Shown piece by piece: positions 1 through 64,000 of a stretch of 64,000 nucleotides of DNA. The notes under the pieces are model-generated. The model ran no database searches and was not told where the DNA came from. It saw only the letters and a program-made list of their open reading frames with translations. Origin of the DNA: Crossaster papposus (Eukaryota; Echinodermata; Asteroidea; Velatida; Solasteridae); NCBI GenBank assembly GCA_037893245.1, contig JBAIAA010000119.1:1736001-1800000 (forward strand). Reading direction: 5' to 3'. Position numbers and translations under genes: made by a program. The stretch's first letter is position 1. Every line of letters begins with the position of its first letter.

Positions 1-475
1 TACGTTTTTTTTTAATTATTAGAACGATTCTTGGTCACATGGGAAGGGCATTAAAATGAAGGACTTGTAACGCTGCGTTATGTCATTTTTTGTTTTTATT
101 GGGAAGAGGCGTAATCATACATGTGGCTTACGTTTTTTTGTAATTATTAGAACGATTCTCGGTCAAATAGGAAGGACATTAAATTGAAGGACGTGTATTA
201 CGCTGGGTTATGTGGAGATTTTAGTGTTAATTGGGCAGGGTTCGTAATCATACATGCGGCTTACCTTTTTTATTATTAGAACGATTCTCGGTCACATGGG
301 AAGGACATTAAATTGAAGGACGTGTATTACGCTGGGTTATGTGGAGTTTTTAGTGTTAATTGGGCAGGGTTCGTAATCATACATGCGGCTTACCTTTTTT
401 ATTATTAGAACGATTCTCGGTCACACGGGAAGGACATTAAATTGAAGGACGCGTAACGCTGGGTTATGTGGATTA
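1..475. repeat. tandem array, ~130-bp unit
   Basis: About 3.7 head-to-tail copies of a unit of 128 to 133 bp. Units begin at about 1, 129, 262 and 391 with TACGTTTTT or TACCTTTTT, followed by ATTAGAACGATTCTCGGTCA, a GAAGGACATTAAATTGAAGG segment and CGTAATCATACATG. The copies differ by point changes and by the length of the T run. The array runs off the left edge, so its full size is unknown. No coding potential is seen. Confidence 0.85.
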
Positions 476-540
476 TTATTTTTTTTTTTTTCTGTGAGAC
501 TATTAGGTTTTTTAGTTAAAGATGAAGTGTTTTTGCAAGA

Positions 541-1675
541 AATAGGTCACGGTCACCAATGACCATTCTGCTCGTACCAACTTTATACCACCCTTTGGTT
601 TTGTCTTGGTTTATTTGTGTTCCTGGTTTTCTAAAAAGTAATTTCCCAAGGCCTTTTTTAAAAGGAAGGAACATGGTGTGCCACAGAAGTTGTTATTCAG
701 AGATTCAAAACAGATGACGAATAAAAACGTCCCAAGCAAGCCCCGAAAATGTGTTTACTATCCACGGATGACGCGTTAATCCGTCAGACACAGCAGTTTA
801 ATTCTGCGGGGGAGGTGTATATACGCTGCAAAGTTGTTTGTTTGTTTGTTGCGGTCAACGTGTGTTTACGCCAAACGTTCCCCGAAAGCGCTGCGGAGGC
901 CGGGTATACACGACTGGCATATATGGCATACACGCGGTGGACGGGGATATACGTTGACGTTGCCAATCATGCTTCGTTGACGCGGTAGACGTGTATATAC
1001 GCTATATCGTTGTTCCCTTTGCTGTGAAGTGAAATGCATAGGTGTAACTTCTCTGTTTTCTTTTTGCATTCAAGTTTGTTGCCACATCTCCATTGGTTGT
1101 CTTATTGATCAGTGATAACATTTTCCCAATTCGTTCCCGTACCTTACACTGTAGAATCAGACTTCCCCTAAAGTCCACGTTCACAATTAACCAAAGCCAA
1201 TTCGTTCTTGAATATTGTAAACAATGTTTCCTTTATTATAACTACTTTACACAATCCCCAGTCGATATTATTACCTAAGTTCGTTTTCACAAAGGTTTGT
1301 TGAAAACTCAACTTGGACAAGGAAAAGGACCGTTAAAATAAGACAGGCAGGCGACTTAATGAAATTTATCGATGTTTGCTTACAAAGCGTTACAGGCATG
1401 GTTACTATGAATGGGTGGATTATGGGGGGGGGGGGGGGTATTTTTCAACTGGCTTCGGCAGTGGTTCTTATTTATATTGTTCTTCTTTCTTTTTTTTCGA
1501 TCGCCGTCCGGAATTAAGAAATTATTTTTTTCGGAACAACTACAGGATATCTAGCGCAATCATTTTGCTGGATGCGTATATAACAATCTTTTTTAAATTT
1601 TAAAATAATAAAGAAATAGGGAACAAAAATGTTTGCCGTTCGATGTAATTCTTGGAACCCTCATCTACTTAATAC
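541..1675. repeat. segmental duplicate A (paralogue of 45,996-47,050)
   Basis: This block aligns by eye over most of its length with 45,996-47,050, sharing the ACGGTCACCAATGACCATTC start, the TATACACGACTGGCAT region and the GGATATCTAGCGCAATCATT end. Part of it (about 1,085-1,350) also reappears inverted at 58,060-58,340, and a shorter part inverted at 42,180-42,250. The sequence AGACAGGCAGGCGACTTAA with the nearby GCGTTACAGGCATGG is the inverted form of the 5' flanks of the lectin genes near 41.0 and 57.8 kb. No gene is supported here. Confidence 0.75.
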
Positions 1676-1800
1676 AGGGTGTCTCTAAAAAACGTATACC
1701 CATTTTTAAATTCATATTTTCGCAAAACTAGAAATATCTAAAAACAAAACACGACTGTCTGTGGAAAGGATATGTCCTCTGTTCAATGGTATATATAAGG
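1676..1800. mobile_element. transposon end, CAGGGTGTCTCTAAAAAA type
   Basis: The motif TACAGGGTGTCTCTAAAAAA resembles one terminus of a Tc1/mariner-like DNA transposon inserted at TA. The same sequence occurs at 47,051-47,185 in the paralogous block. No matching inverted end was found nearby, so this is a solo end or a truncated copy. The superfamily is an inference from the terminal motif alone. Confidence 0.35.
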
Positions 1801-2454
1801 CAGAGTTGTAACATGTAACGCGTCCGTAGCATGTCCTATTTTGGGGGGAAATGACCCCTACTGACCATCGGGTGACCACTGGCTAAATTCTGTGAACAAT
1901 TTTTATGAGGCTTGGTCCAGAGATGTAACTGACTAAGTTAGACAATAATTAGACCAAGACTGTAAAAGAAGTAGCATTTTGTAATTTTGAAGAAAATGAC
2001 CACTAGTGACCACTAGTGACCACACATGCTGGTCACTACATTATATGACTCGGGTCAAGGAAAATCCTGTCCAAATTTGGCTAAAATCGGTTAAGGACTT
2101 TGGCAGATATTTAATTTGGCAGATATTTATGGTGAGCGTTAGCTTCGCACGGCTGATATTGATACTGTAGTACGATCAATGCTACTGTTTCCAATTCCAT
2201 GCCGGGCGTCATTTTTCTGCCAAGCTGTTTTGAGCGCAAAGGATTGTGGGAGGACAGAGGCCAAGCAATGCACATACTCGTTTGCTTAGTATGAATGCGG
2301 TTACCAAATTACCTAGTGCGCACTAAAGCAGTTAAGCTGAATTGCGGGGTTAACTTTGTACATGTATTGCGAAACCGATTCTCCGGGTTAGTTTCTACCC
2401 GGGTATGGCTAACTACCCGGGTGATTAATTACCTAGAGTAGTGTGAAAACGGTA
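1801..2454. other. sequence absent from the paralogous block
   Basis: In the second copy the GGCAGAGTTGTAAC sequence runs after only ~70 bp into the GGTCAAGAAGGTTGAGTCGAG sequence (47,190-47,254). Here the two are separated by about 650 bp of unrelated DNA. The insert carries short direct repeats of GTGACCACTA near 1,995-2,035 but no clear inverted ends, and no ORF of note. Confidence 0.5.
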
Positions 2455-2883
2455 TAGGTCAAGAAGGTTAAGTCGAGTTGAGACACAGTGTTCGGTGTCG
2501 GCCTATAACGACAAGAAACATAGTTCGATTGATTTTTAAATTCTAACAGATAAAGATTGTTTTCACGTTGATAATGTCAAAAAGCGCAAAAAGCCCTGGA
2601 TTTATAGACCGTAAATTTAACTCATCAAAGCAGTACACGGAAACGGGTCTTATACATGAAGAACAGGGGGACATAATTACCTGGAGATGACATAATTAAA
2701 GGTAGGATACACTATTGGTAATTGCTTGAATTATCATATTAGTAGCGCCAGATCATGCCAAAAATTAATGTTAAAAAAAGCGAATACTAGGGCCCAGTAA
2801 CTCGGACTATAGTACTAAGTCGTATACTGTTTAACGGATTCCTGTGTAACTAAGTTCACGTTGACATGGTTTAGTGACCTCTT

Positions 2884-3012
2884 TACCTGAAGTTCGGCTT
2901 GTCAGATGACTTTGAGGAGGTAGCGACAAACTCTTCCGAATCATCACTTTCTTCTGAGGCGGATGATGAGGAAGATTCATCAGATATATCGGAACCGCTA
3001 ACCGCGAATATT
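2884..3012 (+). pseudogene. short acidic/serine-rich ORF remnant
   Basis: On the + strand an open frame reads an acidic, serine-rich peptide (SDDFEEVATNSSESS then SSEADDEEDSSDISE) and stops at the TGA near 3,015. The paralogue at 47,680-47,800 keeps the same frame open with a few substitutions. The composition recalls the acidic N-termini of some transposases and nuclear proteins, but there is no diagnostic motif. It may be chance in a GA-rich stretch. Confidence 0.2.
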
Positions 3013-3339
3013 TGAATATTTGTCTGAAGGATCCGCCATGATGATTTGTTTTTTAGGGCGCGCGCGTGGGGTCTCACCGATCAGAGGCCGATCTCCAAAG
3101 TGAGGGCGCTCTTTACATTTCAGTTTAATGAGTACGAATTCAGACAATGTGACATAACCCTTTCGCCACCAGGAGAAATAATGCACTCAATACCTTCAAT
3201 GCTAGACCCCTTTTGAAAAATTGCATTGTATAGCGCCCTCATACTTCAGCAAGGAGGAAGGGAAATTTGCTTGCCCATAAATTTAACACAATATTGGAGC
3301 AGGATGGACCCGCCAATCCATGTATTAGGAAATTATTTT

Positions 3340-3552
3340 TTTCAAAGTGAACAACGAAACTAGCAGAGCTGGATTCGAACCTGCGACCTTCAGGTTACCG
3401 TACAGTACTACTATATACCAACTGAGCTATCTTGCGCCTATGTTGGTGGTCTCCCAAATTGGCAACACTCAATGAGGATACGACTTTGTAACTTATAATT
3501 CGTCAAACAGGTTCAAGTCCCGCCTGGCCGATTTCTTTGTTCAGTTTGAAAT
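3340..3552. mobile_element. inverted-repeat element with opposed tRNA-like arms, copy 1
   Basis: The left arm (from 3,340) and the right arm (to 3,552) are imperfect inverted copies of about 45 bp. Both end in a TTCAAA(G/C)TGAACAA-type tip and both include a pol III B-box-like motif: on the minus strand GGTTCGAATCC, on the plus strand GGTTCAAGTCC. On the minus strand a tRNA-like A box (TAGCTCAGTTGG, near 3,425) precedes the B box, preceded by GGCGCAAGA. The 3' acceptor side does not pair, so this is tRNA-derived rather than a functional tRNA. A second copy lies at 48,023-48,240. Confidence 0.65.
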
Positions 3553-4109
3553 TTAGGAACTAGTTAAATGTCCCCGTCCCCCCCCCCCCCCCGCCCCGTT
3601 TAGGGTTGTGTACAATTGGGTGTGCAGGCAAACCGGCTAATTCTCCCACGCCTATCAACCTTGCATTGGGGTGGGGGGACAATAATTATTGATATTCACA
3701 TAATTATGTAATCTGAAATGCTTCAAAACTACGGTTCATGCAGATGCAAGATAGACTTGTTGTCAATAGGGGGCGCTAATTACATTTAGGGATAAGGGAG
3801 CAGTGGAAATGGAAGCCGATTGTATTTGTGTGACGTAAAGTCACAATGGCAAAAAGAGTGTATGCTTTATTGAGTCCATATGGCATTCTTGGGATTAATA
3901 GGGTTATACTTACGAGTCAGGTGTACCAGTGACATGCAGTGTATTCTGCAGTGTATTTTGCAGTGTATAGAAACTTCTGAAGTCTCCTCATCTCGTTCCC
4001 AGATTCATTTTTTAAAAGCTGATACTAGTCTGAAGGGCTGAATGGTCCAGTGAAAACACACTGAAAAGATTGGGAGGGTCGCGCGATGTGGAAGCAAGAA
4101 TGAAGGGAA

Positions 4110-4240
4110 TGGAAGGGGAAGGAAGAGGGGTGGTAACCTCCCCTCCCACACTTCTCTCCGTCCCCCACTTCTCCCCTTCCCCCACTTATCCCCTTCCCCC
4201 ACTTCTCCCCCTTCCCCATTTGTCCCCCCCCCCGTAGGTG
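4110..4240. repeat. CT-rich minisatellite (C4-5 ACTTCT unit)
   Basis: Imperfect ~19-bp repeats of CCCCACTTCTCCCCCTTC type. The same kind of tract lies at the paralogous places 37,709-37,838 and 49,560-49,690. Long proline-rich or glycine-rich frames across it are composition artefacts. Confidence 0.8.
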
Positions 4241-4261
4241 ATGCGTAAGATATGCAGGATT

Positions 4262-4450
4262 AAAGGTATGATACACCATTGGTAATCGCTTAAGTTCTCT
4301 TAAAAGGGTGGATTTTGGGGTGTTGTATTTTATAGTAAATATCGTTTAACTGACTTGTCCAGAATTTTAAAATTATGGATGCTGAGAAAAGCAAGAAAAA
4401 CGGCGTTCGTTTTTGACCGGCGCCAGGCAGTTGGTCTTGTTCCTTCACGA
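4262..4450 (+). mobile_element. AGGTA(G/T)-end TTAA MITE, truncated copy
   Basis: Begins with TTAAAGGTATGATACACCATTGGTAA, passes through the TTTATAGTAAATATCGTTTAAC and GAGAAAAGCAAGAAAAACGG landmarks, and loses its far end. Family members in this window are at 37,911, 41,846, 46,744, 49,778, 51,312 and 55,754. The complete copies at 51,312-51,687 and 55,754-56,121 show the TTAA target duplication. Confidence 0.55.
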
Positions 4451-5466
4451 TCGCCGTCTGGCGATCGGGTCTACGGAGCTTGCGGGTCTACAGAGGCCAA
4501 GCAATTTGCCCGTTCCGAACAGGCACATTTTGAACTAGCACTGTACTAGTTTCAATTAAATAAAAAACGACTATCATTCTAATAAAGATATCTCTATTAT
4601 AATATAAATTTCACTATTTCTGATAGAGCTATCAGAAATATAGAAATAACCATACAACTCCCAGTCAGTCATTAATACAACATTAAACATGAACGACTTT
4701 CAGATTTCAACAGTTATGATAATAACATTTTAATGTATTTTTATTCTAAATGTCTGGACATGATGCTACAAATGACTGAACTGAACATTTAGTAATCGTG
4801 TCCATACAGTGGTGAAGCTTCTTTATCCCTAACAGTCCTCAATCCTCCAAAATCCATATGATTTTGCACACACCTTAGTTAGGGTTAAAGATCTTGTTTA
4901 TTACATAAACAAACAAAAAAGATACAAAAGCCTTACTTGGCTTGACAATATTGACCAACTTGTTATTCAAGCTTTAACGTCTCTTGATTATGATGTGCAT
5001 CACGAAACGTCATATTTAACATCAATTCAATAACTATAAATAAATTATATCAAACTATAGAATAAGTTTGTTTCTATTCAAAGGTACACACTTAGGATCA
5101 ATTGCTTCTGATGCGTGCTACAAATCTGATCTAGCAAGGTACATTAAAACTGACACATTGATCAGTTTTGTGAATTTGTTTATTTATTATTATCGTGCAT
5201 TGATTATCAACGTGCCAACATTTAAAATACAATTAATTCAAACTGTAAATCTTTCTCTAGCTTAACAATTGCTTAAAATCGTAAGTATGTGCATCACACA
5301 ACATTCGTGTTAAAATGTAAAGTATATTTAAGTTGCGGTTAATTGCTTTAAACCAATTTTCATTTAATTTGACATTTTGGTCACTCATTTTGAACATTGT
5401 CTCAGGAATATGCGTAAATACGGATCAATGTTTTCTAATAATTATAAGCTTATTAATAATGCGGAA

Positions 5467-5612
5467 AGGCGGCATTCAGAGATCGAATTCGTTTTATTTC
5501 AATCAATTTCCAACTGATGTTAACTTATGTGTGTTTGAGTCAAGCACACATCAGACTAATTTAATTAGCATCAGTTTGAAATGTATCTGAATTCGATCTC
5601 TGAATGCTGCCT
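5467..5612. mobile_element. foldback element F, copy 1
   Basis: Arms GGCATTCAGAGATCGAATTC and its complement near 5,590-5,612 flank a ~100-bp core containing GTGTTTGAGTCAAGCACACA. This copy still has the intact target GATGTTAACTTATG, where copy 5 carries a MITE. Confidence 0.7.
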
Positions 5613-6824
5613 TTGGGCAACAGCGGAGACGAATTTGATCTGTAATAACGAAATTAAATGTTTAGATAGATTGACTACATTTAGAAATTAATTGGTAATT
5701 GAATAAATTGGTGCATGCTACAAATCTGATCTAGCAAGGTACATTAACAATGACACATTGATCAGCTCAGTGTAATATCGTGCTGGATATAGTAAAAATG
5801 CCGCACTGTTATACGGGTACTACACTCTATATCACCACGATTACATTCGCGAGTCCACGGAGGCCAAGCAATTAGCCCGTTTCAAACAGGCACATTTTGA
5901 ACTAGCACTGCACTAGTTTCAATTAAATAGAAATAAACTATCATTCCAATAGAGATATCTCTATTGCTAGAATATAAATGTCTATCAGAAATATGTTTTT
6001 ATAACTGCCAGTCGGGTTATTAATACAACTTTAAACATGAACGACTTTCAAATTTCAAAAGTAATTTAATTGTAATTATATTGTATTATTATTCTGAAAG
6101 TCTGGACATGATACTCCCTAAAAATCTAAACTGGACATCTAGTAATCGTGTTCATACATTGGTGAAGGTTCTTTATCTTGTTTATTTATTTTAAAAAGAG
6201 ATACAAAAGCCTTACTTGGCTTGACAATATTGACCAACTTGTTATTTAAAGTGTAATTAATAAAAACTTCTTTTTCTATAGCTTTAACGTCCCTTAAAAT
6301 CGGATGTGCATTACGAAACATTCATTCTAAACGAATAATTGCTTCCAATGTGTTAGTTACGGAAATATTTAACATCAATTCAATAACAGTATAAATAAAC
6401 TATATCGAACTGTAAAATGTGTGTGTTTCTATTCAAAGGTACACACGTAGGATCAATTGCTTTTGATGCATGCTACAAATCTGATCTAGCAAGGAACATT
6501 AAAACTGACACATTGATCAGCTCAGTGGAAAACTGTAACTTTTGTGAATGTTTTTATTTATTATTATCGTGCATTGATTATCAACGTGCTGACATTTAAA
6601 ATACAATTAATTAAAACTGTGAATCTTTCTCTAGCTTAATGATTGCTTAAAATCGTAAGTATGTGCACCACAAATAAAAGTATATTTAAGTTGCGGTTAA
6701 TTTCTTTAAACTAATTTCCATTCAATTTCACATCTTGGTTACTCATTTTGAACATTGTCTCAGGAATATTCGTTAATACGGATCAATTTCTTCTAATAAT
6801 TATAAGCTTATTAATAATGCGGAA

Positions 6825-6944
6825 GGGCGGCATTCAGAGATCGAATTCGTCTTATTTCAATCAATTTCAAACTTATTACACATCAGACTAATTTAATTAG
6901 CATCAGTTTGAAATGTATCTGAATTCGATCTCTGAATGCTGCCT
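6825..6944. mobile_element. foldback element F, copy 2 (core deleted)
   Basis: Same arms as copy 1, but the core has lost about 25 bp around GTGTTTGAGTC. Confidence 0.65.
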
Positions 6945-7199
6945 TTGGGCAACAGCGTAGACGAATTTGATCTGTAATAACGAAATTAAATGTTTAGATA
7001 GATTGACCACATTTTGAAATTAATTGGTAAATGACTGAATTGGTGCATGCTACAAATCTGATTTAGCAAGGTACATTAAGAATGACACATTGATCAGCTC
7101 GGTGAAAAACAAAAAATGTTTTGAAAACCCGTGCTAATAATAACTATTAGGAGTAATATCCATCTTCAAGTTTTCCAAATAATGCCGGTCGTATCACAT

Positions 7200-7430
7200 A
7201 CGCACACGCCTTTCCACTCCTACAACAATTGCATTAGTTTAATTAATGCTGCGGTTACACCGCGCATCAACTTGAAAACATCCGTTTTCATGCACAAAGC
7301 CCTGCAAAACACATTGCCGAAGTACATAATAAGACCCAACAGTAACTTAAGAGTTCCTCGCATATTCAAAAGGGCAGGAGACGGGGGCCTTCTCAGTGTC
7401 TGGTCCCCGATGCTAGAATTCCTTACCTAA
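7200..7430 (+). pseudogene. non-LTR retrotransposon RT C-terminal fragment, copy 1
   Basis: The frame to the stop near 7,430 reads a peptide resembling the tail of CR1/L2-type reverse transcriptases: a HKALQNTLPKYI-like segment, then NLRVPR, then a GD..LLSVWSPMLEFL segment that fits the family's 'GDRAFSVAAPKLWNSLP' position. A diverged paralogue at 52,430-52,711 keeps the frame open. The rest of the element is missing. The assignment rests on a short motif, so it is only probable. Confidence 0.4.
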
Positions 7431-7715
7431 CACCCGCAAATTCGGGAGTTGTCCCTACCCGCGCATTAGTAACTTGTGAAAATACGAGTTATACATCGTA
7501 GTATTATCATTAATAACGTGCACACATTTAAAATACAAATAATTAAAACTGTGAATCTTTTTCTAGCTTAATGATTGCTTAACGTCGTAAGTATATACAT
7601 CATAAAATATTCGTGCTAAAATGTAAAGCCTAATTAATTTGCGGTTAATTGCTTTAAACCAATTTTCATTCAATTTCAAATTTCAAGGTTTTTCTAATAT
7701 AAGCTTAATGCGGAA

Positions 7716-7880
7716 AGGCAGCATTCAGAGATCGATTTCGTCTGATATCAATCAATTTCAAACTTATGTTAAATAAACTAGTCTGGTGTGTGTTTGAGTC
7801 AAGCACACAATTGACAAATGTAATTAGCATAAGTTTGAAATTAACTGATATAAGACGAATTCGATCTCTGAATGCTGCCT
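7716..7880. mobile_element. foldback element F, copy 3
   Basis: Arms GGCAGCATTCAGAGATCGAT and GAATTCGATCTCTGAATGCTGCC in inverted orientation, separated by about 120 bp. Confidence 0.65.
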
Positions 7881-8187
7881 TTGGGCAACAGCGTAGACTC
7901 AGTGTAATGACGAAATAAAAATGTATAAATAGATGGACCACATTTTGAAATTGAATGGTAAATGTATATACATGTATATACAAATTATTCTTACGGTTTT
8001 TTTTAATTCAAAATGCAATGCAACAGATTAGTTAAATGGAGCATTTAAAAGATACATTTAGTTTTTTTATATTGGCACTTCTTAAGCAGTTTTAGATTTC
8101 TTCAGTTTTTATATGCCTGTAAAATATTCCCGATAAACGGTAATATCATCTGGGAGTGAGACTTGCTTTAATAACTGAATTGTTTGA

Positions 8188-11100
8188 GGATAGTGGTGGA
8201 AACTATTTGACTGAATTCAGTGCTGATGACTCAGGTAAATAACTGTGCTGTCTAAGGATGGTGATCATGATTTGAAGCATATACTGTAACATGGTTAATC
8301 TGGGTAGCCATGTTTCTGTGTAAACGATGTAAAAGAAATGTCAACAGAAGCAAGTTTGTTATAAACGCACTGCTCAAATGAGTACAAATGCAGCTTCTAA
8401 TCCAGGGTCATTTAAAACAAATGGATGAACTGCTCGTCAACAGCAGTCACGCAAACCATTAGAAAAAAACCGTACAGTATTGTCAGTGACCATTGCTTTT
8501 GTCAATGCAAACTTTCAGTAGCTTTAGTTAACACATAAACAGTAATGGAAAGAATTCCGTACACAGATAATACTATAATTCAAATTTAGCTTGCAAAACA
8601 TGTAAGCATTTACAATGTACATTGAACATTGAACATTTGTCAGACCAGTCAGGGTTTGTATTATTTAGCATTGCCATTGAAAAGAATGCATGCATTACAT
8701 TTATAGATTATTAATTACTTTGTTTGTAACAATTAGACAATTAGACAATTACTTTGTTTGGTAGCTACTTGTTAAGTTTTTTATGGATACATTTGTATTT
8801 TCAATAGCAATTTTGGCAATATTATATTATGAATTTCTACAGATAGAGCAACGGTTGACAACATTAGCCCCTCTGAGAACCAGTATATAACGGAAGTCGA
8901 CAGTGGTGGTGGAAACTGTTTGACAGAATTTAGCGCTGATGACTCGGGTAATGACCTTAGTGTGGTGCTATGTTTTAGGTTTTATTTTGACACAATTGTC
9001 TCATTCGCTAATGTTTTTCCATCTACAATCTGTAAATGATATGTCAAAATAAAATATGGTTGCATATCCCTTCAAAGCGAGCGAGCATGTTAAATGCTAC
9101 AAGTATTATGTTACAAGTAGTTTGTGCATTGCATTATGTTGTACTGTCGTGGATGTCAACTGTCTGTTATAAATTTATGTTGTTTCAAAGTGTTCTTCAT
9201 ATGAAAGTTCTTAATTTGTCAATCAAACAGTCCGGCACTATATATCACTGTGAGACCAGAAGATGTGAATTTTTTTTTTTTTTTACGGAAAATGTGAAAA
9301 GTACAATAGGTCCCCTTTTCACGTATCACAACAAATGATAATGGGGCCTATTCTTTACTTTACACATTTTTTCGTCAAACATAAGGTTTTTACGTCTTCT
9401 GGCCTCACAGTGTCGGGCAGACATTATGGCTGCTAAATTCACTCATGGGCTGCACTGTACGATGCTGAAAGCAATCTACACACTGAAACACAACATCTCT
9501 GTTCCCAAATAACAAGAACAAACTTCATTGTTAAGAGAAAAGATGACTATAATTTATACTTTACAGCAGCTTTGTGCCTTTATTTAATATTTTCAGAGAA
9601 AGAAAACAATGCAAGGTTGCCTGTCAACAAGAAAAATACCAAAAGAGTACACTTTGAAGACTTGCATGGAAGTACCAGCTCTGATGAAGATGTTGATACA
9701 ACATTATGTCGAGGTGAGATCAATTTAGCTTAATTAAATGCAGTTTCGCTACAGGAAACTACAATATGGATAGATTGCACATTTCAGGTCTTTATTTTAA
9801 TGACTTAATTTTTAGGCACAGCCAGTCGGCTGAAAAAAATCATAAAATCCTGAAAGGAGAATACAAATCCGGCGAAACAAAATAAATGGTGTGTTTATGG
9901 TTACAGCTTGACAAAAATCCATGTACATGTACATGTACATGTATGTAGGTAGGGAAATAAGTTTGTTTTATTGATTTATTTTTCATTGCAGTCAAGTTTT
10001 AAGTGTAGACATTGATTGTTTGCTAAACTTTGATAATTTCTTACAACCCAAAAAAAGTGTAAATAAAATTGTGGATTTGTTAGTTGGTATGATATCACAG
10101 TAATGTATGCATGTAAGCCAGGCAATAATATGCTGTCCGCAAGGGGTTAAGAATGATTCATATTCAGTGAGTAACTGTTGGAACTAAAATTGTGTACATT
10201 CATTTATTCAATAGGATCAACAATCGTCAATTGCATTACTACAACCTTGCAAACAAGATGTTGTGTGCACTACTGTGTTAATTATGTGACCTTTGCTGCT
10301 GCAAGTACTGCTCGAGAAACATTTCGTCTACGTACAAGCCATAAGCAGCGCCAGTGGATACTGGATTACTTCAATAACCACCATGACATTGAGGACGGAT
10401 GTTGCAAGTTCAGGTACCTTATTGGAACAAGTGAGGTTTGCTCCACAGCATGGAGGACAGTGATTGGTATTACTAAGACAAGGTTTTACCAGATCAGGAA
10501 TAAATTTGAAGGTAAACAAAAATTCCTGTTTTCTCTATACTTCGGAATACTGTACCTGTACTGTACAGTATTACAGAGGTCGCAGTTTTCTGTATTCACT
10601 TTAAAGTGTATGCAAATTTACCTAGTCAGGTTCCCTTGTGGTATATGTATTGTAAGATTAAAAATAAATAATGATGATAATTTTAGCCATTACATTGTTA
10701 CTCGCATGAGGATCCCACAAGTTTCAAATATTATTGTGCCCTCTACTCCAACAAAATTACAACTTGCTAGTTGCTACCCAATTTTTTGAAAGTATATGCA
10801 GGGACCTATGATTTGAAAAAAATAAAAATTATATAGAAGTACACAAAACGACTCGTGTGCGCGCACCCCCATCTCCCCCCAAAAGTTGCATTTTTAATGT
10901 CACATTCCCTATTGGTTTACCCAGAGAACTACTGCCACACAGCATGTTATACTTACAAGTCTGCCACATCTCCTTTATACTGTTCTAAAACTTTAATAAA
11001 TGTATTCCTGATACATTGTACTGTACATGTCTTTTTTTATATTGTAGCTGGATCAAGAGAATTTTGCAGACCGAATGCTCTCAAGAAGGGCCTTGTTCAT

Positions 11101-14100
11101 CAGAAGACATCCCAGTCAATGGCTTGGCTGGAGGGTTACGCCAATAAACATGGTGATAAACTACCGGATACTGGCCACCTTCATCTACCCTCCTGCCTCA
11201 CCAAAGGAGATGTTTATAAGATGATGACAGCTGACATGGAGGCCATGGGACAAGAAGGCTGCAAGCAAGCAATGTTTTTCCGGGTCTGGAGAAGAGATTT
11301 TCGGCACATTGCTATACCCAAGGTATTTTACACGTCAACCAAGTAAAAGTTTACATTTGGTGTAGTTAAAGTGAATTTTTAGGGCTCTCGTTTAAGGGGA
11401 TTTTTGTGCTTTTTTGTTCTGCCTGAAGTTTAAAAGTACATATTTTTTTTTTAAATGAAAAAACACCATATGTACAATTTTTAAACAAATGTTTTCTGTT
11501 TGGCTATGGTCCATATTAAACTCACAAACATACGCTATGTATAAACATTTATGCATACGTCTTGCATAACAGATAACCCACAGTGATTTTGCAATATGTT
11601 CTAAAGGAATAACATGTGTACATCAAATTTCATAGATTTGTAAGAACAGTTTCTGTGACAAACTATTCTGTTACACACCGTATGAATACAGATATTTTGA
11701 TTAAATTTTTAGGAGAACAGATTTGCCAAGTGTGACAAGTGCACACTATACAAGACGTCTCTTGAAAAGACTCTGGACAAAGACAAGAGAAAGGCATTGT
11801 ACGAGAAACGTGATCGCCACTTAAGACTCCAAAAGTAAGTGAAGAATTGTTATTTTGTTTTGTAAAGAAAGTTGAAAAGAACAAAACATTGCAAAGAACA
11901 AGTAATATCCAAATTTATAATTTTGGATGAAATACAATTATCAAATTTGCCTTTAGCTATTATTTTATTTTTATTTATTTATTCCATTTCTTTACCCAGG
12001 GTGTGCCCAAACAGTTTAAAACTGGTTTTCATTGGGGCCCTGCATACATCATCAAATACAATAACAGTACATATTATAAATACAAGGATATTACAGGAAT
12101 TCTAAACATTAACTTCTGATTTACGAGATAGGCGAAAACCCGCCAAATAAAAAACCCTTTTAGGTGAAAAATAAGAAGGGGAAATTCCTATCCGGCTCCA
12201 CATTATAGTGGCAACCAAGTTCTAACTCCGTAGATCAGCGCAATTGGCATAATATCTAACACTCAGATGGCATGTCGGAGCTCTGATTTAAATGTGCTTA
12301 ATGAGTCCAATGTTCGCAATTGTTCGGGCAGATTATTCCAAATATTTGCACCACTCACAGCGTAACTTGTGGCGTAGCATTCGTTTTTGGCGAAAGGAAC
12401 TTTCAGTGCCGTGTAAACTGGTTAATCAATAATTTGAGTCAGAAAATGTGAGTTCCCCCCAAAATACCTATTTTTCACCAACCAGATCAGTTATTTTGTA
12501 TTTCCATTAGTCTAGCCTTGTCTGCCCTTAAAAAAATCACCAATCACACAATTGACATTGTGATGTATTGAATGTGTGTACATCATTCTCCATGTACAGT
12601 ACTTAACATTCTAACCTGTACAAGAGAACTAATACAAATAAACATGTATAAGCAACTGTGCATTTATATGACAGACTATTCCGCCTACATGCATACATGT
12701 ACTGGAAACCTATTATTAGGCATTTTAGACAAATAGGAGAGGATAAAAACGACCTCTGCTTGCAACTAATTTAGTAAGAATTTGTAAGTTTTTTCTTTTC
12801 TGGTGGTACACCCATTACATTAATTCACAAGCTAGTGGAAAAAAATGTAAATATGAAGCCATCAAAATGACCTATGGTACCTATATGTAATATAATATAC
12901 CTGTGACACTTATCAACTTCCATTTATTTTCTATTGCAGCAACGAAAGACGCAAATATTATAAACACTCACAGAAAGCGAAATCATCTCCAAATCTGTAC
13001 ATGTCCATTATCATCGATGGCATGGACCAAAAATCCACTCATCTCCCCAAATTCCTGGTTACTCCGAAGTCCCTATGCTCCATGTGGAAACTCCCTACCC
13101 ACATTACAGGCGTTATTGTCCATGGTAGAGGCCAGCACGCATTCATAGACCTAAAGGAGATTCCTCATGACAGCAACAACACCATCAATGTCCTCCTTCA
13201 AACACTAGTCAAATACCCCCGCTTTCTCCCAACACTGTACCTCCAATTGGATAACTGTGGTCGAGAAAACAAGAACATGTATGTGCTGGGATTGTGTGCA
13301 CTTCTGGTTGAGATGGGAATATTTAAGAAGGTAAGTGAGATTAAATAATGGTTTAAAAAAAATCATAAGTAGTAAAAAAGATTCGCTATTCTGATATTCA
13401 ACAAAATTGCTTTTGTACAAACTATTGTGTATGCAAACAGGGTACCAACAAAAGCATGAAATTTGTGCTACTTGAACTTGAAAAAATTGACATTTTACAT
13501 TTATTGTAAATGTTTCTACGAAAACGGAAGTGTTCTCAAAGTATTGGGAAAACAAAAATCGGGTGTAAAAAGTTCCACACCAACATGTATTTACTACAAA
13601 TCAAGTTGTTTTGAACATAAAGAGTTATGTTGTGTTTTGCATTGAATCCAAAACACTGGTCGTCGGTAATTTGGAATTTAATATAACAGTTCGGAATTTA
13701 TGCACAAAACAAATTTAGAGTAAATATCTTAGACATGAACCAGCAGTTCATGAATAATAATGATTTCATCAACAAGATTTGGCATGCTGTTTTTTCTATT
13801 GAAACTTGCAATTTATCAAAAAGAACAGTTAAAATTTATTGAAAATGTAGCAATATTTGGAACATATACTGTAGTTCATGTGAAATCTTTTTCAAACAAC
13901 ATTTTATAATAAGCTTATCAATCAGAATTACTTATAAATGTGATTAAATGTATTTAATTATCATATCATAACAACTAATTAGGGCCGGAGTTATGTTTGG
14001 ACAATGTAGGGAGTCTCAAAAGTCAAAGCAGCTTTATTCTCCTGGGATTGTTGGGTACTATAACATTTTCTCTGTGGGAGCAATGCTGTATGCTCCACAG

Positions 14101-17100
14101 ATTGTTAGTGTTTTCTTAGTGACCAATCCTCGGGGACAAGCCATACTTTATTTTCAGCAAAACAATGTTGTAGATATTTTCTTATCCTGTCAACTTTGGC
14201 ACACGTTAAATATTTCATTATAAACATATAAGTACGCCTGCACAAAAATGGAATTGTATCATTCCATAATTATAATATGCGAGCCACTCAACTTGACTCA
14301 AGTTTGGTTCGTACTTGACAACACTTGCTTGTATTGATACAGTATAGACATGGCAGAAATGGAACAAGAACACTTTTAACCTCGACTCCCGAGGGTGTGT
14401 GCAAAATCATATTGATTTTTGACGATTGTGGACCGTTTGGGTTGATGAACTAAAACCATCCTTAAAATGTGTTTTATTTTTTTCAGGTCAAGACTAGCTT
14501 CCTGATGGTGGGCCATACCCATGAGGATATTGACCAGCTTTTTTCCAGATTCTCAGTGCACATGTGGCGAAATCGTGTGCATACGATGTCACGCCTTCTG
14601 GAATTGCTACCGGGGGCTTACAACAAACCGAACACCACTGCTGAACGTCTTCAGAACACCGTACATTTTCGGGACTGGATTAAACCATGTCTGAACTCAA
14701 TGGCTCAGCACAGCAAACCTCATGTTTTCAAATTCACTTTGAACGAAGTTGGTAAGTATTTTTACAAATAAAATGGCAAATTCAGTTTTTATGCATGCCA
14801 GTCAAAAGACTCAATTAGAAGTATATAAATGGTACCTGTGAAGGTAGACACCAAATTGCGCTGATCTCGAGCTGCTACATAAATGGTCTTGTTGCTGATG
14901 AACATAGATAATTGTATAATAATTGTAAGCAAAATTCAATTGATGTCTGGCTGTGCTCCGTGGTCAGATATAGGGTTGTATTGTGGCTGTCTACATGTCA
15001 TTGACTCGACCATGTTGTACCCCTTTCCTTCGCAATGTATTAGCTTCTCAGCCAATGATGATTATTATTGTTATTATGAACCATTTTGATTTTGTGTGAT
15101 ATGAAATGGATCGACTCTATACGACAACTGTGCAAATGTTGTTGTTTTTTTCGGGTTTTTTAATAAAAAAGGAAAACAATAACTGTCTCAAAACCAGAAA
15201 TAAAGACATATATCATATTACAAAAGTTTAAATTTTTTTTTAGGTGAAGCAGTTATGCACACAAAGAAATGGAGTTCAACTGGTGAGGCATGGTCTCCAT
15301 GTGTAGTAGCTGAGGGGGCACCTTCTAATCTGTTGATATCACATCCAGTTGAAGGTCCACGTGCTGTTCAGAAAGACTTTGCCAAGCTGGACCTTAAGAA
15401 ACTTAAGCATAGCATTCGTAATGCACGAGAATTCCTAGAGGCACCGGAGGTTGAGGAATGGAACAACTTTCTCTTACAACTTGATGGAGAATGCAATGCA
15501 GGTAATACAAATAAAGCTGCTAACCAAATAAATGTATTTGTAAAGGTCTCAATGGGCGTCAATCAATGGGGGTTGAGGTGGGCAAGCATCCCCCATTTAC
15601 ATTTTTTTTATAGAGGGAAGGGAAAGTATATCAAAAGGCCCCATTTTTGGCTGGCCCATAGACAAATGTTTGACTCTTGAGATCATTACTGTGGCACCCT
15701 ATTACCCCGCCTTGATATCAAATAAAATGTCAAAGGTATTTTACAGTGAACTTAATTCTTTCCCTTGAAAAAGTTAGCAGAACACGTCATCATAAAGCAT
15801 CCTAATTTTACAAGTTATCTAGTGTACTCGTAGGCATCCAATTATCATTTAATAATTCAAATTCATAACAATATTAAATGACTTACGTATTGCACAATTG
15901 TATTGGAAGGATTACAAATTATTCATAGTTGTCTTTCTTATCTGGAATACTGGATACTTATGAACATCACTCATTATCTAGTTGCACATGACGCCACTGC
16001 TGATGACGCCACTGCAGATGACGCCACTGCAGATGACGCCACTGCAGATGACGCCACTGCAGATGACGCCACTGCAGATGACGCCACTGCAGATGACGCC
16101 ACTGCAGATGACGCCACTGCAGATGACGCCACTGCAGATGACGCCACTGCAGATGACGCCACTGCAGATGACGCCACTGCAGATGACGCCACTGCAGATG
16201 ACGCCACTGCAGATGACGCCACTGCAGATGACGCCACTGCAGATGACGCCACTGCAGATGACGCCACTGCAGATGACGCCACTGCAGATGACGCCACTGC
16301 AGATGACGCCACTGCAGATGACGCCACTGCAGATGACGCCACTGCAGATGACGCCACTGCAGATGACGCCACTGCAGATGACGCCACTGCAGATGACGCC
16401 ACTGCAGATGACGCCACTGCAGATGACGCCACTGCAGATGACGCCACTGCAGATGACGCCACTGCAGATGACGCCACTGCAGATGACGCCACTGCAGATG
16501 ACGCCACTGCAGATGACGCCACTGCAGATGACGCCACTGCAGATGACGCCACTGCAGATGACGCCACTGCAGATGACGCCACTGCAGATGACGCCACTGC
16601 AGATGACGCCACTGCAGATGACGCCACTGCAGATGACGCCACTGCAGATGAGACACAGATTTCATTTCCACTGTACGATATATTGGCTAACTGCAGAGAG
16701 CAGGAAGGTACATGTAGTACAAGCAATGACCAACAAACAACTAGCATCTTTGCTGAAGATGAGCTATCTGATGATGACCTTCGTCCAGCTAAAGTAAACA
16801 ATATATGTGGTTTGTTCTGACTGACATTGTTTATTGTTTTAATTAATCTAAATTTTTTGTTTTGAATTGTTTAAACAATTTAATTTAAAAATCCCAGCAT
16901 GGTACTCTCCAGGAATTAGGGTTTGTGTTGGAACCAGTGGATTGCCGAGGGAAGGGTGTGTTGACAGTGACACTGGATTTCATTATACCCGCACAGCAAC
17001 ATGTTCCAATTAACAGGAAGCCCTGTCTGTCTATAAGCTTGACTTATGAAGCAAAATTGCAGTGTATTCATTCTTGTTGAATATCTCATATGAAAGTTTA

Positions 17101-17267
17101 TTACTGATCCAACAGTGACCTTTTCAAAACTTGTGGAAAGTAGAAACTTAATGTTCTGATTGGTTCTTTCCATATTTTTCATTTTAAAGGTTCGCCTTGG
17201 AAAACGAAAACGCAAAGGTGCTACCAGCAAAGATAGTGGCAGCAGACGAAAGCAACCAAGACGCTAA
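8188..17267 (+). CDS. DUF7869-type, DDE-transposase-like spliced gene (5' end uncertain)
   Basis: Eleven phase-consistent exons are visible: (about 8,188)-8,234, 8,843-8,947, 9,597-9,713, 10,215-10,511, 11,048-11,322, 11,713-11,834, 12,940-13,330, 14,487-14,751, 15,244-15,501, 15,982-16,793 and 17,190-17,267 (TAA). All have AG/GT borders and matching phases, about 920 residues in total. The order is an acidic N-terminus; a KxRQWILDYFNNHHD region; a KCDKCTLY cysteine pair; then DGMDQK, LDNCGRENKN and GHTHEDIDQLFSR. These three motifs match the DUF7869 family as I know it and look like a DDE catalytic triad. The penultimate exon is mostly DDATA repeats, and the last exon encodes a basic, NLS-like tail (GKRKRK and SRRKQPRR). 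The first two exons share a DSGG-N-LTEFSADDS sequence, so they look like an exon duplication. No start codon is identified, because duplicated repeat DNA abuts exon 1 at about 8,187. The function (domesticated protein or transposase) is not shown; no terminal repeats were found around it. Confidence 0.75.
9230..9418. mobile_element. foldback MITE in an intron
   Basis: Inverted arms CACTGTGAGACCAGAAGA (near 9,246) and CTTCTGGCCTCACAGTG (ending near 9,413), with an inner pair AATAGGTCCCC and GGGGCCTATT. The element is about 190 bp and non-coding. It sits in the intron between the exons at 8,843 and 9,597. Confidence 0.65.
12263..12410 (-). pseudogene. LINE reverse-transcriptase C-terminal fragment, antisense in an intron
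   Basis: The minus strand reads a short open frame ending in TGA at 12,263. It contains YAVSGANIWNNLPEQLR followed by LSTFKSELRHAI. This is the usual C-terminus of CR1/L2/RTE-like reverse transcriptases (WN.LP..LR then FK..L). It lies in the intron between 11,834 and 12,940 and is truncated upstream. Confidence 0.65.
15990..16649 (+). repeat. 15-bp coding minisatellite, 44 copies (DDATA)
   Basis: Forty-four copies of GACGCCACTGCAGAT lie head to tail. All are identical except the first, which has GCT for GCA. The unit is a multiple of three, so five of the six frames stay open across the array. Splice phase from the upstream exon (ends 15,501, phase 1) selects the frame that reads DATAD. The array sits inside the exon 15,982-16,793, with acceptor CATTATCTAG just before it. 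Confidence 0.95.
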
Positions 17268-18226
17268 CCCATCAGAAACAACTTAGTAATATGCAGGCCT
17301 ACCAGTAGTTTTTGCCAAAGTTTACTGTATTCAAGATTGGATTGTGCGCGTCGCGTAATGTTTTCACACAGTGCGCCTGCTTTCGATAAAATTGGGCCAA
17401 ACAAAATAAATTGTGTGTTTACGGTAACGGCTTTAAACAAATACAGGTAGGTAGATAGTAGGGCTAGTAGATAGGAAAATAATTATTATGTTGTTATTTC
17501 AGTCGAGTTTTAATACGTTTGGTAATTACTCCAAAAATTAATGGCAATAACAACTTACTTGGTAAGAAGTACAGCAGCTTTGGATAGTACATGTATAATG
17601 CATTTTTAGAAACTTTTCACTTCGAAGTACTGCGGTTATGAAAAAATATATCACTTTTTATCCCCAAAAATTTGAATCTGAGAAGCGTTACTGCAGTGAC
17701 GTTTCTCAGACTGTGTATTCCAATGCAGATTATTTTTCCTGCGTGAACATAACCGCTCCAGATTTTCGGCAATATCTCAAAATCGCTACCACCTTTTGAA
17801 ATGAAATTTGTAAAGTTTAGTTTTATGGTATATATCTATAACTATATAGGATTGAAACAAACAATGGGTTCCAATTACCAAACGTGTACGATCCCTTTAA
17901 TGTTACTTTAAACGATATTTATGAAGTTTAGTTATGAACTGAAACAATTTGGCCTGTGAAAACTTAGTATGGCCTTCATGGAAATTTATCTTGTATTAAG
18001 GTGGTAAAAATTGATAATATGTATATGTAATCACTGTATGGGTTACATCAACTGTTAACTTTAACTGTTAAAAGAATGTGTTCACCTTTAAAAGCTTGAC
18101 ACTCGTCCTGTGAAATGTTTATTATCCTGTTATATAGTATGACTATGCTATGAAATTTTGTGTAATTAATCAAGGCCCCCCCCCCCCCCCCCACAGAAAA
18201 GCTAAGGTCAGGGGGAAAATCTAAAT
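17268..18226. other. 3' flank of the DUF7869-like gene; no further gene seen
   Basis: An AATAAA at about 17,405 is a possible polyadenylation signal for the upstream gene. The rest is AT-rich sequence with a C run near 18,178-18,192 just before the satellite. No ORF or RNA gene is supported. Confidence 0.4.
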
Positions 18227-18900
18227 ACCTAACTCTGACACTGATGGTGGCTTGCTGGGGATGGGAGATAATATTATCCCAAATACCAGGCTTTGAGACT
18301 GATGGTAGCTTGCTCGGGATGGCAGATAATATTATCCCAAATACCAGGCTCTGACACTGACGGTGGCTTGCTCGGCATGGGAGATAATATTATCCCAAAT
18401 ACCAGGCTCTGACACTGATGGTGGCTTGCTCGGCATGGGAGATAATATTATCCCAAATACCAGGCTCTGACACTGATGGTGGCTTGCTCGGGTTGGGAGA
18501 TAATATTATCCCAAATACCAGGCTCTTACACTGATGGTGGCTTGCTCGGGATGGCAGATAATATTATCCCAAATACCAGGCTCTGACACTGATGGTGGCT
18601 TGTTCGACATGTGAGAAAATATTATCCCAAATACCAGGCTCTTACACTGATGGTGGCTTGCTCGACATGGAAGATAATATTATCCCAAATACCAGGCTCT
18701 GACACTGATGGTGGCTTGCTCGGCATGTGAGAAAATATTATCTCAAATACCAGGCTCTGAACCTAATGGTGGCTTGCTCGACATGGGAGATAATATCCCA
18801 AATACCAGGCTCTGACAAAAATGGTGGCTTGCTTGGCACAGGAGATAACATCCCAAATATTAACCTCCAAAACTGATGGTGGCTTGCTTGGCATGGGTTG
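18227..18900. repeat. 58-bp satellite, about 11 copies
   Basis: Unit of about 58 bp: TACCAGGCTCTGACACTGAT, GGTGGCTTGCTCGGCATGGG and AGATAATATTATCCCAAA. Each unit carries the self-complementary GATAATATTATC. The last two copies near 18,800-18,880 are shorter and more diverged, as expected at an array edge. Confidence 0.9.
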
Positions 18901-19558
18901 GCTGGAGGTGGAAAGTGAAGTCAACCCTGAGCAAATAATTATTTTGATTTTATAATGTACCTCAAAGCGTTTTATATTTAAATAAATACAAAGACTTCTG
19001 TGGATAACATTTATTTTTGGTATAGTATAACAATTTACCAAAAAACACCATTTTGGGAAAAAAATGTGAACTAATTTAGTTCACTTTGAAAGTATTTGCT
19101 GTTTCAAGTAGTATTTGCAATGACTGTCGTTTCCAGCCCGTTTGCTTTACTCCTTAAACAAGAGGACATTAGGGGTGATGCTTTTTCAGAGGTGGAGAAA
19201 AAGAATGACACTGTAATGTATAATTGTTGAGAGTGTAGAATTCAAGTTAACAGAAATCTTGGGGTGATCATGTGCCCCCCCCCCCAATCTCCAGTACAGT
19301 CTTTGAAGTTGTGCTGCAATGTCAGCCCTTATATTGGATAAACTGTAAACATTTATGTTGAATGCCCTAAGATATTCCTTGTAGTATATTTGTGTATTAA
19401 AATATTCCTGTTAACTTGCATTTTTAAGCTCAATCTATTAAATTAGGCTATGAAAAATAAAGCAATGGGACAACTTTGCAAGTAATATTGTGGTGCTTTT
19501 TTAAACCCCAAGAAATATGATCTATCTTTGAATTGAGATTTCCAAAGATTTGAGAGAT
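18901..19558. other. intergenic, nothing recognised
   Basis: AT-rich DNA with a short C run at about 19,276. It is downstream of the minus-strand gene ending at 19,559. I see no convincing polyadenylation signal on that strand here. Confidence 0.4.
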
Positions 19559-20905
19559 TCAGAGTTGCTGGAGATTGATGGCATAACCATTGCTTGTGTC
19601 ATTTCTCCCTTGAACAAACAGTGGTACCATTGTAGCATGTCTCTCCATTATATGTAGCCTCATACAGCTGCCAGCCAGAAGGACTTCAATGGTGCCTAGT
19701 TTAGGACTCTTGATTTCTGAAAAGAATATACAAGTGAAATGTTTAAATGATCAAAAAGTAATATAAAAGAAATGAATACAATGGCTGCTTGTTAGCAGTC
19801 TAGTTTTCAATCTTGCTGCAACAAAACGTAATCATCAGTGCTCTATTTTCAAAGATTTTCCATTCACAATGCTCTCATACAAGGGAAATTTTGTTTCATC
19901 ACTATAGTCAAATGATGCTAATAAATCAGTATATATACATGTACATATTTAAATATCATTTTTTTTTTGGTTTCTTTGGGGGGGAGGGGGGGGGTGTAAA
20001 AAAATATGTAATATTATTTTTAATATGTTAATTAAAAAATGCCACAATGACTGGAATTTTTACCCTGCTGAGGTATCTGCCAGATTGTACAGGTGGGTTT
20101 ATATTTGTGAATTTGTTTCTTCTCACGGAAAGCAGTGTACAGAGCTGACATACAGTGAGCACATCGCTAAAGAAAAGGGCAGAGCCCGTTATCTAATTTG
20201 CTTTATTCTGATGCAAAATTACATTATAACTAGTGATAATTGTTACAGGTCATACCTGTGGTCATGTCATGGTGCATAGCCCTGTCTGTCACCAACATTC
20301 TGAAGTGCTGGCCGTATTCACTCCAAAGTCCAATTTCCACGTTTCTTAAAGAGAGAAAGTTAACTTAAGTTAAGTTCAGTTAACACAAACTAATCAAAAA
20401 TTGACACAACAGTTTATTTAAAGACCATGGTCCTAGTCTGGATGGCAATCGTGTAAATGTACTGTAGTTTCACTCCCATTTTTACAAGTTCTATTCTAAA
20501 ATTGCTTTTGCGTTTGAAAGCCAATTAAAAAGTGACTTTTCCAGCTTCAAGCAGTCATTGTTCTTCAGATTTGAACCCATTATTTTTTATTTTTGATAAG
20601 TGGTTTTGAAGAAAATGTGACTCAGTGTCTTACCCTTTTTGCACAGTCATGTTTATTGCAATCTTGTGTTTTTGTGTCATGCCGGTTGTCGGTTTTTCCT
20701 CAAACCATAGGCCCAACCCTCTTTCCACGAAGTTTTGCTTGCTGGTACATGTAAATACTTGCATGATTCCAAATCATGATTTTTCCTACTTGTATCATCG
20801 TCAAATTCATCCTCATAAAATTGCCTTTTTTGTTTGTACTAAATTGTAGTCTTATTCCTACGTTTAACCGTACACTCACGCAGTGGACTTCCCTGTTCCC
20901 AGCAT
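19559..20905 (-). CDS. small four-exon gene, unknown product (126 aa)
   Basis: Four minus-strand exons join in phase: 20,880-20,905 (ATG, donor GTGAGT), 20,634-20,741, 20,256-20,344 and 19,559-19,716 (TGA). They total 381 nt. The acceptors of the last two exons have good pyrimidine tracts (TTCTCTCTTTAAG and TATTCTTTTCAG), and their donors are GTAAGA and GTATGA. Visible peptide segments include NFVERGLGLWFEEKP, LWSEYGQHFRMLVTDRAMHH and VLLAGSCMRLHIMERHA. I recognise no family, and there is no signal peptide or membrane segment. Exons 2 to 4 are the better supported part. The tiny first exon is the least certain, because all three minus frames are open around 20,640-20,800. Confidence 0.5.
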
Positions 20906-21084
20906 ATAGCGTACGACAGCGGAATCAAACACACCGACAAAAACGCCGAGTTGTGGCCCAAAATATTGGCAAAATTAACATGGCAAGTCACTGGAATTTC
21001 GCTTTGCCTGGCTCAGCTCCTGTGGCTAAAGGGTTGTTCAATCGACGTCAAAATCCTTCAATGTCAGCACAAAAGAGAAAATAA

Positions 21085-21300
21085 ATGCCGCACACAGTGT
21101 TTTTCAAGATGGCGATTCGCTGAAAGTTTTTACACCGTGACGTCATCAAGCCCGGCGTTAGCCAGCTTTCGCGATGGGCTTCGGAATACAGCCTGAAATC
21201 TAGCCCCGTCTTACTTCGCGTAGCCTAGCCCGTCGTTTGGTATGAGGCTTCAAAATGGCGCCTCAAAAATCTAGCCCAAGCCTAGCCTCTAGCCTCCGTT
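21085..21300. promoter_or_regulatory. CpG-rich promoter-like segment
   Basis: Contains a full CRE/ATF site (TGACGTCA at about 21,138), two AA(G/A)ATGGCG motifs typical of YY1 sites (21,108 and 21,253), and far more CpG than the surroundings. It lies just upstream of the minus-strand gene's first exon, so it plausibly drives that gene. Multiple CTAGCC repeats follow at 21,198-21,300. Confidence 0.4.
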
Positions 21301-21338
21301 TCGTAAAGGCCCTATCTTTGATGCAGTAACAGTAGAAC

Positions 21339-22117
21339 CACAGACATATAAACACATAGACCTCCAGGGGCCAATTTCACGGAGCTGCTAAGCACAACAA
21401 TTTGCTTAGCACAAAAACATCTTGCTCATTAAAAACAATTTATCAGCCAAAATTCTACGTGTTTTTTATGCTAAGCAAAAAACCAGCCGATTATCAATCA
21501 AAAACAATAAAGATTACGTGAAAATTTGGTCTGTAACCTTGTTTTTACCAAGGACACATTTTCATGCTAAGCAAATTTGTGTGCTTAGCAGCTCCGTGAA
21601 ATTGGGCCCAGGTCCTATTCAAAACTACAGGATGATTTCGTGATTTCGCGGCGCCCGACTAAAATACCAACTATGGGCAAATTTAGCCCTCGGTATAGGG
21701 AATTTGTACACACCCGAACTGTTCCAGTCAAATAATTATATGAAGCCATTTATCGATTTAAAAGAAAATTACATAGGGCTATACTATATACCATGTAGAT
21801 TAAGCATAACCAGTGTCAATCTTGATACCCTAAAATAAAGAAGTTTTAGGCCCATTTTTGTGTCAAGCGCGTTGCCCGGTATGCGCACAGAACGTAAAAA
21901 AGCGCGGTGCGTTGCCCGTCGAACGAAATATACTGTACACAATTATATGAACGCGCGTGCAAAGTGCGTTGCATGATAGACGCGTAATTGTACGCGCTTG
22001 ACTTTTTATAGCTACACGCGCATGCCGTGCAGCCTACACGCCGTTTTGCCCATACTTTGCAAATCACGGTTTTGTGCACACGACTGTACTGGCGGTCTAT
22101 AGGTTTATATGTCTGTG
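21339..22117. mobile_element. non-autonomous hAT-like element with 8-bp TSD
   Basis: Inverted ends CACAGACATATAAAC (21,339) and GTTTATATGTCTGTG (ends 22,117; one base differs) are flanked by a perfect direct repeat AGTAGAAC at 21,331-21,338 and 22,118-22,125. The 8-bp duplication fits hAT or P-type insertion. It has no coding content and hosts a nested MITE at 21,367-21,610. Confidence 0.75.
21367..21610. mobile_element. GGGCCCAATTTCAC MITE, nested
   Basis: Inverted arms of about 45 bp: CCAATTTCACGGAGCTGCTA from 21,371, and the reverse complement ending in GAAATTGGGCCCA at 21,610. Both continue through GCTTAGCA. Relatives are a partial copy at 35,689-35,830, a solo end near 44,812-44,846 and a larger member at 48,770-49,396. 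Confidence 0.8.
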
Positions 22118-22125
22118 AGTAGAAC

Positions 22126-24217
22126 CAAAGATACTAGAAGGGGAAGATAGGACACGGCCGTTCAAAACGTGAAACCGGAAGTAATTGCTCAGAGGTCACG
22201 ATGGGGAAGGGCGCCCCCTTCGGGAGGTAGGTAAAACTTACGACCAATAGTAAAGTAAGCTACAGTTTACAATGGAGAGAAAATCAAAGATTTGGTGCTC
22301 CGCACTTAATTGCACCAATAATCCAAAGAAAACACCACAATACTCATTCTATCGTTTTCCAAGAGACAGTGGGAGGTAAGGCAAAGCTTGCAGTTTAAAT
22401 AAAAGTTTAAAATGCACTTTCAAATTCGATTTCGCACCAGTAAATTGTGCGAAAAGTTCATGCATTTACAACGCTAATGTTAATACTGTAATAACACACA
22501 CATACTGACTTATTTAGGCCTAGTATTATAATTATATACAGGGGCAAATTTTTATAGAAATTTGCTTCAGCACAAAAATTAACAGTCACATGGAAGTTTT
22601 GATCGTAATGGAGTAGGAGGCCTAGGCCTTGGACACCTCCATGTATTTATTTTGAGAAAACTGTACTGTTCCTTACTGCTAAAAAGGTGAAAAGTCACAT
22701 TTTCTTGAAAAGTAGGCCTACTGAAAAAAAAATAACACCTCAGAGTTTATAATACATGTATAAAGAGAAAGACTGCCTCAGGATTCAAACATTCATTGAC
22801 AGCCATCGATACATTACATTTTCCAATTGAACAGTGAACTAGTGGAAAATAGGAGTATCCTAAACTAACGTTTTACTCCTAAACTTGAATATTTGGACAT
22901 CGGCCTACCCTGGATAAAGGAATGTAATAAATAAATTAATTTAAAAATAATAAATAAATAATAAATAGGGCCTTGGCCTAATTAAATTAATTAATTAATA
23001 ATGAATAGCTTTTTGGTCTTTGTTGTACCAAAATTGAAAAATTAGTTTACCATTATTATCAACTTATCCTAACAAAACAACAGGTCCTTTGTAATCTTCT
23101 AATTATATAACATTATAATTAATACAAATATTAATGATTTGTGTGTACTGCATTTTTTGGTCACCAGATCAGCTAAATGGGTGCAAGCAACACGACGAGA
23201 TGATCTGCGTAGCAGGGCAGCAGAATACCTCAACAGAAACTGCAGGATATGTTCAGAACATTTTGAGAAATCTCAAATCCTTTGCCGAAGACTAGTGTTT
23301 AATGCCATCCCCACTATTTTTGCTGTCCCGAATCCACCACCAAGTGTATCTCTAAAGCGAAAACTGCCAAGTACTAGTAGAGACATTGATACAAAAAGTG
23401 AGGAAAAGAGATGTAAACAAGGTATGAAATGAGAAATAAATTCTTAAGAAAAAAATTCATTGTTGGTGTTTTATTGATGATTTATCTTTCTTGGATATGC
23501 TTTTTAACTACTTGTGAATATATAGTTTTCAGCCAGTTTTGCCTAACAGATTTAAAAACGAAAATTAAAAGATATTATTTATTATAGTATTTATTGATTA
23601 TATTTTCGATGATTGCTATACATGTAATAACAAAATGTAATATAATAAAAAGTGGATTTTGTTTTCAAAATGAAATTACATTTGTACTTGGTTGTCATCG
23701 TCATTGACTATCTGAAGTATCAGTAAATACAAGTTAAACAGTTAATATAAATCCACAGGAGATTATTCATTGTAGTGAAACAATGTTTTTTCATTTGTAT
23801 ACATTTAAACAAGTATTTTCAACTAAAAATGGATGCATAAAATATGAAAGTAGTTGAACTGGTTGGATTTACCCCATCTTTCATCTCAATAACAAAATGT
23901 ATTATCTGATTTATAAACATTGCAAAATCTCAATCTGCTACTTTTATTCACTTATTCTTTTATTTTCCTAATTCATTTCTCGATGTACTCGTAAACAAAA
24001 TGTCTACAGTTAATGAAAACCCCGCACGCATTTTACATCCGATGTCCTATATAATTCAACGTTTAACGTGTACATTCTGTGAAGCCGAAGGGCGCGTTTA
24101 CCTACCTGCCGTAAGCGGCGCCCTTCCCCATGGCCCAATTTGATGACGTCATCATGTTTCCCAGGTTACCGTATAAAGAGATACCCACTGTCCTATCTTC
24201 CCCTTCTAGTATCTTTG
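22126..24217 (+). mobile_element. P-like (THAP) DNA transposon, internally deleted
   Basis: Perfect 29-bp inverted ends at 22,126-22,154 and 24,189-24,217 (starting CAAAGATACTAGAAGGGG) are flanked by a 7-bp direct repeat GTAGAAC (22,119-22,125 and 24,218-24,224). A subterminal inverted pair also exists: GGGGAAGGGCGCC at 22,202 and GGCGCCCTTCCCC at 24,117. The only coding sequence inside is a THAP domain split over two exons; no catalytic body of a P transposase is seen. At about 2.1 kb it is probably a deletion derivative. Confidence 0.75.
22272..23421 (+). CDS. THAP zinc-finger domain protein, 3' end not found
   Basis: Exon 1 (22,272-22,375) starts MERKSKIWCSALNC. Exon 2 (23,168-23,421, after TTTTTGGTCACCAG) continues in phase 2 with AKWVQATRRD, then CRICSEHFEKSQ and IPTIFAVPNPP. 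The C-x4-C, CxxH and AVPTIF-like features are those of the C2CH THAP DNA-binding fold found in P-element transposases and cellular THAP proteins. Exon 2 ends at CAAG|GTATGA in phase 1. No following exon could be found before the right terminal repeat, so the protein as it stands is a THAP domain of about 119 residues plus an unknown tail. It may be a truncated transposase able to bind the element's ends; this is inference. Confidence 0.7.
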
Positions 24218-24264
24218 GTAGAACGGTGAGTTGGGAGGGCGCCACCATGCGGCGGAGTCTGGTT

Positions 24265-24319
24265 ATGCCATTCTCCCGCCTCCGTCACTGGTCGGTTGCC
24301 TTCCGACTTCCAATTACAG
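24265..24319. repeat. 55-bp exact duplicate, copy 1 (exon-like, ends at a GT donor)
   Basis: Begins ATGCCATTCTCCCGCCTCC and ends CCAATTACAG, followed by GTAAAA. It sits downstream of a Kozak-like GCCACCATG at 24,241. It is identical to 25,165-25,219, exactly 900 bp away. It may be an upstream (5' UTR) exon of the TDP-43-like gene. Confidence 0.6.
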
Positions 24320-25164
24320 GTAAAAATTTCCTTCTTTTTGCAAGTTTGATTCAAATATATAAACTAAAGGACAATAAACCTGGTATAACAAGTATCATTT
24401 AGATTTATTCATTAGCCCATTAAAGCTCAGGATTATATGTATTTTTTAGCAATTACAGTTCAGTTAAAGTTGTAAAGTTGTTGACACTGTCATGGCGCCG
24501 TCCAAGGACCATGCCGTTTTGCTAGTACATGTACATGTGCATTTATGAACACGAGTCTGAGCTTTATTGTATGTGGAGAATTGATCCCTGTAAGTTAATG
24601 CGATCTGTGAAATAGGTATTTTACAGTGCAGGCATCGGTATTAAGTCTAAGTTGACTGAGTAACGTGGGCATATTTTGACAAATTAATGGTAATCCATAG
24701 TCTATAGTTTATGCTACAACAGCGCCCTCTATGTCATTGGTAGACTAGTCAAATATTGGCATTGGAATAGTGTGTTAATTAACTTGCCAAGGTTTATTAT
24801 TTGGTGCAAGTTGTCTGTTAAGCTAATGACTTTTAGAATAAGCTTTAATATAGATCTGATAATTCTTAAGGATTTTAAGACAAGATGATCAATCCCATAT
24901 GCTGTTTTGATTGGTAAAAACCCACTGTACTGCTGGATTATTGTTTAATACAGGTCTTACAGATACAGGTGTATGATTCAAAACAAAACGTTGGAAGTAT
25001 TTGTACTAATTAATTCTTTTGTGAAAGAGTTGCATTATTTCAGCCGAAGTATTCACTTTATTGGATAGATTTTGGTGAACACACACTACATGTATTTATT
25101 GTACTAATGATTTCATTTATTTTCTCTTTCCTTCCTACTTGTTAATTGTTTACTGTCAAATTTG

Positions 25165-25219
25165 ATGCCATTCTCCCGCCTCCGTCACTGGTCGGTTGCC
25201 TTCCGACTTCCAATTACAG
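25165..25219. repeat. 55-bp exact duplicate, copy 2
   Basis: Identical to 24,265-24,319 but followed by TACCGAATAAAAG rather than a donor. The flanking sequence on both sides is unrelated between the copies. It is close upstream of the first coding exon at 25,426. Confidence 0.6.
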
Positions 25220-25425
25220 TACCGAATAAAAGAGTCAATCTGAACCCACTGATTTAGAGGTTTCAGTCATTCTGTAGCCTCCACAATAAAACCCCCCCTC
25301 CACATGTGTCAGAAGTGGGATTGACTGCTGTAATTTCAAAACAACAAGAGTGATATAAGCAGTGAGTGGTATCAAAATTTGTCTAGTCCTGTGTGCTGCA
25401 GGTCTTGTGAAAATAAGCTGTTGAA

Positions 25426-25755
25426 ATGAGCACTACTGTAAAAGTCAGCAAGGATGGTGGAAAGTCTCTTCGGTTTCCTCTTCGGAAAGGAAAGCTCCCG
25501 CTACAGGCGCTCGAGGACTACTTCGAGGGTGCCATAGGCATCACTTACATCGATAAGGACGGGGAGGAAGTGGTGCTACACAGGGTGGACAACATGATTA
25601 TATCACCTGAGAACGGCTGGGAGGACCATGTTTACTCTGTCGTTGTCAGGGAGCAAAAACCACAGACATCTCCTTCAACGGCCCCCAGTCTCACACATGT
25701 CGTGATGGCACCTGATCGGAAGCTTCACACTTTCGAAGGCAGGGATGATTCCTCT
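25426..25755 (+). CDS. TDP-43 N-terminal-domain-like protein, first coding exon
   Basis: ATG at 25,426 after GCTGTTGAA opens a 110-codon exon ending at the donor TCCTCT|GTAAAA (phase 0). Residues 5-85 resemble the ubiquitin-like N-terminal domain of TAR DNA-binding protein 43: a basic beta-strand start, ALEDYFEGAIGITYIDKDGE, then VLHRVDNMIISPENGWEDHV and YSVVVREQKP. The NGW element followed by a VY(S)V strand is the clearest match. In TDP-43 this domain drives oligomerisation. No RRM exon is found downstream in this window, so the protein may be a stand-alone NTD-like paralogue or continue with unrecognised exons. A possible second exon is at 26,422-26,505. Confidence 0.55.
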
Positions 25756-26421
25756 GTAAAATCTGTTAAATTAGTCATTTTTCCACCACTTAAATTTTTT
25801 AAGACTTTTAATATGTCATTGTGTTAATCATGAATAAACCTTGCTACACACCGATTCAGGGGTTGTTCATATGCAGTAAACCGCGACGAGAAGCTCACGC
25901 AATGTATGTTCAACGAACCTATAACTTACAGTTTTCTCAAAATGAAGTGCGAGTTGTAAACATTGCAGTACATGTACATGACAGTGCGATATCATTATTC
26001 ACTATTTGTGCTTGTACTTAACTTCCTTGTCAGGAAGTGGCAACAAACAGACGAGCGCCGTATATCTTCTAAACATGTTTACAAACTGATAGCAAGAAAA
26101 GTGTTACTTGCTAAAAACGGTTGTTATATAATATTATATTAATTCTAACAAGGATTTTAAAAAGCAAAATGTGTTTCTTGAACATTTGAAACTTTACGTT
26201 TCACCTTGTCTCAGTTTGTTATGTTTGCACGAATCATCATTTATCGATGGATGATTAAAAGTGTATACACAAACAATGCATTATGCTTGTATGAACAGTA
26301 TACTTCACGGGTGGGAGAAGTCTCAATGCCTGAAGCTTGACAAAGTAAAATCTTGCATGTGTGCATAGTTTCTACAGCCGCATGTAAATTGTACATGTAC
26401 ATGTACATGCACTGCGGTCAG
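25756..26421. other. intron-like, nothing recognised
   Basis: AT-rich, with TACATG simple repeats near 25,969 and 26,390. No homology to protein families is seen. Confidence 0.3.
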
Positions 26422-26505
26422 CAGTCCATGCCCGAAAAGGTCATCTCCCAGGCTTGCGGCTTGGCCGCTGTCATGGGGATCGTAAATAACCGTCTGATCA
26501 AGCTG
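26422..26505 (+). CDS. candidate second exon of the TDP-43-NTD-like gene
   Basis: An acceptor-like TGCGGTCAG, a 28-codon open segment (SMPEKVISQACGLAAVMG then IVNNRLIKL) and a strong donor CTG|GTAAGG. It enters and leaves in phase 0, matching the exon at 25,426. It is short and unrecognised. The next exon would have to lie beyond the tandem array. Confidence 0.3.
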
Positions 26506-26546
26506 GTAAGGTTTGTACACAAAACCCCCCCGTGTGGGTATTGTGT

Positions 26547-27986
26547 AGAAATATTAAGGTACCAACTTTCACGACAACGTGCTGGTAATGTATTTTAGAA
26601 ATGCGCCAGGGACGATAGCTAATAAGCTTTTGTTTAGGTAATTAATAACACACAGGGCCATAGCTAACCAGTGAATGATTGGTGTTTATTCATGCATTAA
26701 CTTCCAATTACCCGTGCCCCAAGGACCTCTTCGTTATCAAGTGATTAGTTAGCGAGCGGTTTCAAGTGATAATGTAAGAAATGCCCCTATATCTTTCCTT
26801 TGTCATGTTTATTCTTTTATCCGTATCACCCATAGAGGATGTGTGTTCTTGTCTTGCATTACGATCGAGGATCGAAACACAAAAGAGAACAAAGGGAACA
26901 AAGGATCCTCGATCGACGGTTTGCTTGTCCGAATTCTGTCCTCGATCGACGGTGCAAGCGCTAAGCAATGGGGATTGGGTTAAGTAAAGGAAGAAAGGAA
27001 AACACAATATCGATCCTCGGTCGTTATGTGGTTCACGACTGTGTGTCCAGTTCTGGCTGAAACACAATATCTAGTGTGTGTGGACACGATAAGAAGAAGA
27101 CTGAACTTATTTTCTGTTGAAAATAATTTCTTTTAAAAGTGATAAGCCAACGAGTGTTAGTTGTGTGATTTCCGCATGAATTGAGCACTGATGGCAAACT
27201 ATATGAAATTCAAACCGAAATTGTAATTGGACTTTTTCTTTTCTCAATCCCACCCCCCCCCCAAAAAAAAAAAGAGAGAAAACCCAACCTAATTGAAACT
27301 TGCAAAGATCATGATAATGTAAACTTAAAGTGATAATTAAAAACAAATTCTATGCTTTTCATTCACTTCAGGCAAGGTATAAGTCCTAAAATCGTAGGCC
27401 ATCACGTCAGGCAATGGAAGTGGTACAATTATTGTAAGGCGTTTTCAGTTGCGTTTAAAGCATTAGGCTATGCTTTTAAATCTTTTTCTGTATGTTGTTT
27501 CCAGATTTTCATCAATAATTGAGCTGAGTAGGGTTGTTGGCCATGGAAAACTGTGGTTTAGAATCCCACTCACCTCAAACCAGTCGCCTCATTGGGCATC
27601 TTTCATGTGCATCTATATACATGTATATAAAGCGAATTTGTCTGTGTGTCTGTGGTCAGAAAAGTGTTTGTCCGCTCATAACTCGAGAACTACGCACCCC
27701 AGAGCAAAACTAAAGGCATAGGCCTACTCGGAACGAGCATAGCGAACTGTGGGGTCCATTCCATTTCAAACAAACGAATGCTAGCGATTTTTCATCCTAG
27801 TTTGGAGTATCGAACTTGCGTGACCTTACGTGCAAAGCGTGTTGCACAATTAATCTTGTTCGTAGTGCTACGTCATAATCGCGCATGGTTTCTATAGTAG
27901 CATTCTACTCCGCGTGAAGTGAGCGTTTGTGAGTCGCTTATACATTACCAGCACGTTGTCGTGAAAGTTGGTACCTTAATATTTCT
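26547..27986. mobile_element. element bounded by perfect 47-bp inverted repeats
   Basis: The arms 26,547-26,593 and 27,940-27,986 are exact reverse complements, starting AGAAATATTAAGGTACCAAC. A 19-bp partial repeat of the right tip (TGGTACCTTAATATTTCT) follows at about 27,990-28,008. The interior is the first unit of the 1.17-kb tandem array with a 200-bp insert at 26,842-27,041. There is no transposase. Clear target duplications were not found. Confidence 0.6.
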
Positions 27987-28659
27987 ATGTTGGTACCTTA
28001 ATATTTCTGTGGGGTCCCATTCCATTTCAAACAAACGAATGCTAGCGATTTTTCATCCTAGTTTGGAGTATCGAACTTGCGTGACCTTACGTGCAAAGCG
28101 TGTTGCACAATTAATCTTGTTCGTAGTGCTACGTCATAATCGCGCATGGTTTCTATAGTAGCATTCTACTCCGCGTGAAGTGAGCGTTTGTGAGTCGCTT
28201 ATAGAAATGCGCCAGGGACGATAGCTAATAAGCTTTTGTTTAGGTAATTAATAACACACAGGGCCATAGCTAACCAGTGAATGATTGGTGTTTATTCATG
28301 CAATAACTTCCAATTACCCGTGCCCCAAGGACCTCTTCGTTATCAAGTGATTAGTTAGCGAGCGGTTTCAAGTGATAATGTAAGAAATGCCCCTATATCT
28401 TTCCTTTGTCATGTTTATTCTTTTATCCGTATCACCCATAGAGGAAATGTGTCCAGTTCTGGCTGAAACACAATATCTAGTGTGTGTGGACACGATAAGA
28501 AGAAGACTGAACTTATTTTCTGTTGAAAATAATTTCTTTTAAAAGTGATAAGCCAACGAGTGTTAGTTGTGTGATTTCCGCATGAATTGAGCACTGATGG
28601 CAAACTATATGAAATTTAAACCGAAATTGTAATTGGACTTTTTCTTTTCTCAATCCCAC

Positions 28660-28690
<31 letters not shown>

Positions 28691-30776
28691 AAGAGAGAGA
28701 AAACCCAACCTAATTGAAACTTGCAAAGATCATGATAATGTAAACTTAAAGTGATAATTAAAAACAAATTCTATGCTTTTCATTCACTTCAGGCAAGGTA
28801 TAAGTCCTAAAATCGTAGGCCATCACGTCAGGCAATGGAAGTGGTACAATTATTGTAAGGCGTTTTCAGTTGCGTTTAAAGCATTAGGCTATGCTTTTAA
28901 ATCTTTTTCTGTATGTTGTTTCCAGATTTTCATCAATAATTGAGCTGAGTAGGGTTGTTGGCCATGGAAAACTGTGGTTTAGAATCCCACTCACCTCAAA
29001 CCAGTCGCCTCATTGGGCATCTTTCATGTGCATCTATATACATGTATATAAAGCGAATTTGTCTGTACTGTGTGTCTGTGGTCAGAAAAGTGTTTGTCCG
29101 CTCATAACTCGAGAACTACGCACCCCAGAGCAAAACTAAAGGCATATAGGCCTACTCGGAACGAGCATAGCGAACTGTGGGGTCCCATTCCATTTCAAAC
29201 AAACGAATGCTAGCGATTTTTCATCCTAGTTTGGAGTATCGAACTTGCGTGACCTTACGTGCAAAGCGTGTTGCACAATTAATCTTGTTCGTAGTGCTAC
29301 GTCATAATCGCGCATGGTTTCTATAGTAGCATTCTACTCCGCGTGAAGTGAGCGTTTGTGAGTCGCTTATAGAAATGCGCCAGGGACGATAGCTAATAAG
29401 CTTTTGGTTAGGTAATTAATAACACACAGGGCCATAGCTAACCAGTGAATGATTGGTGTTTATTCATGCAATAACTTCCAATTACCCGTGCCCCAAGGAC
29501 CTCTTCGTTATCAAGTGATTAGTTAGCGAGCGGTTTCAAGTGATAATGTAAGAAATGCCCCTATATCTTTCCTTTGTCATGTTTATTCTTTTATCCGTAT
29601 CACCCATAGAGGAAATGTGTCCAGTTCTGGCTGAAACACAATATCTAGTGTGTGTGGACACGATAAGAAGAAGACTGAACTTATTTTCTGTTGAAAATAA
29701 TTTCTTTTAAAAGTGATAAGCCAACGAGTGTTAGTTGTGTGATTTCCGCATGAATTGAGCACTGATGGCAAACTATATGAAATTCAAACCGAAATTGTAA
29801 TTGGACTTTTTCTTTTCTCAATCCCACCCCCCCCCCCCCCCCCAAAAAAAAAAAAAGAGAGAAAACCCAACCTAATTGAAACTTGCAAAGATCATGATAA
29901 TGTAAACTTAAAGTGATAATTAAAAACAAATTCTATGCTTTTCATTCACTTCAGGCAAGGTATAAGTCCTAAAATCGTAGGCCATCACGTCAGGCAATGG
30001 AAGTGGTACAATTATTGTAAGGCGTTTTCAGTTGCGTTTAAAGCATTAGGCTATGCTTTTAAATCTTTTTCTGTATGTTGTTTCCAGATTTTCATCAATA
30101 ATTGAGCTGAGTAGGGTTGTTGGCCATGGAAAACTGTGGTTTAGAATCCCACTCACCTCAAACCAGTCGCCTCATTGGGCATCTTTCATGTGCATCTATA
30201 TACATGTATATAAAGCGAATTTGTCTGTACTGTGTGTCTGTGGTCAGAAAAGTGTTTGTCCGCTCATAACTCGAGAACTACGCACCCCAGAGCAAAACTA
30301 AAGGCATAGGCCTACTCGGAACGAGCATAGCGAACTGTGGGGTCCCATTCCATTTCAAACAAACGAATGCTAGCGATTTTTCATCCTAGTTTGGAGTATC
30401 GAACTTGCGTGACCTTACGTGCAAAGCGTGTTGCACAATTAATCTTGTTCGTAGTGCTACGTCATAATCGCGCATGGTTTCTATAGTAGCATTCTACTCC
30501 GCGTGAAGTGAGCGTTTGTGAGTCGCTTATATTTTAGAAATGCGCCAGGGACGATAGCTAATAAGCTTTTGTTTAGGTAATTAATAACACACAGGGCCAT
30601 AGCTAACCAGTGAATGATTGGTGTTTATTCATGCAATAACTTCCAATTACCCGTGCCCCAAGGACCTCTTCGTTATCAAGTGATTAGTTAGCGAGCGGTT
30701 TCAAGTGATAATGTAAGAAATGCCCCTATATCTTTCCTTTGTCATGTTTATTCTTTTATCCGTATCACCCATAGAG
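26597..30776 (+). repeat. 1.17-kb tandem repeat array, 3.2 units
   Basis: Units start at AGAAATGCGCCAGGGACGAT: 26,597-28,202 (1,606 bp, with an insert and a doubled end), 28,203-29,370 (1,168 bp), 29,371-30,535 (1,165 bp), and a partial unit 30,536-30,776. A diverged relic starts at 31,164. Units 2 and 3 are almost identical apart from C/A homopolymer lengths near 28,661 and 29,826. ORFs recurring in each unit show no protein-like conservation. Confidence 0.9.
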
Positions 30777-31577
30777 CTATTGTATGTACATTATAAAATG
30801 AGCTATTTTATGGCTCGATGTACAAAGTGATGCCTGCTGGGCCAAAACTATAGAAACCTCAAGAAATTGTACGGCTTTGTACGGCTATTTGAATACATTT
30901 GTAGCTATACCGAAGCCGACACCCCCAAAATCGAAACGCACGCGCCGGTTACCAAATTAGCGTTTCATTTGTTTTCTCTGCGCAAACAGCACAAATGCGT
31001 GTGCGTATTATAGCCGCACGCGCCCGCTGTAAATGATTTTGCCGTGATTTTGTAACTGGCATGGCGCGCGTAAGTTGAAGAGCACAACGTCGAATGCGCA
31101 CGCATCGATCAACGAAAAACGGTTTGGGCAAGATCGAAGCCTTCATTCCATCGCCTATATTTTAGAAATACGCCACGGACGATAGATAAATAGCTTTCGT
31201 TTAGGTAATTAATAACACACAGGGCCATAGCTAATCAGTGAATGACTGGTGATTAATTAAGCAATAATGTCCAATCGCCCGTGCCCCAACTAAGGACCTC
31301 TTCGTTAACGAGTGATTAGTTGGTGATGGGCTTCAAATGATAAGGTAAAACATATCCCTATATTTTTCTTCTGTCCTGTTTATTCCTTTATCCGTATCAC
31401 CCATAGAGCTATTGTATGTACATTAAAATTAGCTATTTTATGGCTCGATGTACAAAGTGATGCCTTTTGTAAGGCTTTTGTAAGGCTATTTGCATACCTG
31501 CGTTTGTATTCTAGGCCTATACAGTGCGTTACTGAAGCACGCCCAAAATCGAAACGCATGCGCCGGTTACCAAATTA
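30777..31577. repeat. repeat mosaic with the empty target site
   Basis: Two related segments (30,777-31,160 and 31,405-31,577) share GAGCTATTGTATGTACATT and CGCCGGTTACCAAATTAGCG. The first contains the uninterrupted TTAGCGTTTCATTTGTTTTC at about 30,957, which is the pre-insertion state of the element at 31,587. Confidence 0.7.
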
Positions 31578-31586
31578 GCGTTTCAT

Positions 31587-33303
31587 TAGACTTGATCCAA
31601 GTCGGGATTAAGTGGTAACATTGCGTATGTATTCACCGCCGATCGCGGTCGTAAGACAAAAGAATTGGGTACGTCCACGATTGACAAAACGTCCACGATT
31701 CCGAATCGTGTACAAATCCTATGGAGGTCATCCGAAAACGTTAGAGTATAAACAAAAGAAGGGAAGACGGTAGGACAATGCCCCGTCCACGATTGGCGTT
31801 GTTTACCAACCTGTATGCTCATGGTCATCCACACTGTGCGCCTCGCGTCACGTCCACGCTTATCAGTAGCGCGCCCTCATGCGCCACCCATGCTCATGTG
31901 TGATTTACTGCACTGACATTAGCCTCTGTCATGACCTTTCTAAAAGGTCAACGCGAGGAAAATTGTCAAAATGGCGGCGCTTACCAACAGCAACACGTGT
32001 GTCGTCGATGTCAGAACTTTATGGCTTACGACGGAGCTCTAAAGGCTGTGGTTATTTCGAAAGGATAAACCGTAGGCATAAGGCTAAATGTCATCCAAAA
32101 CCGTAAAATTACGAAAGAAAAAGAAACAGCGACTGAAAAAATGGTCAGTTTGTGAAAGCGTGCTGCGCTATATACGTACGTGCGTAGCTAGCGGATGTCA
32201 GACAAGTCGACCGTTGAGACAACTCGACTCGGGACAAGTCGACCCTTGAGACCGTAACTCGCCCGTTGAGACAACTCGACCTTTGGGAGAGCTATAGCTG
32301 TACTTCGACGTTTACATTGTTTATAAACAGTTAGTGTTGGGCCGACTTTCCTCATGCAATGTTGCCATACTTCTTTGTTGACAAACTGCAAATTCATTGT
32401 ACCTTTACCATGTTAATGTTATTAATGCTTGCTATTTACCCTCTGTTAACAATTTAGGTGTAAGCTTAGTCCGAAAAAAACAAAAACGGTGGCGTCCAGA
32501 AATTGTGCACACAATCGACCGAGTGCTCCCTAATTGGTCGTGGCGCAATTGAATAATTTTTGGAAAATCCAAGTTTAATATTTACGAACTTCTTTTAATG
32601 TCAGGTTTTCAGTCAATAAAAGGATAAAATATTACTAGATTTCACAGGCGTCTGTACATTTAATGTGACAGTATTTAAAACTGGTTTTTAAATTAACATT
32701 GCAGGATCAGGAATTTTGAGGTTTAACGTCCATATAGTAATTATGTGAACCAAGTGCTTGTGTGTAAATAATTAAAAATACAAAAATAATATTGCTTGTA
32801 CATGTATCAAGTTGTTTGTTTACTGTATGGCATTCAAATATGGCTTTCAAATAAAGCTTCAGTTCAGTGCCACTGAATTTTTTGTTTTGTTTAAATGTTA
32901 ATTTGGCCTAACCGGTTTTCTAAGGAGCATAAATACACGGCGGGTCTTTTCAAGTGCAGGAAAGAAAATCTAGTTTTATGATTGGCCATTTGTTATTAAG
33001 TATTTCCCCGCAATTCATTAACTATCTGTTGTCTTTCCTCCATGGTATGGCTACTTACATTAGTTTTACGCGCGAGCTCGAAAGCCATATTGACAAATTT
33101 CCGCAAAACGCCCTCTTCGGTTGATTTTCGTCATTTCATGACAGAGGCTAATGATGACATCGCGTTGATGCCGATAGCGGAACGACAACCAGATGACGGC
33201 GCCTTTTTTCTAAGGCCAACAAAGCACATAACTATTCGGCCGGATTGACGAAAGCAAATTGGTAGTCTTAACTCCATGGTAAGTCCGACTTGGGTCAAGT
33301 CTA
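31587..33303. mobile_element. TIR element with 9-bp TSD (Mutator-like by TSD length)
   Basis: Ends TAGACTTGATCCAAGTCGGG and CCGACTTGGGTCAAGTCTA are inverted. Flanking 9-bp repeats GCGTTTCAT lie at 31,578-31,586 and 33,304-33,312. The paralogous site at 30,960-30,968 has one copy and no element. A subterminal inverted pair ATTAGCCTCTGTCATGA lies at 31,918 and is complementary to TCATGACAGAGGCTAAT near 33,136. No transposase ORF is seen. A segment near 31,670-31,800 (CGTCCACGATT blocks) reappears inverted at 52,063-52,200. Confidence 0.75.
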
Positions 33304-33431
33304 GCGTTTCATTTGTTTTCTCTGCGCAAACAGCAAAAATGCGTGTGCGTAGCCGCACGCGCCCGCTACAGATGATTTTGCCGTAACTTTCACTGGCATG
33401 ACGCGCGTAAGTTGAAGAGCACAACGTCGTT

Positions 33432-33660
33432 CTACCAAGGATTCCACTTATTCAATCCGACTCCGAGTTGCCATTCCAGTTTCGCCGTCTGCAGTTTCCC
33501 TGCAAGCCATGCTTTGCTGTGACCATAAACAAGGCTCAAGGTCAGACGTTCAATGCAATCGGTGTTGACCTTTCCGTCCTGTGCTTCTCTCACGGCCAAC
33601 TGTATGTAGCTGCCTCTCATTTTTCGGCCAACACTGGATACAAGTGCTTCGTGATCCACA
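33432..33660 (+). pseudogene. Helitron Rep/helicase C-terminal fragment (PIF1-like)
   Basis: An open frame reads LPRIPL, then LPFQFRRLQFPCKPCFAVTI, NKAQGQTFNAIGVDL and CFSHGQLYVAASHF. These are the last helicase motifs of PIF1-like Helitron proteins (motif V/VI region, family form 'TINKSQGQTL...HGQLYVALSR'). The canonical Ser-Arg after the YVA motif is changed to SHF. It is 5' truncated: homology begins abruptly where the adjacent repeat (GAGCACAACGTCG) breaks off. No Helitron 3' hairpin/CTRR end was confidently found. Confidence 0.75.
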
Positions 33661-34399
33661 TCACATTGTACACATACGTATTTGGCTTATACACCCTATC
33701 TACCCATCTAGCGGATGCCGAAAGTACTAGTCTGATTGGATTTACTATTGGTATGCAATTATTGCGGGATGCGTCATAATGTATAAATTGAGGTGACATC
33801 ATAATGCGCGCTTTCATAATACCAACTAATAAATACCTTAGAGAGTTAATAACTTCTACTTGGTCCAGTCGCGATCATATGGGGGTTTATTGTGACATAT
33901 TGTTGCAGTGAGCTGTCAACAGACGTGTTGTGATTCTTGTTGCATTTTAATTATCCGGGTAACTGCTCATACATAATTAGATTGCAGTTATATCAGGGTA
34001 ACTGCTAGTCATTGCCAAATACCACTGTATTCGACAGTGCGCCCGCTAACGACACGATTAGTCCAGCTCCCTAACTCCCCCCTGATCTTACCTCTCTGTA
34101 CGTACCAAATATAAGTTAATATGTGCTTTACAAATAGGCGAACTCTTTTTCAAAAAGTGACCAACTTAAAACCAGATTTTCTCAAAACCAATGTGCAACT
34201 CCCCGTGGCCAAACTCGTCTCTTCGTGAAAACGCTGACGATATTTGGTGCAATCAGGCCCTGGTATTGCGATTTTCGATTATATCGTGGTATCGCCCAAG
34301 CTTACTCTGAAGACGCGTGCGCTTAGCATATCTTGGATTTTGTTTTTCACTAGACCACCGGACTACTTAGAAAATGGTTTTGACTAGACCGCCGCTGTT
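33661..34399. other. no gene seen
   Basis: Mixed unique-looking sequence downstream of the Helitron remnant. No protein or RNA signal is recognised. Confidence 0.3.
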
Positions 34400-34495
34400 T
34401 TAACTAGAATTTGTCTAGCGGACCTGCGTTAAGGTCGAACCCTGTAAATGTAATGCGCTATATAAGAATACAATATTATTATTATTATTAATAAC
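34400..34495 (+). mobile_element. probable SINE tail with (ATT)n
   Basis: GTAATGCGCTATATAAGAAT followed by (ATT)5 is a common form of SINE/LINE 3' tail in marine animals. The body upstream (TCTAGCGGACCTGCGTTAAG) is not recognisable as a tRNA. Confidence 0.4.
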
Positions 34496-35098
34496 TTGTT
34501 CAAAAAAGCGTGAAGGTTACTCGATCAATGATAGTTACTTGCCCATGGGGAAACTTTGATCATCATAATGCATAAACCATAGTATTTTCAAAAACTAAAT
34601 CCCATACATGGAGGTGGTGTTCCTAAACTACATCAACGGTCACGCAATTGTAGCCAGTTTGATTATTTACATTATATTTACAAAATGAAACCTCATGGTC
34701 GATATCAAACCAGTCAGTAAATATGACTCTTTCAGACAAAACAATCATACATTTTGTATTTTTTTAAGCATACTACATGTAGCTCAAAGTACAGACTTTA
34801 TTTGTTTCGCACATGTTGCAATCAGATACTTTGTGAATGTAAACATGTCCGTTTGTTATGCCCTGATTCACCACATGTACTTCATGTAACCCTGAATTGT
34901 GGCTCTCGTTGACAGGTAGGTTGTAGGTATTCGATTATATTCTGCTTGTTCATAACCTGTGTCAACGCTTCAAGATTACGACGATTTGTGGACGAAAGGT
35001 ACCAGCTGGTTATGCGGTCATTCATTTTTTCAAATGATTGTTGTCACGAGGTTTATCTGTAACAACATTTTAGAATGTGTACCTGTCTGATGACAGGG

Positions 35099-35482
35099 TC
35101 CGGCCGCGAATATTTTTCCCCCAAAAGTAACTGGCAGATTTCATGAATTATTCAGTAGTTTGGATGAGAAGTTATGTTTATTCATCGGAATATAACATGA
35201 CGTCACAGCATTGTTGTTATTTAGTTAAATAGTTACATTAAATCACTTTAAAGAACAGCTGTTGTCGAGCTGCTATACGTAGTGTAGTGTATAGTGGGAT
35301 GGGATATGGATCAAAGATCCTGGTTCGAATCCTGCTGTAGGTCACCTCCTCGGTTTTCCTAGTCAAGATGACATCTTTGTTGTTTTTTTAATTTAAGGGA
35401 AAAAAGACACCTAGAATGAAACTACTGAATAATTCATGAAATCTGCCAGTTAGGTTTGTGAAAAAAATATTCGCGGTCTGGC
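35099..35482. mobile_element. inverted-repeat MITE enclosing a tRNA-like core
   Basis: Inverted arms of ~65 bp include GCGAATATTTTT, AACTGGCAGATTTCATGAAT and TATTCAGTAGTTT (left 35,107-35,164; right 35,412-35,478). Between them lies a + strand tRNA-like segment near 35,277-35,342: TAGTGTATAGTGGGA (A-box-like), a GGATCAAAGATCC hairpin and GGTTCGAATCC (B box). There is no acceptor-stem pairing, so it is not a functional tRNA. The architecture parallels 3,340-3,552. Confidence 0.65.
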
Positions 35483-35688
35483 CGAAGAAGCAACCTTCGT
35501 GGGGTGAACAGGTCCACCAGGCTAACCGGATCAATTGGTGAGGTCGCACTGCATTGGTGAGGTCGTCTGGCTGATCAAGCTCGTCTCTATAGTCATGGTC
35601 ACATCGGCAGAGTCAACTGCATTGTCACAGGTAATTAAGTGTGGCTGCTTGGTTCCTGCTCACCTGATGTGGTTCCTGCTCACCTGGG

Positions 35689-35830
35689 GCCAATTTCATA
35701 AAACCTGTAAGCACAAAAAAGTCTTGCTCAGTAAAAACAGGTAATCGGCCAAAACACAACGTGCTTTTCATTCAAAGCAAAAAACAGCTGAATACCATTC
35801 ACAAGCAATAAACATCAACTAAAATGTTGG
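35689..35830. mobile_element. GGGCCAATTTCA MITE, partial
   Basis: GGGGCCAATTTCATAAAACC followed by GTAAGCACAAAAAAGTCTTG parallels the left half of the nested MITE at 21,367. The right terminus is missing because it abuts the Gypsy relic. Confidence 0.5.
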
Positions 35831-36296
35831 TTTGGAATCGCTCCGGTGGAGAAGCTTTCGCTGACCCATTGAATTTTGCACAACATAGACAGGTTGGCCT
35901 TCGTATGGTCGATCAACAACCGTATAAGGCTCAAATGCTGAGATCTTTGCTCGCCCACGATGAAAGCTGTCCCTCACTAGAACACATCGCGGTCATGCAA
36001 GACTTTCCTTGTGTCAGCTTCCTTGTCAATATTAGTGACTGCATGCTTTTTTAATTTCTGGCCCCCTCCAGTCAATTCTTGATGTTTCTTGACATAGCAT
36101 TATGGAGTCGCCCCACTGGTCTGAGGGTGGTCAACATTTAGAAGAAGATGCTGCGGTAATCGGGACAAGAGACCCAGCAATGCTTGAGTAGTCTTAGTTG
36201 AATGAACTTCCTGAAGTAACCGGTGAAACCCAAGAATGCTCGCAGCTCAGTTACAGTAGTGCGCTCTGGCTGGTCTTTAACAGCAGAGACCTCTGG
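35822..36296 (-). pseudogene. Ty3/Gypsy retrotransposon relic, internally deleted
   Basis: On the minus strand, 36,296 to about 36,127 reads the end of a Gypsy reverse transcriptase (TTVTELRAFLGFTGYFRKFI, the post-YVDD 'ELR.FLG...YYR.FI' block). Further on, 35,985-35,822 reads a Gypsy integrase C-terminus (VVDRPYEGQPVYVVQNSMG then LLHRSDSKP). RNase H and most of the integrase between them are gone and stops interrupt the rest. No LTRs were recognised. Confidence 0.7.
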
Positions 36297-36573
36297 GTGA
36301 GGCATGACCCCTTGATTTCTTTATTCTTTTTTATTGGGTTGAGGTTTTTCTTAAAAAAAACACATTTATGTCCATGGTTTATTTTAGTCTAATCATTAAA
36401 TCAATTAGTGTTGGTACAAGAAAATGTTGTGATAAAGCAGCCTCATTCGACCGGGAATACAATGATGTAATTTATTAACCTAACCTTCCTAAATTCTCTA
36501 AAATCCTCTTTGCTAATGTACTGGTAAATGTGTGTGTAAATGGAGGATTATTACCCCTAAACTCTTTAGTGTA

Positions 36574-36810
36574 ATTTACTAGGAACCTTACCCATCCTGG
36601 CAAATCCCAACACCACAGAAAACTGTACACACAAGCTGTTGGACTCTGATTCTGTCTGGAGGTATGCCTCACAACTTAATGGAAAAGACTGTCCGCTTAG
36701 GGGTCCAGTACCCATTCTAACAGATACCAACACAACCTGGTGTTGGAGTCTTACTGGACGGGGATGGTTAGGTTTAAAGACTGGGTGGCAAAAATGTATC
36801 GGTTGATTTT
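36574..36810 (+). pseudogene. possible extracellular-domain exon fragment, unknown family
   Basis: A + strand frame without an ATG runs from about 36,574 to the TGA at 36,808. It is cysteine- and tryptophan-rich (NPNTTENCTHKLLDSDSVW, LNGKDCPLRGPVP, TTWCWSLTGRGWLGLKTGW), with two potential N-glycosylation sites. It looks like part of a secreted domain, but I cannot assign it. The homologous blocks at 4 kb and 49 kb do not carry it. Confidence 0.3.
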
Positions 36811-36895
36811 GCATTTTATAGTAAATATCGTTTACCTGTCAAAGTGTTAAAATCATGAATGCCGATCGAGGAAAGCAAGAAAAACGGCATTCGTT

Positions 36896-37243
36896 AGACC
36901 TGCGCAGTAGACCTGCGCAGTAGACCTGCGCAGTAGACCTGCGCAGTAGACCTGCGCAGTAGTCCTGCGCAGTAGACCTGCGCAGTATACCTGCGCAGTA
37001 GACCTGCGCAGTAGACCTGCGCAGTAGACCTGCGCAGTAGACCTGCGCAGTAGACCTGCGCAGTAGACCTGCGCAGTAGACCTGCGCAGTAGACCTGCGC
37101 AGTAGACCTGCGCAGTAGACCTGCGCAGTAGACCTGCGCAGTAGACCTGCGCAGTAGACCTGCGCAGTAGACCTGCGCAGTAGACCTGCGCAGTAGACCT
37201 GCGCAGTAGACCTGCGCAGTAGACCTGCGCAGTAGACCTGCGC
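36896..37243. repeat. 13-bp CpG minisatellite, about 27 copies
   Basis: Unit AGACCTGCGCAGT, nearly perfect, with single-base variants at 36,961 and 36,988. Each unit holds the palindrome TGCGCA. The period is not a multiple of 3, so every frame cycles through the same 13 codons. The long minus-strand ORFs reading RRSTAQVYCAGLL are artefacts. It sits exactly where other copies of the flanking MITE have the GTTCGTTTTCAACCGGCG sequence. Confidence 0.95.
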
Positions 37244-37478
37244 AAATTCTATGGGGAAAATATGCACCTTTAAGGTGACGTTACATGAACCATCAGTCCA
37301 AATTCGCCTCCCAAATTACAAAAAGGTCCAAATTTTCCGGGTCAAATAATGGTATTTTGATGTAGAAATAACGGTACTGGCACACGAATAGTTTGGGTTC
37401 CATTTTTGGTCCCATCACTACAAATTCGCACCCCCCCCCTCCCCCATACAAAATCCTGCGTACGGGCCTGCTGTGACA

Positions 37479-37695
37479 ATGTCTTGTGGAAAAGTTGGCA
37501 TCTTTGTACCACTGGTAATGCTTCTCAGTGGCAGCTTCAGATTGTCCCCATCATTATGCAACCAGAGCCAAGGACTCTGTACTGCTTCGTGGAAAAAAAT
37601 GGGGTGGGTCTTGCTACTTCGTCACCCAAACGCCTCTGACTTACGACGACGCAAGTGAAGCCTGCCGTAGACTGGAAGCCAAGATGGCAGTGCCT
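37479..37695 (+). pseudogene. C-type lectin 5' fragment, frameshifted and truncated
   Basis: ATG at 37,479 opens a likely signal peptide (MSCGKVGIFVPLVMLLSG, hydrophobic). The frame then shifts at the A7 run near 37,595 into the start of a C-type lectin-like domain: SCYFVTQTPLTYDDASEACR and LEAKMAVPRLD, the first Cys pair and the 'W/Y..A...C' helix of the fold. The domain breaks at 37,700, where a CT-rich minisatellite begins. It lies on the opposite strand to the other lectins of the window. Confidence 0.65.
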
Positions 37696-37708
37696 CGCTT
37701 AGACCCGA

Positions 37709-37838
37709 CCCCCTCCCCCCTCCCCCCTCCCCCTTCCCCACTTCTCCCCCTGCCCCACTTCTCCTCCTGCCCCACTTCTCCCCCTGCCCCACCCCCCTCA
37801 CCCACTTTCCCCCTCCCCCACCCCCACCCCTCCCCCCT
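37709..37838. repeat. CT-rich minisatellite
   Basis: CCCCACTTCTCCCCCTGCCC-type repeats, paralogous to those at 4,110 and 49,560. They replace the rest of the truncated lectin. Confidence 0.8.
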
Positions 37839-37910
37839 TTGTGGTGGTCACTGTATTCGCGGAATGTTGTTTCTCAAGAATTCCTTTTAGGTGACGCGTT
37901 AGGTATGGGG

Positions 37911-38220
37911 GACTTAAAGTTAGAATACACCATTGGTAATTGCTTTAATTATCATGAATGGGTGGATTTTGGGGGTTGTATTTTATAGTAAATATCGTTT
38001 ACCTGTATGATCTGTCCAAAGTGCTACAATCATGGATACTGAGAAAAGCAAGAAAACCGCGTTCGTTTTCAACCGGCGTCAGGCAGTTGTGAACTTGTTT
38101 TTATAAAATGTAATTGCTAGGAAGATTTGCAGGATATCTAGCGCAACCCTTTTGCTGGATGCCTACAATCATTATTAACTTTCAAATAAGTAAGATATTT
38201 CCTAATAATTTGGTAGTACA
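37911..38220 (+). mobile_element. AGGTAG-type TTAA MITE, diverged copy
   Basis: TTAAAGTTAGAATACACCAT at 37,914, then the family landmarks TAGTAAATATCGTTTACCTG, AGCAAGAAAACCGCGTTCG and GGATATCTAGCGCAACCC. The terminal TTAA on the right is not preserved. Confidence 0.55.
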
Positions 38221-38235
38221 TTTTTTTGTACGTCC

Positions 38236-39800
38236 CATATCGTGCTGGATATAGTATAAATGCCGCACTGTTTATACGGGTACTGCACTCTATATCACCG
38301 CGTTTACTTTTGCGGGTCTACAGAGGCCAAGCAATTTGCCCGTCCCGATCCCAAACAGGCACATTTTGAACTAGCACTGCACTAGTTTCAATTAAATAGA
38401 AATAACTATCATTCTAATAGAGATATCTCTATTAGAATATAAATGTCACTATTTCTGATAGAGCTATTAGAAATATAGAAATAATCATACAAATCCCAGT
38501 CAGTCATTAATACAACATTAAACATGAACGACTTTCAGATTTCAACAGTTACTGTAATTGAATTTGAATTTGATTATTATTCTAAAAGTCTGGACATGAT
38601 GCTACAAATGACTGAACTGAACATTTAGTAATCTTGTTCATACATTGGTGAAGCTTCTTTATCCCTAACAATCCTCAATCCTCTAAAATCCATATGATTT
38701 TGCCACACCTTAGTTAGAGTTAAATATCTTGTTTATTACATACACAAACAAAAAAGATGCAAAAGCCTTACTTTGCTTGACAATATTGACCAACTTGTTA
38801 TTCAAAGTGCAATTGATAACAACAAATTTATTTTCTATAGCTTTAACGTCCCTTGAAATATGATGTGCATCACGAAACGAAACGATTAATTACTTCAATT
38901 GTGTGAGTTATACGGACATATTTAACACCAATTCAATAACTATAAATAAATTGTATCAAACTATAGAATAAGTTTGTTTCTATTCAAAGATACACACGTA
39001 GGATCAATTGCTTCTGATGCATGCTACACATCTAATCTAGAAACGTACATTAAAACTGACACATTGATCAGTTCAGTCAAAAACTGTACATTTTGTGAAT
39101 TTTGTGAATTTATTATTATCGTGCATTGATTATCAACGTGCTGACATTTAAGATACAATTAAATAAAACTGTGAATATTTTTTTAGCTCAATGATTGCTT
39201 AAAATCGTAAGTATGTGCATCACAAAATATTCGTGCTAAAATGTAAAGCCTAATTAAGTTGCGGCGAATTGCTTTAAACCAATTTCCATTCAATTTCAAA
39301 TTGTTGTTACTCATTCCAAACATTGTCTAAGGAATATTCGTCAATACGGATCAAGTTCTTCTAATAAGCTTAAAGCAGAAAGGCAGCATTCAGTAATCGA
39401 ATTCGTCTTATATCAATCAATTTCAAACTTATGTTAAATAAAGTAATCTGGTGTGTGTTTGAGTCAAGCACACATCAGACTAGTTTAATTAGCATCAGTT
39501 CAAAATAAAAAAACCTGATATAAGACGAATTCGATCACTGAATGCTGCCTTTGGGCAACAGCGTAGACGAATTTGATCTGTAATGACGAAATGAAATGTA
39601 TAAATAGATTGACCAAATTTGTAAATTAAATGTAAATGACTAAATTGTTTTGGTAAAAGCGTGTGAGAGCGTGGTATCTTTACGAGTACATGTACATACA
39701 AATTATTCTTCGTATAGCCTTACAGTTTTTTTAATTCAAAATGCAATGCAACAGATTAGTTAAATGGAGCATTTAAAAGATACATTTTATTTCCTTATAA
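38236..39800. repeat. duplicate of the 4.5-8.1 kb / 50.1-53.4 kb unit
   Basis: Starts with TATCGTGCTGGATATAGTAT and carries the same succession of landmarks as 5,776-7,110 and 50,100-53,300, ending TTTAGATTTCTTTAGTTTTT. No gene inside. It leads directly into the 3' side of the lectin at 40 kb, as its paralogue leads into the lectin at 53.6 kb. Confidence 0.75.
39381..39550. mobile_element. foldback element F, copy 4
   Basis: Arms GGCAGCATTCAGTAATCGAATTC-like (left) and GAATTCGATCACTGAATGCTGCC-like (right). The substitution AGA to AGT/TAA is matched in both arms (CAGTAATCG and CGATCACTG). Confidence 0.65.
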
Positions 39801-39984
39801 TTTTATTGGCACTTCTCAAGCAGTTTTAGATTTCTTTAGTTTTTATAATTGTTTGTGTGCTTCTCTGTAGTCTATAATTTTAGGCTCCAAAGTTTGTTTA
39901 AAAAACCACTACCAGAAGGGTTTATTATTTGGGAGGGTATTTTAGTGTAAAACCTATATTTGGCCTAGTCCATCTAAATATTCA

Positions 39985-40698
39985 ATAACTGATAATGCTG
40001 GCAAGGGGGATCTTGATCGAGGCTTTCTTTGTCTGCTTCATGGTGAGTGATGTCATTCAGCTGGCAGATTAACACCTCTTCGCTTACCTGTCGCAGATTG
40101 AAGGAGCGGCATCGAGGCTCTTTCAGGCACGCCAAGCCACACGCGATGAAACCCTTGACCGATAACTCCTTGATGATGCGACCGGTCAGGCAGTGCAGGA
40201 TTGGGAGAGGCTGTATGCGTAAGCTCGAGGGCAGGACGTAGTCGGCAGGGTCGTCGGCGACGGCGGGGGAATTTTAAAGATCGGATAATACAGTCTTGTG
40301 CATTCCCAGTCATCCCACATACCATCCTGACGTCTCATATGTGGGCAAACATCGGCTTTTGGCTCTCCTGGATTCCAGTTGAAGTAGGTGCACAAAGCGC
40401 TGTCTGCAGCTCGCACCCAGTTGCCTGATGGTGTATCCCTCTTGCAGCCGATCCAACAACGACCATCCGGAACATTGCTGGTTAACATGTCCCAGATGAA
40501 CTGATTCTCGGCCGAGGAGTTGGGAGCTGTCAAGCTACCGCCGATGCCGGAGCGAGCTGCCTTACCGTCATCCCATGTCATCGTCTGGTTAAGAAGTTGG
40601 TAGCAAGAACCAGAGAAAGTCTCCTGACCAGGCTGGCAAGCCCAGACATAAACCCAGGCGATCGTGTTGAACCAGAGAGTCTCTAAAGGTAGATTCAT
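39985..40698 (-). pseudogene. C-type lectin/PAN paralogue, frameshifted
   Basis: ATG at 40,698 (MNLPLETLWF, signal peptide to about residue 21) begins a CTLD with GSCYQLLNQTMTWDDGKAAR, WIGCKRDTPSGNW, WNPGEPKADVC and GMWDDWEC. It closely follows the intact paralogue at 53,623. A 2-bp insertion near 40,193-40,196 (TCCTGCAC against TCCCAC) shifts the frame, and translation ends at 40,186 after the Thr/Pro linker. The PAN-like domain downstream, to about 39,985, remains otherwise open in the shifted frame. The last CTLD cysteine is Phe here (YYPIFKIP against YYPICKIP), which would break a core disulphide. It could also be a sequencing error plus one polymorphism, but two independent lesions favour a decaying copy, or one now making a short secreted product. 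Confidence 0.7.
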
Positions 40699-40719
40699 CA
40701 CCCAACTTCCTTTCTGATT

Positions 40720-42290
40720 TCACTCACCACGTTTTAGTTTGTCAAATTAACAACCAAAGAAGGAACGCCTTGAGTATGACTTAAGACGCGCATGGACCAC
40801 AAACACCATGCACTTATTCTCTGTGACTGTGACCAAATTAACAAACCGAGAGGACATGAAGTTGATTTGTGATCCAAATATTATTGCACAGTTAACAGCA
40901 AATGATACGTTTGTTTCTAGTTGTGTCTGTCCACCTGTCTCGCTAGTTTCGTACTGACCAGTTTGCCAGTTGCTATCGTTATTTTGATGAACCAATAGGC
41001 CTAAATGAGCTTTATATTAACAAACGCGGTGACTGTGAATGTAAAGCAGCCGTGCATAACGCTTTGTATAAAATTCGATACATTTAATTATTTAGGTGGC
41101 CTGCCCGTCATATTTCACTCCTGTCCCTGTTCAAGTTGATTATTCAACAAACCTTTGTGAAAATGAACTGAGGTAGAGCCTGACAGTTGACTGGTGGTGT
41201 GCTTCCGGACCCCTCGACTAAATTATCGTTTTTAGATAATTAGATAATTGCTGCTAGCACTATATTATGTGACCGCTTCCCTCGAAATGAGTCTCAAGGA
41301 CAGGTTTTTAGGTATTTTGCTCTATCACTCAGGTTGACACCTTATAATGTACAGTTGTTATTTGGGTGAAAGGGTTGACTGCTTCCCTTAATTTCTCTGA
41401 CTAGTGTATGACACTGTTACAAGGTGTATTTACTCAAAAGTAATTATGGCAACTGTGGTTGGGCCACATTATGGAAACTAAACAATTGCATGACATGAAA
41501 GAGGAATATAGTACCAAAACTTGACCTATCACTTTCGAAAATCTAAAATACATGTCGACTCGTGGAATCGAAGCACTCGTACAAAGATGAAAATTTATTA
41601 AATAATTTTGTGGCGGTCATTGGATAAAAAACTTATATAAGAGACTAAAATGTCTTTTGGGACACAATGTTTCTTTCTCATCTTGAAGGACTTATTTTCA
41701 TTTACAAACGAATCTAAAACGACTGTTGATTGTTGAAAGAGTGCAGGCGCGGATCCAGGAATTTTCTAGACGGGGGGCACACCCGAAACTGTAAATTTTA
41801 CAGTAAACAAACAAACAGTTTTGTCCCCATTTCTTGTATTATTTGAAAGTAAAGAATGATTGTAGGCATCCAGCAAAATGATTGCGCTAAATATCCTGTT
41901 TTTGTTCCGAAAAAATACATTTCATAATTCCGGACGGCGATCGCGAAGAAAAAAACCAGAACATTTTAAATAAGAGCCACTGCCGACGCCAGTTAAAAAA
42001 ATAAATTACAACCATTCCCCCCTAATTCACCTATTCATGATAATTCAAGCAATTACCGATGGTGTATACTACCTTTAAATTATTATTAATATAGGTGTAA
42101 ACGAACGCGGTGACCGTGAATGTAAAGTAGCCATGCCTTTAACGCTTTGTGTTCAAAACTCGATAAATTTAATTAAGTCGCCTGCCTGTCTTATTTTAAC
42201 AGTCCTTTTCCCTGTCCAAGTTGAGTTTTCAACAAACCTCTGTACGTGTGTCTGAAGGCCGTGTATCCACCTGGAACACTTCATTGTTCA
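40720..42290. repeat. lectin 5' flank, duplicated family
   Basis: Contains GCGGTGACTGTGAATGTAAAG (41,027) and a second copy GCGGTGACCGTGAATGTAAAG (42,107). Relatives are at 57,767 and, inverted, at 46,692. A partial inverted TTAA MITE lies at about 41,846-42,080 (ends GGTGTATACTACCTTTAA). The segment following the lectin start, 40,795-40,990, is the counterpart of 54,410-54,516 plus 57,626-57,740. It may hold the lectin promoter, but no specific element stands out. Confidence 0.6.
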
Positions 42291-42566
42291 AATAGGTATG
42301 ATCCTATACAAATAGATCCTTAATTTAAACATAGAATAAAAAGAGTATCGAAAAAATGATTTGAATATAAACAATTTCCTTGGATTTGAAAGAATAAACT
42401 TCAATTTGATATTTTGGCTAAAAACATGGAGTATGGACAGAGACGTGTTCGCAGCTAGCAAGGTGACGTCGGGCACATGATAATTTCCAGCGTCGCAACA
42501 TTTTTAACGCGTTTTTCTAGTTTCAATTTTGAAATGTTTTGTACTTCTGATTCCCTCTAAAGTTTC

Positions 42567-43310
42567 TACGAAGCTGTATTAGAGACATGGTGAAAATAAT
42601 TATTTTCTCTCACTTCAGCTAACTCGTACGTACGACGTATATGTCGTACGTACGACTTATATGTCGTAAGCACGACTTATATGTCGTACGTACGACTTAT
42701 GAAATGTAACTCGTACGTACAAGTTATATGTCGTAAGTACGACTTAAGGGTCAGACTTATGTCGTACGTACGACTTAAATGTCAGACTTATGTCGTACGT
42801 ACGACATAAGTAGACCTACGCCGCGCGCACCTCATTCGGTAGGGTACATACGACTTATGAATGTTATGACTTATATGTCGTACGTACGAGTTATAGTAGC
42901 ATTTGGTAGCTCCACAGTCGCCCTACCGAATGAGGTGCTCGCGGCATAGGCCTACTTATGTCGTACGTACGACATAAGTCTGACATTTAAGTCGTACGTA
43001 CGACATAAGTCTGACATTTAAGTCGTACGTACGACATAAGTCTGACATTTATCTCGTACGTACGACATATAAGTTGGCCTACTTATGTCGTACGTACGAC
43101 ATAAGTCTAACATTTAAGTCGTACGTACGACATACGTAGGCCTACTTATGTCGTACGTACGACATAAGTCTGACATTTAACTCGTACGTACGACATATAA
43201 CTCGTACGTACGACATATAACTCGTACGTACGACATATAAGTCGTACGTACGAGTTAGCTGAAATGAGAGAAAATAATTATTTTCACCGTGTCCCTTAGA
43301 CAGCTTCGTA
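42567..43310. repeat. ~744-bp palindrome of TCGTACGTACGA motifs
   Basis: The outer arms TACGAAGCTGT...GGTGAAAATAATTATTTTCT and their complement ending CAGCTTCGTA are inverted. Inside, both arms are filled with more than twenty copies of (G)TCGTACGTACGAC separated by TTATAT, ATGTCAGACTTA or similar spacers. An inner pair CACCTCATTCGGTAGGG (42,828) and CCCTACCGAATGAGGTG (42,913) brackets a centre near 42,880. Each 12-mer motif is itself self-complementary. No ORF. Confidence 0.9.
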
Positions 43311-45130
43311 AGTTTCAGATGTAGTTAGTTATTTATTAATCTTAACTGTCTTCAATTCCTACGGGGATAGTTTAAATGCAAGTATATACAACTTGCCGAA
43401 AATTGCAGAAGGTCGACTATCAACTGTACAGCTCAAAACGTGTGTATTTCAATGGGGACTCGTCAGCCCGGTCACTGATTTCATTGAATGAGTCGCGAGC
43501 TCTCGTTGGTCAGTTTTTCTTTTACAAATAGACGGTGGATTTTTTGTTCAATCAAAATACATTTTATACCATTGTAAAGAGAAAGCTCTCCACCATATTA
43601 TAGTGGTGCTTTTTCTGAAATTTTGCAGTCATTTTCTGTCAAGAGGGCTGTCACTCATGAATGGAAAACAGTCCCGGTGGCTCGCGCACCACAGAAATGC
43701 AAACAAAAAATGATACAACTAAGGAAAAAGAAGAAAGAAAAGACGGTAATTTTATTCAACTAAAATTTACTGACCTGTTTTAAATGGCAAGCTAATTAAA
43801 CTGGATATGAGTATTTATGACATTACAAATCCCCTGTATTCAATACCATTACACATTTGATTTCCTGTTGAATGTTCTAAAAAATAATACTTGCCTATCT
43901 ACAAAGTATTTGTTTTTTAAATCGATTGAAAAGAAAGTAGCTTAAAATACGTGTTTACATTACAATCCACATTCTATTAATACACTTCATTAAAACGCAA
44001 TTAAAATAAAAAGGAATGTTAATTTTATTCAGAGTGGATTTGTTATTCTTCCATTTAGTGTCATGTTTATTTCAATTCTCATTTAGCGAAATTGACTGCC
44101 TCTTTATACAAAATTGATATTTGTTTAATAATCAGCAAAAATCTCCAGTCGAACCAGCTTTGCTAAATTGAATGATGATGAGGCGTCACGAAAAAGAACG
44201 ACGATATGTTAAATTGAACACATTGCTAGGAATTTCAATCAAACAAAAATAAATTGAATGCTCGAATTCGTAATTTGAAACACGGTAAAAACTGGGGAGG
44301 CACAATCGCGCGAAAATTAAATTGACTGCCCATTTGCCGAAATTGAATGGAAAAAAAACTATAGATTTTAAACAAATTCTCGAGGGAGAATTTGGAAATT
44401 GTAAACAAGAAATAGTTTTTTTTTAAAACTGTTTGTAATGCCTGTGTTATTAAATGCCGCGTGACCTACAGTCCTCCAATCAAAAATTGACAAGGATCTA
44501 CTTGAGTGTCATGCACATTCTTATAGTTTTATCCTCCAATAAAGGATAGAATTTTTGTAAAAAAGGATAGAATGTTTTGCATTCGTGCATTGGTGAGAAT
44601 ATGTCTATTCGTTGAAAGATGAAACGATCCATTCAACTCATCTTTCAACCATTATTTATATACTTTTTCACGGCGTTTTGTGCTCGCATGGAGATTTATA
44701 TTGTTACGTCACTGATTTAAGCATGTTTTCCCGCTAGGTTAAGCGTGCCTTTTGCCGTGCTTACTGCTTACGGTCTTCGTGAAATAGACGAAGGCTCTGT
44801 TAGCAGAAAATCGTGTGCTTAGCAGCGCCGTAAAATTGGGCCCAGGAATTTTCCTAATGTCATGTCCAACGGGAACGTCCTATGGTGCAAGTTACTTTCA
44901 GGGTGTGCACTAAGCTACAATAATAAGTGGTGATATCGCAAACATAATAATCAAGGTGCCTATTTTCATTATAACAAAAAGTCTCACCATGGCCAATCGG
45001 TTATACTTGTATTCTGATCAGTCTGACGATGGTGACTCCAGATGTGATATTTTTTGTTCATTCGGTGTACAATGATCTGGACAATGCGAATGGCAGTTTT
45101 AGCTATACATTCGGAGCTATAAAAGACACA
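43311..45130. other. no gene seen; solo MITE end at 44,812-44,846
   Basis: AT-rich, with scattered AAATTGAATG-like segments. The GTGCTTAGCAGCGCCGTAAA...TTGGGCCCAGG sequence is one end of the MITE family at 21,367. Confidence 0.4.
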
Positions 45131-45209
45131 TTTGTACCGCCTTAAGATAACATTGGATTATCGTTACAAAGCTGGTTCTCTTTGTCATCGGCGTCGGATA
45201 CACAGCGTG

Positions 45210-45728
45210 TTACTGTGCATTATCTGTGGTAAATCTGTGCGGCATCTCGCAGACAAATGGCTCTTCTATGTTGCAAGGACGATCCCACCAAACGCCGTCA
45301 GGAATAACCAAGCCGACACAAGGAGAATCTGGCCCACCATTTGGTTCCCCTGAACCCCAGTTGAAGTAGTTATCCTGGCTTCCATCCAACCATTTAACAT
45401 TTCTGTAGCGTTCGAGGCCGATCCACAGCACCGTACCCAGACCATTAACGATCTTGGCGTATTCTTTGAGAAAGTTGTTCTCCTTCTCGCTGTTGATTGA
45501 CATGAGATGAGCCGGTCTCCCATGGCGGGACAGGCCCTGGCAGTACGCCTCGGCATCCTGGAAAGTTTTCAGCTTGTTGACGATGAGATGGCAGCGATTT
45601 CCAAACTCAATCCAGCCTGTATTGCACGGAGCGCAGCCCCAAACCATGGATTTGTGATCCATGGTTCCACTTAATACAAAACCGATGACGACTAGAACAG
45701 ACGAAGTTTGTAAAGTTGCCATCTGCAT
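45210..45728 (-). CDS. secreted C-type lectin, single exon, intact (172 aa)
   Basis: ATG at 45,728 opens a hydrophobic N-terminus (MQMATLQTSSVLVVIGFVLS, signal peptide). One C-type lectin domain of about 130 residues fills the rest. Visible marks are CNTGWIEFGNRCHL (first strand and Cys), a YCQGLSRHGRPAHLMSINS helix, LWIGLERYRNVKWLDG (the WIGL core), NWGSGEPNGGPDSPCVGL, WWDRPC and EPFVCEM. The EPN triplet is the mannose-type Ca2+/sugar site, and WWD takes the place of WND. No linker, membrane anchor or second domain. The likely role is secreted carbohydrate recognition in defence or adhesion; the ligand is inferred from EPN only. It is unrelated in detail to the two CTLD-PAN copies and is upstream of one and downstream of the other. 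Confidence 0.85.
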   Translation of the reverse strand: MQMATLQTSSVLVVIGFVLSGTMDHKSMVWGCAPCNTGWIEFGNRCHLIVNKLKTFQDAEAYCQGLSRHGRPAHLMSINSEKENNFLKEYAKIVNGLGTVLWIGLERYRNVKWLDGSQDNYFNWGSGEPNGGPDSPCVGLVIPDGVWWDRPCNIEEPFVCEMPHRFTTDNAQ

Positions 45729-45995
45729 AAGCCGGGGAGTAAATTAGAATGTTTAGAAGTATTACGTCAGGCAAATGGCGGTAATTCTCAGTCTATGATT
45801 GTGGTATTAAGCCAGAAGCATGTCATGCGTTCACACACCACTTTGGCCAGACAGCTTTATGAATGACAGACTAAATCTCGTGCACTTGCTTAAAGTCGCA
45901 TCCTCGCGGGTGCATTGTCACTACATGTATAAGGTAATTTGCGTGTTCAAGCCGAATGGTGATTGGATAATGATGTTGGCTGCATCACCTCATCA

Positions 45996-47250
45996 CGGTC
46001 ACCAATGACCATTCTGCTCGTACTACATGTACCACCCTTTGGTGTTGTCTTTCCCACGGAACATGGTGTGCCACAGCAGTTTAATTCCGCTGGAGACGTG
46101 TATATACGCTGCAAAGGTTTCCTTGTTTGTCGCGGTTGTGTATTTACGCCAAAAGTTACCCACTAGCGCTGCGGAGGACGGGTATACACGACTGGCATGT
46201 ATGGCATACACGCGGTGGACGTGAATATACGTTGACGATGTCAATCATGCTTCGTTGACGCGGTGGACGTGTATATACGCTATATCGTGGTTCCCTTTGC
46301 TGTGCTCGGTGAAGTGAAATATGTAGGTTGAACATCGTTAACTTTAGAGTTCGAATAACTTATCTGTTTTCTTTCTGCATTTATGTTTGTTGCCACATCT
46401 CCATTGTTTGTCTTATCATAGAAATTCCTCCATGGTCTTATTGATCAGTGATAACATTTTTCAATTCGTTCTCGTACCTTACACTGTAGAATTGGACTTC
46501 CTAAAAAGAAACAATGTTTCCTTTATTATAATTACTTTACACAATCCCCCAGTCGATATTATTACCTCAGTTCGTTTTCACAAAGGTTTGTTGAAAACTC
46601 AACTTGGACAGGGAAAAGGACTGTTAAAATAAGACAGGCAGGCGACTTAATTAAATTTATCGATTTTTGTTTACAAAGCGTTATAGGCATGGCTACTTTA
46701 CACTCACGGTCACCGCGTTCGTTTACACCTCTATTATTAATAATTTAAAGGTAGAATACACCATTGGTAATTGCTTGAATTATCATGAATGGCTGGATTG
46801 GAAGGGGGAGGGGGGTATTTTATTTTTCAACCGGCCTCGGCAGTGGTTCTTATTTTTAATGTTTTTAGTTTTTTTCGCGATATCCGTCCGGAATTATGAA
46901 ATTCAATTGTTCGGAACAATTTTATTACAGGGTATCTAGCACAATCATTTTGCTGGATGCGTACAATCATTTTGTTACTTTCAAATAATAAAAAATGGAG
47001 AAAAAACCTGCTCCGTTTAATGTAATTCTTTGAACCTTAATCTACCTAATACAGGGTGTCTCTAAAAAACGTATACCCATTTTTAAATTCATATTTTCGC
47101 TAAACTATGAATATCTAAAAAAAAACCACGACTGTCTGTGGAAAGGATATGTCCTCTGTGCAATGGCATATATAAGGCAGAGTTGTAACGAGTCACTGAT
47201 TTTTTTTACTCGAGTCGTGTCGAGTCAATTTGTGACTTGAGTCGAGTCAT
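45996..47250. repeat. segmental duplicate A, copy 2
   Basis: Counterpart of 541-1,800. It includes inverted lectin-5'-flank sequence (46,640-46,720, ending CACGGTCACCGCGTTCG) and a TTAA-MITE relic from 46,744. From 47,190 it continues in the ACTCGAGTCG-type repeat. Confidence 0.7.
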
Positions 47251-47290
47251 TAGGTCAAGAAGGTTGAGTCGAGTCGAGTCACAATGTTCG
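47195..47290. repeat. GACTCGAGTC-type degenerate repeat
   Basis: Runs of ACTCGAGTCGTGTCGAGTCA and TTGAGTCGAGTCATTAGG. A longer example lies at 62,787-62,945, and a faint one at 2,468. Confidence 0.6.
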
Positions 47291-48022
47291 GTGTCGGCCT
47301 ATGACGGCAAGAAACATAGTTCAATTAATTTCTAAATCCTAACAGATAAAGGTTGTTTTCACGTTGATAGTGTCAAAAAGAGCAAAAAGCCCTGGATTTA
47401 TAGTCCGTAAATTTAACCCATCAAACCAGTACACGGAAACAGTTCTCATACATGAAGAACAGGGGGACAGAATAACCTGGAGGGGACATAATTAAAGGTA
47501 GGATACACCATTGGTAATTGCTTGAATTATCATATTAGTAGCGCCAGATCAAGTCCAAATGTTAAAAAAGCGACAACTAGGGCCCAGTAACTCGGACTAG
47601 TACTAGGGCCTACTGTTTAACGGATTCATGTGTAACTAAGTTCACGTTGACATGGTTTATTAACCTCTTTACCTGAAGTTCGGCTTGTCAGATGACTTGC
47701 AGGAGGTAGCGACAAACTCTTACGAATCATCGCTTTCTTCTGAGGCGCATGATGAGGAAGTTTCATCAGATATATCGGAACGGCTAACCGCGAATATTTT
47801 CGTCAAGAATGTCTATAACCTTTTTTTTGTGACATAACCTTTTAGCCACCAGGAGAAATAATGCACTCAATACCTTCAATATCAGTCCCCCTTGGACAAA
47901 ATGTCATTGTATAGTGCCCTCGTACTTCAGCGTGGAGAAAGGAATATTTGCTTGCCCATAAAATTTAACACAATATTGGAACAGGATAGAACCACCAATC
48001 TATGTATTAGGGAATTATTCTT

Positions 48023-48240
48023 ATCAAAGTGAACAACGAAACTGGCAGAGCGGGATTCGAACCTGCGACCACCAGGTTACCGTACAGTACTATCGACGCT
48101 CTATACCAACGGAGCTATCTTGCGCCCTATAATGGCGGTCTCACAAATTGTCAGCACTCAATGAGGATACGACTTTGTAACTTATAATTCGTTAAACAGG
48201 TTCAAGTCCCGCCTTGCCGATTTCTTTGTTCACTTTGAAA
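48023..48240. mobile_element. inverted-repeat element with opposed tRNA-like arms, copy 2
   Basis: Arms TCAAAGTGAACAACGAAACT and, inverted, GATTTCTTTGTTCACTTTGA. The minus strand carries GGCGCAAGATAGCTCCGTTGG (A-box region) and GGTTCGAATCCCGC (B box); the plus strand carries GGTTCAAGTCCCGCC. The outer tips are slightly better matched than in copy 1. Confidence 0.65.
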
Positions 48241-48289
48241 TTTAGGAACTAGTTAAATGCTCTCCCTTCTCCCCCCCCCCCCCCCCCTT

Positions 48290-48769
48290 CCGTTTAGGTT
48301 TGTGTGAAATTGGGTGTGCAGGCAAACCGGCTATATCTCCCGCTCCTATCAACCTTGCATTTTTGTTGGGGGGGGGGGGGGGGGGGGGGAGAAACAATTA
48401 TTTATATTTACATCATTCTGTAATCTGAAATGCTTCAAAACTACGGTCCACGCAGATACGAGATAAACTATTTGTCAATAGGGGCGTTAATTACATTTTC
48501 ACCAAATACAGTATGAGCTTGGTGCCAAAAGGAGCACCATTAAGGAAGTGTTAATGAACTTTTTTGCCCAATTGAGCCAAAAGGAATAAGGGATCAGTGT
48601 GAATGAAAGCCGATTGTATTTGTGTGACGTAAAGTCACAATGGTAAAGAGAGTGTATGCTTCATTGTATGCTTCATTGAGTCCATATGGCACTCTTGGGA
48701 TTGATAGGGTTATACTTACGAGTCAGGTGAACCAGTGACATGCAGTGTATTCTGCGTATAGAAACTTCT
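48290..48769. other. homopolymer-rich duplicate sequence, no gene
   Basis: Contains G and C runs near 48,271 and 48,370 and sequence paralogous to 3,600-3,980. Confidence 0.5.
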
Positions 48770-49396
48770 GGGCCCAATTCCATAAAAGCATTCTAACTTA
48801 GTATATTACTAGGTTTTAGCAAGATTCCAAATGCCTAGTTGGTTGCTTGCTAGCAATCAACTAAATCGCATTCCATAACATCATTCTATGAAACATTCTT
48901 ACTAGTTGCTTGCTTGATTGCAGCTTGCTAGAATGGTGTGGGGTTTGCATAATCGCCAAAGTACATGGTCAGTTTGAGTTAACAATAGGGAAAGAGTTTA
49001 AATCAGGTCATGCTGTGGGTTGTATTGTCAATGCATTCCTCTGTACCCTATTTAGGGTATGTACATTTGTATCGGCCTCAGCACATTTTTTCAGAGATTT
49101 TTTAATTTAAATCAAAAAAGAGGAAAGAAGCCTTATAATTACTTGACTCAGGAAAATCTGTCCTTGACTCTGCGCATAAGGATGTCAATACAAATTCCCA
49201 AAAGATGAAAGATTGAAAGTGACTTAGAATGGTGCTAAGGATTTAGACATACCCCAAACCTATTCTAATTTTAGCAAGCAACTAGGAACCTTGCTAAGCG
49301 TATAATGGTTTTATGGAATATATTTAGCAAGTAACTAGAGATAGAAAGGAAGTTAGCAACCAACTAGGCTTAGAATGCTTTTATGGAATTGGCTCC
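48770..49396. mobile_element. GGGCCCAATTCC MITE, 627 bp
   Basis: Inverted ends GGGCCCAATTCCATAAAAGC and GCTTTTATGGAATTGGCTCC, with longer internal symmetry (CCTAGTTGGTTGC against GCAACCAACTAGG). The homologous stretch at 3,967-3,990 reads straight from GAAACTTCTG into AAGTCTCCTC, so the element arrived after this duplication. It has an internal 66-codon ORF with no family match. Confidence 0.8.
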
Positions 49397-49559
49397 AGAG
49401 TCTCCTCATCTCGTTCCTAGATCCAATTTATTAAAGCTGATAGTCTGAAGGGCTGAATGGTCCAGTGAAAACACACTGAAAAGATGGGGAGGGTCGCGCG
49501 GTGTGGAAATCATTTGAAGCAAGTACGGTGGGGAGTGGGAGGAAGGGGTGGAGGGGGGT

Positions 49560-49690
49560 TACCCTCCCCCACTTCTCCCCCTCCCCCATTTCCCCTTCCC
49601 ACTTCTCCCCCTCCCCCACTTCTCCCCCACCCCCACTTCTCCCCCACCCCCACTTCTCCCCCTTCCCCACTTCTCCCCCTCCCCCACTCC
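49560..49690. repeat. CT-rich minisatellite
   Basis: CCCCACTTCTCCCCC(T/A)CCC repeats, third paralogue. It spawns overlapping Pro- and Gly-rich frames on both strands that are not genes. Confidence 0.85.
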
Positions 49691-49777
49691 CCGCCCCCCT
49701 TTGTGGTGGTCATTGTGTTCGCAGAATGTTGTTTCTCAGGAATTCCTTTTAGCTGACGCGTAAGGTTAGGGGACTTA

Positions 49778-51255
49778 AAGGTAGAATACACCATTGGTAA
49801 TTGCTTGAATTATCATGAATGGGTGGATTTTGGGGGTTGTATTTTATAGTAATTATCGTTTAACTGTATGATCTGTTCAAAGTTTTACAATCATGGATAC
49901 TGAGAAAAGCAAGAAAATGGCGTTCGTTTTCAACCGGCGTCAGGCAGTTGTGAACTTGTTTTTATAAAATGTAATTGCTTGGAACAATTGCAGGATATCT
50001 AGCGCAATCCTTTTGCTGGATGCCTACAATCATTATTAACTTTAAACTAAGTGAGATATTTCCTAATAATTCGGTAGTACATTTTTTTGTACGTCCCATA
50101 TCGTGCTGGATATAGTAGAAATGCCGCACTGTTTATACGGGTACTGTATACTCTATATCGCCACGTTTACATTTGCGGGTCTACAGAGGCCAAGCAATTT
50201 GCCCGTCCCAAACAGGCACATTTTGAACTAGCACTGCACTAGTTTCAATTAAATAGAAATAACTATCATTCTAATAGAGATATCTCTATTAGAATATAAA
50301 TGTCACTATTTCTGATAGAGCTATTAGAAATATAGAAATAATCATACAAATCCCAGTCAGTCATTAATACAACATTAAACATGAACGACTTTTAGATTTC
50401 AACAGTTACTGTAATTGAATTTGAATTTTATTATTATTCTAAAAGTCTGGACATGATGCTACAAATGACTGAACTGAACATTTAGTAATCTTGTTCATAC
50501 ATTGGTGAAGCTTCTTTATCCCTAACAATCCTCAATCCTCTAAAATCCATATGATTTTGCCACACCTTAGTTAGAGTTAAATATCTTGTTTATTACATAC
50601 ACAAACAAAAAAGATGCAAAAGCCTTTGCTTGACAATATTGACCAACTTGTTATTCAAAGTGCAATTGATAACAACCATTTTTTTCTATAGCTTTAACGT
50701 CCCTTGAAATATGATGTGCATCACGAAACGAAACGATTAATTACTTCAATTGTGTGAGTTACGGACATATTTATTGGTGACAAACGGACACCAATTCAAT
50801 AACTATAAATAAATTGTATCAAACTATAGAATAAGTTTGTTTCTATTCAAAGATACACACGTAGGATCAATTGCTTCTGATGCATGATACACATCTAATC
50901 TAGAAACGTACATTAAAACTGACACATTGATCAGTTCAGTCAAAAACTGTACATTTTGTGAATTTTGTGAATTTATTATTATCGTGCATTGATTATCAAC
51001 GTGCTGACATTTAAGATACAATTAAATAAAACTGTGAATATTTTTTTAGCTCAATGATTGCTTAAAATCGTAAGTATGTGCATCACAAAATATTCGTGCT
51101 AAAATGTAAAGCCTAATTAAGTTGCGGTTAATTGCTTCAAACCAAATTCCATTCAATTTGACACATTGGTCACTCATTTTAAACATTGTCTCAGGAATAT
51201 TCGTAAATACGGATTAAATTCTTATAATATCTATAAGCTTAATGATAATGCGAAA
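49778..51255. repeat. TTAA MITE relic plus duplicate of the 38.0-39.4 kb unit
   Basis: Near-identical to 37,911-39,380, closer to it than either is to 4,262-5,770, apart from a short insertion (TTGGTGACAAACGG) at about 50,773. This is the most recent of the long duplications. Confidence 0.8.
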
Positions 51256-51780
51256 AGGCAGCATTCAGAGATCGAATCGTCTCATTTCAATCAATTTCCA
51301 ACTTATGTTAAAGGTAGGATAACCATTTGCAGATATCAAGAAAAAAATATACCGAATTATTAAGAAATATCTTACTCATCTGAAAGTAAATAATGATTCT
51401 GGGCATCCAGCAAAATGATTGCGCTAGATATCTTTTAATTATTCTGAAAAATATAATTTTATAAAGAAAAATTCGCGATCGCCAGACGGCGAGCGTGAAT
51501 AAACACAAATAACATAGGAATAACTGCTCGACGCAGGTTGAAAACAAACGCTGTTTTTCGTGCTATTCTCGGCATTCATGATTGTAAAACTTCGGACAGT
51601 TTAGTTAAACGATATTTACTATAAAATACAACCCCCCAAATCCACCCATTCATGAAAATTCAAGCAATTACCAATGGTGTACTACCTTTAACTTATGTGT
51701 GTTTGAGTCAAGCACACATCAGACTAATGTAATTAGCATCAGTTTGGCTTTTATCTGAATTCGATCTCTGAATGCTGCCT
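51256..51780. mobile_element. foldback element F, copy 5, interrupted
   Basis: Left arm at 51,256 and right arm ending at 51,780. The core is split by the 376-bp TTAA MITE at 51,312-51,687. Confidence 0.75.
51312..51687 (-). mobile_element. TTAA-target MITE (piggyBac-like by TSD), full copy
   Basis: Ends AGGTAGGAT...(left) and GTACTACCT (right) lie between duplicated TTAA at 51,308-51,311 and 51,688-51,691. The empty site GATGTTAACTTATGTGTG is at about 5,516 in foldback copy 1. The interior shows TAAACGATATTTACTATAAA and GAAAACAAACGCTGTTTTTC. It is non-coding. Confidence 0.8.
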
Positions 51781-52059
51781 TTGGGCAACAGCGTAGACGA
51801 ATTTGATTAGTAATAACGAAATAAAATGTTTAAATAGAATGACCACATTTTGAAATTAATTGGTAAATGACTAAATTGGTGCAAGCTACAAATCTGATCT
51901 AGCAAGGTACATTAACAATGACACATTGATTAGCTCAGTGACAAAATGTTGTGAAAACCCTTGATAATAATAATTATTAAGAGTAATATCCATCTTCAAG
52001 TTTTCCAAATAATGCTGATGGTCGTATCACATACGCACACGCACACATCTTGATAAAGA

Positions 52060-52430
52060 CCTTCAATCGTGGACGGGGCATTGTCCGACCGTCTTCCCTC
52101 TTTTGTTTATACTCTAACGTTTTCGGATGATCGCCATAGGATTTGTACACGAGAAAAGATCGTGGACGTTTTGTCAATCGTGGACCCATTGTTTGACTCC
52201 CAATTATTTTGTCCGACGACCAAGATTGCCGGTCAATACAAATGCACGTTTGTTTATGGTGTAAATCGAGGAGTTTCCTTTGTTCCTCTCGAAAATTTCC
52301 TTTGTTTGTACTTTTTTCGACGGCTCTCATTGGTTTTGTACACGATTCTCAATCGAGGTCGTCCTCGATTCTAACCCTAACCCCAATTCACCTTCGTGTC
52401 GCCAGGTATGTGTCCTCCATTTACATCATA
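52060..52430. repeat. CGTCCACGATT-type repeat, inverted relative to 31.7 kb
   Basis: AATCGTGGACGGGGCATTGT through ACTCTAACGTTTTCGGATGA is the inverse of 31,735-31,795. It continues with ATCGAGG-type sequence resembling the insert at 26,842-27,041. Confidence 0.65.
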
Positions 52431-52711
52431 AACAAACGCCTCTCTACTCCTACAACAATTACATTAGTTTAATTAATACTGCAGTTACACCGCGCATCAA
52501 TTTGAAAACATCCGTTTTCATGCACAAAGCCCTGCAAAACACATTGCCGAAAATCCCGAAGTACATAATGGGATCCAACAGTAACTTAAGAGTTCCCCGC
52601 ACATTCAAGAGAGCAGGGGACGGGGACCTTCTCAGTGTCTGGTCCCCGATGCTAGAATTCCTTGCCCAACACCTGCAACTTCTGGAGTTGTCCTTACCCG
52701 CGCATTTGTAA
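52430..52711 (+). pseudogene. non-LTR retrotransposon RT C-terminal fragment, copy 2
   Basis: Open to the TAA after LLELSLPAHL at 52,711. It keeps the FMHKALQNTLPK, NLRVPRTFKRAGDGD and LLSVWSPMLEFLAQ segments of the copy at 7.2 kb, with a longer tail. Nothing upstream of the C-terminus is present. Confidence 0.4.
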
Positions 52712-53014
52712 CTTGTGAAAATACTCGTTATAAAATCGTATTATATATCTTTTATCATTAAAAACGTGCACACGTTTAAAATACAATTAATTAAAAATGT
52801 GAATCTTTCTCTATCTTAATGGTTGATTAAAATCGTAAGTATGTGCATCACAAAATATTCGTGCTGAAATGTAAAGCCTAATTAAGTTGCGGTTAGTTGC
52901 TTTAAACCAATTTCCATTCAATTTCAAATAATTTTTGTTGCTCATTTCAAACATTATCTTAGGAATATTCGTCAATACGGATCAAGGTTTTTCTAATATA
53001 AGCTTAATGCGGAA

Positions 53015-53179
53015 AGGCTGCATTCAGAGATCGAATTTGTCTTATATCAATCACTTTCAAACTTATGTTAAATAAAGTAATCTGGTGTGTGTTTGAGTCA
53101 AGCACAAAATAGACAAATTTAATTAGCATAAGTTTGAAATTAAATGATATAAGACGAATTCGATTTCTGAATGCTGCCT
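53015..53179. mobile_element. foldback element F, copy 6
   Basis: Arms GGCTGCATTCAGAGATCGAA and GAATTCGATTTCTGAATGC, complementary with few mismatches. Confidence 0.65.
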
Positions 53180-53622
53180 TTGGGCAACAGCGCAGACTAA
53201 TTTGATCTGTAATGACGAAATTAAATGTTTAGATAGATGGACCACATTTTGAAATTAAATGGTAAATGACTAAATTGGTTTGGTAAATTATTCTTCGTAT
53301 AGCCTTACGGGTTTTTTTAATTCAAAATGCAATGCAACAGATTAGTTAAATGGAGCATTTAAAATGTATTTCTTTATATTGGAACTTCTAAAGCAGTTTT
53401 AGATTTTTTTAGTTTTTATGCCAGTAAAATATTCCTGAAAAACGGTGATGCCATCTGGGAGTGAGACTTGCTTTAATAACTGAATTGTTTGTGTGCTTCT
53501 CTGTAGTCTATAATTTTAGGCTCCAAAGTTTGTTTCAAAAACCACTACCAGAAGGGTTTATTAATATGGGAGTGTATTTTAGTGTAACACCTATATTTGG
53601 CCTAGTCCATCTAAATATTAAA

Positions 53623-54333
53623 TTATTGATAATAATGGCAAAAGGGATCTTGATCGAGGCTTTCTTTGTCTGCTTCATGGTGAGTGATGTCATTCAGCTG
53701 GCAGATTAGCACCTCTTCGCTTACCTGTCGCAGATTGAAGGAGCGGCATCGAGGCTCTTTCAGGCACGCCAAGCCACACGCGATTAAACCCTTGACCGGT
53801 AACTCCTTGATGACGCGACCGGTCGGGCAGTGGGATTGGGAGAGGCTGTATGCGTAAGCTCGAGGGCAGGACGTAGCCGGCAGGGTCGTCGGCGACGGCG
53901 GGGGAATTTTACAGATCGGATAATACAGTCTCGTGCATTTCAAGTCATCCCACGTACCATCCCGACGTCTCATAAATGGGCATATACTGGCATTTCGCTC
54001 TTCTTGATTCCAGTTGAAGTAGGTGCATAGAGCGCCGTCTGCAGCTCGCACCCAGTTGCCTGATGGTGCATCCTTCTTGCAGCCGATCCAACAACGACTA
54101 CCTTGAACCTTGCTGGTTAACATGTCCCAGATGAACTGATTCTCGGCCGAAGAGTTGGGAGCTGTCAAGCTACCGCCGATGCCGGAGCAGGCTGCCATAC
54201 CGTCATCCCATGTCATCCTCTGGTTAAGAAGTTGGTAGCAAGAACCGAGGAAAGTCTCCTGACCAAGCTGGCAAGCCCAGACATAAACCCAGGCGACCGT
54301 GCTGAACCAGAGAGTCTTTAAAGGTAGATTCAT
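53623..54333 (-). CDS. secreted C-type lectin with C-terminal PAN/apple-like domain (236 aa)
   Basis: ATG at 54,333 (MNLPLKTLWFSTVAWVYVWAC) gives a signal peptide. The CTLD spans about residues 25-145: ETFLGSCYQLLNQRMTWDDG, WDMLTSKVQGSRCWIGCK, GNWVRAADGALCTYFNWN, and TWDDLKCTRLYYPICKIP, with the expected cysteines. The sugar-site triplet is absent (NQEERNASIC), so classical Ca2+-dependent binding is doubtful. A short Thr/Pro linker (IPPPSPTTLPATSCP) leads to a cysteine-rich segment with TGRVIKELPVKGLIACGLAC, RCRSFNLRQ and ICQLND, the layout of a PAN_1 domain. The product is probably an extracellular recognition or adhesion protein. It is intact, and the paralogue at 40 kb is broken. Confidence 0.8.
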   Translation of the reverse strand: MNLPLKTLWFSTVAWVYVWACQLGQETFLGSCYQLLNQRMTWDDGMAACSGIGGSLTAPNSSAENQFIWDMLTSKVQGSRCWIGCKKDAPSGNWVRAADGALCTYFNWNQEERNASICPFMRRRDGTWDDLKCTRLYYPICKIPPPSPTTLPATSCPRAYAYSLSQSHCPTGRVIKELPVKGLIACGLACLKEPRCRSFNLRQVSEEVLICQLNDITHHEADKESLDQDPFCHYYQ

Positions 54334-54893
54334 CTCCCAACTTCCTTTCTGATTTCACTCACCACATTTTAGTTTGGCAAACAACCAAAGAAAGAACGCC
54401 CGGTATGACTAAAGACGCGCACCGACCACAGACACCATGCACTTATTCTCTGTGACTGTGACCAAAGTAACAAACCGAGAGGACATGAAGTTGATTTGTG
54501 ATCCAAATATTAGTGCCAGGGGCGTCAATCCCATTTCAAATGTGGGGAGGACATTACTGAAGTCAAGAATTATTAGAGGGGTTTAGCCTGCACATTATAC
54601 AAACGTCAACGCGAGTGCACAAGAGATGTTGGCACGGCCAGCATATCATGCGGCCAGCATAATTATGACAAGCCCAGACGGCGAGCGTCTTCCTGCAAAG
54701 ACCTAATATAAAGGGGCACTCTTGGAATCCTCGAAAATCTCATGTTTTGGATTGTTTACTTATCCTATTTCAAATGTCTGGTTGAAAGAAAACCAACCTC
54801 ATGTTTTACCGTTCTCGAGAAAACCCCGTGGTTTACATCGGGGCGCAGTGGTCCCCTAACTCTAACACATACCTATTTACTCGATAACAAATT

Positions 54894-55695
54894 TAGACTA
54901 GGAGCAAAGTTGTGAAAGCCCTGTAAATAAGAATTTTGCTCAACACCTACTACATCCAAGGTTTGACTTCACAATATGGAAGAACATACCCTACTGAACA
55001 CTGCTAGGTAGTATGTGGCTTCAAATTGTGGTATCACTTTTTAAGAAAAACTTGGTTTTTGAGGGTAAAAAGTTGGCATTGTTCTTAATTTGGCACCAAT
55101 TGTTAGTAAACAGTCTAGTCATATATTCATATAAAAAAAAAAAAATGAAGCATTTTATTTTTTATATATCTTAATATCTTATATAAATTATCACAACTAT
55201 CATTTAAATATTTTTTACATTTCATTTTTATAAAGTACATACTAAAATGTGAAATAATTTTGAAATAAGAAAAAAGAAAACTTGTACGAGGCTACTTCCC
55301 AAGATTTTTTTTTTTATTTTTTATTTTTTTAAAGGTTATCTTTTAAAGGGGCGTGGCCACGCCCCTTTGTCTCCTTAGACCATAATTATTATTTTTTAGC
55401 CAATGAGGAACATTTGAGTCATGAACTCATTAAACAGCATCATTTGCATGAACAAAAGTGATGTTTATATGCTTTCATTGTGTCAAACTTATCTTAAATT
55501 AGTTTTTTTTATTATTTTTTATCAAATTTTTTTGTAATATTTTTTGATAGCAGCGCTAAATTTATACCACAATTTGAGTCCACATACTACCTAGAGATGT
55601 GCTACTAGGTCTATTCCACCAGATAAAGCAATCGAACCTTAGATGTAGTGAGAGTTGAGCACCCACTTTTGGTTTTGGTCCGTGCTCCTAGTCTA
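54894..55695. mobile_element. foldback nested in the hAT element
   Basis: Tips TAGACTAGGAGC and GCTCCTAGTCTA with ATT on both outer sides. Further inverted matches are GGTAGTATGTGG (55,010) against CCACATACTACC (55,582) and the ACTACATC(C/T)AAGG region. The centre is AT-rich around TTAAAGGGGCGTGGCCACGCCCC at about 55,343, itself a palindrome. Confidence 0.75.
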
Positions 55696-55753
55696 ATTGT
55701 CAAGTCGAAAATTTAAACATAGATAATTTGTTTAGGAATTAAAGTGCATTTAA

Positions 55754-56121
55754 AGGTAGGATATATACACCATTTGCAGATATCGAAAATATTTACTACC
55801 GAATTATTAAGAAATATCTTACTCAATTGAAAGTAAATAATGATTCTAGACATTCAGCAAAAGGATTGCGCTAGATATCCTGTAATTATTACAACAAAAT
55901 TGAATTTTATAAAGAAACGGCGATCGCGAAAAAACTAATATAACATAAGAATAACGGCTCGACCCCGGTTGAAAACAAACGCTGTTTTTCGTGCTTTTCT
56001 CGGCATCCATGATTGTAAAACTTCGGAAAAGTCAGTTAAACGATATTTACTATATGAAATACAACCCCCAAATCTACCCATTCGTGATAATTCAAGCAAT
56101 TACCAATGGTGTAAACTACCT
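55754..56121 (-). mobile_element. TTAA-target MITE, second full copy
   Basis: AGGTAGGATATATACACC to GGTGTAAACTACCT between TTAA at 55,750-55,753 and 56,122-56,125. Same orientation and length class as 51,312-51,687. Confidence 0.8.
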
Positions 56122-56125
56122 TTAA

Positions 56126-57540
56126 TACTAGCTTGGTAATTTTAATTCTTACTTTTCTGGTGAAAATAATTCGCAAAAGATGTTATCCTTGGAAACTATT
56201 ATTAGAAAACTATTTCCGCAAACGAAATGGTGCAAAGGATTATGAATGTAGTTTAGAAACACAAGAAAACCTGGAATAATTCCCATCTGCATTTTTGTCG
56301 GTGTCCTGTAAAATTAATGAGATAAGGTTTTATCCGTTTACTTTTTCAAATAAGTTACGGAGAAGTATCTTGAAAAGTATTTATCAAGTATCTTGAAGGT
56401 ATTAAGCCCAGATTCAATCGGAGGTGCCGGTAGGCCCTATTTGTTTTATTCCACCGTCGAATTAATTCAAATAATAAATCCCAAGTCTTTGAACTTTGAT
56501 TGACGGCCAACTGATAACAGTAGAAATTTCCACGAAGTTATTTGTTATTGTTATGGTAAAATGAATGAACAACCACTATTAAAATGCAAGGGAAATGTTC
56601 GGGCAAAGATCTCTTGCGCCGCGCATTTGGTCGTCTGCTACGCGTACTTAAACCTTTGTTTCGCGTCTTCGGCTTCGGTTCGCCTGCGACTTCGGAATCA
56701 CTGAGAAGTAAATACAAATGAAGGAAATAGAAATATCCGACTTTGTACAGGTTCATATCAACTGATTGAATGTTTCTGAAGCACAACATGCACCAGAATG
56801 TGGCTGGAGTTCTCGCAGTAGCCTAAAATCCCCTTGATCCTAAGACGAAAACAAATCCGAACCCAGAGATTAAAAAGCCCTAAAAGTGCGCCCCCAAGAT
56901 ATTAGTTAATACTTATACTGCGATTTGATTGATTGTCAGCTTTGCGAAGGTTTGCAAGAGTTAATTTAAGTTGAACACGATCGATCAAGCACAGCCAATG
57001 GCACACGCACTTCACTGAACTTTTGTAAACACAAAACTTTCTCAAACTAGGCTACAACTTTACCAAAAACACAGATTTCAACCACAACCGAAGTCCACAC
57101 ACAGCCTACATGATACAGTATGAATATGGCTGCAAAACATCATTTACTGAATTATCGATTTCAGGGGCTATGTTACAGCAACAAATAAAATAAATTTAGG
57201 ACAAAAGTGGGATTACGTCTGGACGAGATAACGCCTGTTTTCACGCGAACAGTATGTGTTCACGTACATGTATGTACGTGTACAGTACATGTACATGTAC
57301 ACGTACACGTACGAACTACACGTAAAGATCGAGTTCGCGCGCGCACATACACCCCCACAGGGCGGCCAAACCCGCAGTATAGGGCGTTAACGTCAGGTTC
57401 TGTTGCCTCCGCAGCCGTTGTTGGACTTGGATGGACTCCGTGTAAATTCGTCACACTTACGCCACTGCTCCGCTATTCTTGACAGTTTCCGCTACAGTAC
57501 ATATTGCCCTATTATGAGATACACGAGTTCAAAAACATGG
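56126..57540. other. interior of the hAT element, no gene
   Basis: No transposase motifs. Includes a dense TACGTACATGTAC-type simple repeat at 57,258-57,312 and a GC-richer stretch at 57,330-57,480. Short ORFs here lack any recognisable similarity. Confidence 0.45.
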
Positions 57541-57625
57541 GGGGGACATTTGATATTGTGTTCCCCACCCTTCAAAATATGGGGGGGGACGTGTCCCCCT
57601 GTCCCCCCCAGGATTGACGCCCATG

Positions 57626-58350
57626 ATTAGTGCACAGTTAACAGCAAATGATACGTTTGTTTCTAGTTGTATCTGTCCACCTGTTTCGCTAGTTTTTGTA
57701 CTGACCAGTTTGCCAGTTGCTCTCGTTATTTTGACGAACCAATAAATGAGCTTTATAATAACAAACGCAGTGTCCGTGAAAGTAAAGCGGCCGTGCCTAT
57801 AACGCTTCGTAATCTAATATCGATAAATTATTTAAGTCGCCTGTCTTATTTCACTCAGTAGTTTTCCCTGTTCTAGTTTAGTATTCAACAAACCTTTGTA
57901 AAAATGAACTGGGGAAATAGAGCCTGAAAGTTGACCTTGGTGGCGCGCTTCCGAACCCCTTCAATAGAAAAATTAGCGTGTATTGATTTCTTAAGAAAAT
58001 CACCGCTGAAAAAATGCTGCTATATAGCGTTAATACAAAATCAATAAATTTAATTATTTCAGTCGTTTGTTTGTCTTTTTTGGAAGAGTCCTTTTCTCTG
58101 TCCAGGTTGAGTTTTCAACAAACCTCTGTGAAAATTAACTGAGGTAATATATCGACTGTGGGATTGTGTAAAGTAGTTATAATAAAGAAAACATTGTTTG
58201 CGATATTTTCAAGAACGAATTGGCTTTGGTTAATTGAGAACGTGGACTTTATGGGAAGTCTGATTCTACAGTGTAAGCTACGAGAATGAATTGAAAAATG
58301 TTATCACTGATCAATAAGACTGTGGCGAAAATGGGACTGGAGATTTGAGA
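57626..58350. repeat. lectin 5' flank, copy 2, with inverted segment A
   Basis: Resumes exactly where 54,516 stopped. 57,640-57,900 matches 40,890-41,165, and 58,060-58,340 is segment A (1,085-1,350) in inverted orientation (GTCCAGGTTGAGTTTTCAAC to ATCACTGATCAATAAGAC). Confidence 0.7.
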
Positions 58351-58570
58351 TTATAAAAACGTTAATTATCCTTATTATTATCTCTGCCTCGTGGGGGACG
58401 GGGGGGGGGGGGGGGGGGGGAGTAATATTAATCCACAATAAAACCTTTAGATAGCGCTGCCACCAGGCGAAATAGTTAAGGCCTAACCCTCCGGAGTTTC
58501 GCTTCTCCGGTTTAGCAATTCTCGATAGCTGGCGTGAATCCGGGTCAAAATATATGACGAAGATTACCAA

Positions 58571-58713
58571 GGGCACACGGCGCCATTGCACAAAATAATG
58601 TAGTTTCTTACACGTCCGCAAAAGACGAACAATTTTCGAGTACGAGTGTATGCCTTTTGCAGACGTGTAAGAAACCACATTTGTGCAATGGTGCCGTACG
58701 TGTGCAATTTATG
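58571..58713. mobile_element. foldback MITE, ~143 bp
   Basis: CACACGGCGCCATTGCACAA and TTTCTTACACGTCCGCAAAAG mirror CTTTTGCAGACGTGTAAGAAA and TTGTGCAATGGTGCCGTACGTG. The loop is about 25 bp. Confidence 0.75.
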
Positions 58714-59035
58714 GGAAACACACAGCGTGTATAATAATAGTAGTCTGGTTCCCCGACCTGAAAATTTGTTTAGGCCTAGTCGTCTAAATTGTATGTCAGG
58801 TAGCCGCCGGCGACAAAAAATAGATAATGACGAAATACAAGCAGCGTAGCTATGACGACGCAACAATTCAAATTTTAACGGCTCATACCAAAAAATAGCA
58901 CAATGACTACAATGACTGTGATATTATTAGGCATTTCGTCTGGTGTTGACTTTTGCCAATGCGAGTTTTATTTTATAAAAACCTTGACATTCCTCCAGTT
59001 TTTGGTGACGTGACATTGGCGGCTAAATAAATATA

Positions 59036-59228
59036 CCCAGCACGATATGTGGCAGAGGGGTACCCCCCTCCTATCCCTATACCTTACACACACTCAACAC
59101 TATTGTTACCTAACCGGGTCCCCCTTGAAACCTAAAAAGAATTCCTGAGATTCCGGGAACACAATGGTCAACACAAAAGAGGGGGGGGGGGGGGGGGGGG
59201 GTGTTTTTCTGCCACATATCGTGCTTCA
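59036..59228. mobile_element. short inverted-repeat element with G-run core
   Basis: AGCACGATATGTGGCAGA (59,039) and TCTGCCACATATCGTGCT (59,208) are perfect inverse copies. A run of about 21 G lies at 59,181. Confidence 0.65.
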
Positions 59229-59633
59229 TATCATAATAAATGAAAAATCACAAATAGTCAGAAATATTTGGTCTGGGAACTATAATAATCGTACACTACA
59301 TTAAACAAAAACGACTTAGCGCGCATGCGGGAACGAGTAGCTATTTGAGCTATGCTTGGAATGTCCTCGGAATTTTCCGGGTTCACGGACACTTGTGCCA
59401 AGACCAAGATAGGGGAACGAATCTGGCGATAATTAAGGGCGCCCTCAATAAGCCCGCATATATACGGACGGCGAGCCGCGGAACAAATAAACGGCTAGCT
59501 TGGTCTTGGATCAAGACTAGGATGCTAGCAGAAAAGGTGAGAATGTAGTAAGGTTTGACTAACATAAAACTGGGTTTTGGGGGCATTTTCGTCACAAGAC
59601 AAACAATGGAGATGTGGCTACAAACTTAAATGC

Positions 59634-59973
59634 AGAAAGAAAACAGAAAAGTTATTCGAACTCTAAAGCTAACGATTTTCAACCTATAACCTTCACTTCA
59701 CTGAGCTCAGCAAAGGAAACGATATGTTAAACATGCAGACTGTGCTTTGAAAGTCACCGCCCTGGGATCGCAAACCTGATACACTTCATTCTGTGTGTGT
59801 ACAAAGAAAAGAAAGAAAACAGAGAAGTTATTCGAACTCTAAAGCTAACGATTTTCAACCTATAAATTTCACTTCACTGAGCTCAGCAAAGGAAACGATA
59901 TGTTAAACATGCAGACTGTGCTTTGAAAGTCACTGCCCTGGGATCGCAAGCCCGATACACTTCATTTGTTGTT
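59634..59973. repeat. two-copy tandem duplication, ~174 bp
   Basis: AACAGA(A/G)AAGTTATTCGAACT to GATACACTTCATT is repeated at 59,819 with few changes. The start is also the inverse of 46,314-46,420. Confidence 0.8.
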
Positions 59974-60234
59974 GTATACAACTGTTTAGCAAATCTTGAG
60001 AAGTAAAGCAGCTCTTAAAAACAATACGCCTTGTACATTAGTAATGATGGTATATATGGGTGAGGTATTTTTACCCTTAAGGGACGGATGCCGGACGATT
60101 CACTCAAGATTACTAGAATTTTAAGGGAAGAAGTATATAGGCGCAACAGAATATAAGAGACACAGTCGGACAAGCATAACTCTCTAACAGTGTCCACTGG
60201 GCTTGGTAAAAAGGTTAACAACGTGGTTACCTAA

Positions 60235-60719
60235 AGCCGTGTTCGCACTGGATAAACATTTTGGGTAATTTGACCATGACGCCGGGTAACATTCCGATGG
60301 GTTGATCTTCCCACCGTCCGCACTTGGATTTAATTGACGCGGGTAGAATTGCCGAGACGATGGGTAAACTAACCGAGCTGGCTCCAAAACAATAAAGAGG
60401 GCGCGCTGCGTGACCTATGACCGCGACTTGACGACCGGATCGTCTGTTCCCGACGCTAGCTCTCAACATTATTAGTGTGATATAATGGGTGATGGAAGAT
60501 TTAACCAAGACGTCGCGTCCGCACTGGATTGTCTGGCTCGGTTAAATCTTCCTGGTCAATCTTCCTGGGCACCTTTTGCTCGGTTAAACTACCCACGCGG
60601 CGTGGGTAAGTTACCTGTGAGGAAAGTTACCCAGGCTGTCCGCACTGGACTTGAAATGGGCAAGTTATACCCATTGGCTCGGTTAGTTTGCCCAAATTAA
60701 GTCCAGTGCGGACAGGGCT
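60235..60719. mobile_element. Harbinger-like MITE (TAA target), 485 bp
   Basis: Ends AGCCGTGTTCGCACTGGA and TCCAGTGCGGACAGGGCT are inverted between TAA copies at 60,232-60,234 and 60,720-60,722. Multiple internal GTCCGCACTGGA blocks (60,320, 60,512, 60,640) suggest it was built from repeated ends. No ORF of note. Confidence 0.7.
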
Positions 60720-60722
60720 TAA

Positions 60723-61329
60723 GTCTATACGAATACAACAGAATGTACACCAGAGTTGACATTTGAACGTTGCAAAACAGACTCACAGATTTCTATTCCA
60801 ATCACATCATGTTGTGTCTGCCAGTAAAAAAAAGGAAAATTAAGGTCAGAGGTCACCTAAAAGAAATGTGTTGGCTCTGAATTTATATCATTATGATAAT
60901 AGGTGCAATGCCTTTCTTTGGAACTATTGGGGCTTGGGTCATAACAAAAGGGCGTTTTGGTGAATATATACGTAATAAAATAGCGACAACTAAGGTATAC
61001 ATAGGTTCAATTACCTCTTCATCAGACGTCAAATATAATGTCTCTATACATCTGAAAATTATTTTCATTCCACAAACTTTTGGACCTGGGTCATGAAAAA
61101 AATGGCATTTACAAGAATAAATACTATGTGCAAAGATCATAACCCCGTAAGTTCTCGAGAGGTCAGACATGAAATGTTCCTACTTTTGATTATCATTTTA
61201 ATTGTATGAAGACTTAGTGGGGGGGGGGGGGGGGGGGTTATAACAAACTGTAGCTGCGACTACAACAAAAGTTGTGTTTTTTTCTTCAAAGGTCGCCGGT
61301 GTGCGCATTTTTTAAATATTTTTTTTAAA
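60723..61329. other. no gene; homopolymer runs
   Basis: G run at 61,220 and T/G runs at 61,318-61,366. The open frames here have no recognisable family. Confidence 0.35.
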
Positions 61330-62745
61330 TTTTTTTAATTTTTTTTTTTTTTTGGGGGGGGGACTGGACCTGGACCAAAATCTAGAAACTCCTAAATGTT
61401 GATTACACACTGTGAAACTCCAAACAGCATGGCAGTACACACACTGTTTACACATACCTGTAGTACGAGTCTGTTTCCGCTTAGCTTTTGTACTACAAAC
61501 GACACAGTTGCGATTTTTGCTGGCCACACTTCTCCAAGGATAATGTTGACTCGAAAGACGTGACGCTTCATTGGCAAAGTGTGCTGGGCTAGATCGAAGA
61601 AGTCCCTCGATGACCTTCACCTGGAACTCCAAGCTAGCTATTTGTTTGTTTGTAGGGATGCTGTTGTATATGATGGTAGCGTTTACCAAACAAATGTCTA
61701 GAATGTTTAAGAAAACCCGTGCAATAATTGGGCGGCTAAATCTGACCCACCCATAAACCTGTTATAATCCTGAACGACAGAAGGTTTGTGAATTTCGCAA
61801 AGTACGGTGGGACTGTTTTTGCAGCGAATTTCTTTCGTGTCCATACGGCAGTCGCCATAATTCGTCAGAAGTGTTAAGGCCGGTTCATACTCGGCGCAAA
61901 AGCAAACGCGAACGCGATTTTGTGACGTCAGGGGTAGTTTTCGCGATGTGAAATCGCAAAAGTTGAACACATTTCAACTTGGGCGAATGTTCGCAGCAAA
62001 TGTTTTGTGACGTCAAATTTGTATCGCATTCGCTTTCGCGTTAAGTATGAACCGGCCTTTACACGCTTTCTATCCTGCCAAACAACGCAGAGTTTTCCGG
62101 CTTTCGTGTAAAACTGGGCGGGGGTCATCATCCCCTTTTCGTATGAGAAACTTCTTGGTATTTTAAATGCACTCTCAGGAGTCCCTCGTGTTGTGTAGCG
62201 TACTGTTCCACGAGAACTAAACCCCAGCTGCGACAACTTGTGAACGAGAGCCGGGCTAGTGTACCAATTATCCATAAAAACGATATGTCCTTTATGTTCA
62301 CTTCTAGCCCTTTCGAAAGGTCGATGACTACTTGGCCTGATGCTGACAGGTTACGTGGACAGTTCGTCGCAGCATACGCGATTGACCGTGGGCTGAATTG
62401 GTCTGATGTGGTCTTGGACCCGGCAAAGACCTGCCAACTACAGGTGTACCCGAATTGGGGTTCACATAATGAGAAGCGTTTTTATCCACATTTGGCAGCC
62501 TTTCGTGGCATGTATTGTTTGAAACCCAGTCGCAGTTTAAATGTTATCATAGTCTCGCCTGGTGAGAGGTTTCGTCTGGGTTTATATAATCGACGAAACA
62601 AGGGCAATAGGATGTTCATCAGGGCGCAAACTTTAGACAGTATGTCAGGGGTAGTCTCGTCAGCTCTATATTGTTGGCAAGGTGGGTCATGGTTGATAGA
62701 TACACAGGGCTTCGCACCTTCTAACCTCGACCAGCGCATAGCATA
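61330..62745 (-). pseudogene. piggyBac-type transposase, frameshifted and interrupted
   Basis: Minus-strand fragments occur in family order: RNLSPGETMITFKLRLGFK then QYMPRKAAKCG (62,480-62,600; family 'DE.M..FKGR...KQYMP.KP.KWG'), GQVVIDLSKGLEVNI (about 62,310, in another frame), MDNWYTSPALVHKLSQLG (62,275), VVWQDRKRV (about 62,080), SVVQDYNRFMGGSDLAAQ (about 61,740), and a C-terminal Cys cluster CVVCSTKAKR and CKQCVYCHA (about 61,440-61,520). The first catalytic Asp of the SIDE/DE.M block is replaced by Gly. At least two frameshifts and a 182-bp MITE break it. Terminal TTAA repeats were not located. Confidence 0.8.
61877..62058. mobile_element. Harbinger-like MITE inserted in the piggyBac transposase
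   Basis: Ends AGGCCGGTTCATACT and AGTATGAACCGGCCT with TTA duplicated on both sides (61,874-61,876 and 62,059-62,061). The interior is nearly palindromic, with GCGAACGCGATTTTGTGACG and its relatives. Removing it rejoins the transposase frame across the RKRV and TLLTNYGD segments. Confidence 0.8.
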
Positions 62746-62786
62746 GCTGTGTAGGCTCACAGACGGTGGTACTAGGCAGAGTTGTA

Positions 62787-62945
62787 TGACTCGAGTCCAG
62801 GACTCGGACTCGAGTCCGTCTCGAGTCACAATTTTGGTGACTCGGACTTGACTCGAGTCACGTCGGCAAAAGACTCGGACTCGGACTCGGACTCGACTAC
62901 CATGACTCGGACTTGACCTCGAGGACTCGTGACTCGAGTCACGTA
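62787..62945. repeat. GACTCGAGTC/GGACTC repeat
   Basis: About 25 copies of GACTC or GAGTC in both orientations, many as GACTCGAGTC palindromes. Confidence 0.8.
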
Positions 62946-64000
62946 TTTTCACCAACAATACCTTTTTTATTTTTTTGTAAATATTAAAAACAATTCCAAT
63001 GATCCGATCGTCATGCACATGGAGGAATATTAACGCTTAGCACACGAATTAAGCAGTTACACTGATGTTGCAAGTAATAGTGTTCGTGATTACTGTGTTG
63101 CTATGGCCATGTAGTGTACAGCGCACGTACATGTACATGTGTATGTTCAATACGCATAATAACACTGGGATATATTTCTGTAAAAGCATTATTGTGCACG
63201 ACACCAATATTAACGCTGGTATTCTGTCAACCTTAACACCATATCCACTGCTTGATGCATATTACCAGGGAAATAGGAATTCGTCTCCGGAATCCGAATG
63301 CTGGCTGCGGCTATATCGCTACCTCTTTGTAATGTTAAAACATAGGCGGCTTTCGCGCTGATCTAGCCATAGACGCAACCGCAGCTGACCATATAGTCTG
63401 GCATGTCTGGTACCTGTAAAAACACCGCCTGTACATGTCAATACCGCAAATGGAGGGCTTTAATGTAAGTACACACTCACATACTGAGGACACCTTGCAA
63501 ACCGAGCGCGTCCTCGGTATGAAATATTGTGAAAAATGGCACTTTCGTGGCCGTTTTTGACTGTTGGTTAAATATCAAAGCGTTTGGGAGGAGTCCTCGG
63601 TTGACGCATAAGACCTGACGTGAGGCAGTATGCACATTTTTTTCCCCGTCAAAAAAAACGCAAACGGGATTACTCTGAATGGCATAGCGCCCTCCGTTGG
63701 TTGCGCGTGTGAAAATGACGTAAATGTAAACATGTATGTACAATTACATGTGTACATACATGACAACATACTCGTTTAGACATGTCTTAACTATTATAAC
63801 GTTGTTTTGGCCTAAGTGCATATTGTAGTTTATGCGAAGACGTGGTCATTTGCAGCTAGCTAGGTGTACCATGGAGCTGGAATAAATGGTAAGTAGAGAT
63901 ATTGTATTTGGAAGCTTGCATGTTACTCGCTATGTATGACTATGAGTATGACTGAGTATGAATGTAGCAGAGTATGACATACCCGTCATCTGGGGTGACT
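62946..64000. other. no gene seen
   Basis: AT-rich sequence with TACATG simple repeats near 63,127 and 63,731. Short ORFs only. TATGACTATGAGTATGACTG-type repeats run to the right edge. Confidence 0.4.

Follow-up and report, generated by a model that had tools for sequence, protein, structure and literature searches.

The DUF7869 gene in the 64,000-nucleotide stretch of Crossaster papposus DNA analyzed here (the window) very probably belongs to a left-truncated copy of a giant, recently active cut-and-paste transposon of the DDE/D type, which carries two genes. An original prediction, made from the letters of the window, had described a multi-exon DDE-like gene with no transposon ends, and proposed either a domesticated nuclease or DNA-binding protein or an unusual intron-bearing transposon whose mechanism is undescribed. 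The intron-bearing transposon is the reading borne out by copy number, shared ends, terminal inverted repeats (TIRs), and 4-bp target site duplications (TSDs), and no undescribed mechanism is needed. The features of the window copy are as follows.

8185–19103, plus strand: transposon copy, 5′-truncated; four other copies align from exactly 8185, and the right end is common
8185–8234, plus strand: remnant of exon 3, cut at 8185 and without acceptor; TT precedes it, and the full exon is found in C18
8843–8947, plus strand: exon (AG/GT borders, matched phase)
9597–9713, plus strand: exon, acidic N-terminal region (splice check)
10215–10511, plus strand: exon (splice check)
11048–11322, plus strand: exon (splice check)
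11713–11834, plus strand: exon with the cysteine pair CDKC (splice check)
12940–13330, plus strand: exon with the conserved aspartates D1 (codon 13016–13018) and D2 (codon 13250–13252) (splice check; paralogues)
14487–14751, plus strand: exon with the GHTHEDID motif, D3 codon 14532–14534 (splice check; paralogue alignment)
15244–15501, plus strand: exon (splice check)
15982–16793, plus strand: exon of 812 bases with an in-frame 15-bp minisatellite encoding DDATA repeats (splice check)
17190–17267, plus strand: last exon, basic tail and stop (splice check)
18223–18897, no strand assigned: 58-bp minisatellite array adjoining the right end; C18, C507, C572, and C19 have an inverted array of the same kind at their left end
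19077–19103, minus strand: right TIR, reading AACAGCAAATACTTTCAAAGTGAACTA on the minus strand (genome pattern search)

Splicing in silico joined the 11 coding stretches between 8185 and 17267 into a single open frame ending in TAA at 17267, in which the three motifs that had been singled out (DGMDQK, LDNCGRENKN, and GHTHEDIDQ) are present, along with the paired cysteines, the exon of acidic repeats, and the basic tail. The proposed set of about 11 phase-matched exons stood with respect to phases and borders, with AG/GT at 10 of 10 introns, and failed at its first member, an incomplete exon preceded by TT and lacking a start. Compared to Pfam as 626 residues, i.e., with the repeat exon left out, the gene matched a single family, DUF7869 (PF25273), at an E-value of 6.7e-74 and with 248.1 bits against a curated cut-off of 26, and is thus a member of this family by that cut-off. 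The match spans the second and third motifs, with the first aspartate located upstream of it, and the three aspartates (D348, D426, and D468 in the numbering of the window frame) are spaced as D-77-D-41-D. The gene had also been described as intact, which did not hold: its frame has no start, the element is cut at 8185, and the copy on C18 has two extra upstream exons and a complete third one; in all, 833 codons precede its stop, beginning with ATG and distributed over 13 exons.

Genome-wide searches revealed a large family. A search of the 1.02-Gb genome for the codon pattern of GHTHEDIDQ gave 29 places, compared to none with the reversed control, and nine of the 29, the window's own counted, shared the identical 26 bases. 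The nearest further copy by this pattern lies 115 kb from that of the window on the same contig, in agreement with the earlier statement that no second copy lies in the window. For PF25273 as a whole, at least 177 exon-sized matches were identified in the host genome, compared to none in any of 14 control genomes. Eight other copies were 97–99.9% identical to the window copy over their main aligned stretches, several of them within different flanks, and their exon lengths were equal to those of the window with the exception of the DDATA-repeat exon, which measures 812 bases in the window and 227–677 bases, in steps of 15, in the other eight. From 8185 onward, the frame had no early stop in seven of these eight copies, the exception being C890, which has one and is itself cut between the positions of exons 1 and 2.

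Comparison of these copies located the truncation of the window copy at 8185. Four of them (C18, C507, C572, and C890) start aligning at exactly this position, with coding sequence continuing upstream in the copies themselves; in the window and in the copies read on C119 and C779, 8185–8234 is preceded by TT. Across 8185, the flank of the window is also kept in the copies read on these contigs, two further ones on C119 and two on C779, and these are thus duplicates of one truncated insertion: the window copy was multiplied together with its surroundings. Without its left end and gene start, it should not move by itself.

The right end of the element was placed at position 19103 of the window, behind the 58-bp minisatellite. 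Among the 14 genome places matching 18940–19115, five end exactly at 19103, six (window included) keep the flank of the window over the whole length, two extend 7 bases past 19103, where the flank by chance briefly resembles the query (AGTA), and one (C507) ends before 19103. Hence the window does contain a transposon end, contrary to what had been stated, and it is the left end alone that is missing; this loss is also why no inverted repeats were visible there to the earlier reader. On C18, the 58-bp minisatellite of the right end recurs in inverted orientation about 37 kb upstream, at the far left, where the sequence mirrors the right end. Left ends were found in C18, C507, C572, and C19, and were clean in the last three, which begin AACAGCAAATACTTTCAATGTGAACTA. 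A search with the 27-base terminal pattern, allowing up to three mismatches, recovered 20 genome places (window included) and none with the reversed control. The element has AA..TT termini with the terminal sequence AACAGC, and in both C18 and C572 the TIRs adjoin inverted arrays of the 58-bp minisatellite.

Two copies, C18 and C572, have both ends, and each is flanked by a 4-bp TSD. The C572 element (214714–246252, 31,539 bp), whose TIRs match at 26 of 27 bases, has GTAT on both flanks. The C18 element (215950–255544, 39,595 bp) has AATA on both flanks, provided that its left end is read as two bases shorter than the others, i.e., as having lost two bases. The latter copy is surrounded by satellite DNA, and when its flanks were joined and compared to neighboring satellite monomers on both sides, with 0 to 9 bases removed, the best scores (36 and 39, followed by 34 and 37) were obtained with exactly four bases removed. 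This paralogous empty site supports a 4-bp duplication. By its ends and TSDs, the element is a cut-and-paste DNA transposon. A non-LTR retrotransposon or a Helitron, with variable 5′ truncation and a fixed, hairpin-bearing right end, was considered and ruled out by the left ends, TIRs, and TSDs.

The same comparisons bear on whether the family could have spread by segmental duplication or as satellite DNA alone, without any transposition. Such a spread would be in line with the large satellite-like arrays seen in copies with left ends, and with the flank and truncation point that the other C119 and C779 copies have in common with the window. However, C18 and C572 have different flanks on both sides, matching ends, and 4-bp duplications. 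Duplication is therefore contradicted for these two copies and accounts for the extra copies of the window insertion; as an account of the whole family, it is very improbable.

Even less probable, to the point of being nearly negligible, is domestication of the gene by the host as a nuclease or DNA-binding protein. The intron-rich open frame of the window is what one would cite in its favor, yet the gene is not single copy, near-identical copies are numerous and have shared ends, TSDs are found where they can be tested, and the window copy is truncated and has no gene start. The original prediction had held that many copies with shared ends would speak for a mobile element, and this is the outcome obtained. 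As to selection, a comparison of the window-type family with the C16-type family over 615 coding bases yielded a dN of 0.165 with saturated synonymous sites (110.5 of 131.8 differ), which indicates that the protein was under strong constraint. Within the family, 19 of 1878 sites vary, too few to measure selection well. Differences between the truncated and the intact lineage are mostly amino-acid changes, in small numbers, as expected of truncated copies no longer selected.

Within the transposon reading, the DUF7869 protein is the likely and predicted catalyst. Its three motifs had been proposed to be spaced like a DDE catalytic triad, a proposal in keeping with their conservation and spacing in distant paralogues; the structure predictions made to look for an RNase H fold were of low confidence and without significant Foldseek match. 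In a MAFFT alignment of 10 rows from the same genome, counted by eye and including two rows that are 98% identical, D2 was kept in all eight rows covering it, GHT and D3 in seven of seven, and D1 in three of three, all across distant families. For the distant C833 paralogue, the first aspartate was matched by eye (MAFFT places it two columns off), giving a spacing of 78 and 41 residues compared to 77 and 41. Because conservation does not extend to the glutamate of GHTHED, the triad would have an aspartate in third place.

Two structure predictions of the C833 paralogue, a single-exon sequence, made with 10 rows including two exons of the window, reached mean pLDDT values of 42.0 and 42.8, i.e., low confidence. 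Foldseek searches with the two models gave 91 and 209 matches up to E 10, none of them at E ≤ 0.001, with Argonaute appearing at a non-significant E of 0.51. In the low-confidence model, two strands and a helix are followed by a strand that ends with D2, then by a helix, a strand, and a helix in which D3 lies close to the start. This order fits what an RNase H core needs, with the qualification that this model has no strand at the first aspartate. By sequence, one of the 10 DUF7869 rows matched a DDE family of Pfam (PF07592) at E 0.014, which falls below the cut-off and ranks no higher than a noise match to DUF6713 at 0.011. No relative of DUF7869 was found by sequence in the PDB, where a hit to a designed repeat protein at E 0.0041, with no stretch passing individually, was taken as noise, and none of the DUF7869 domain was found in viral contigs.

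The interior of the C18 element includes a second gene. The plus strand of this element bears the DUF7869 gene, the minus strand a gene with nine exons and 629 codons without early stop, the frame of which was taken from C18 alone, and arrays with units of 179 bp and 370 bp are also present; C572 is internally deleted and has lost the first exon of this second gene. Relatives of the second gene about 60% identical adjoin the C16-type DUF7869 family, and weak ones (26% identity, E 8e-4) are located 5.8–7.2 kb from a third DUF7869 family. Sixteen contigs are common to the listed DUF7869 and second-gene matches and contain 17 second-gene places. Among the matches listed, 16 of these places have a DUF7869 match no more than 50 kb away, and on C890 the two are 107 kb apart. 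Likewise among the matches listed, 14 of the 16 pairs within 50 kb are divergently oriented and cover three DUF7869 families (three pairs window-type, seven C16-type, and four C409-type), and in the other two, on C1192 and C359, the genes run in the same direction and the second gene consists of short broken fragments. Since copies of the same family cannot be counted independently, this pairing counts as evidence from three families and not from 14 events. The second gene is a frequent companion of the DUF7869 gene. Second-gene matches were also seen on contigs with no listed DUF7869 match (e.g., C19, C25, C1186, C169, C157, and C414), and, among the matches listed, third-family DUF7869 matches on C37 and at 466 kb on C18 have no second-gene match nearby.

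Database comparisons of the second protein produced a weak match to PHROG 723, “ParB-like partition protein” (E 0.084), and no ParB match in Pfam or NCBIfam. It had no match of any kind in NCBIfam, nor did its main exon in phages or plasmids, and no transposase family was matched. A phage head-tail family of Pfam (E 0.0079, below the cut-off; 0.0025 for one exon) and a prohead family of PHROGs (E 0.0042) were taken as noise, and comparison by sequence to the PDB gave nothing significant (best E 1.1; a chaperonin at E 0.04). In the queries to Pfam, NCBIfam, PHROGs, and the genome, and in the PDB query that gave the chaperonin, the second part of the protein differed by three residues from the final nine-exon model. 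A conceivable likeness of the C-terminal half to a degenerate DNA methyltransferase drew no support from these comparisons.

This companion raises the alternative that the transposon is real and DUF7869 an accessory or cargo gene in it, with catalysis provided by the second gene or by a transposase acting in trans. The frequent association of the two genes would suit it, as would the failure of the low-confidence models to support an RNase H fold. Against it, the spacing of the three acidic residues is kept across distant families, and the second gene is without a transposase-family match. In addition, the non-array parts surveyed, which lay outside the second-gene stretch and the introns of the DUF7869 gene, yielded ten further frames of at least 85 aa; Pfam gave nothing at E 0.1 for nine of them and, for the tenth, a weak match at E 0.066, below the cut-off. 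We therefore regard DUF7869 as cargo as unlikely and favor DUF7869 as the transposase. Under this favored reading, the three aspartates would act as a triad of the DDE/D type within a core of RNase H type, and the protein would bind the terminal repeats, perhaps the 58-bp arrays too, excise the transposon, and integrate it through a staggered cut of 4 bp, which would produce the 4-bp duplications. The second protein, possibly ParB-like, would act as a DNA-binding or regulatory partner.

We compared the element to known DNA transposons. Sola is alike in TSD length: Sola2 is described with 4-bp TSDs, AT-rich (AWWT) in one group with an 888 aa transposase (PMC3627910). Kolobok, with a TTAA-specific 4-bp TSD, includes some KolobokP elements with other TSDs of 3–5 bp, and KolobokP elements are 4–5 kb long with a second protein-coding part for a nuclease (PMC9587614). 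The 5′-RR..YY-3′ termini of Kolobok fit the AA..TT found here, as does the TSD length of 4 bp, whereas its TTAA site is absent here (TSDs AATA and GTAT) and its long terminal direct repeats were not noted. The C/DxxH motif given there for Kolobok, and also for hAT, P, MuDR, and Dada, as located between the second D and the final acidic residue, does not occur in the 43-residue stretch bounded by D2 and D3. KDZ elements (Zisupton, Dileera, and Kyakuja) are likewise DNA transposons and may carry accessory genes.

Several families were excluded on features described for them. These were piggyBac, for its TTAA TSD (PMC9587614) versus AATA and GTAT here; Zisupton, for its 8-bp TSD (PMC12730594) versus 4 bp; Chapaev/CMC, for its 5′-CAC termini and a C(2)C motif that lies between the second D and the last acid (PMC4079192, PMC12730594) versus AACAGC and no such CxxC motif; and Ginger, for its integrase-type transposase and TGTNR termini (PMC2836005) versus AACAGC and DUF7869 as the only Pfam family. 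In size, the element falls into the class of the Polintons, which reach 40 kb, and of other giant elements such as Teratorn and enlarged En/Spm, all reviewed in PMC6431247; it differs from the giant elements covered there in having two multi-exon genes and no Pfam polymerase, ATPase, or capsid in the scanned frames. A literature search by title and start of abstract, with most subscription papers and Repbase outside its scope, returned no paper on a DUF7869 transposon, and no paper mentioning the name DUF7869 was found in the literature searched.

These results show that a gene which appears as an intact single copy in one window needs a whole-genome check. They also tie DUF7869, a Pfam family whose name carries no function, to a transposon with defined ends and TSDs, and since a member gene lies inside this transposon, a family of unknown function gains a testable role. 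It is possible, at somewhat short of even chances, that DUF7869 is the hallmark of a superfamily without a name among eukaryotic DNA transposons, characterized by a D-D-D transposase and TSDs of 4 bp. Its giant members, reaching about 40 kb, would mobilize a 13-exon transposase gene and a conserved, divergently oriented ParB-like partner between inverted minisatellite ends. At about 40 kb and with two multi-exon genes, the element has the size of the largest Polintons (PMC6431247), and its companion gene raises the question of how elements of this length can be brought together and cleaved. If the superfamily proposed here is real, the partner and the arrays may be what allows the bridging and cutting of so large an element.

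Truncated copies of the giant DUF7869 cut-and-paste transposon recur on two contigs of the Crossaster papposus genome, with three copies on C119 (at ~1750, ~1865 and ~1976 kb) and three on C779 (at ~47, ~138 and ~233 kb), at spacings between neighbours of ~91-115 kb. Flanks were common to the truncated copies that we read directly on the two contigs (the C779 copy at 138 kb being known from matches only), which suggests a recent large segmental duplication behind these copies. Upstream of the copy in the window, the regions at 4482-7096 and 7706-7964 contain diverged repeat units; part of the second (7714-7882) also has inverted matches in neighbouring copies and, judged by eye, is near-palindromic and MITE-like.

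Further perfect matches to the 27-base terminal repeat of the transposon were identified in the same genome at C343:1787509-1787535, C343:1797148-1797174 and C456:1070187-1070213, with no partner seen for any of them. The two on C343 share the same direction and lie 9.6 kb apart, and these solitary repeats could possibly represent non-autonomous or broken copies of the transposon.

A distant branch of DUF7869 genes, found in six stretches of this genome (L050-L054 and L056), carries the domain within one exon, with the motifs DNCSGQNKN and GHTKFxPD. This branch is multi-copy, and some copies retain open frames.

The transposon itself includes tandemly repeated sequence of several kinds. A 15-bp coding minisatellite (DDATA; window 15982-16793) ranges from ~4 to ~43 units depending on the copy, with the frame kept. 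Arrays of 179-bp and 370-bp units lie within transposon copies in two other stretches (L025, 743-8923; L027, 4294-8969): satellite-like DNA is carried about by the transposon.
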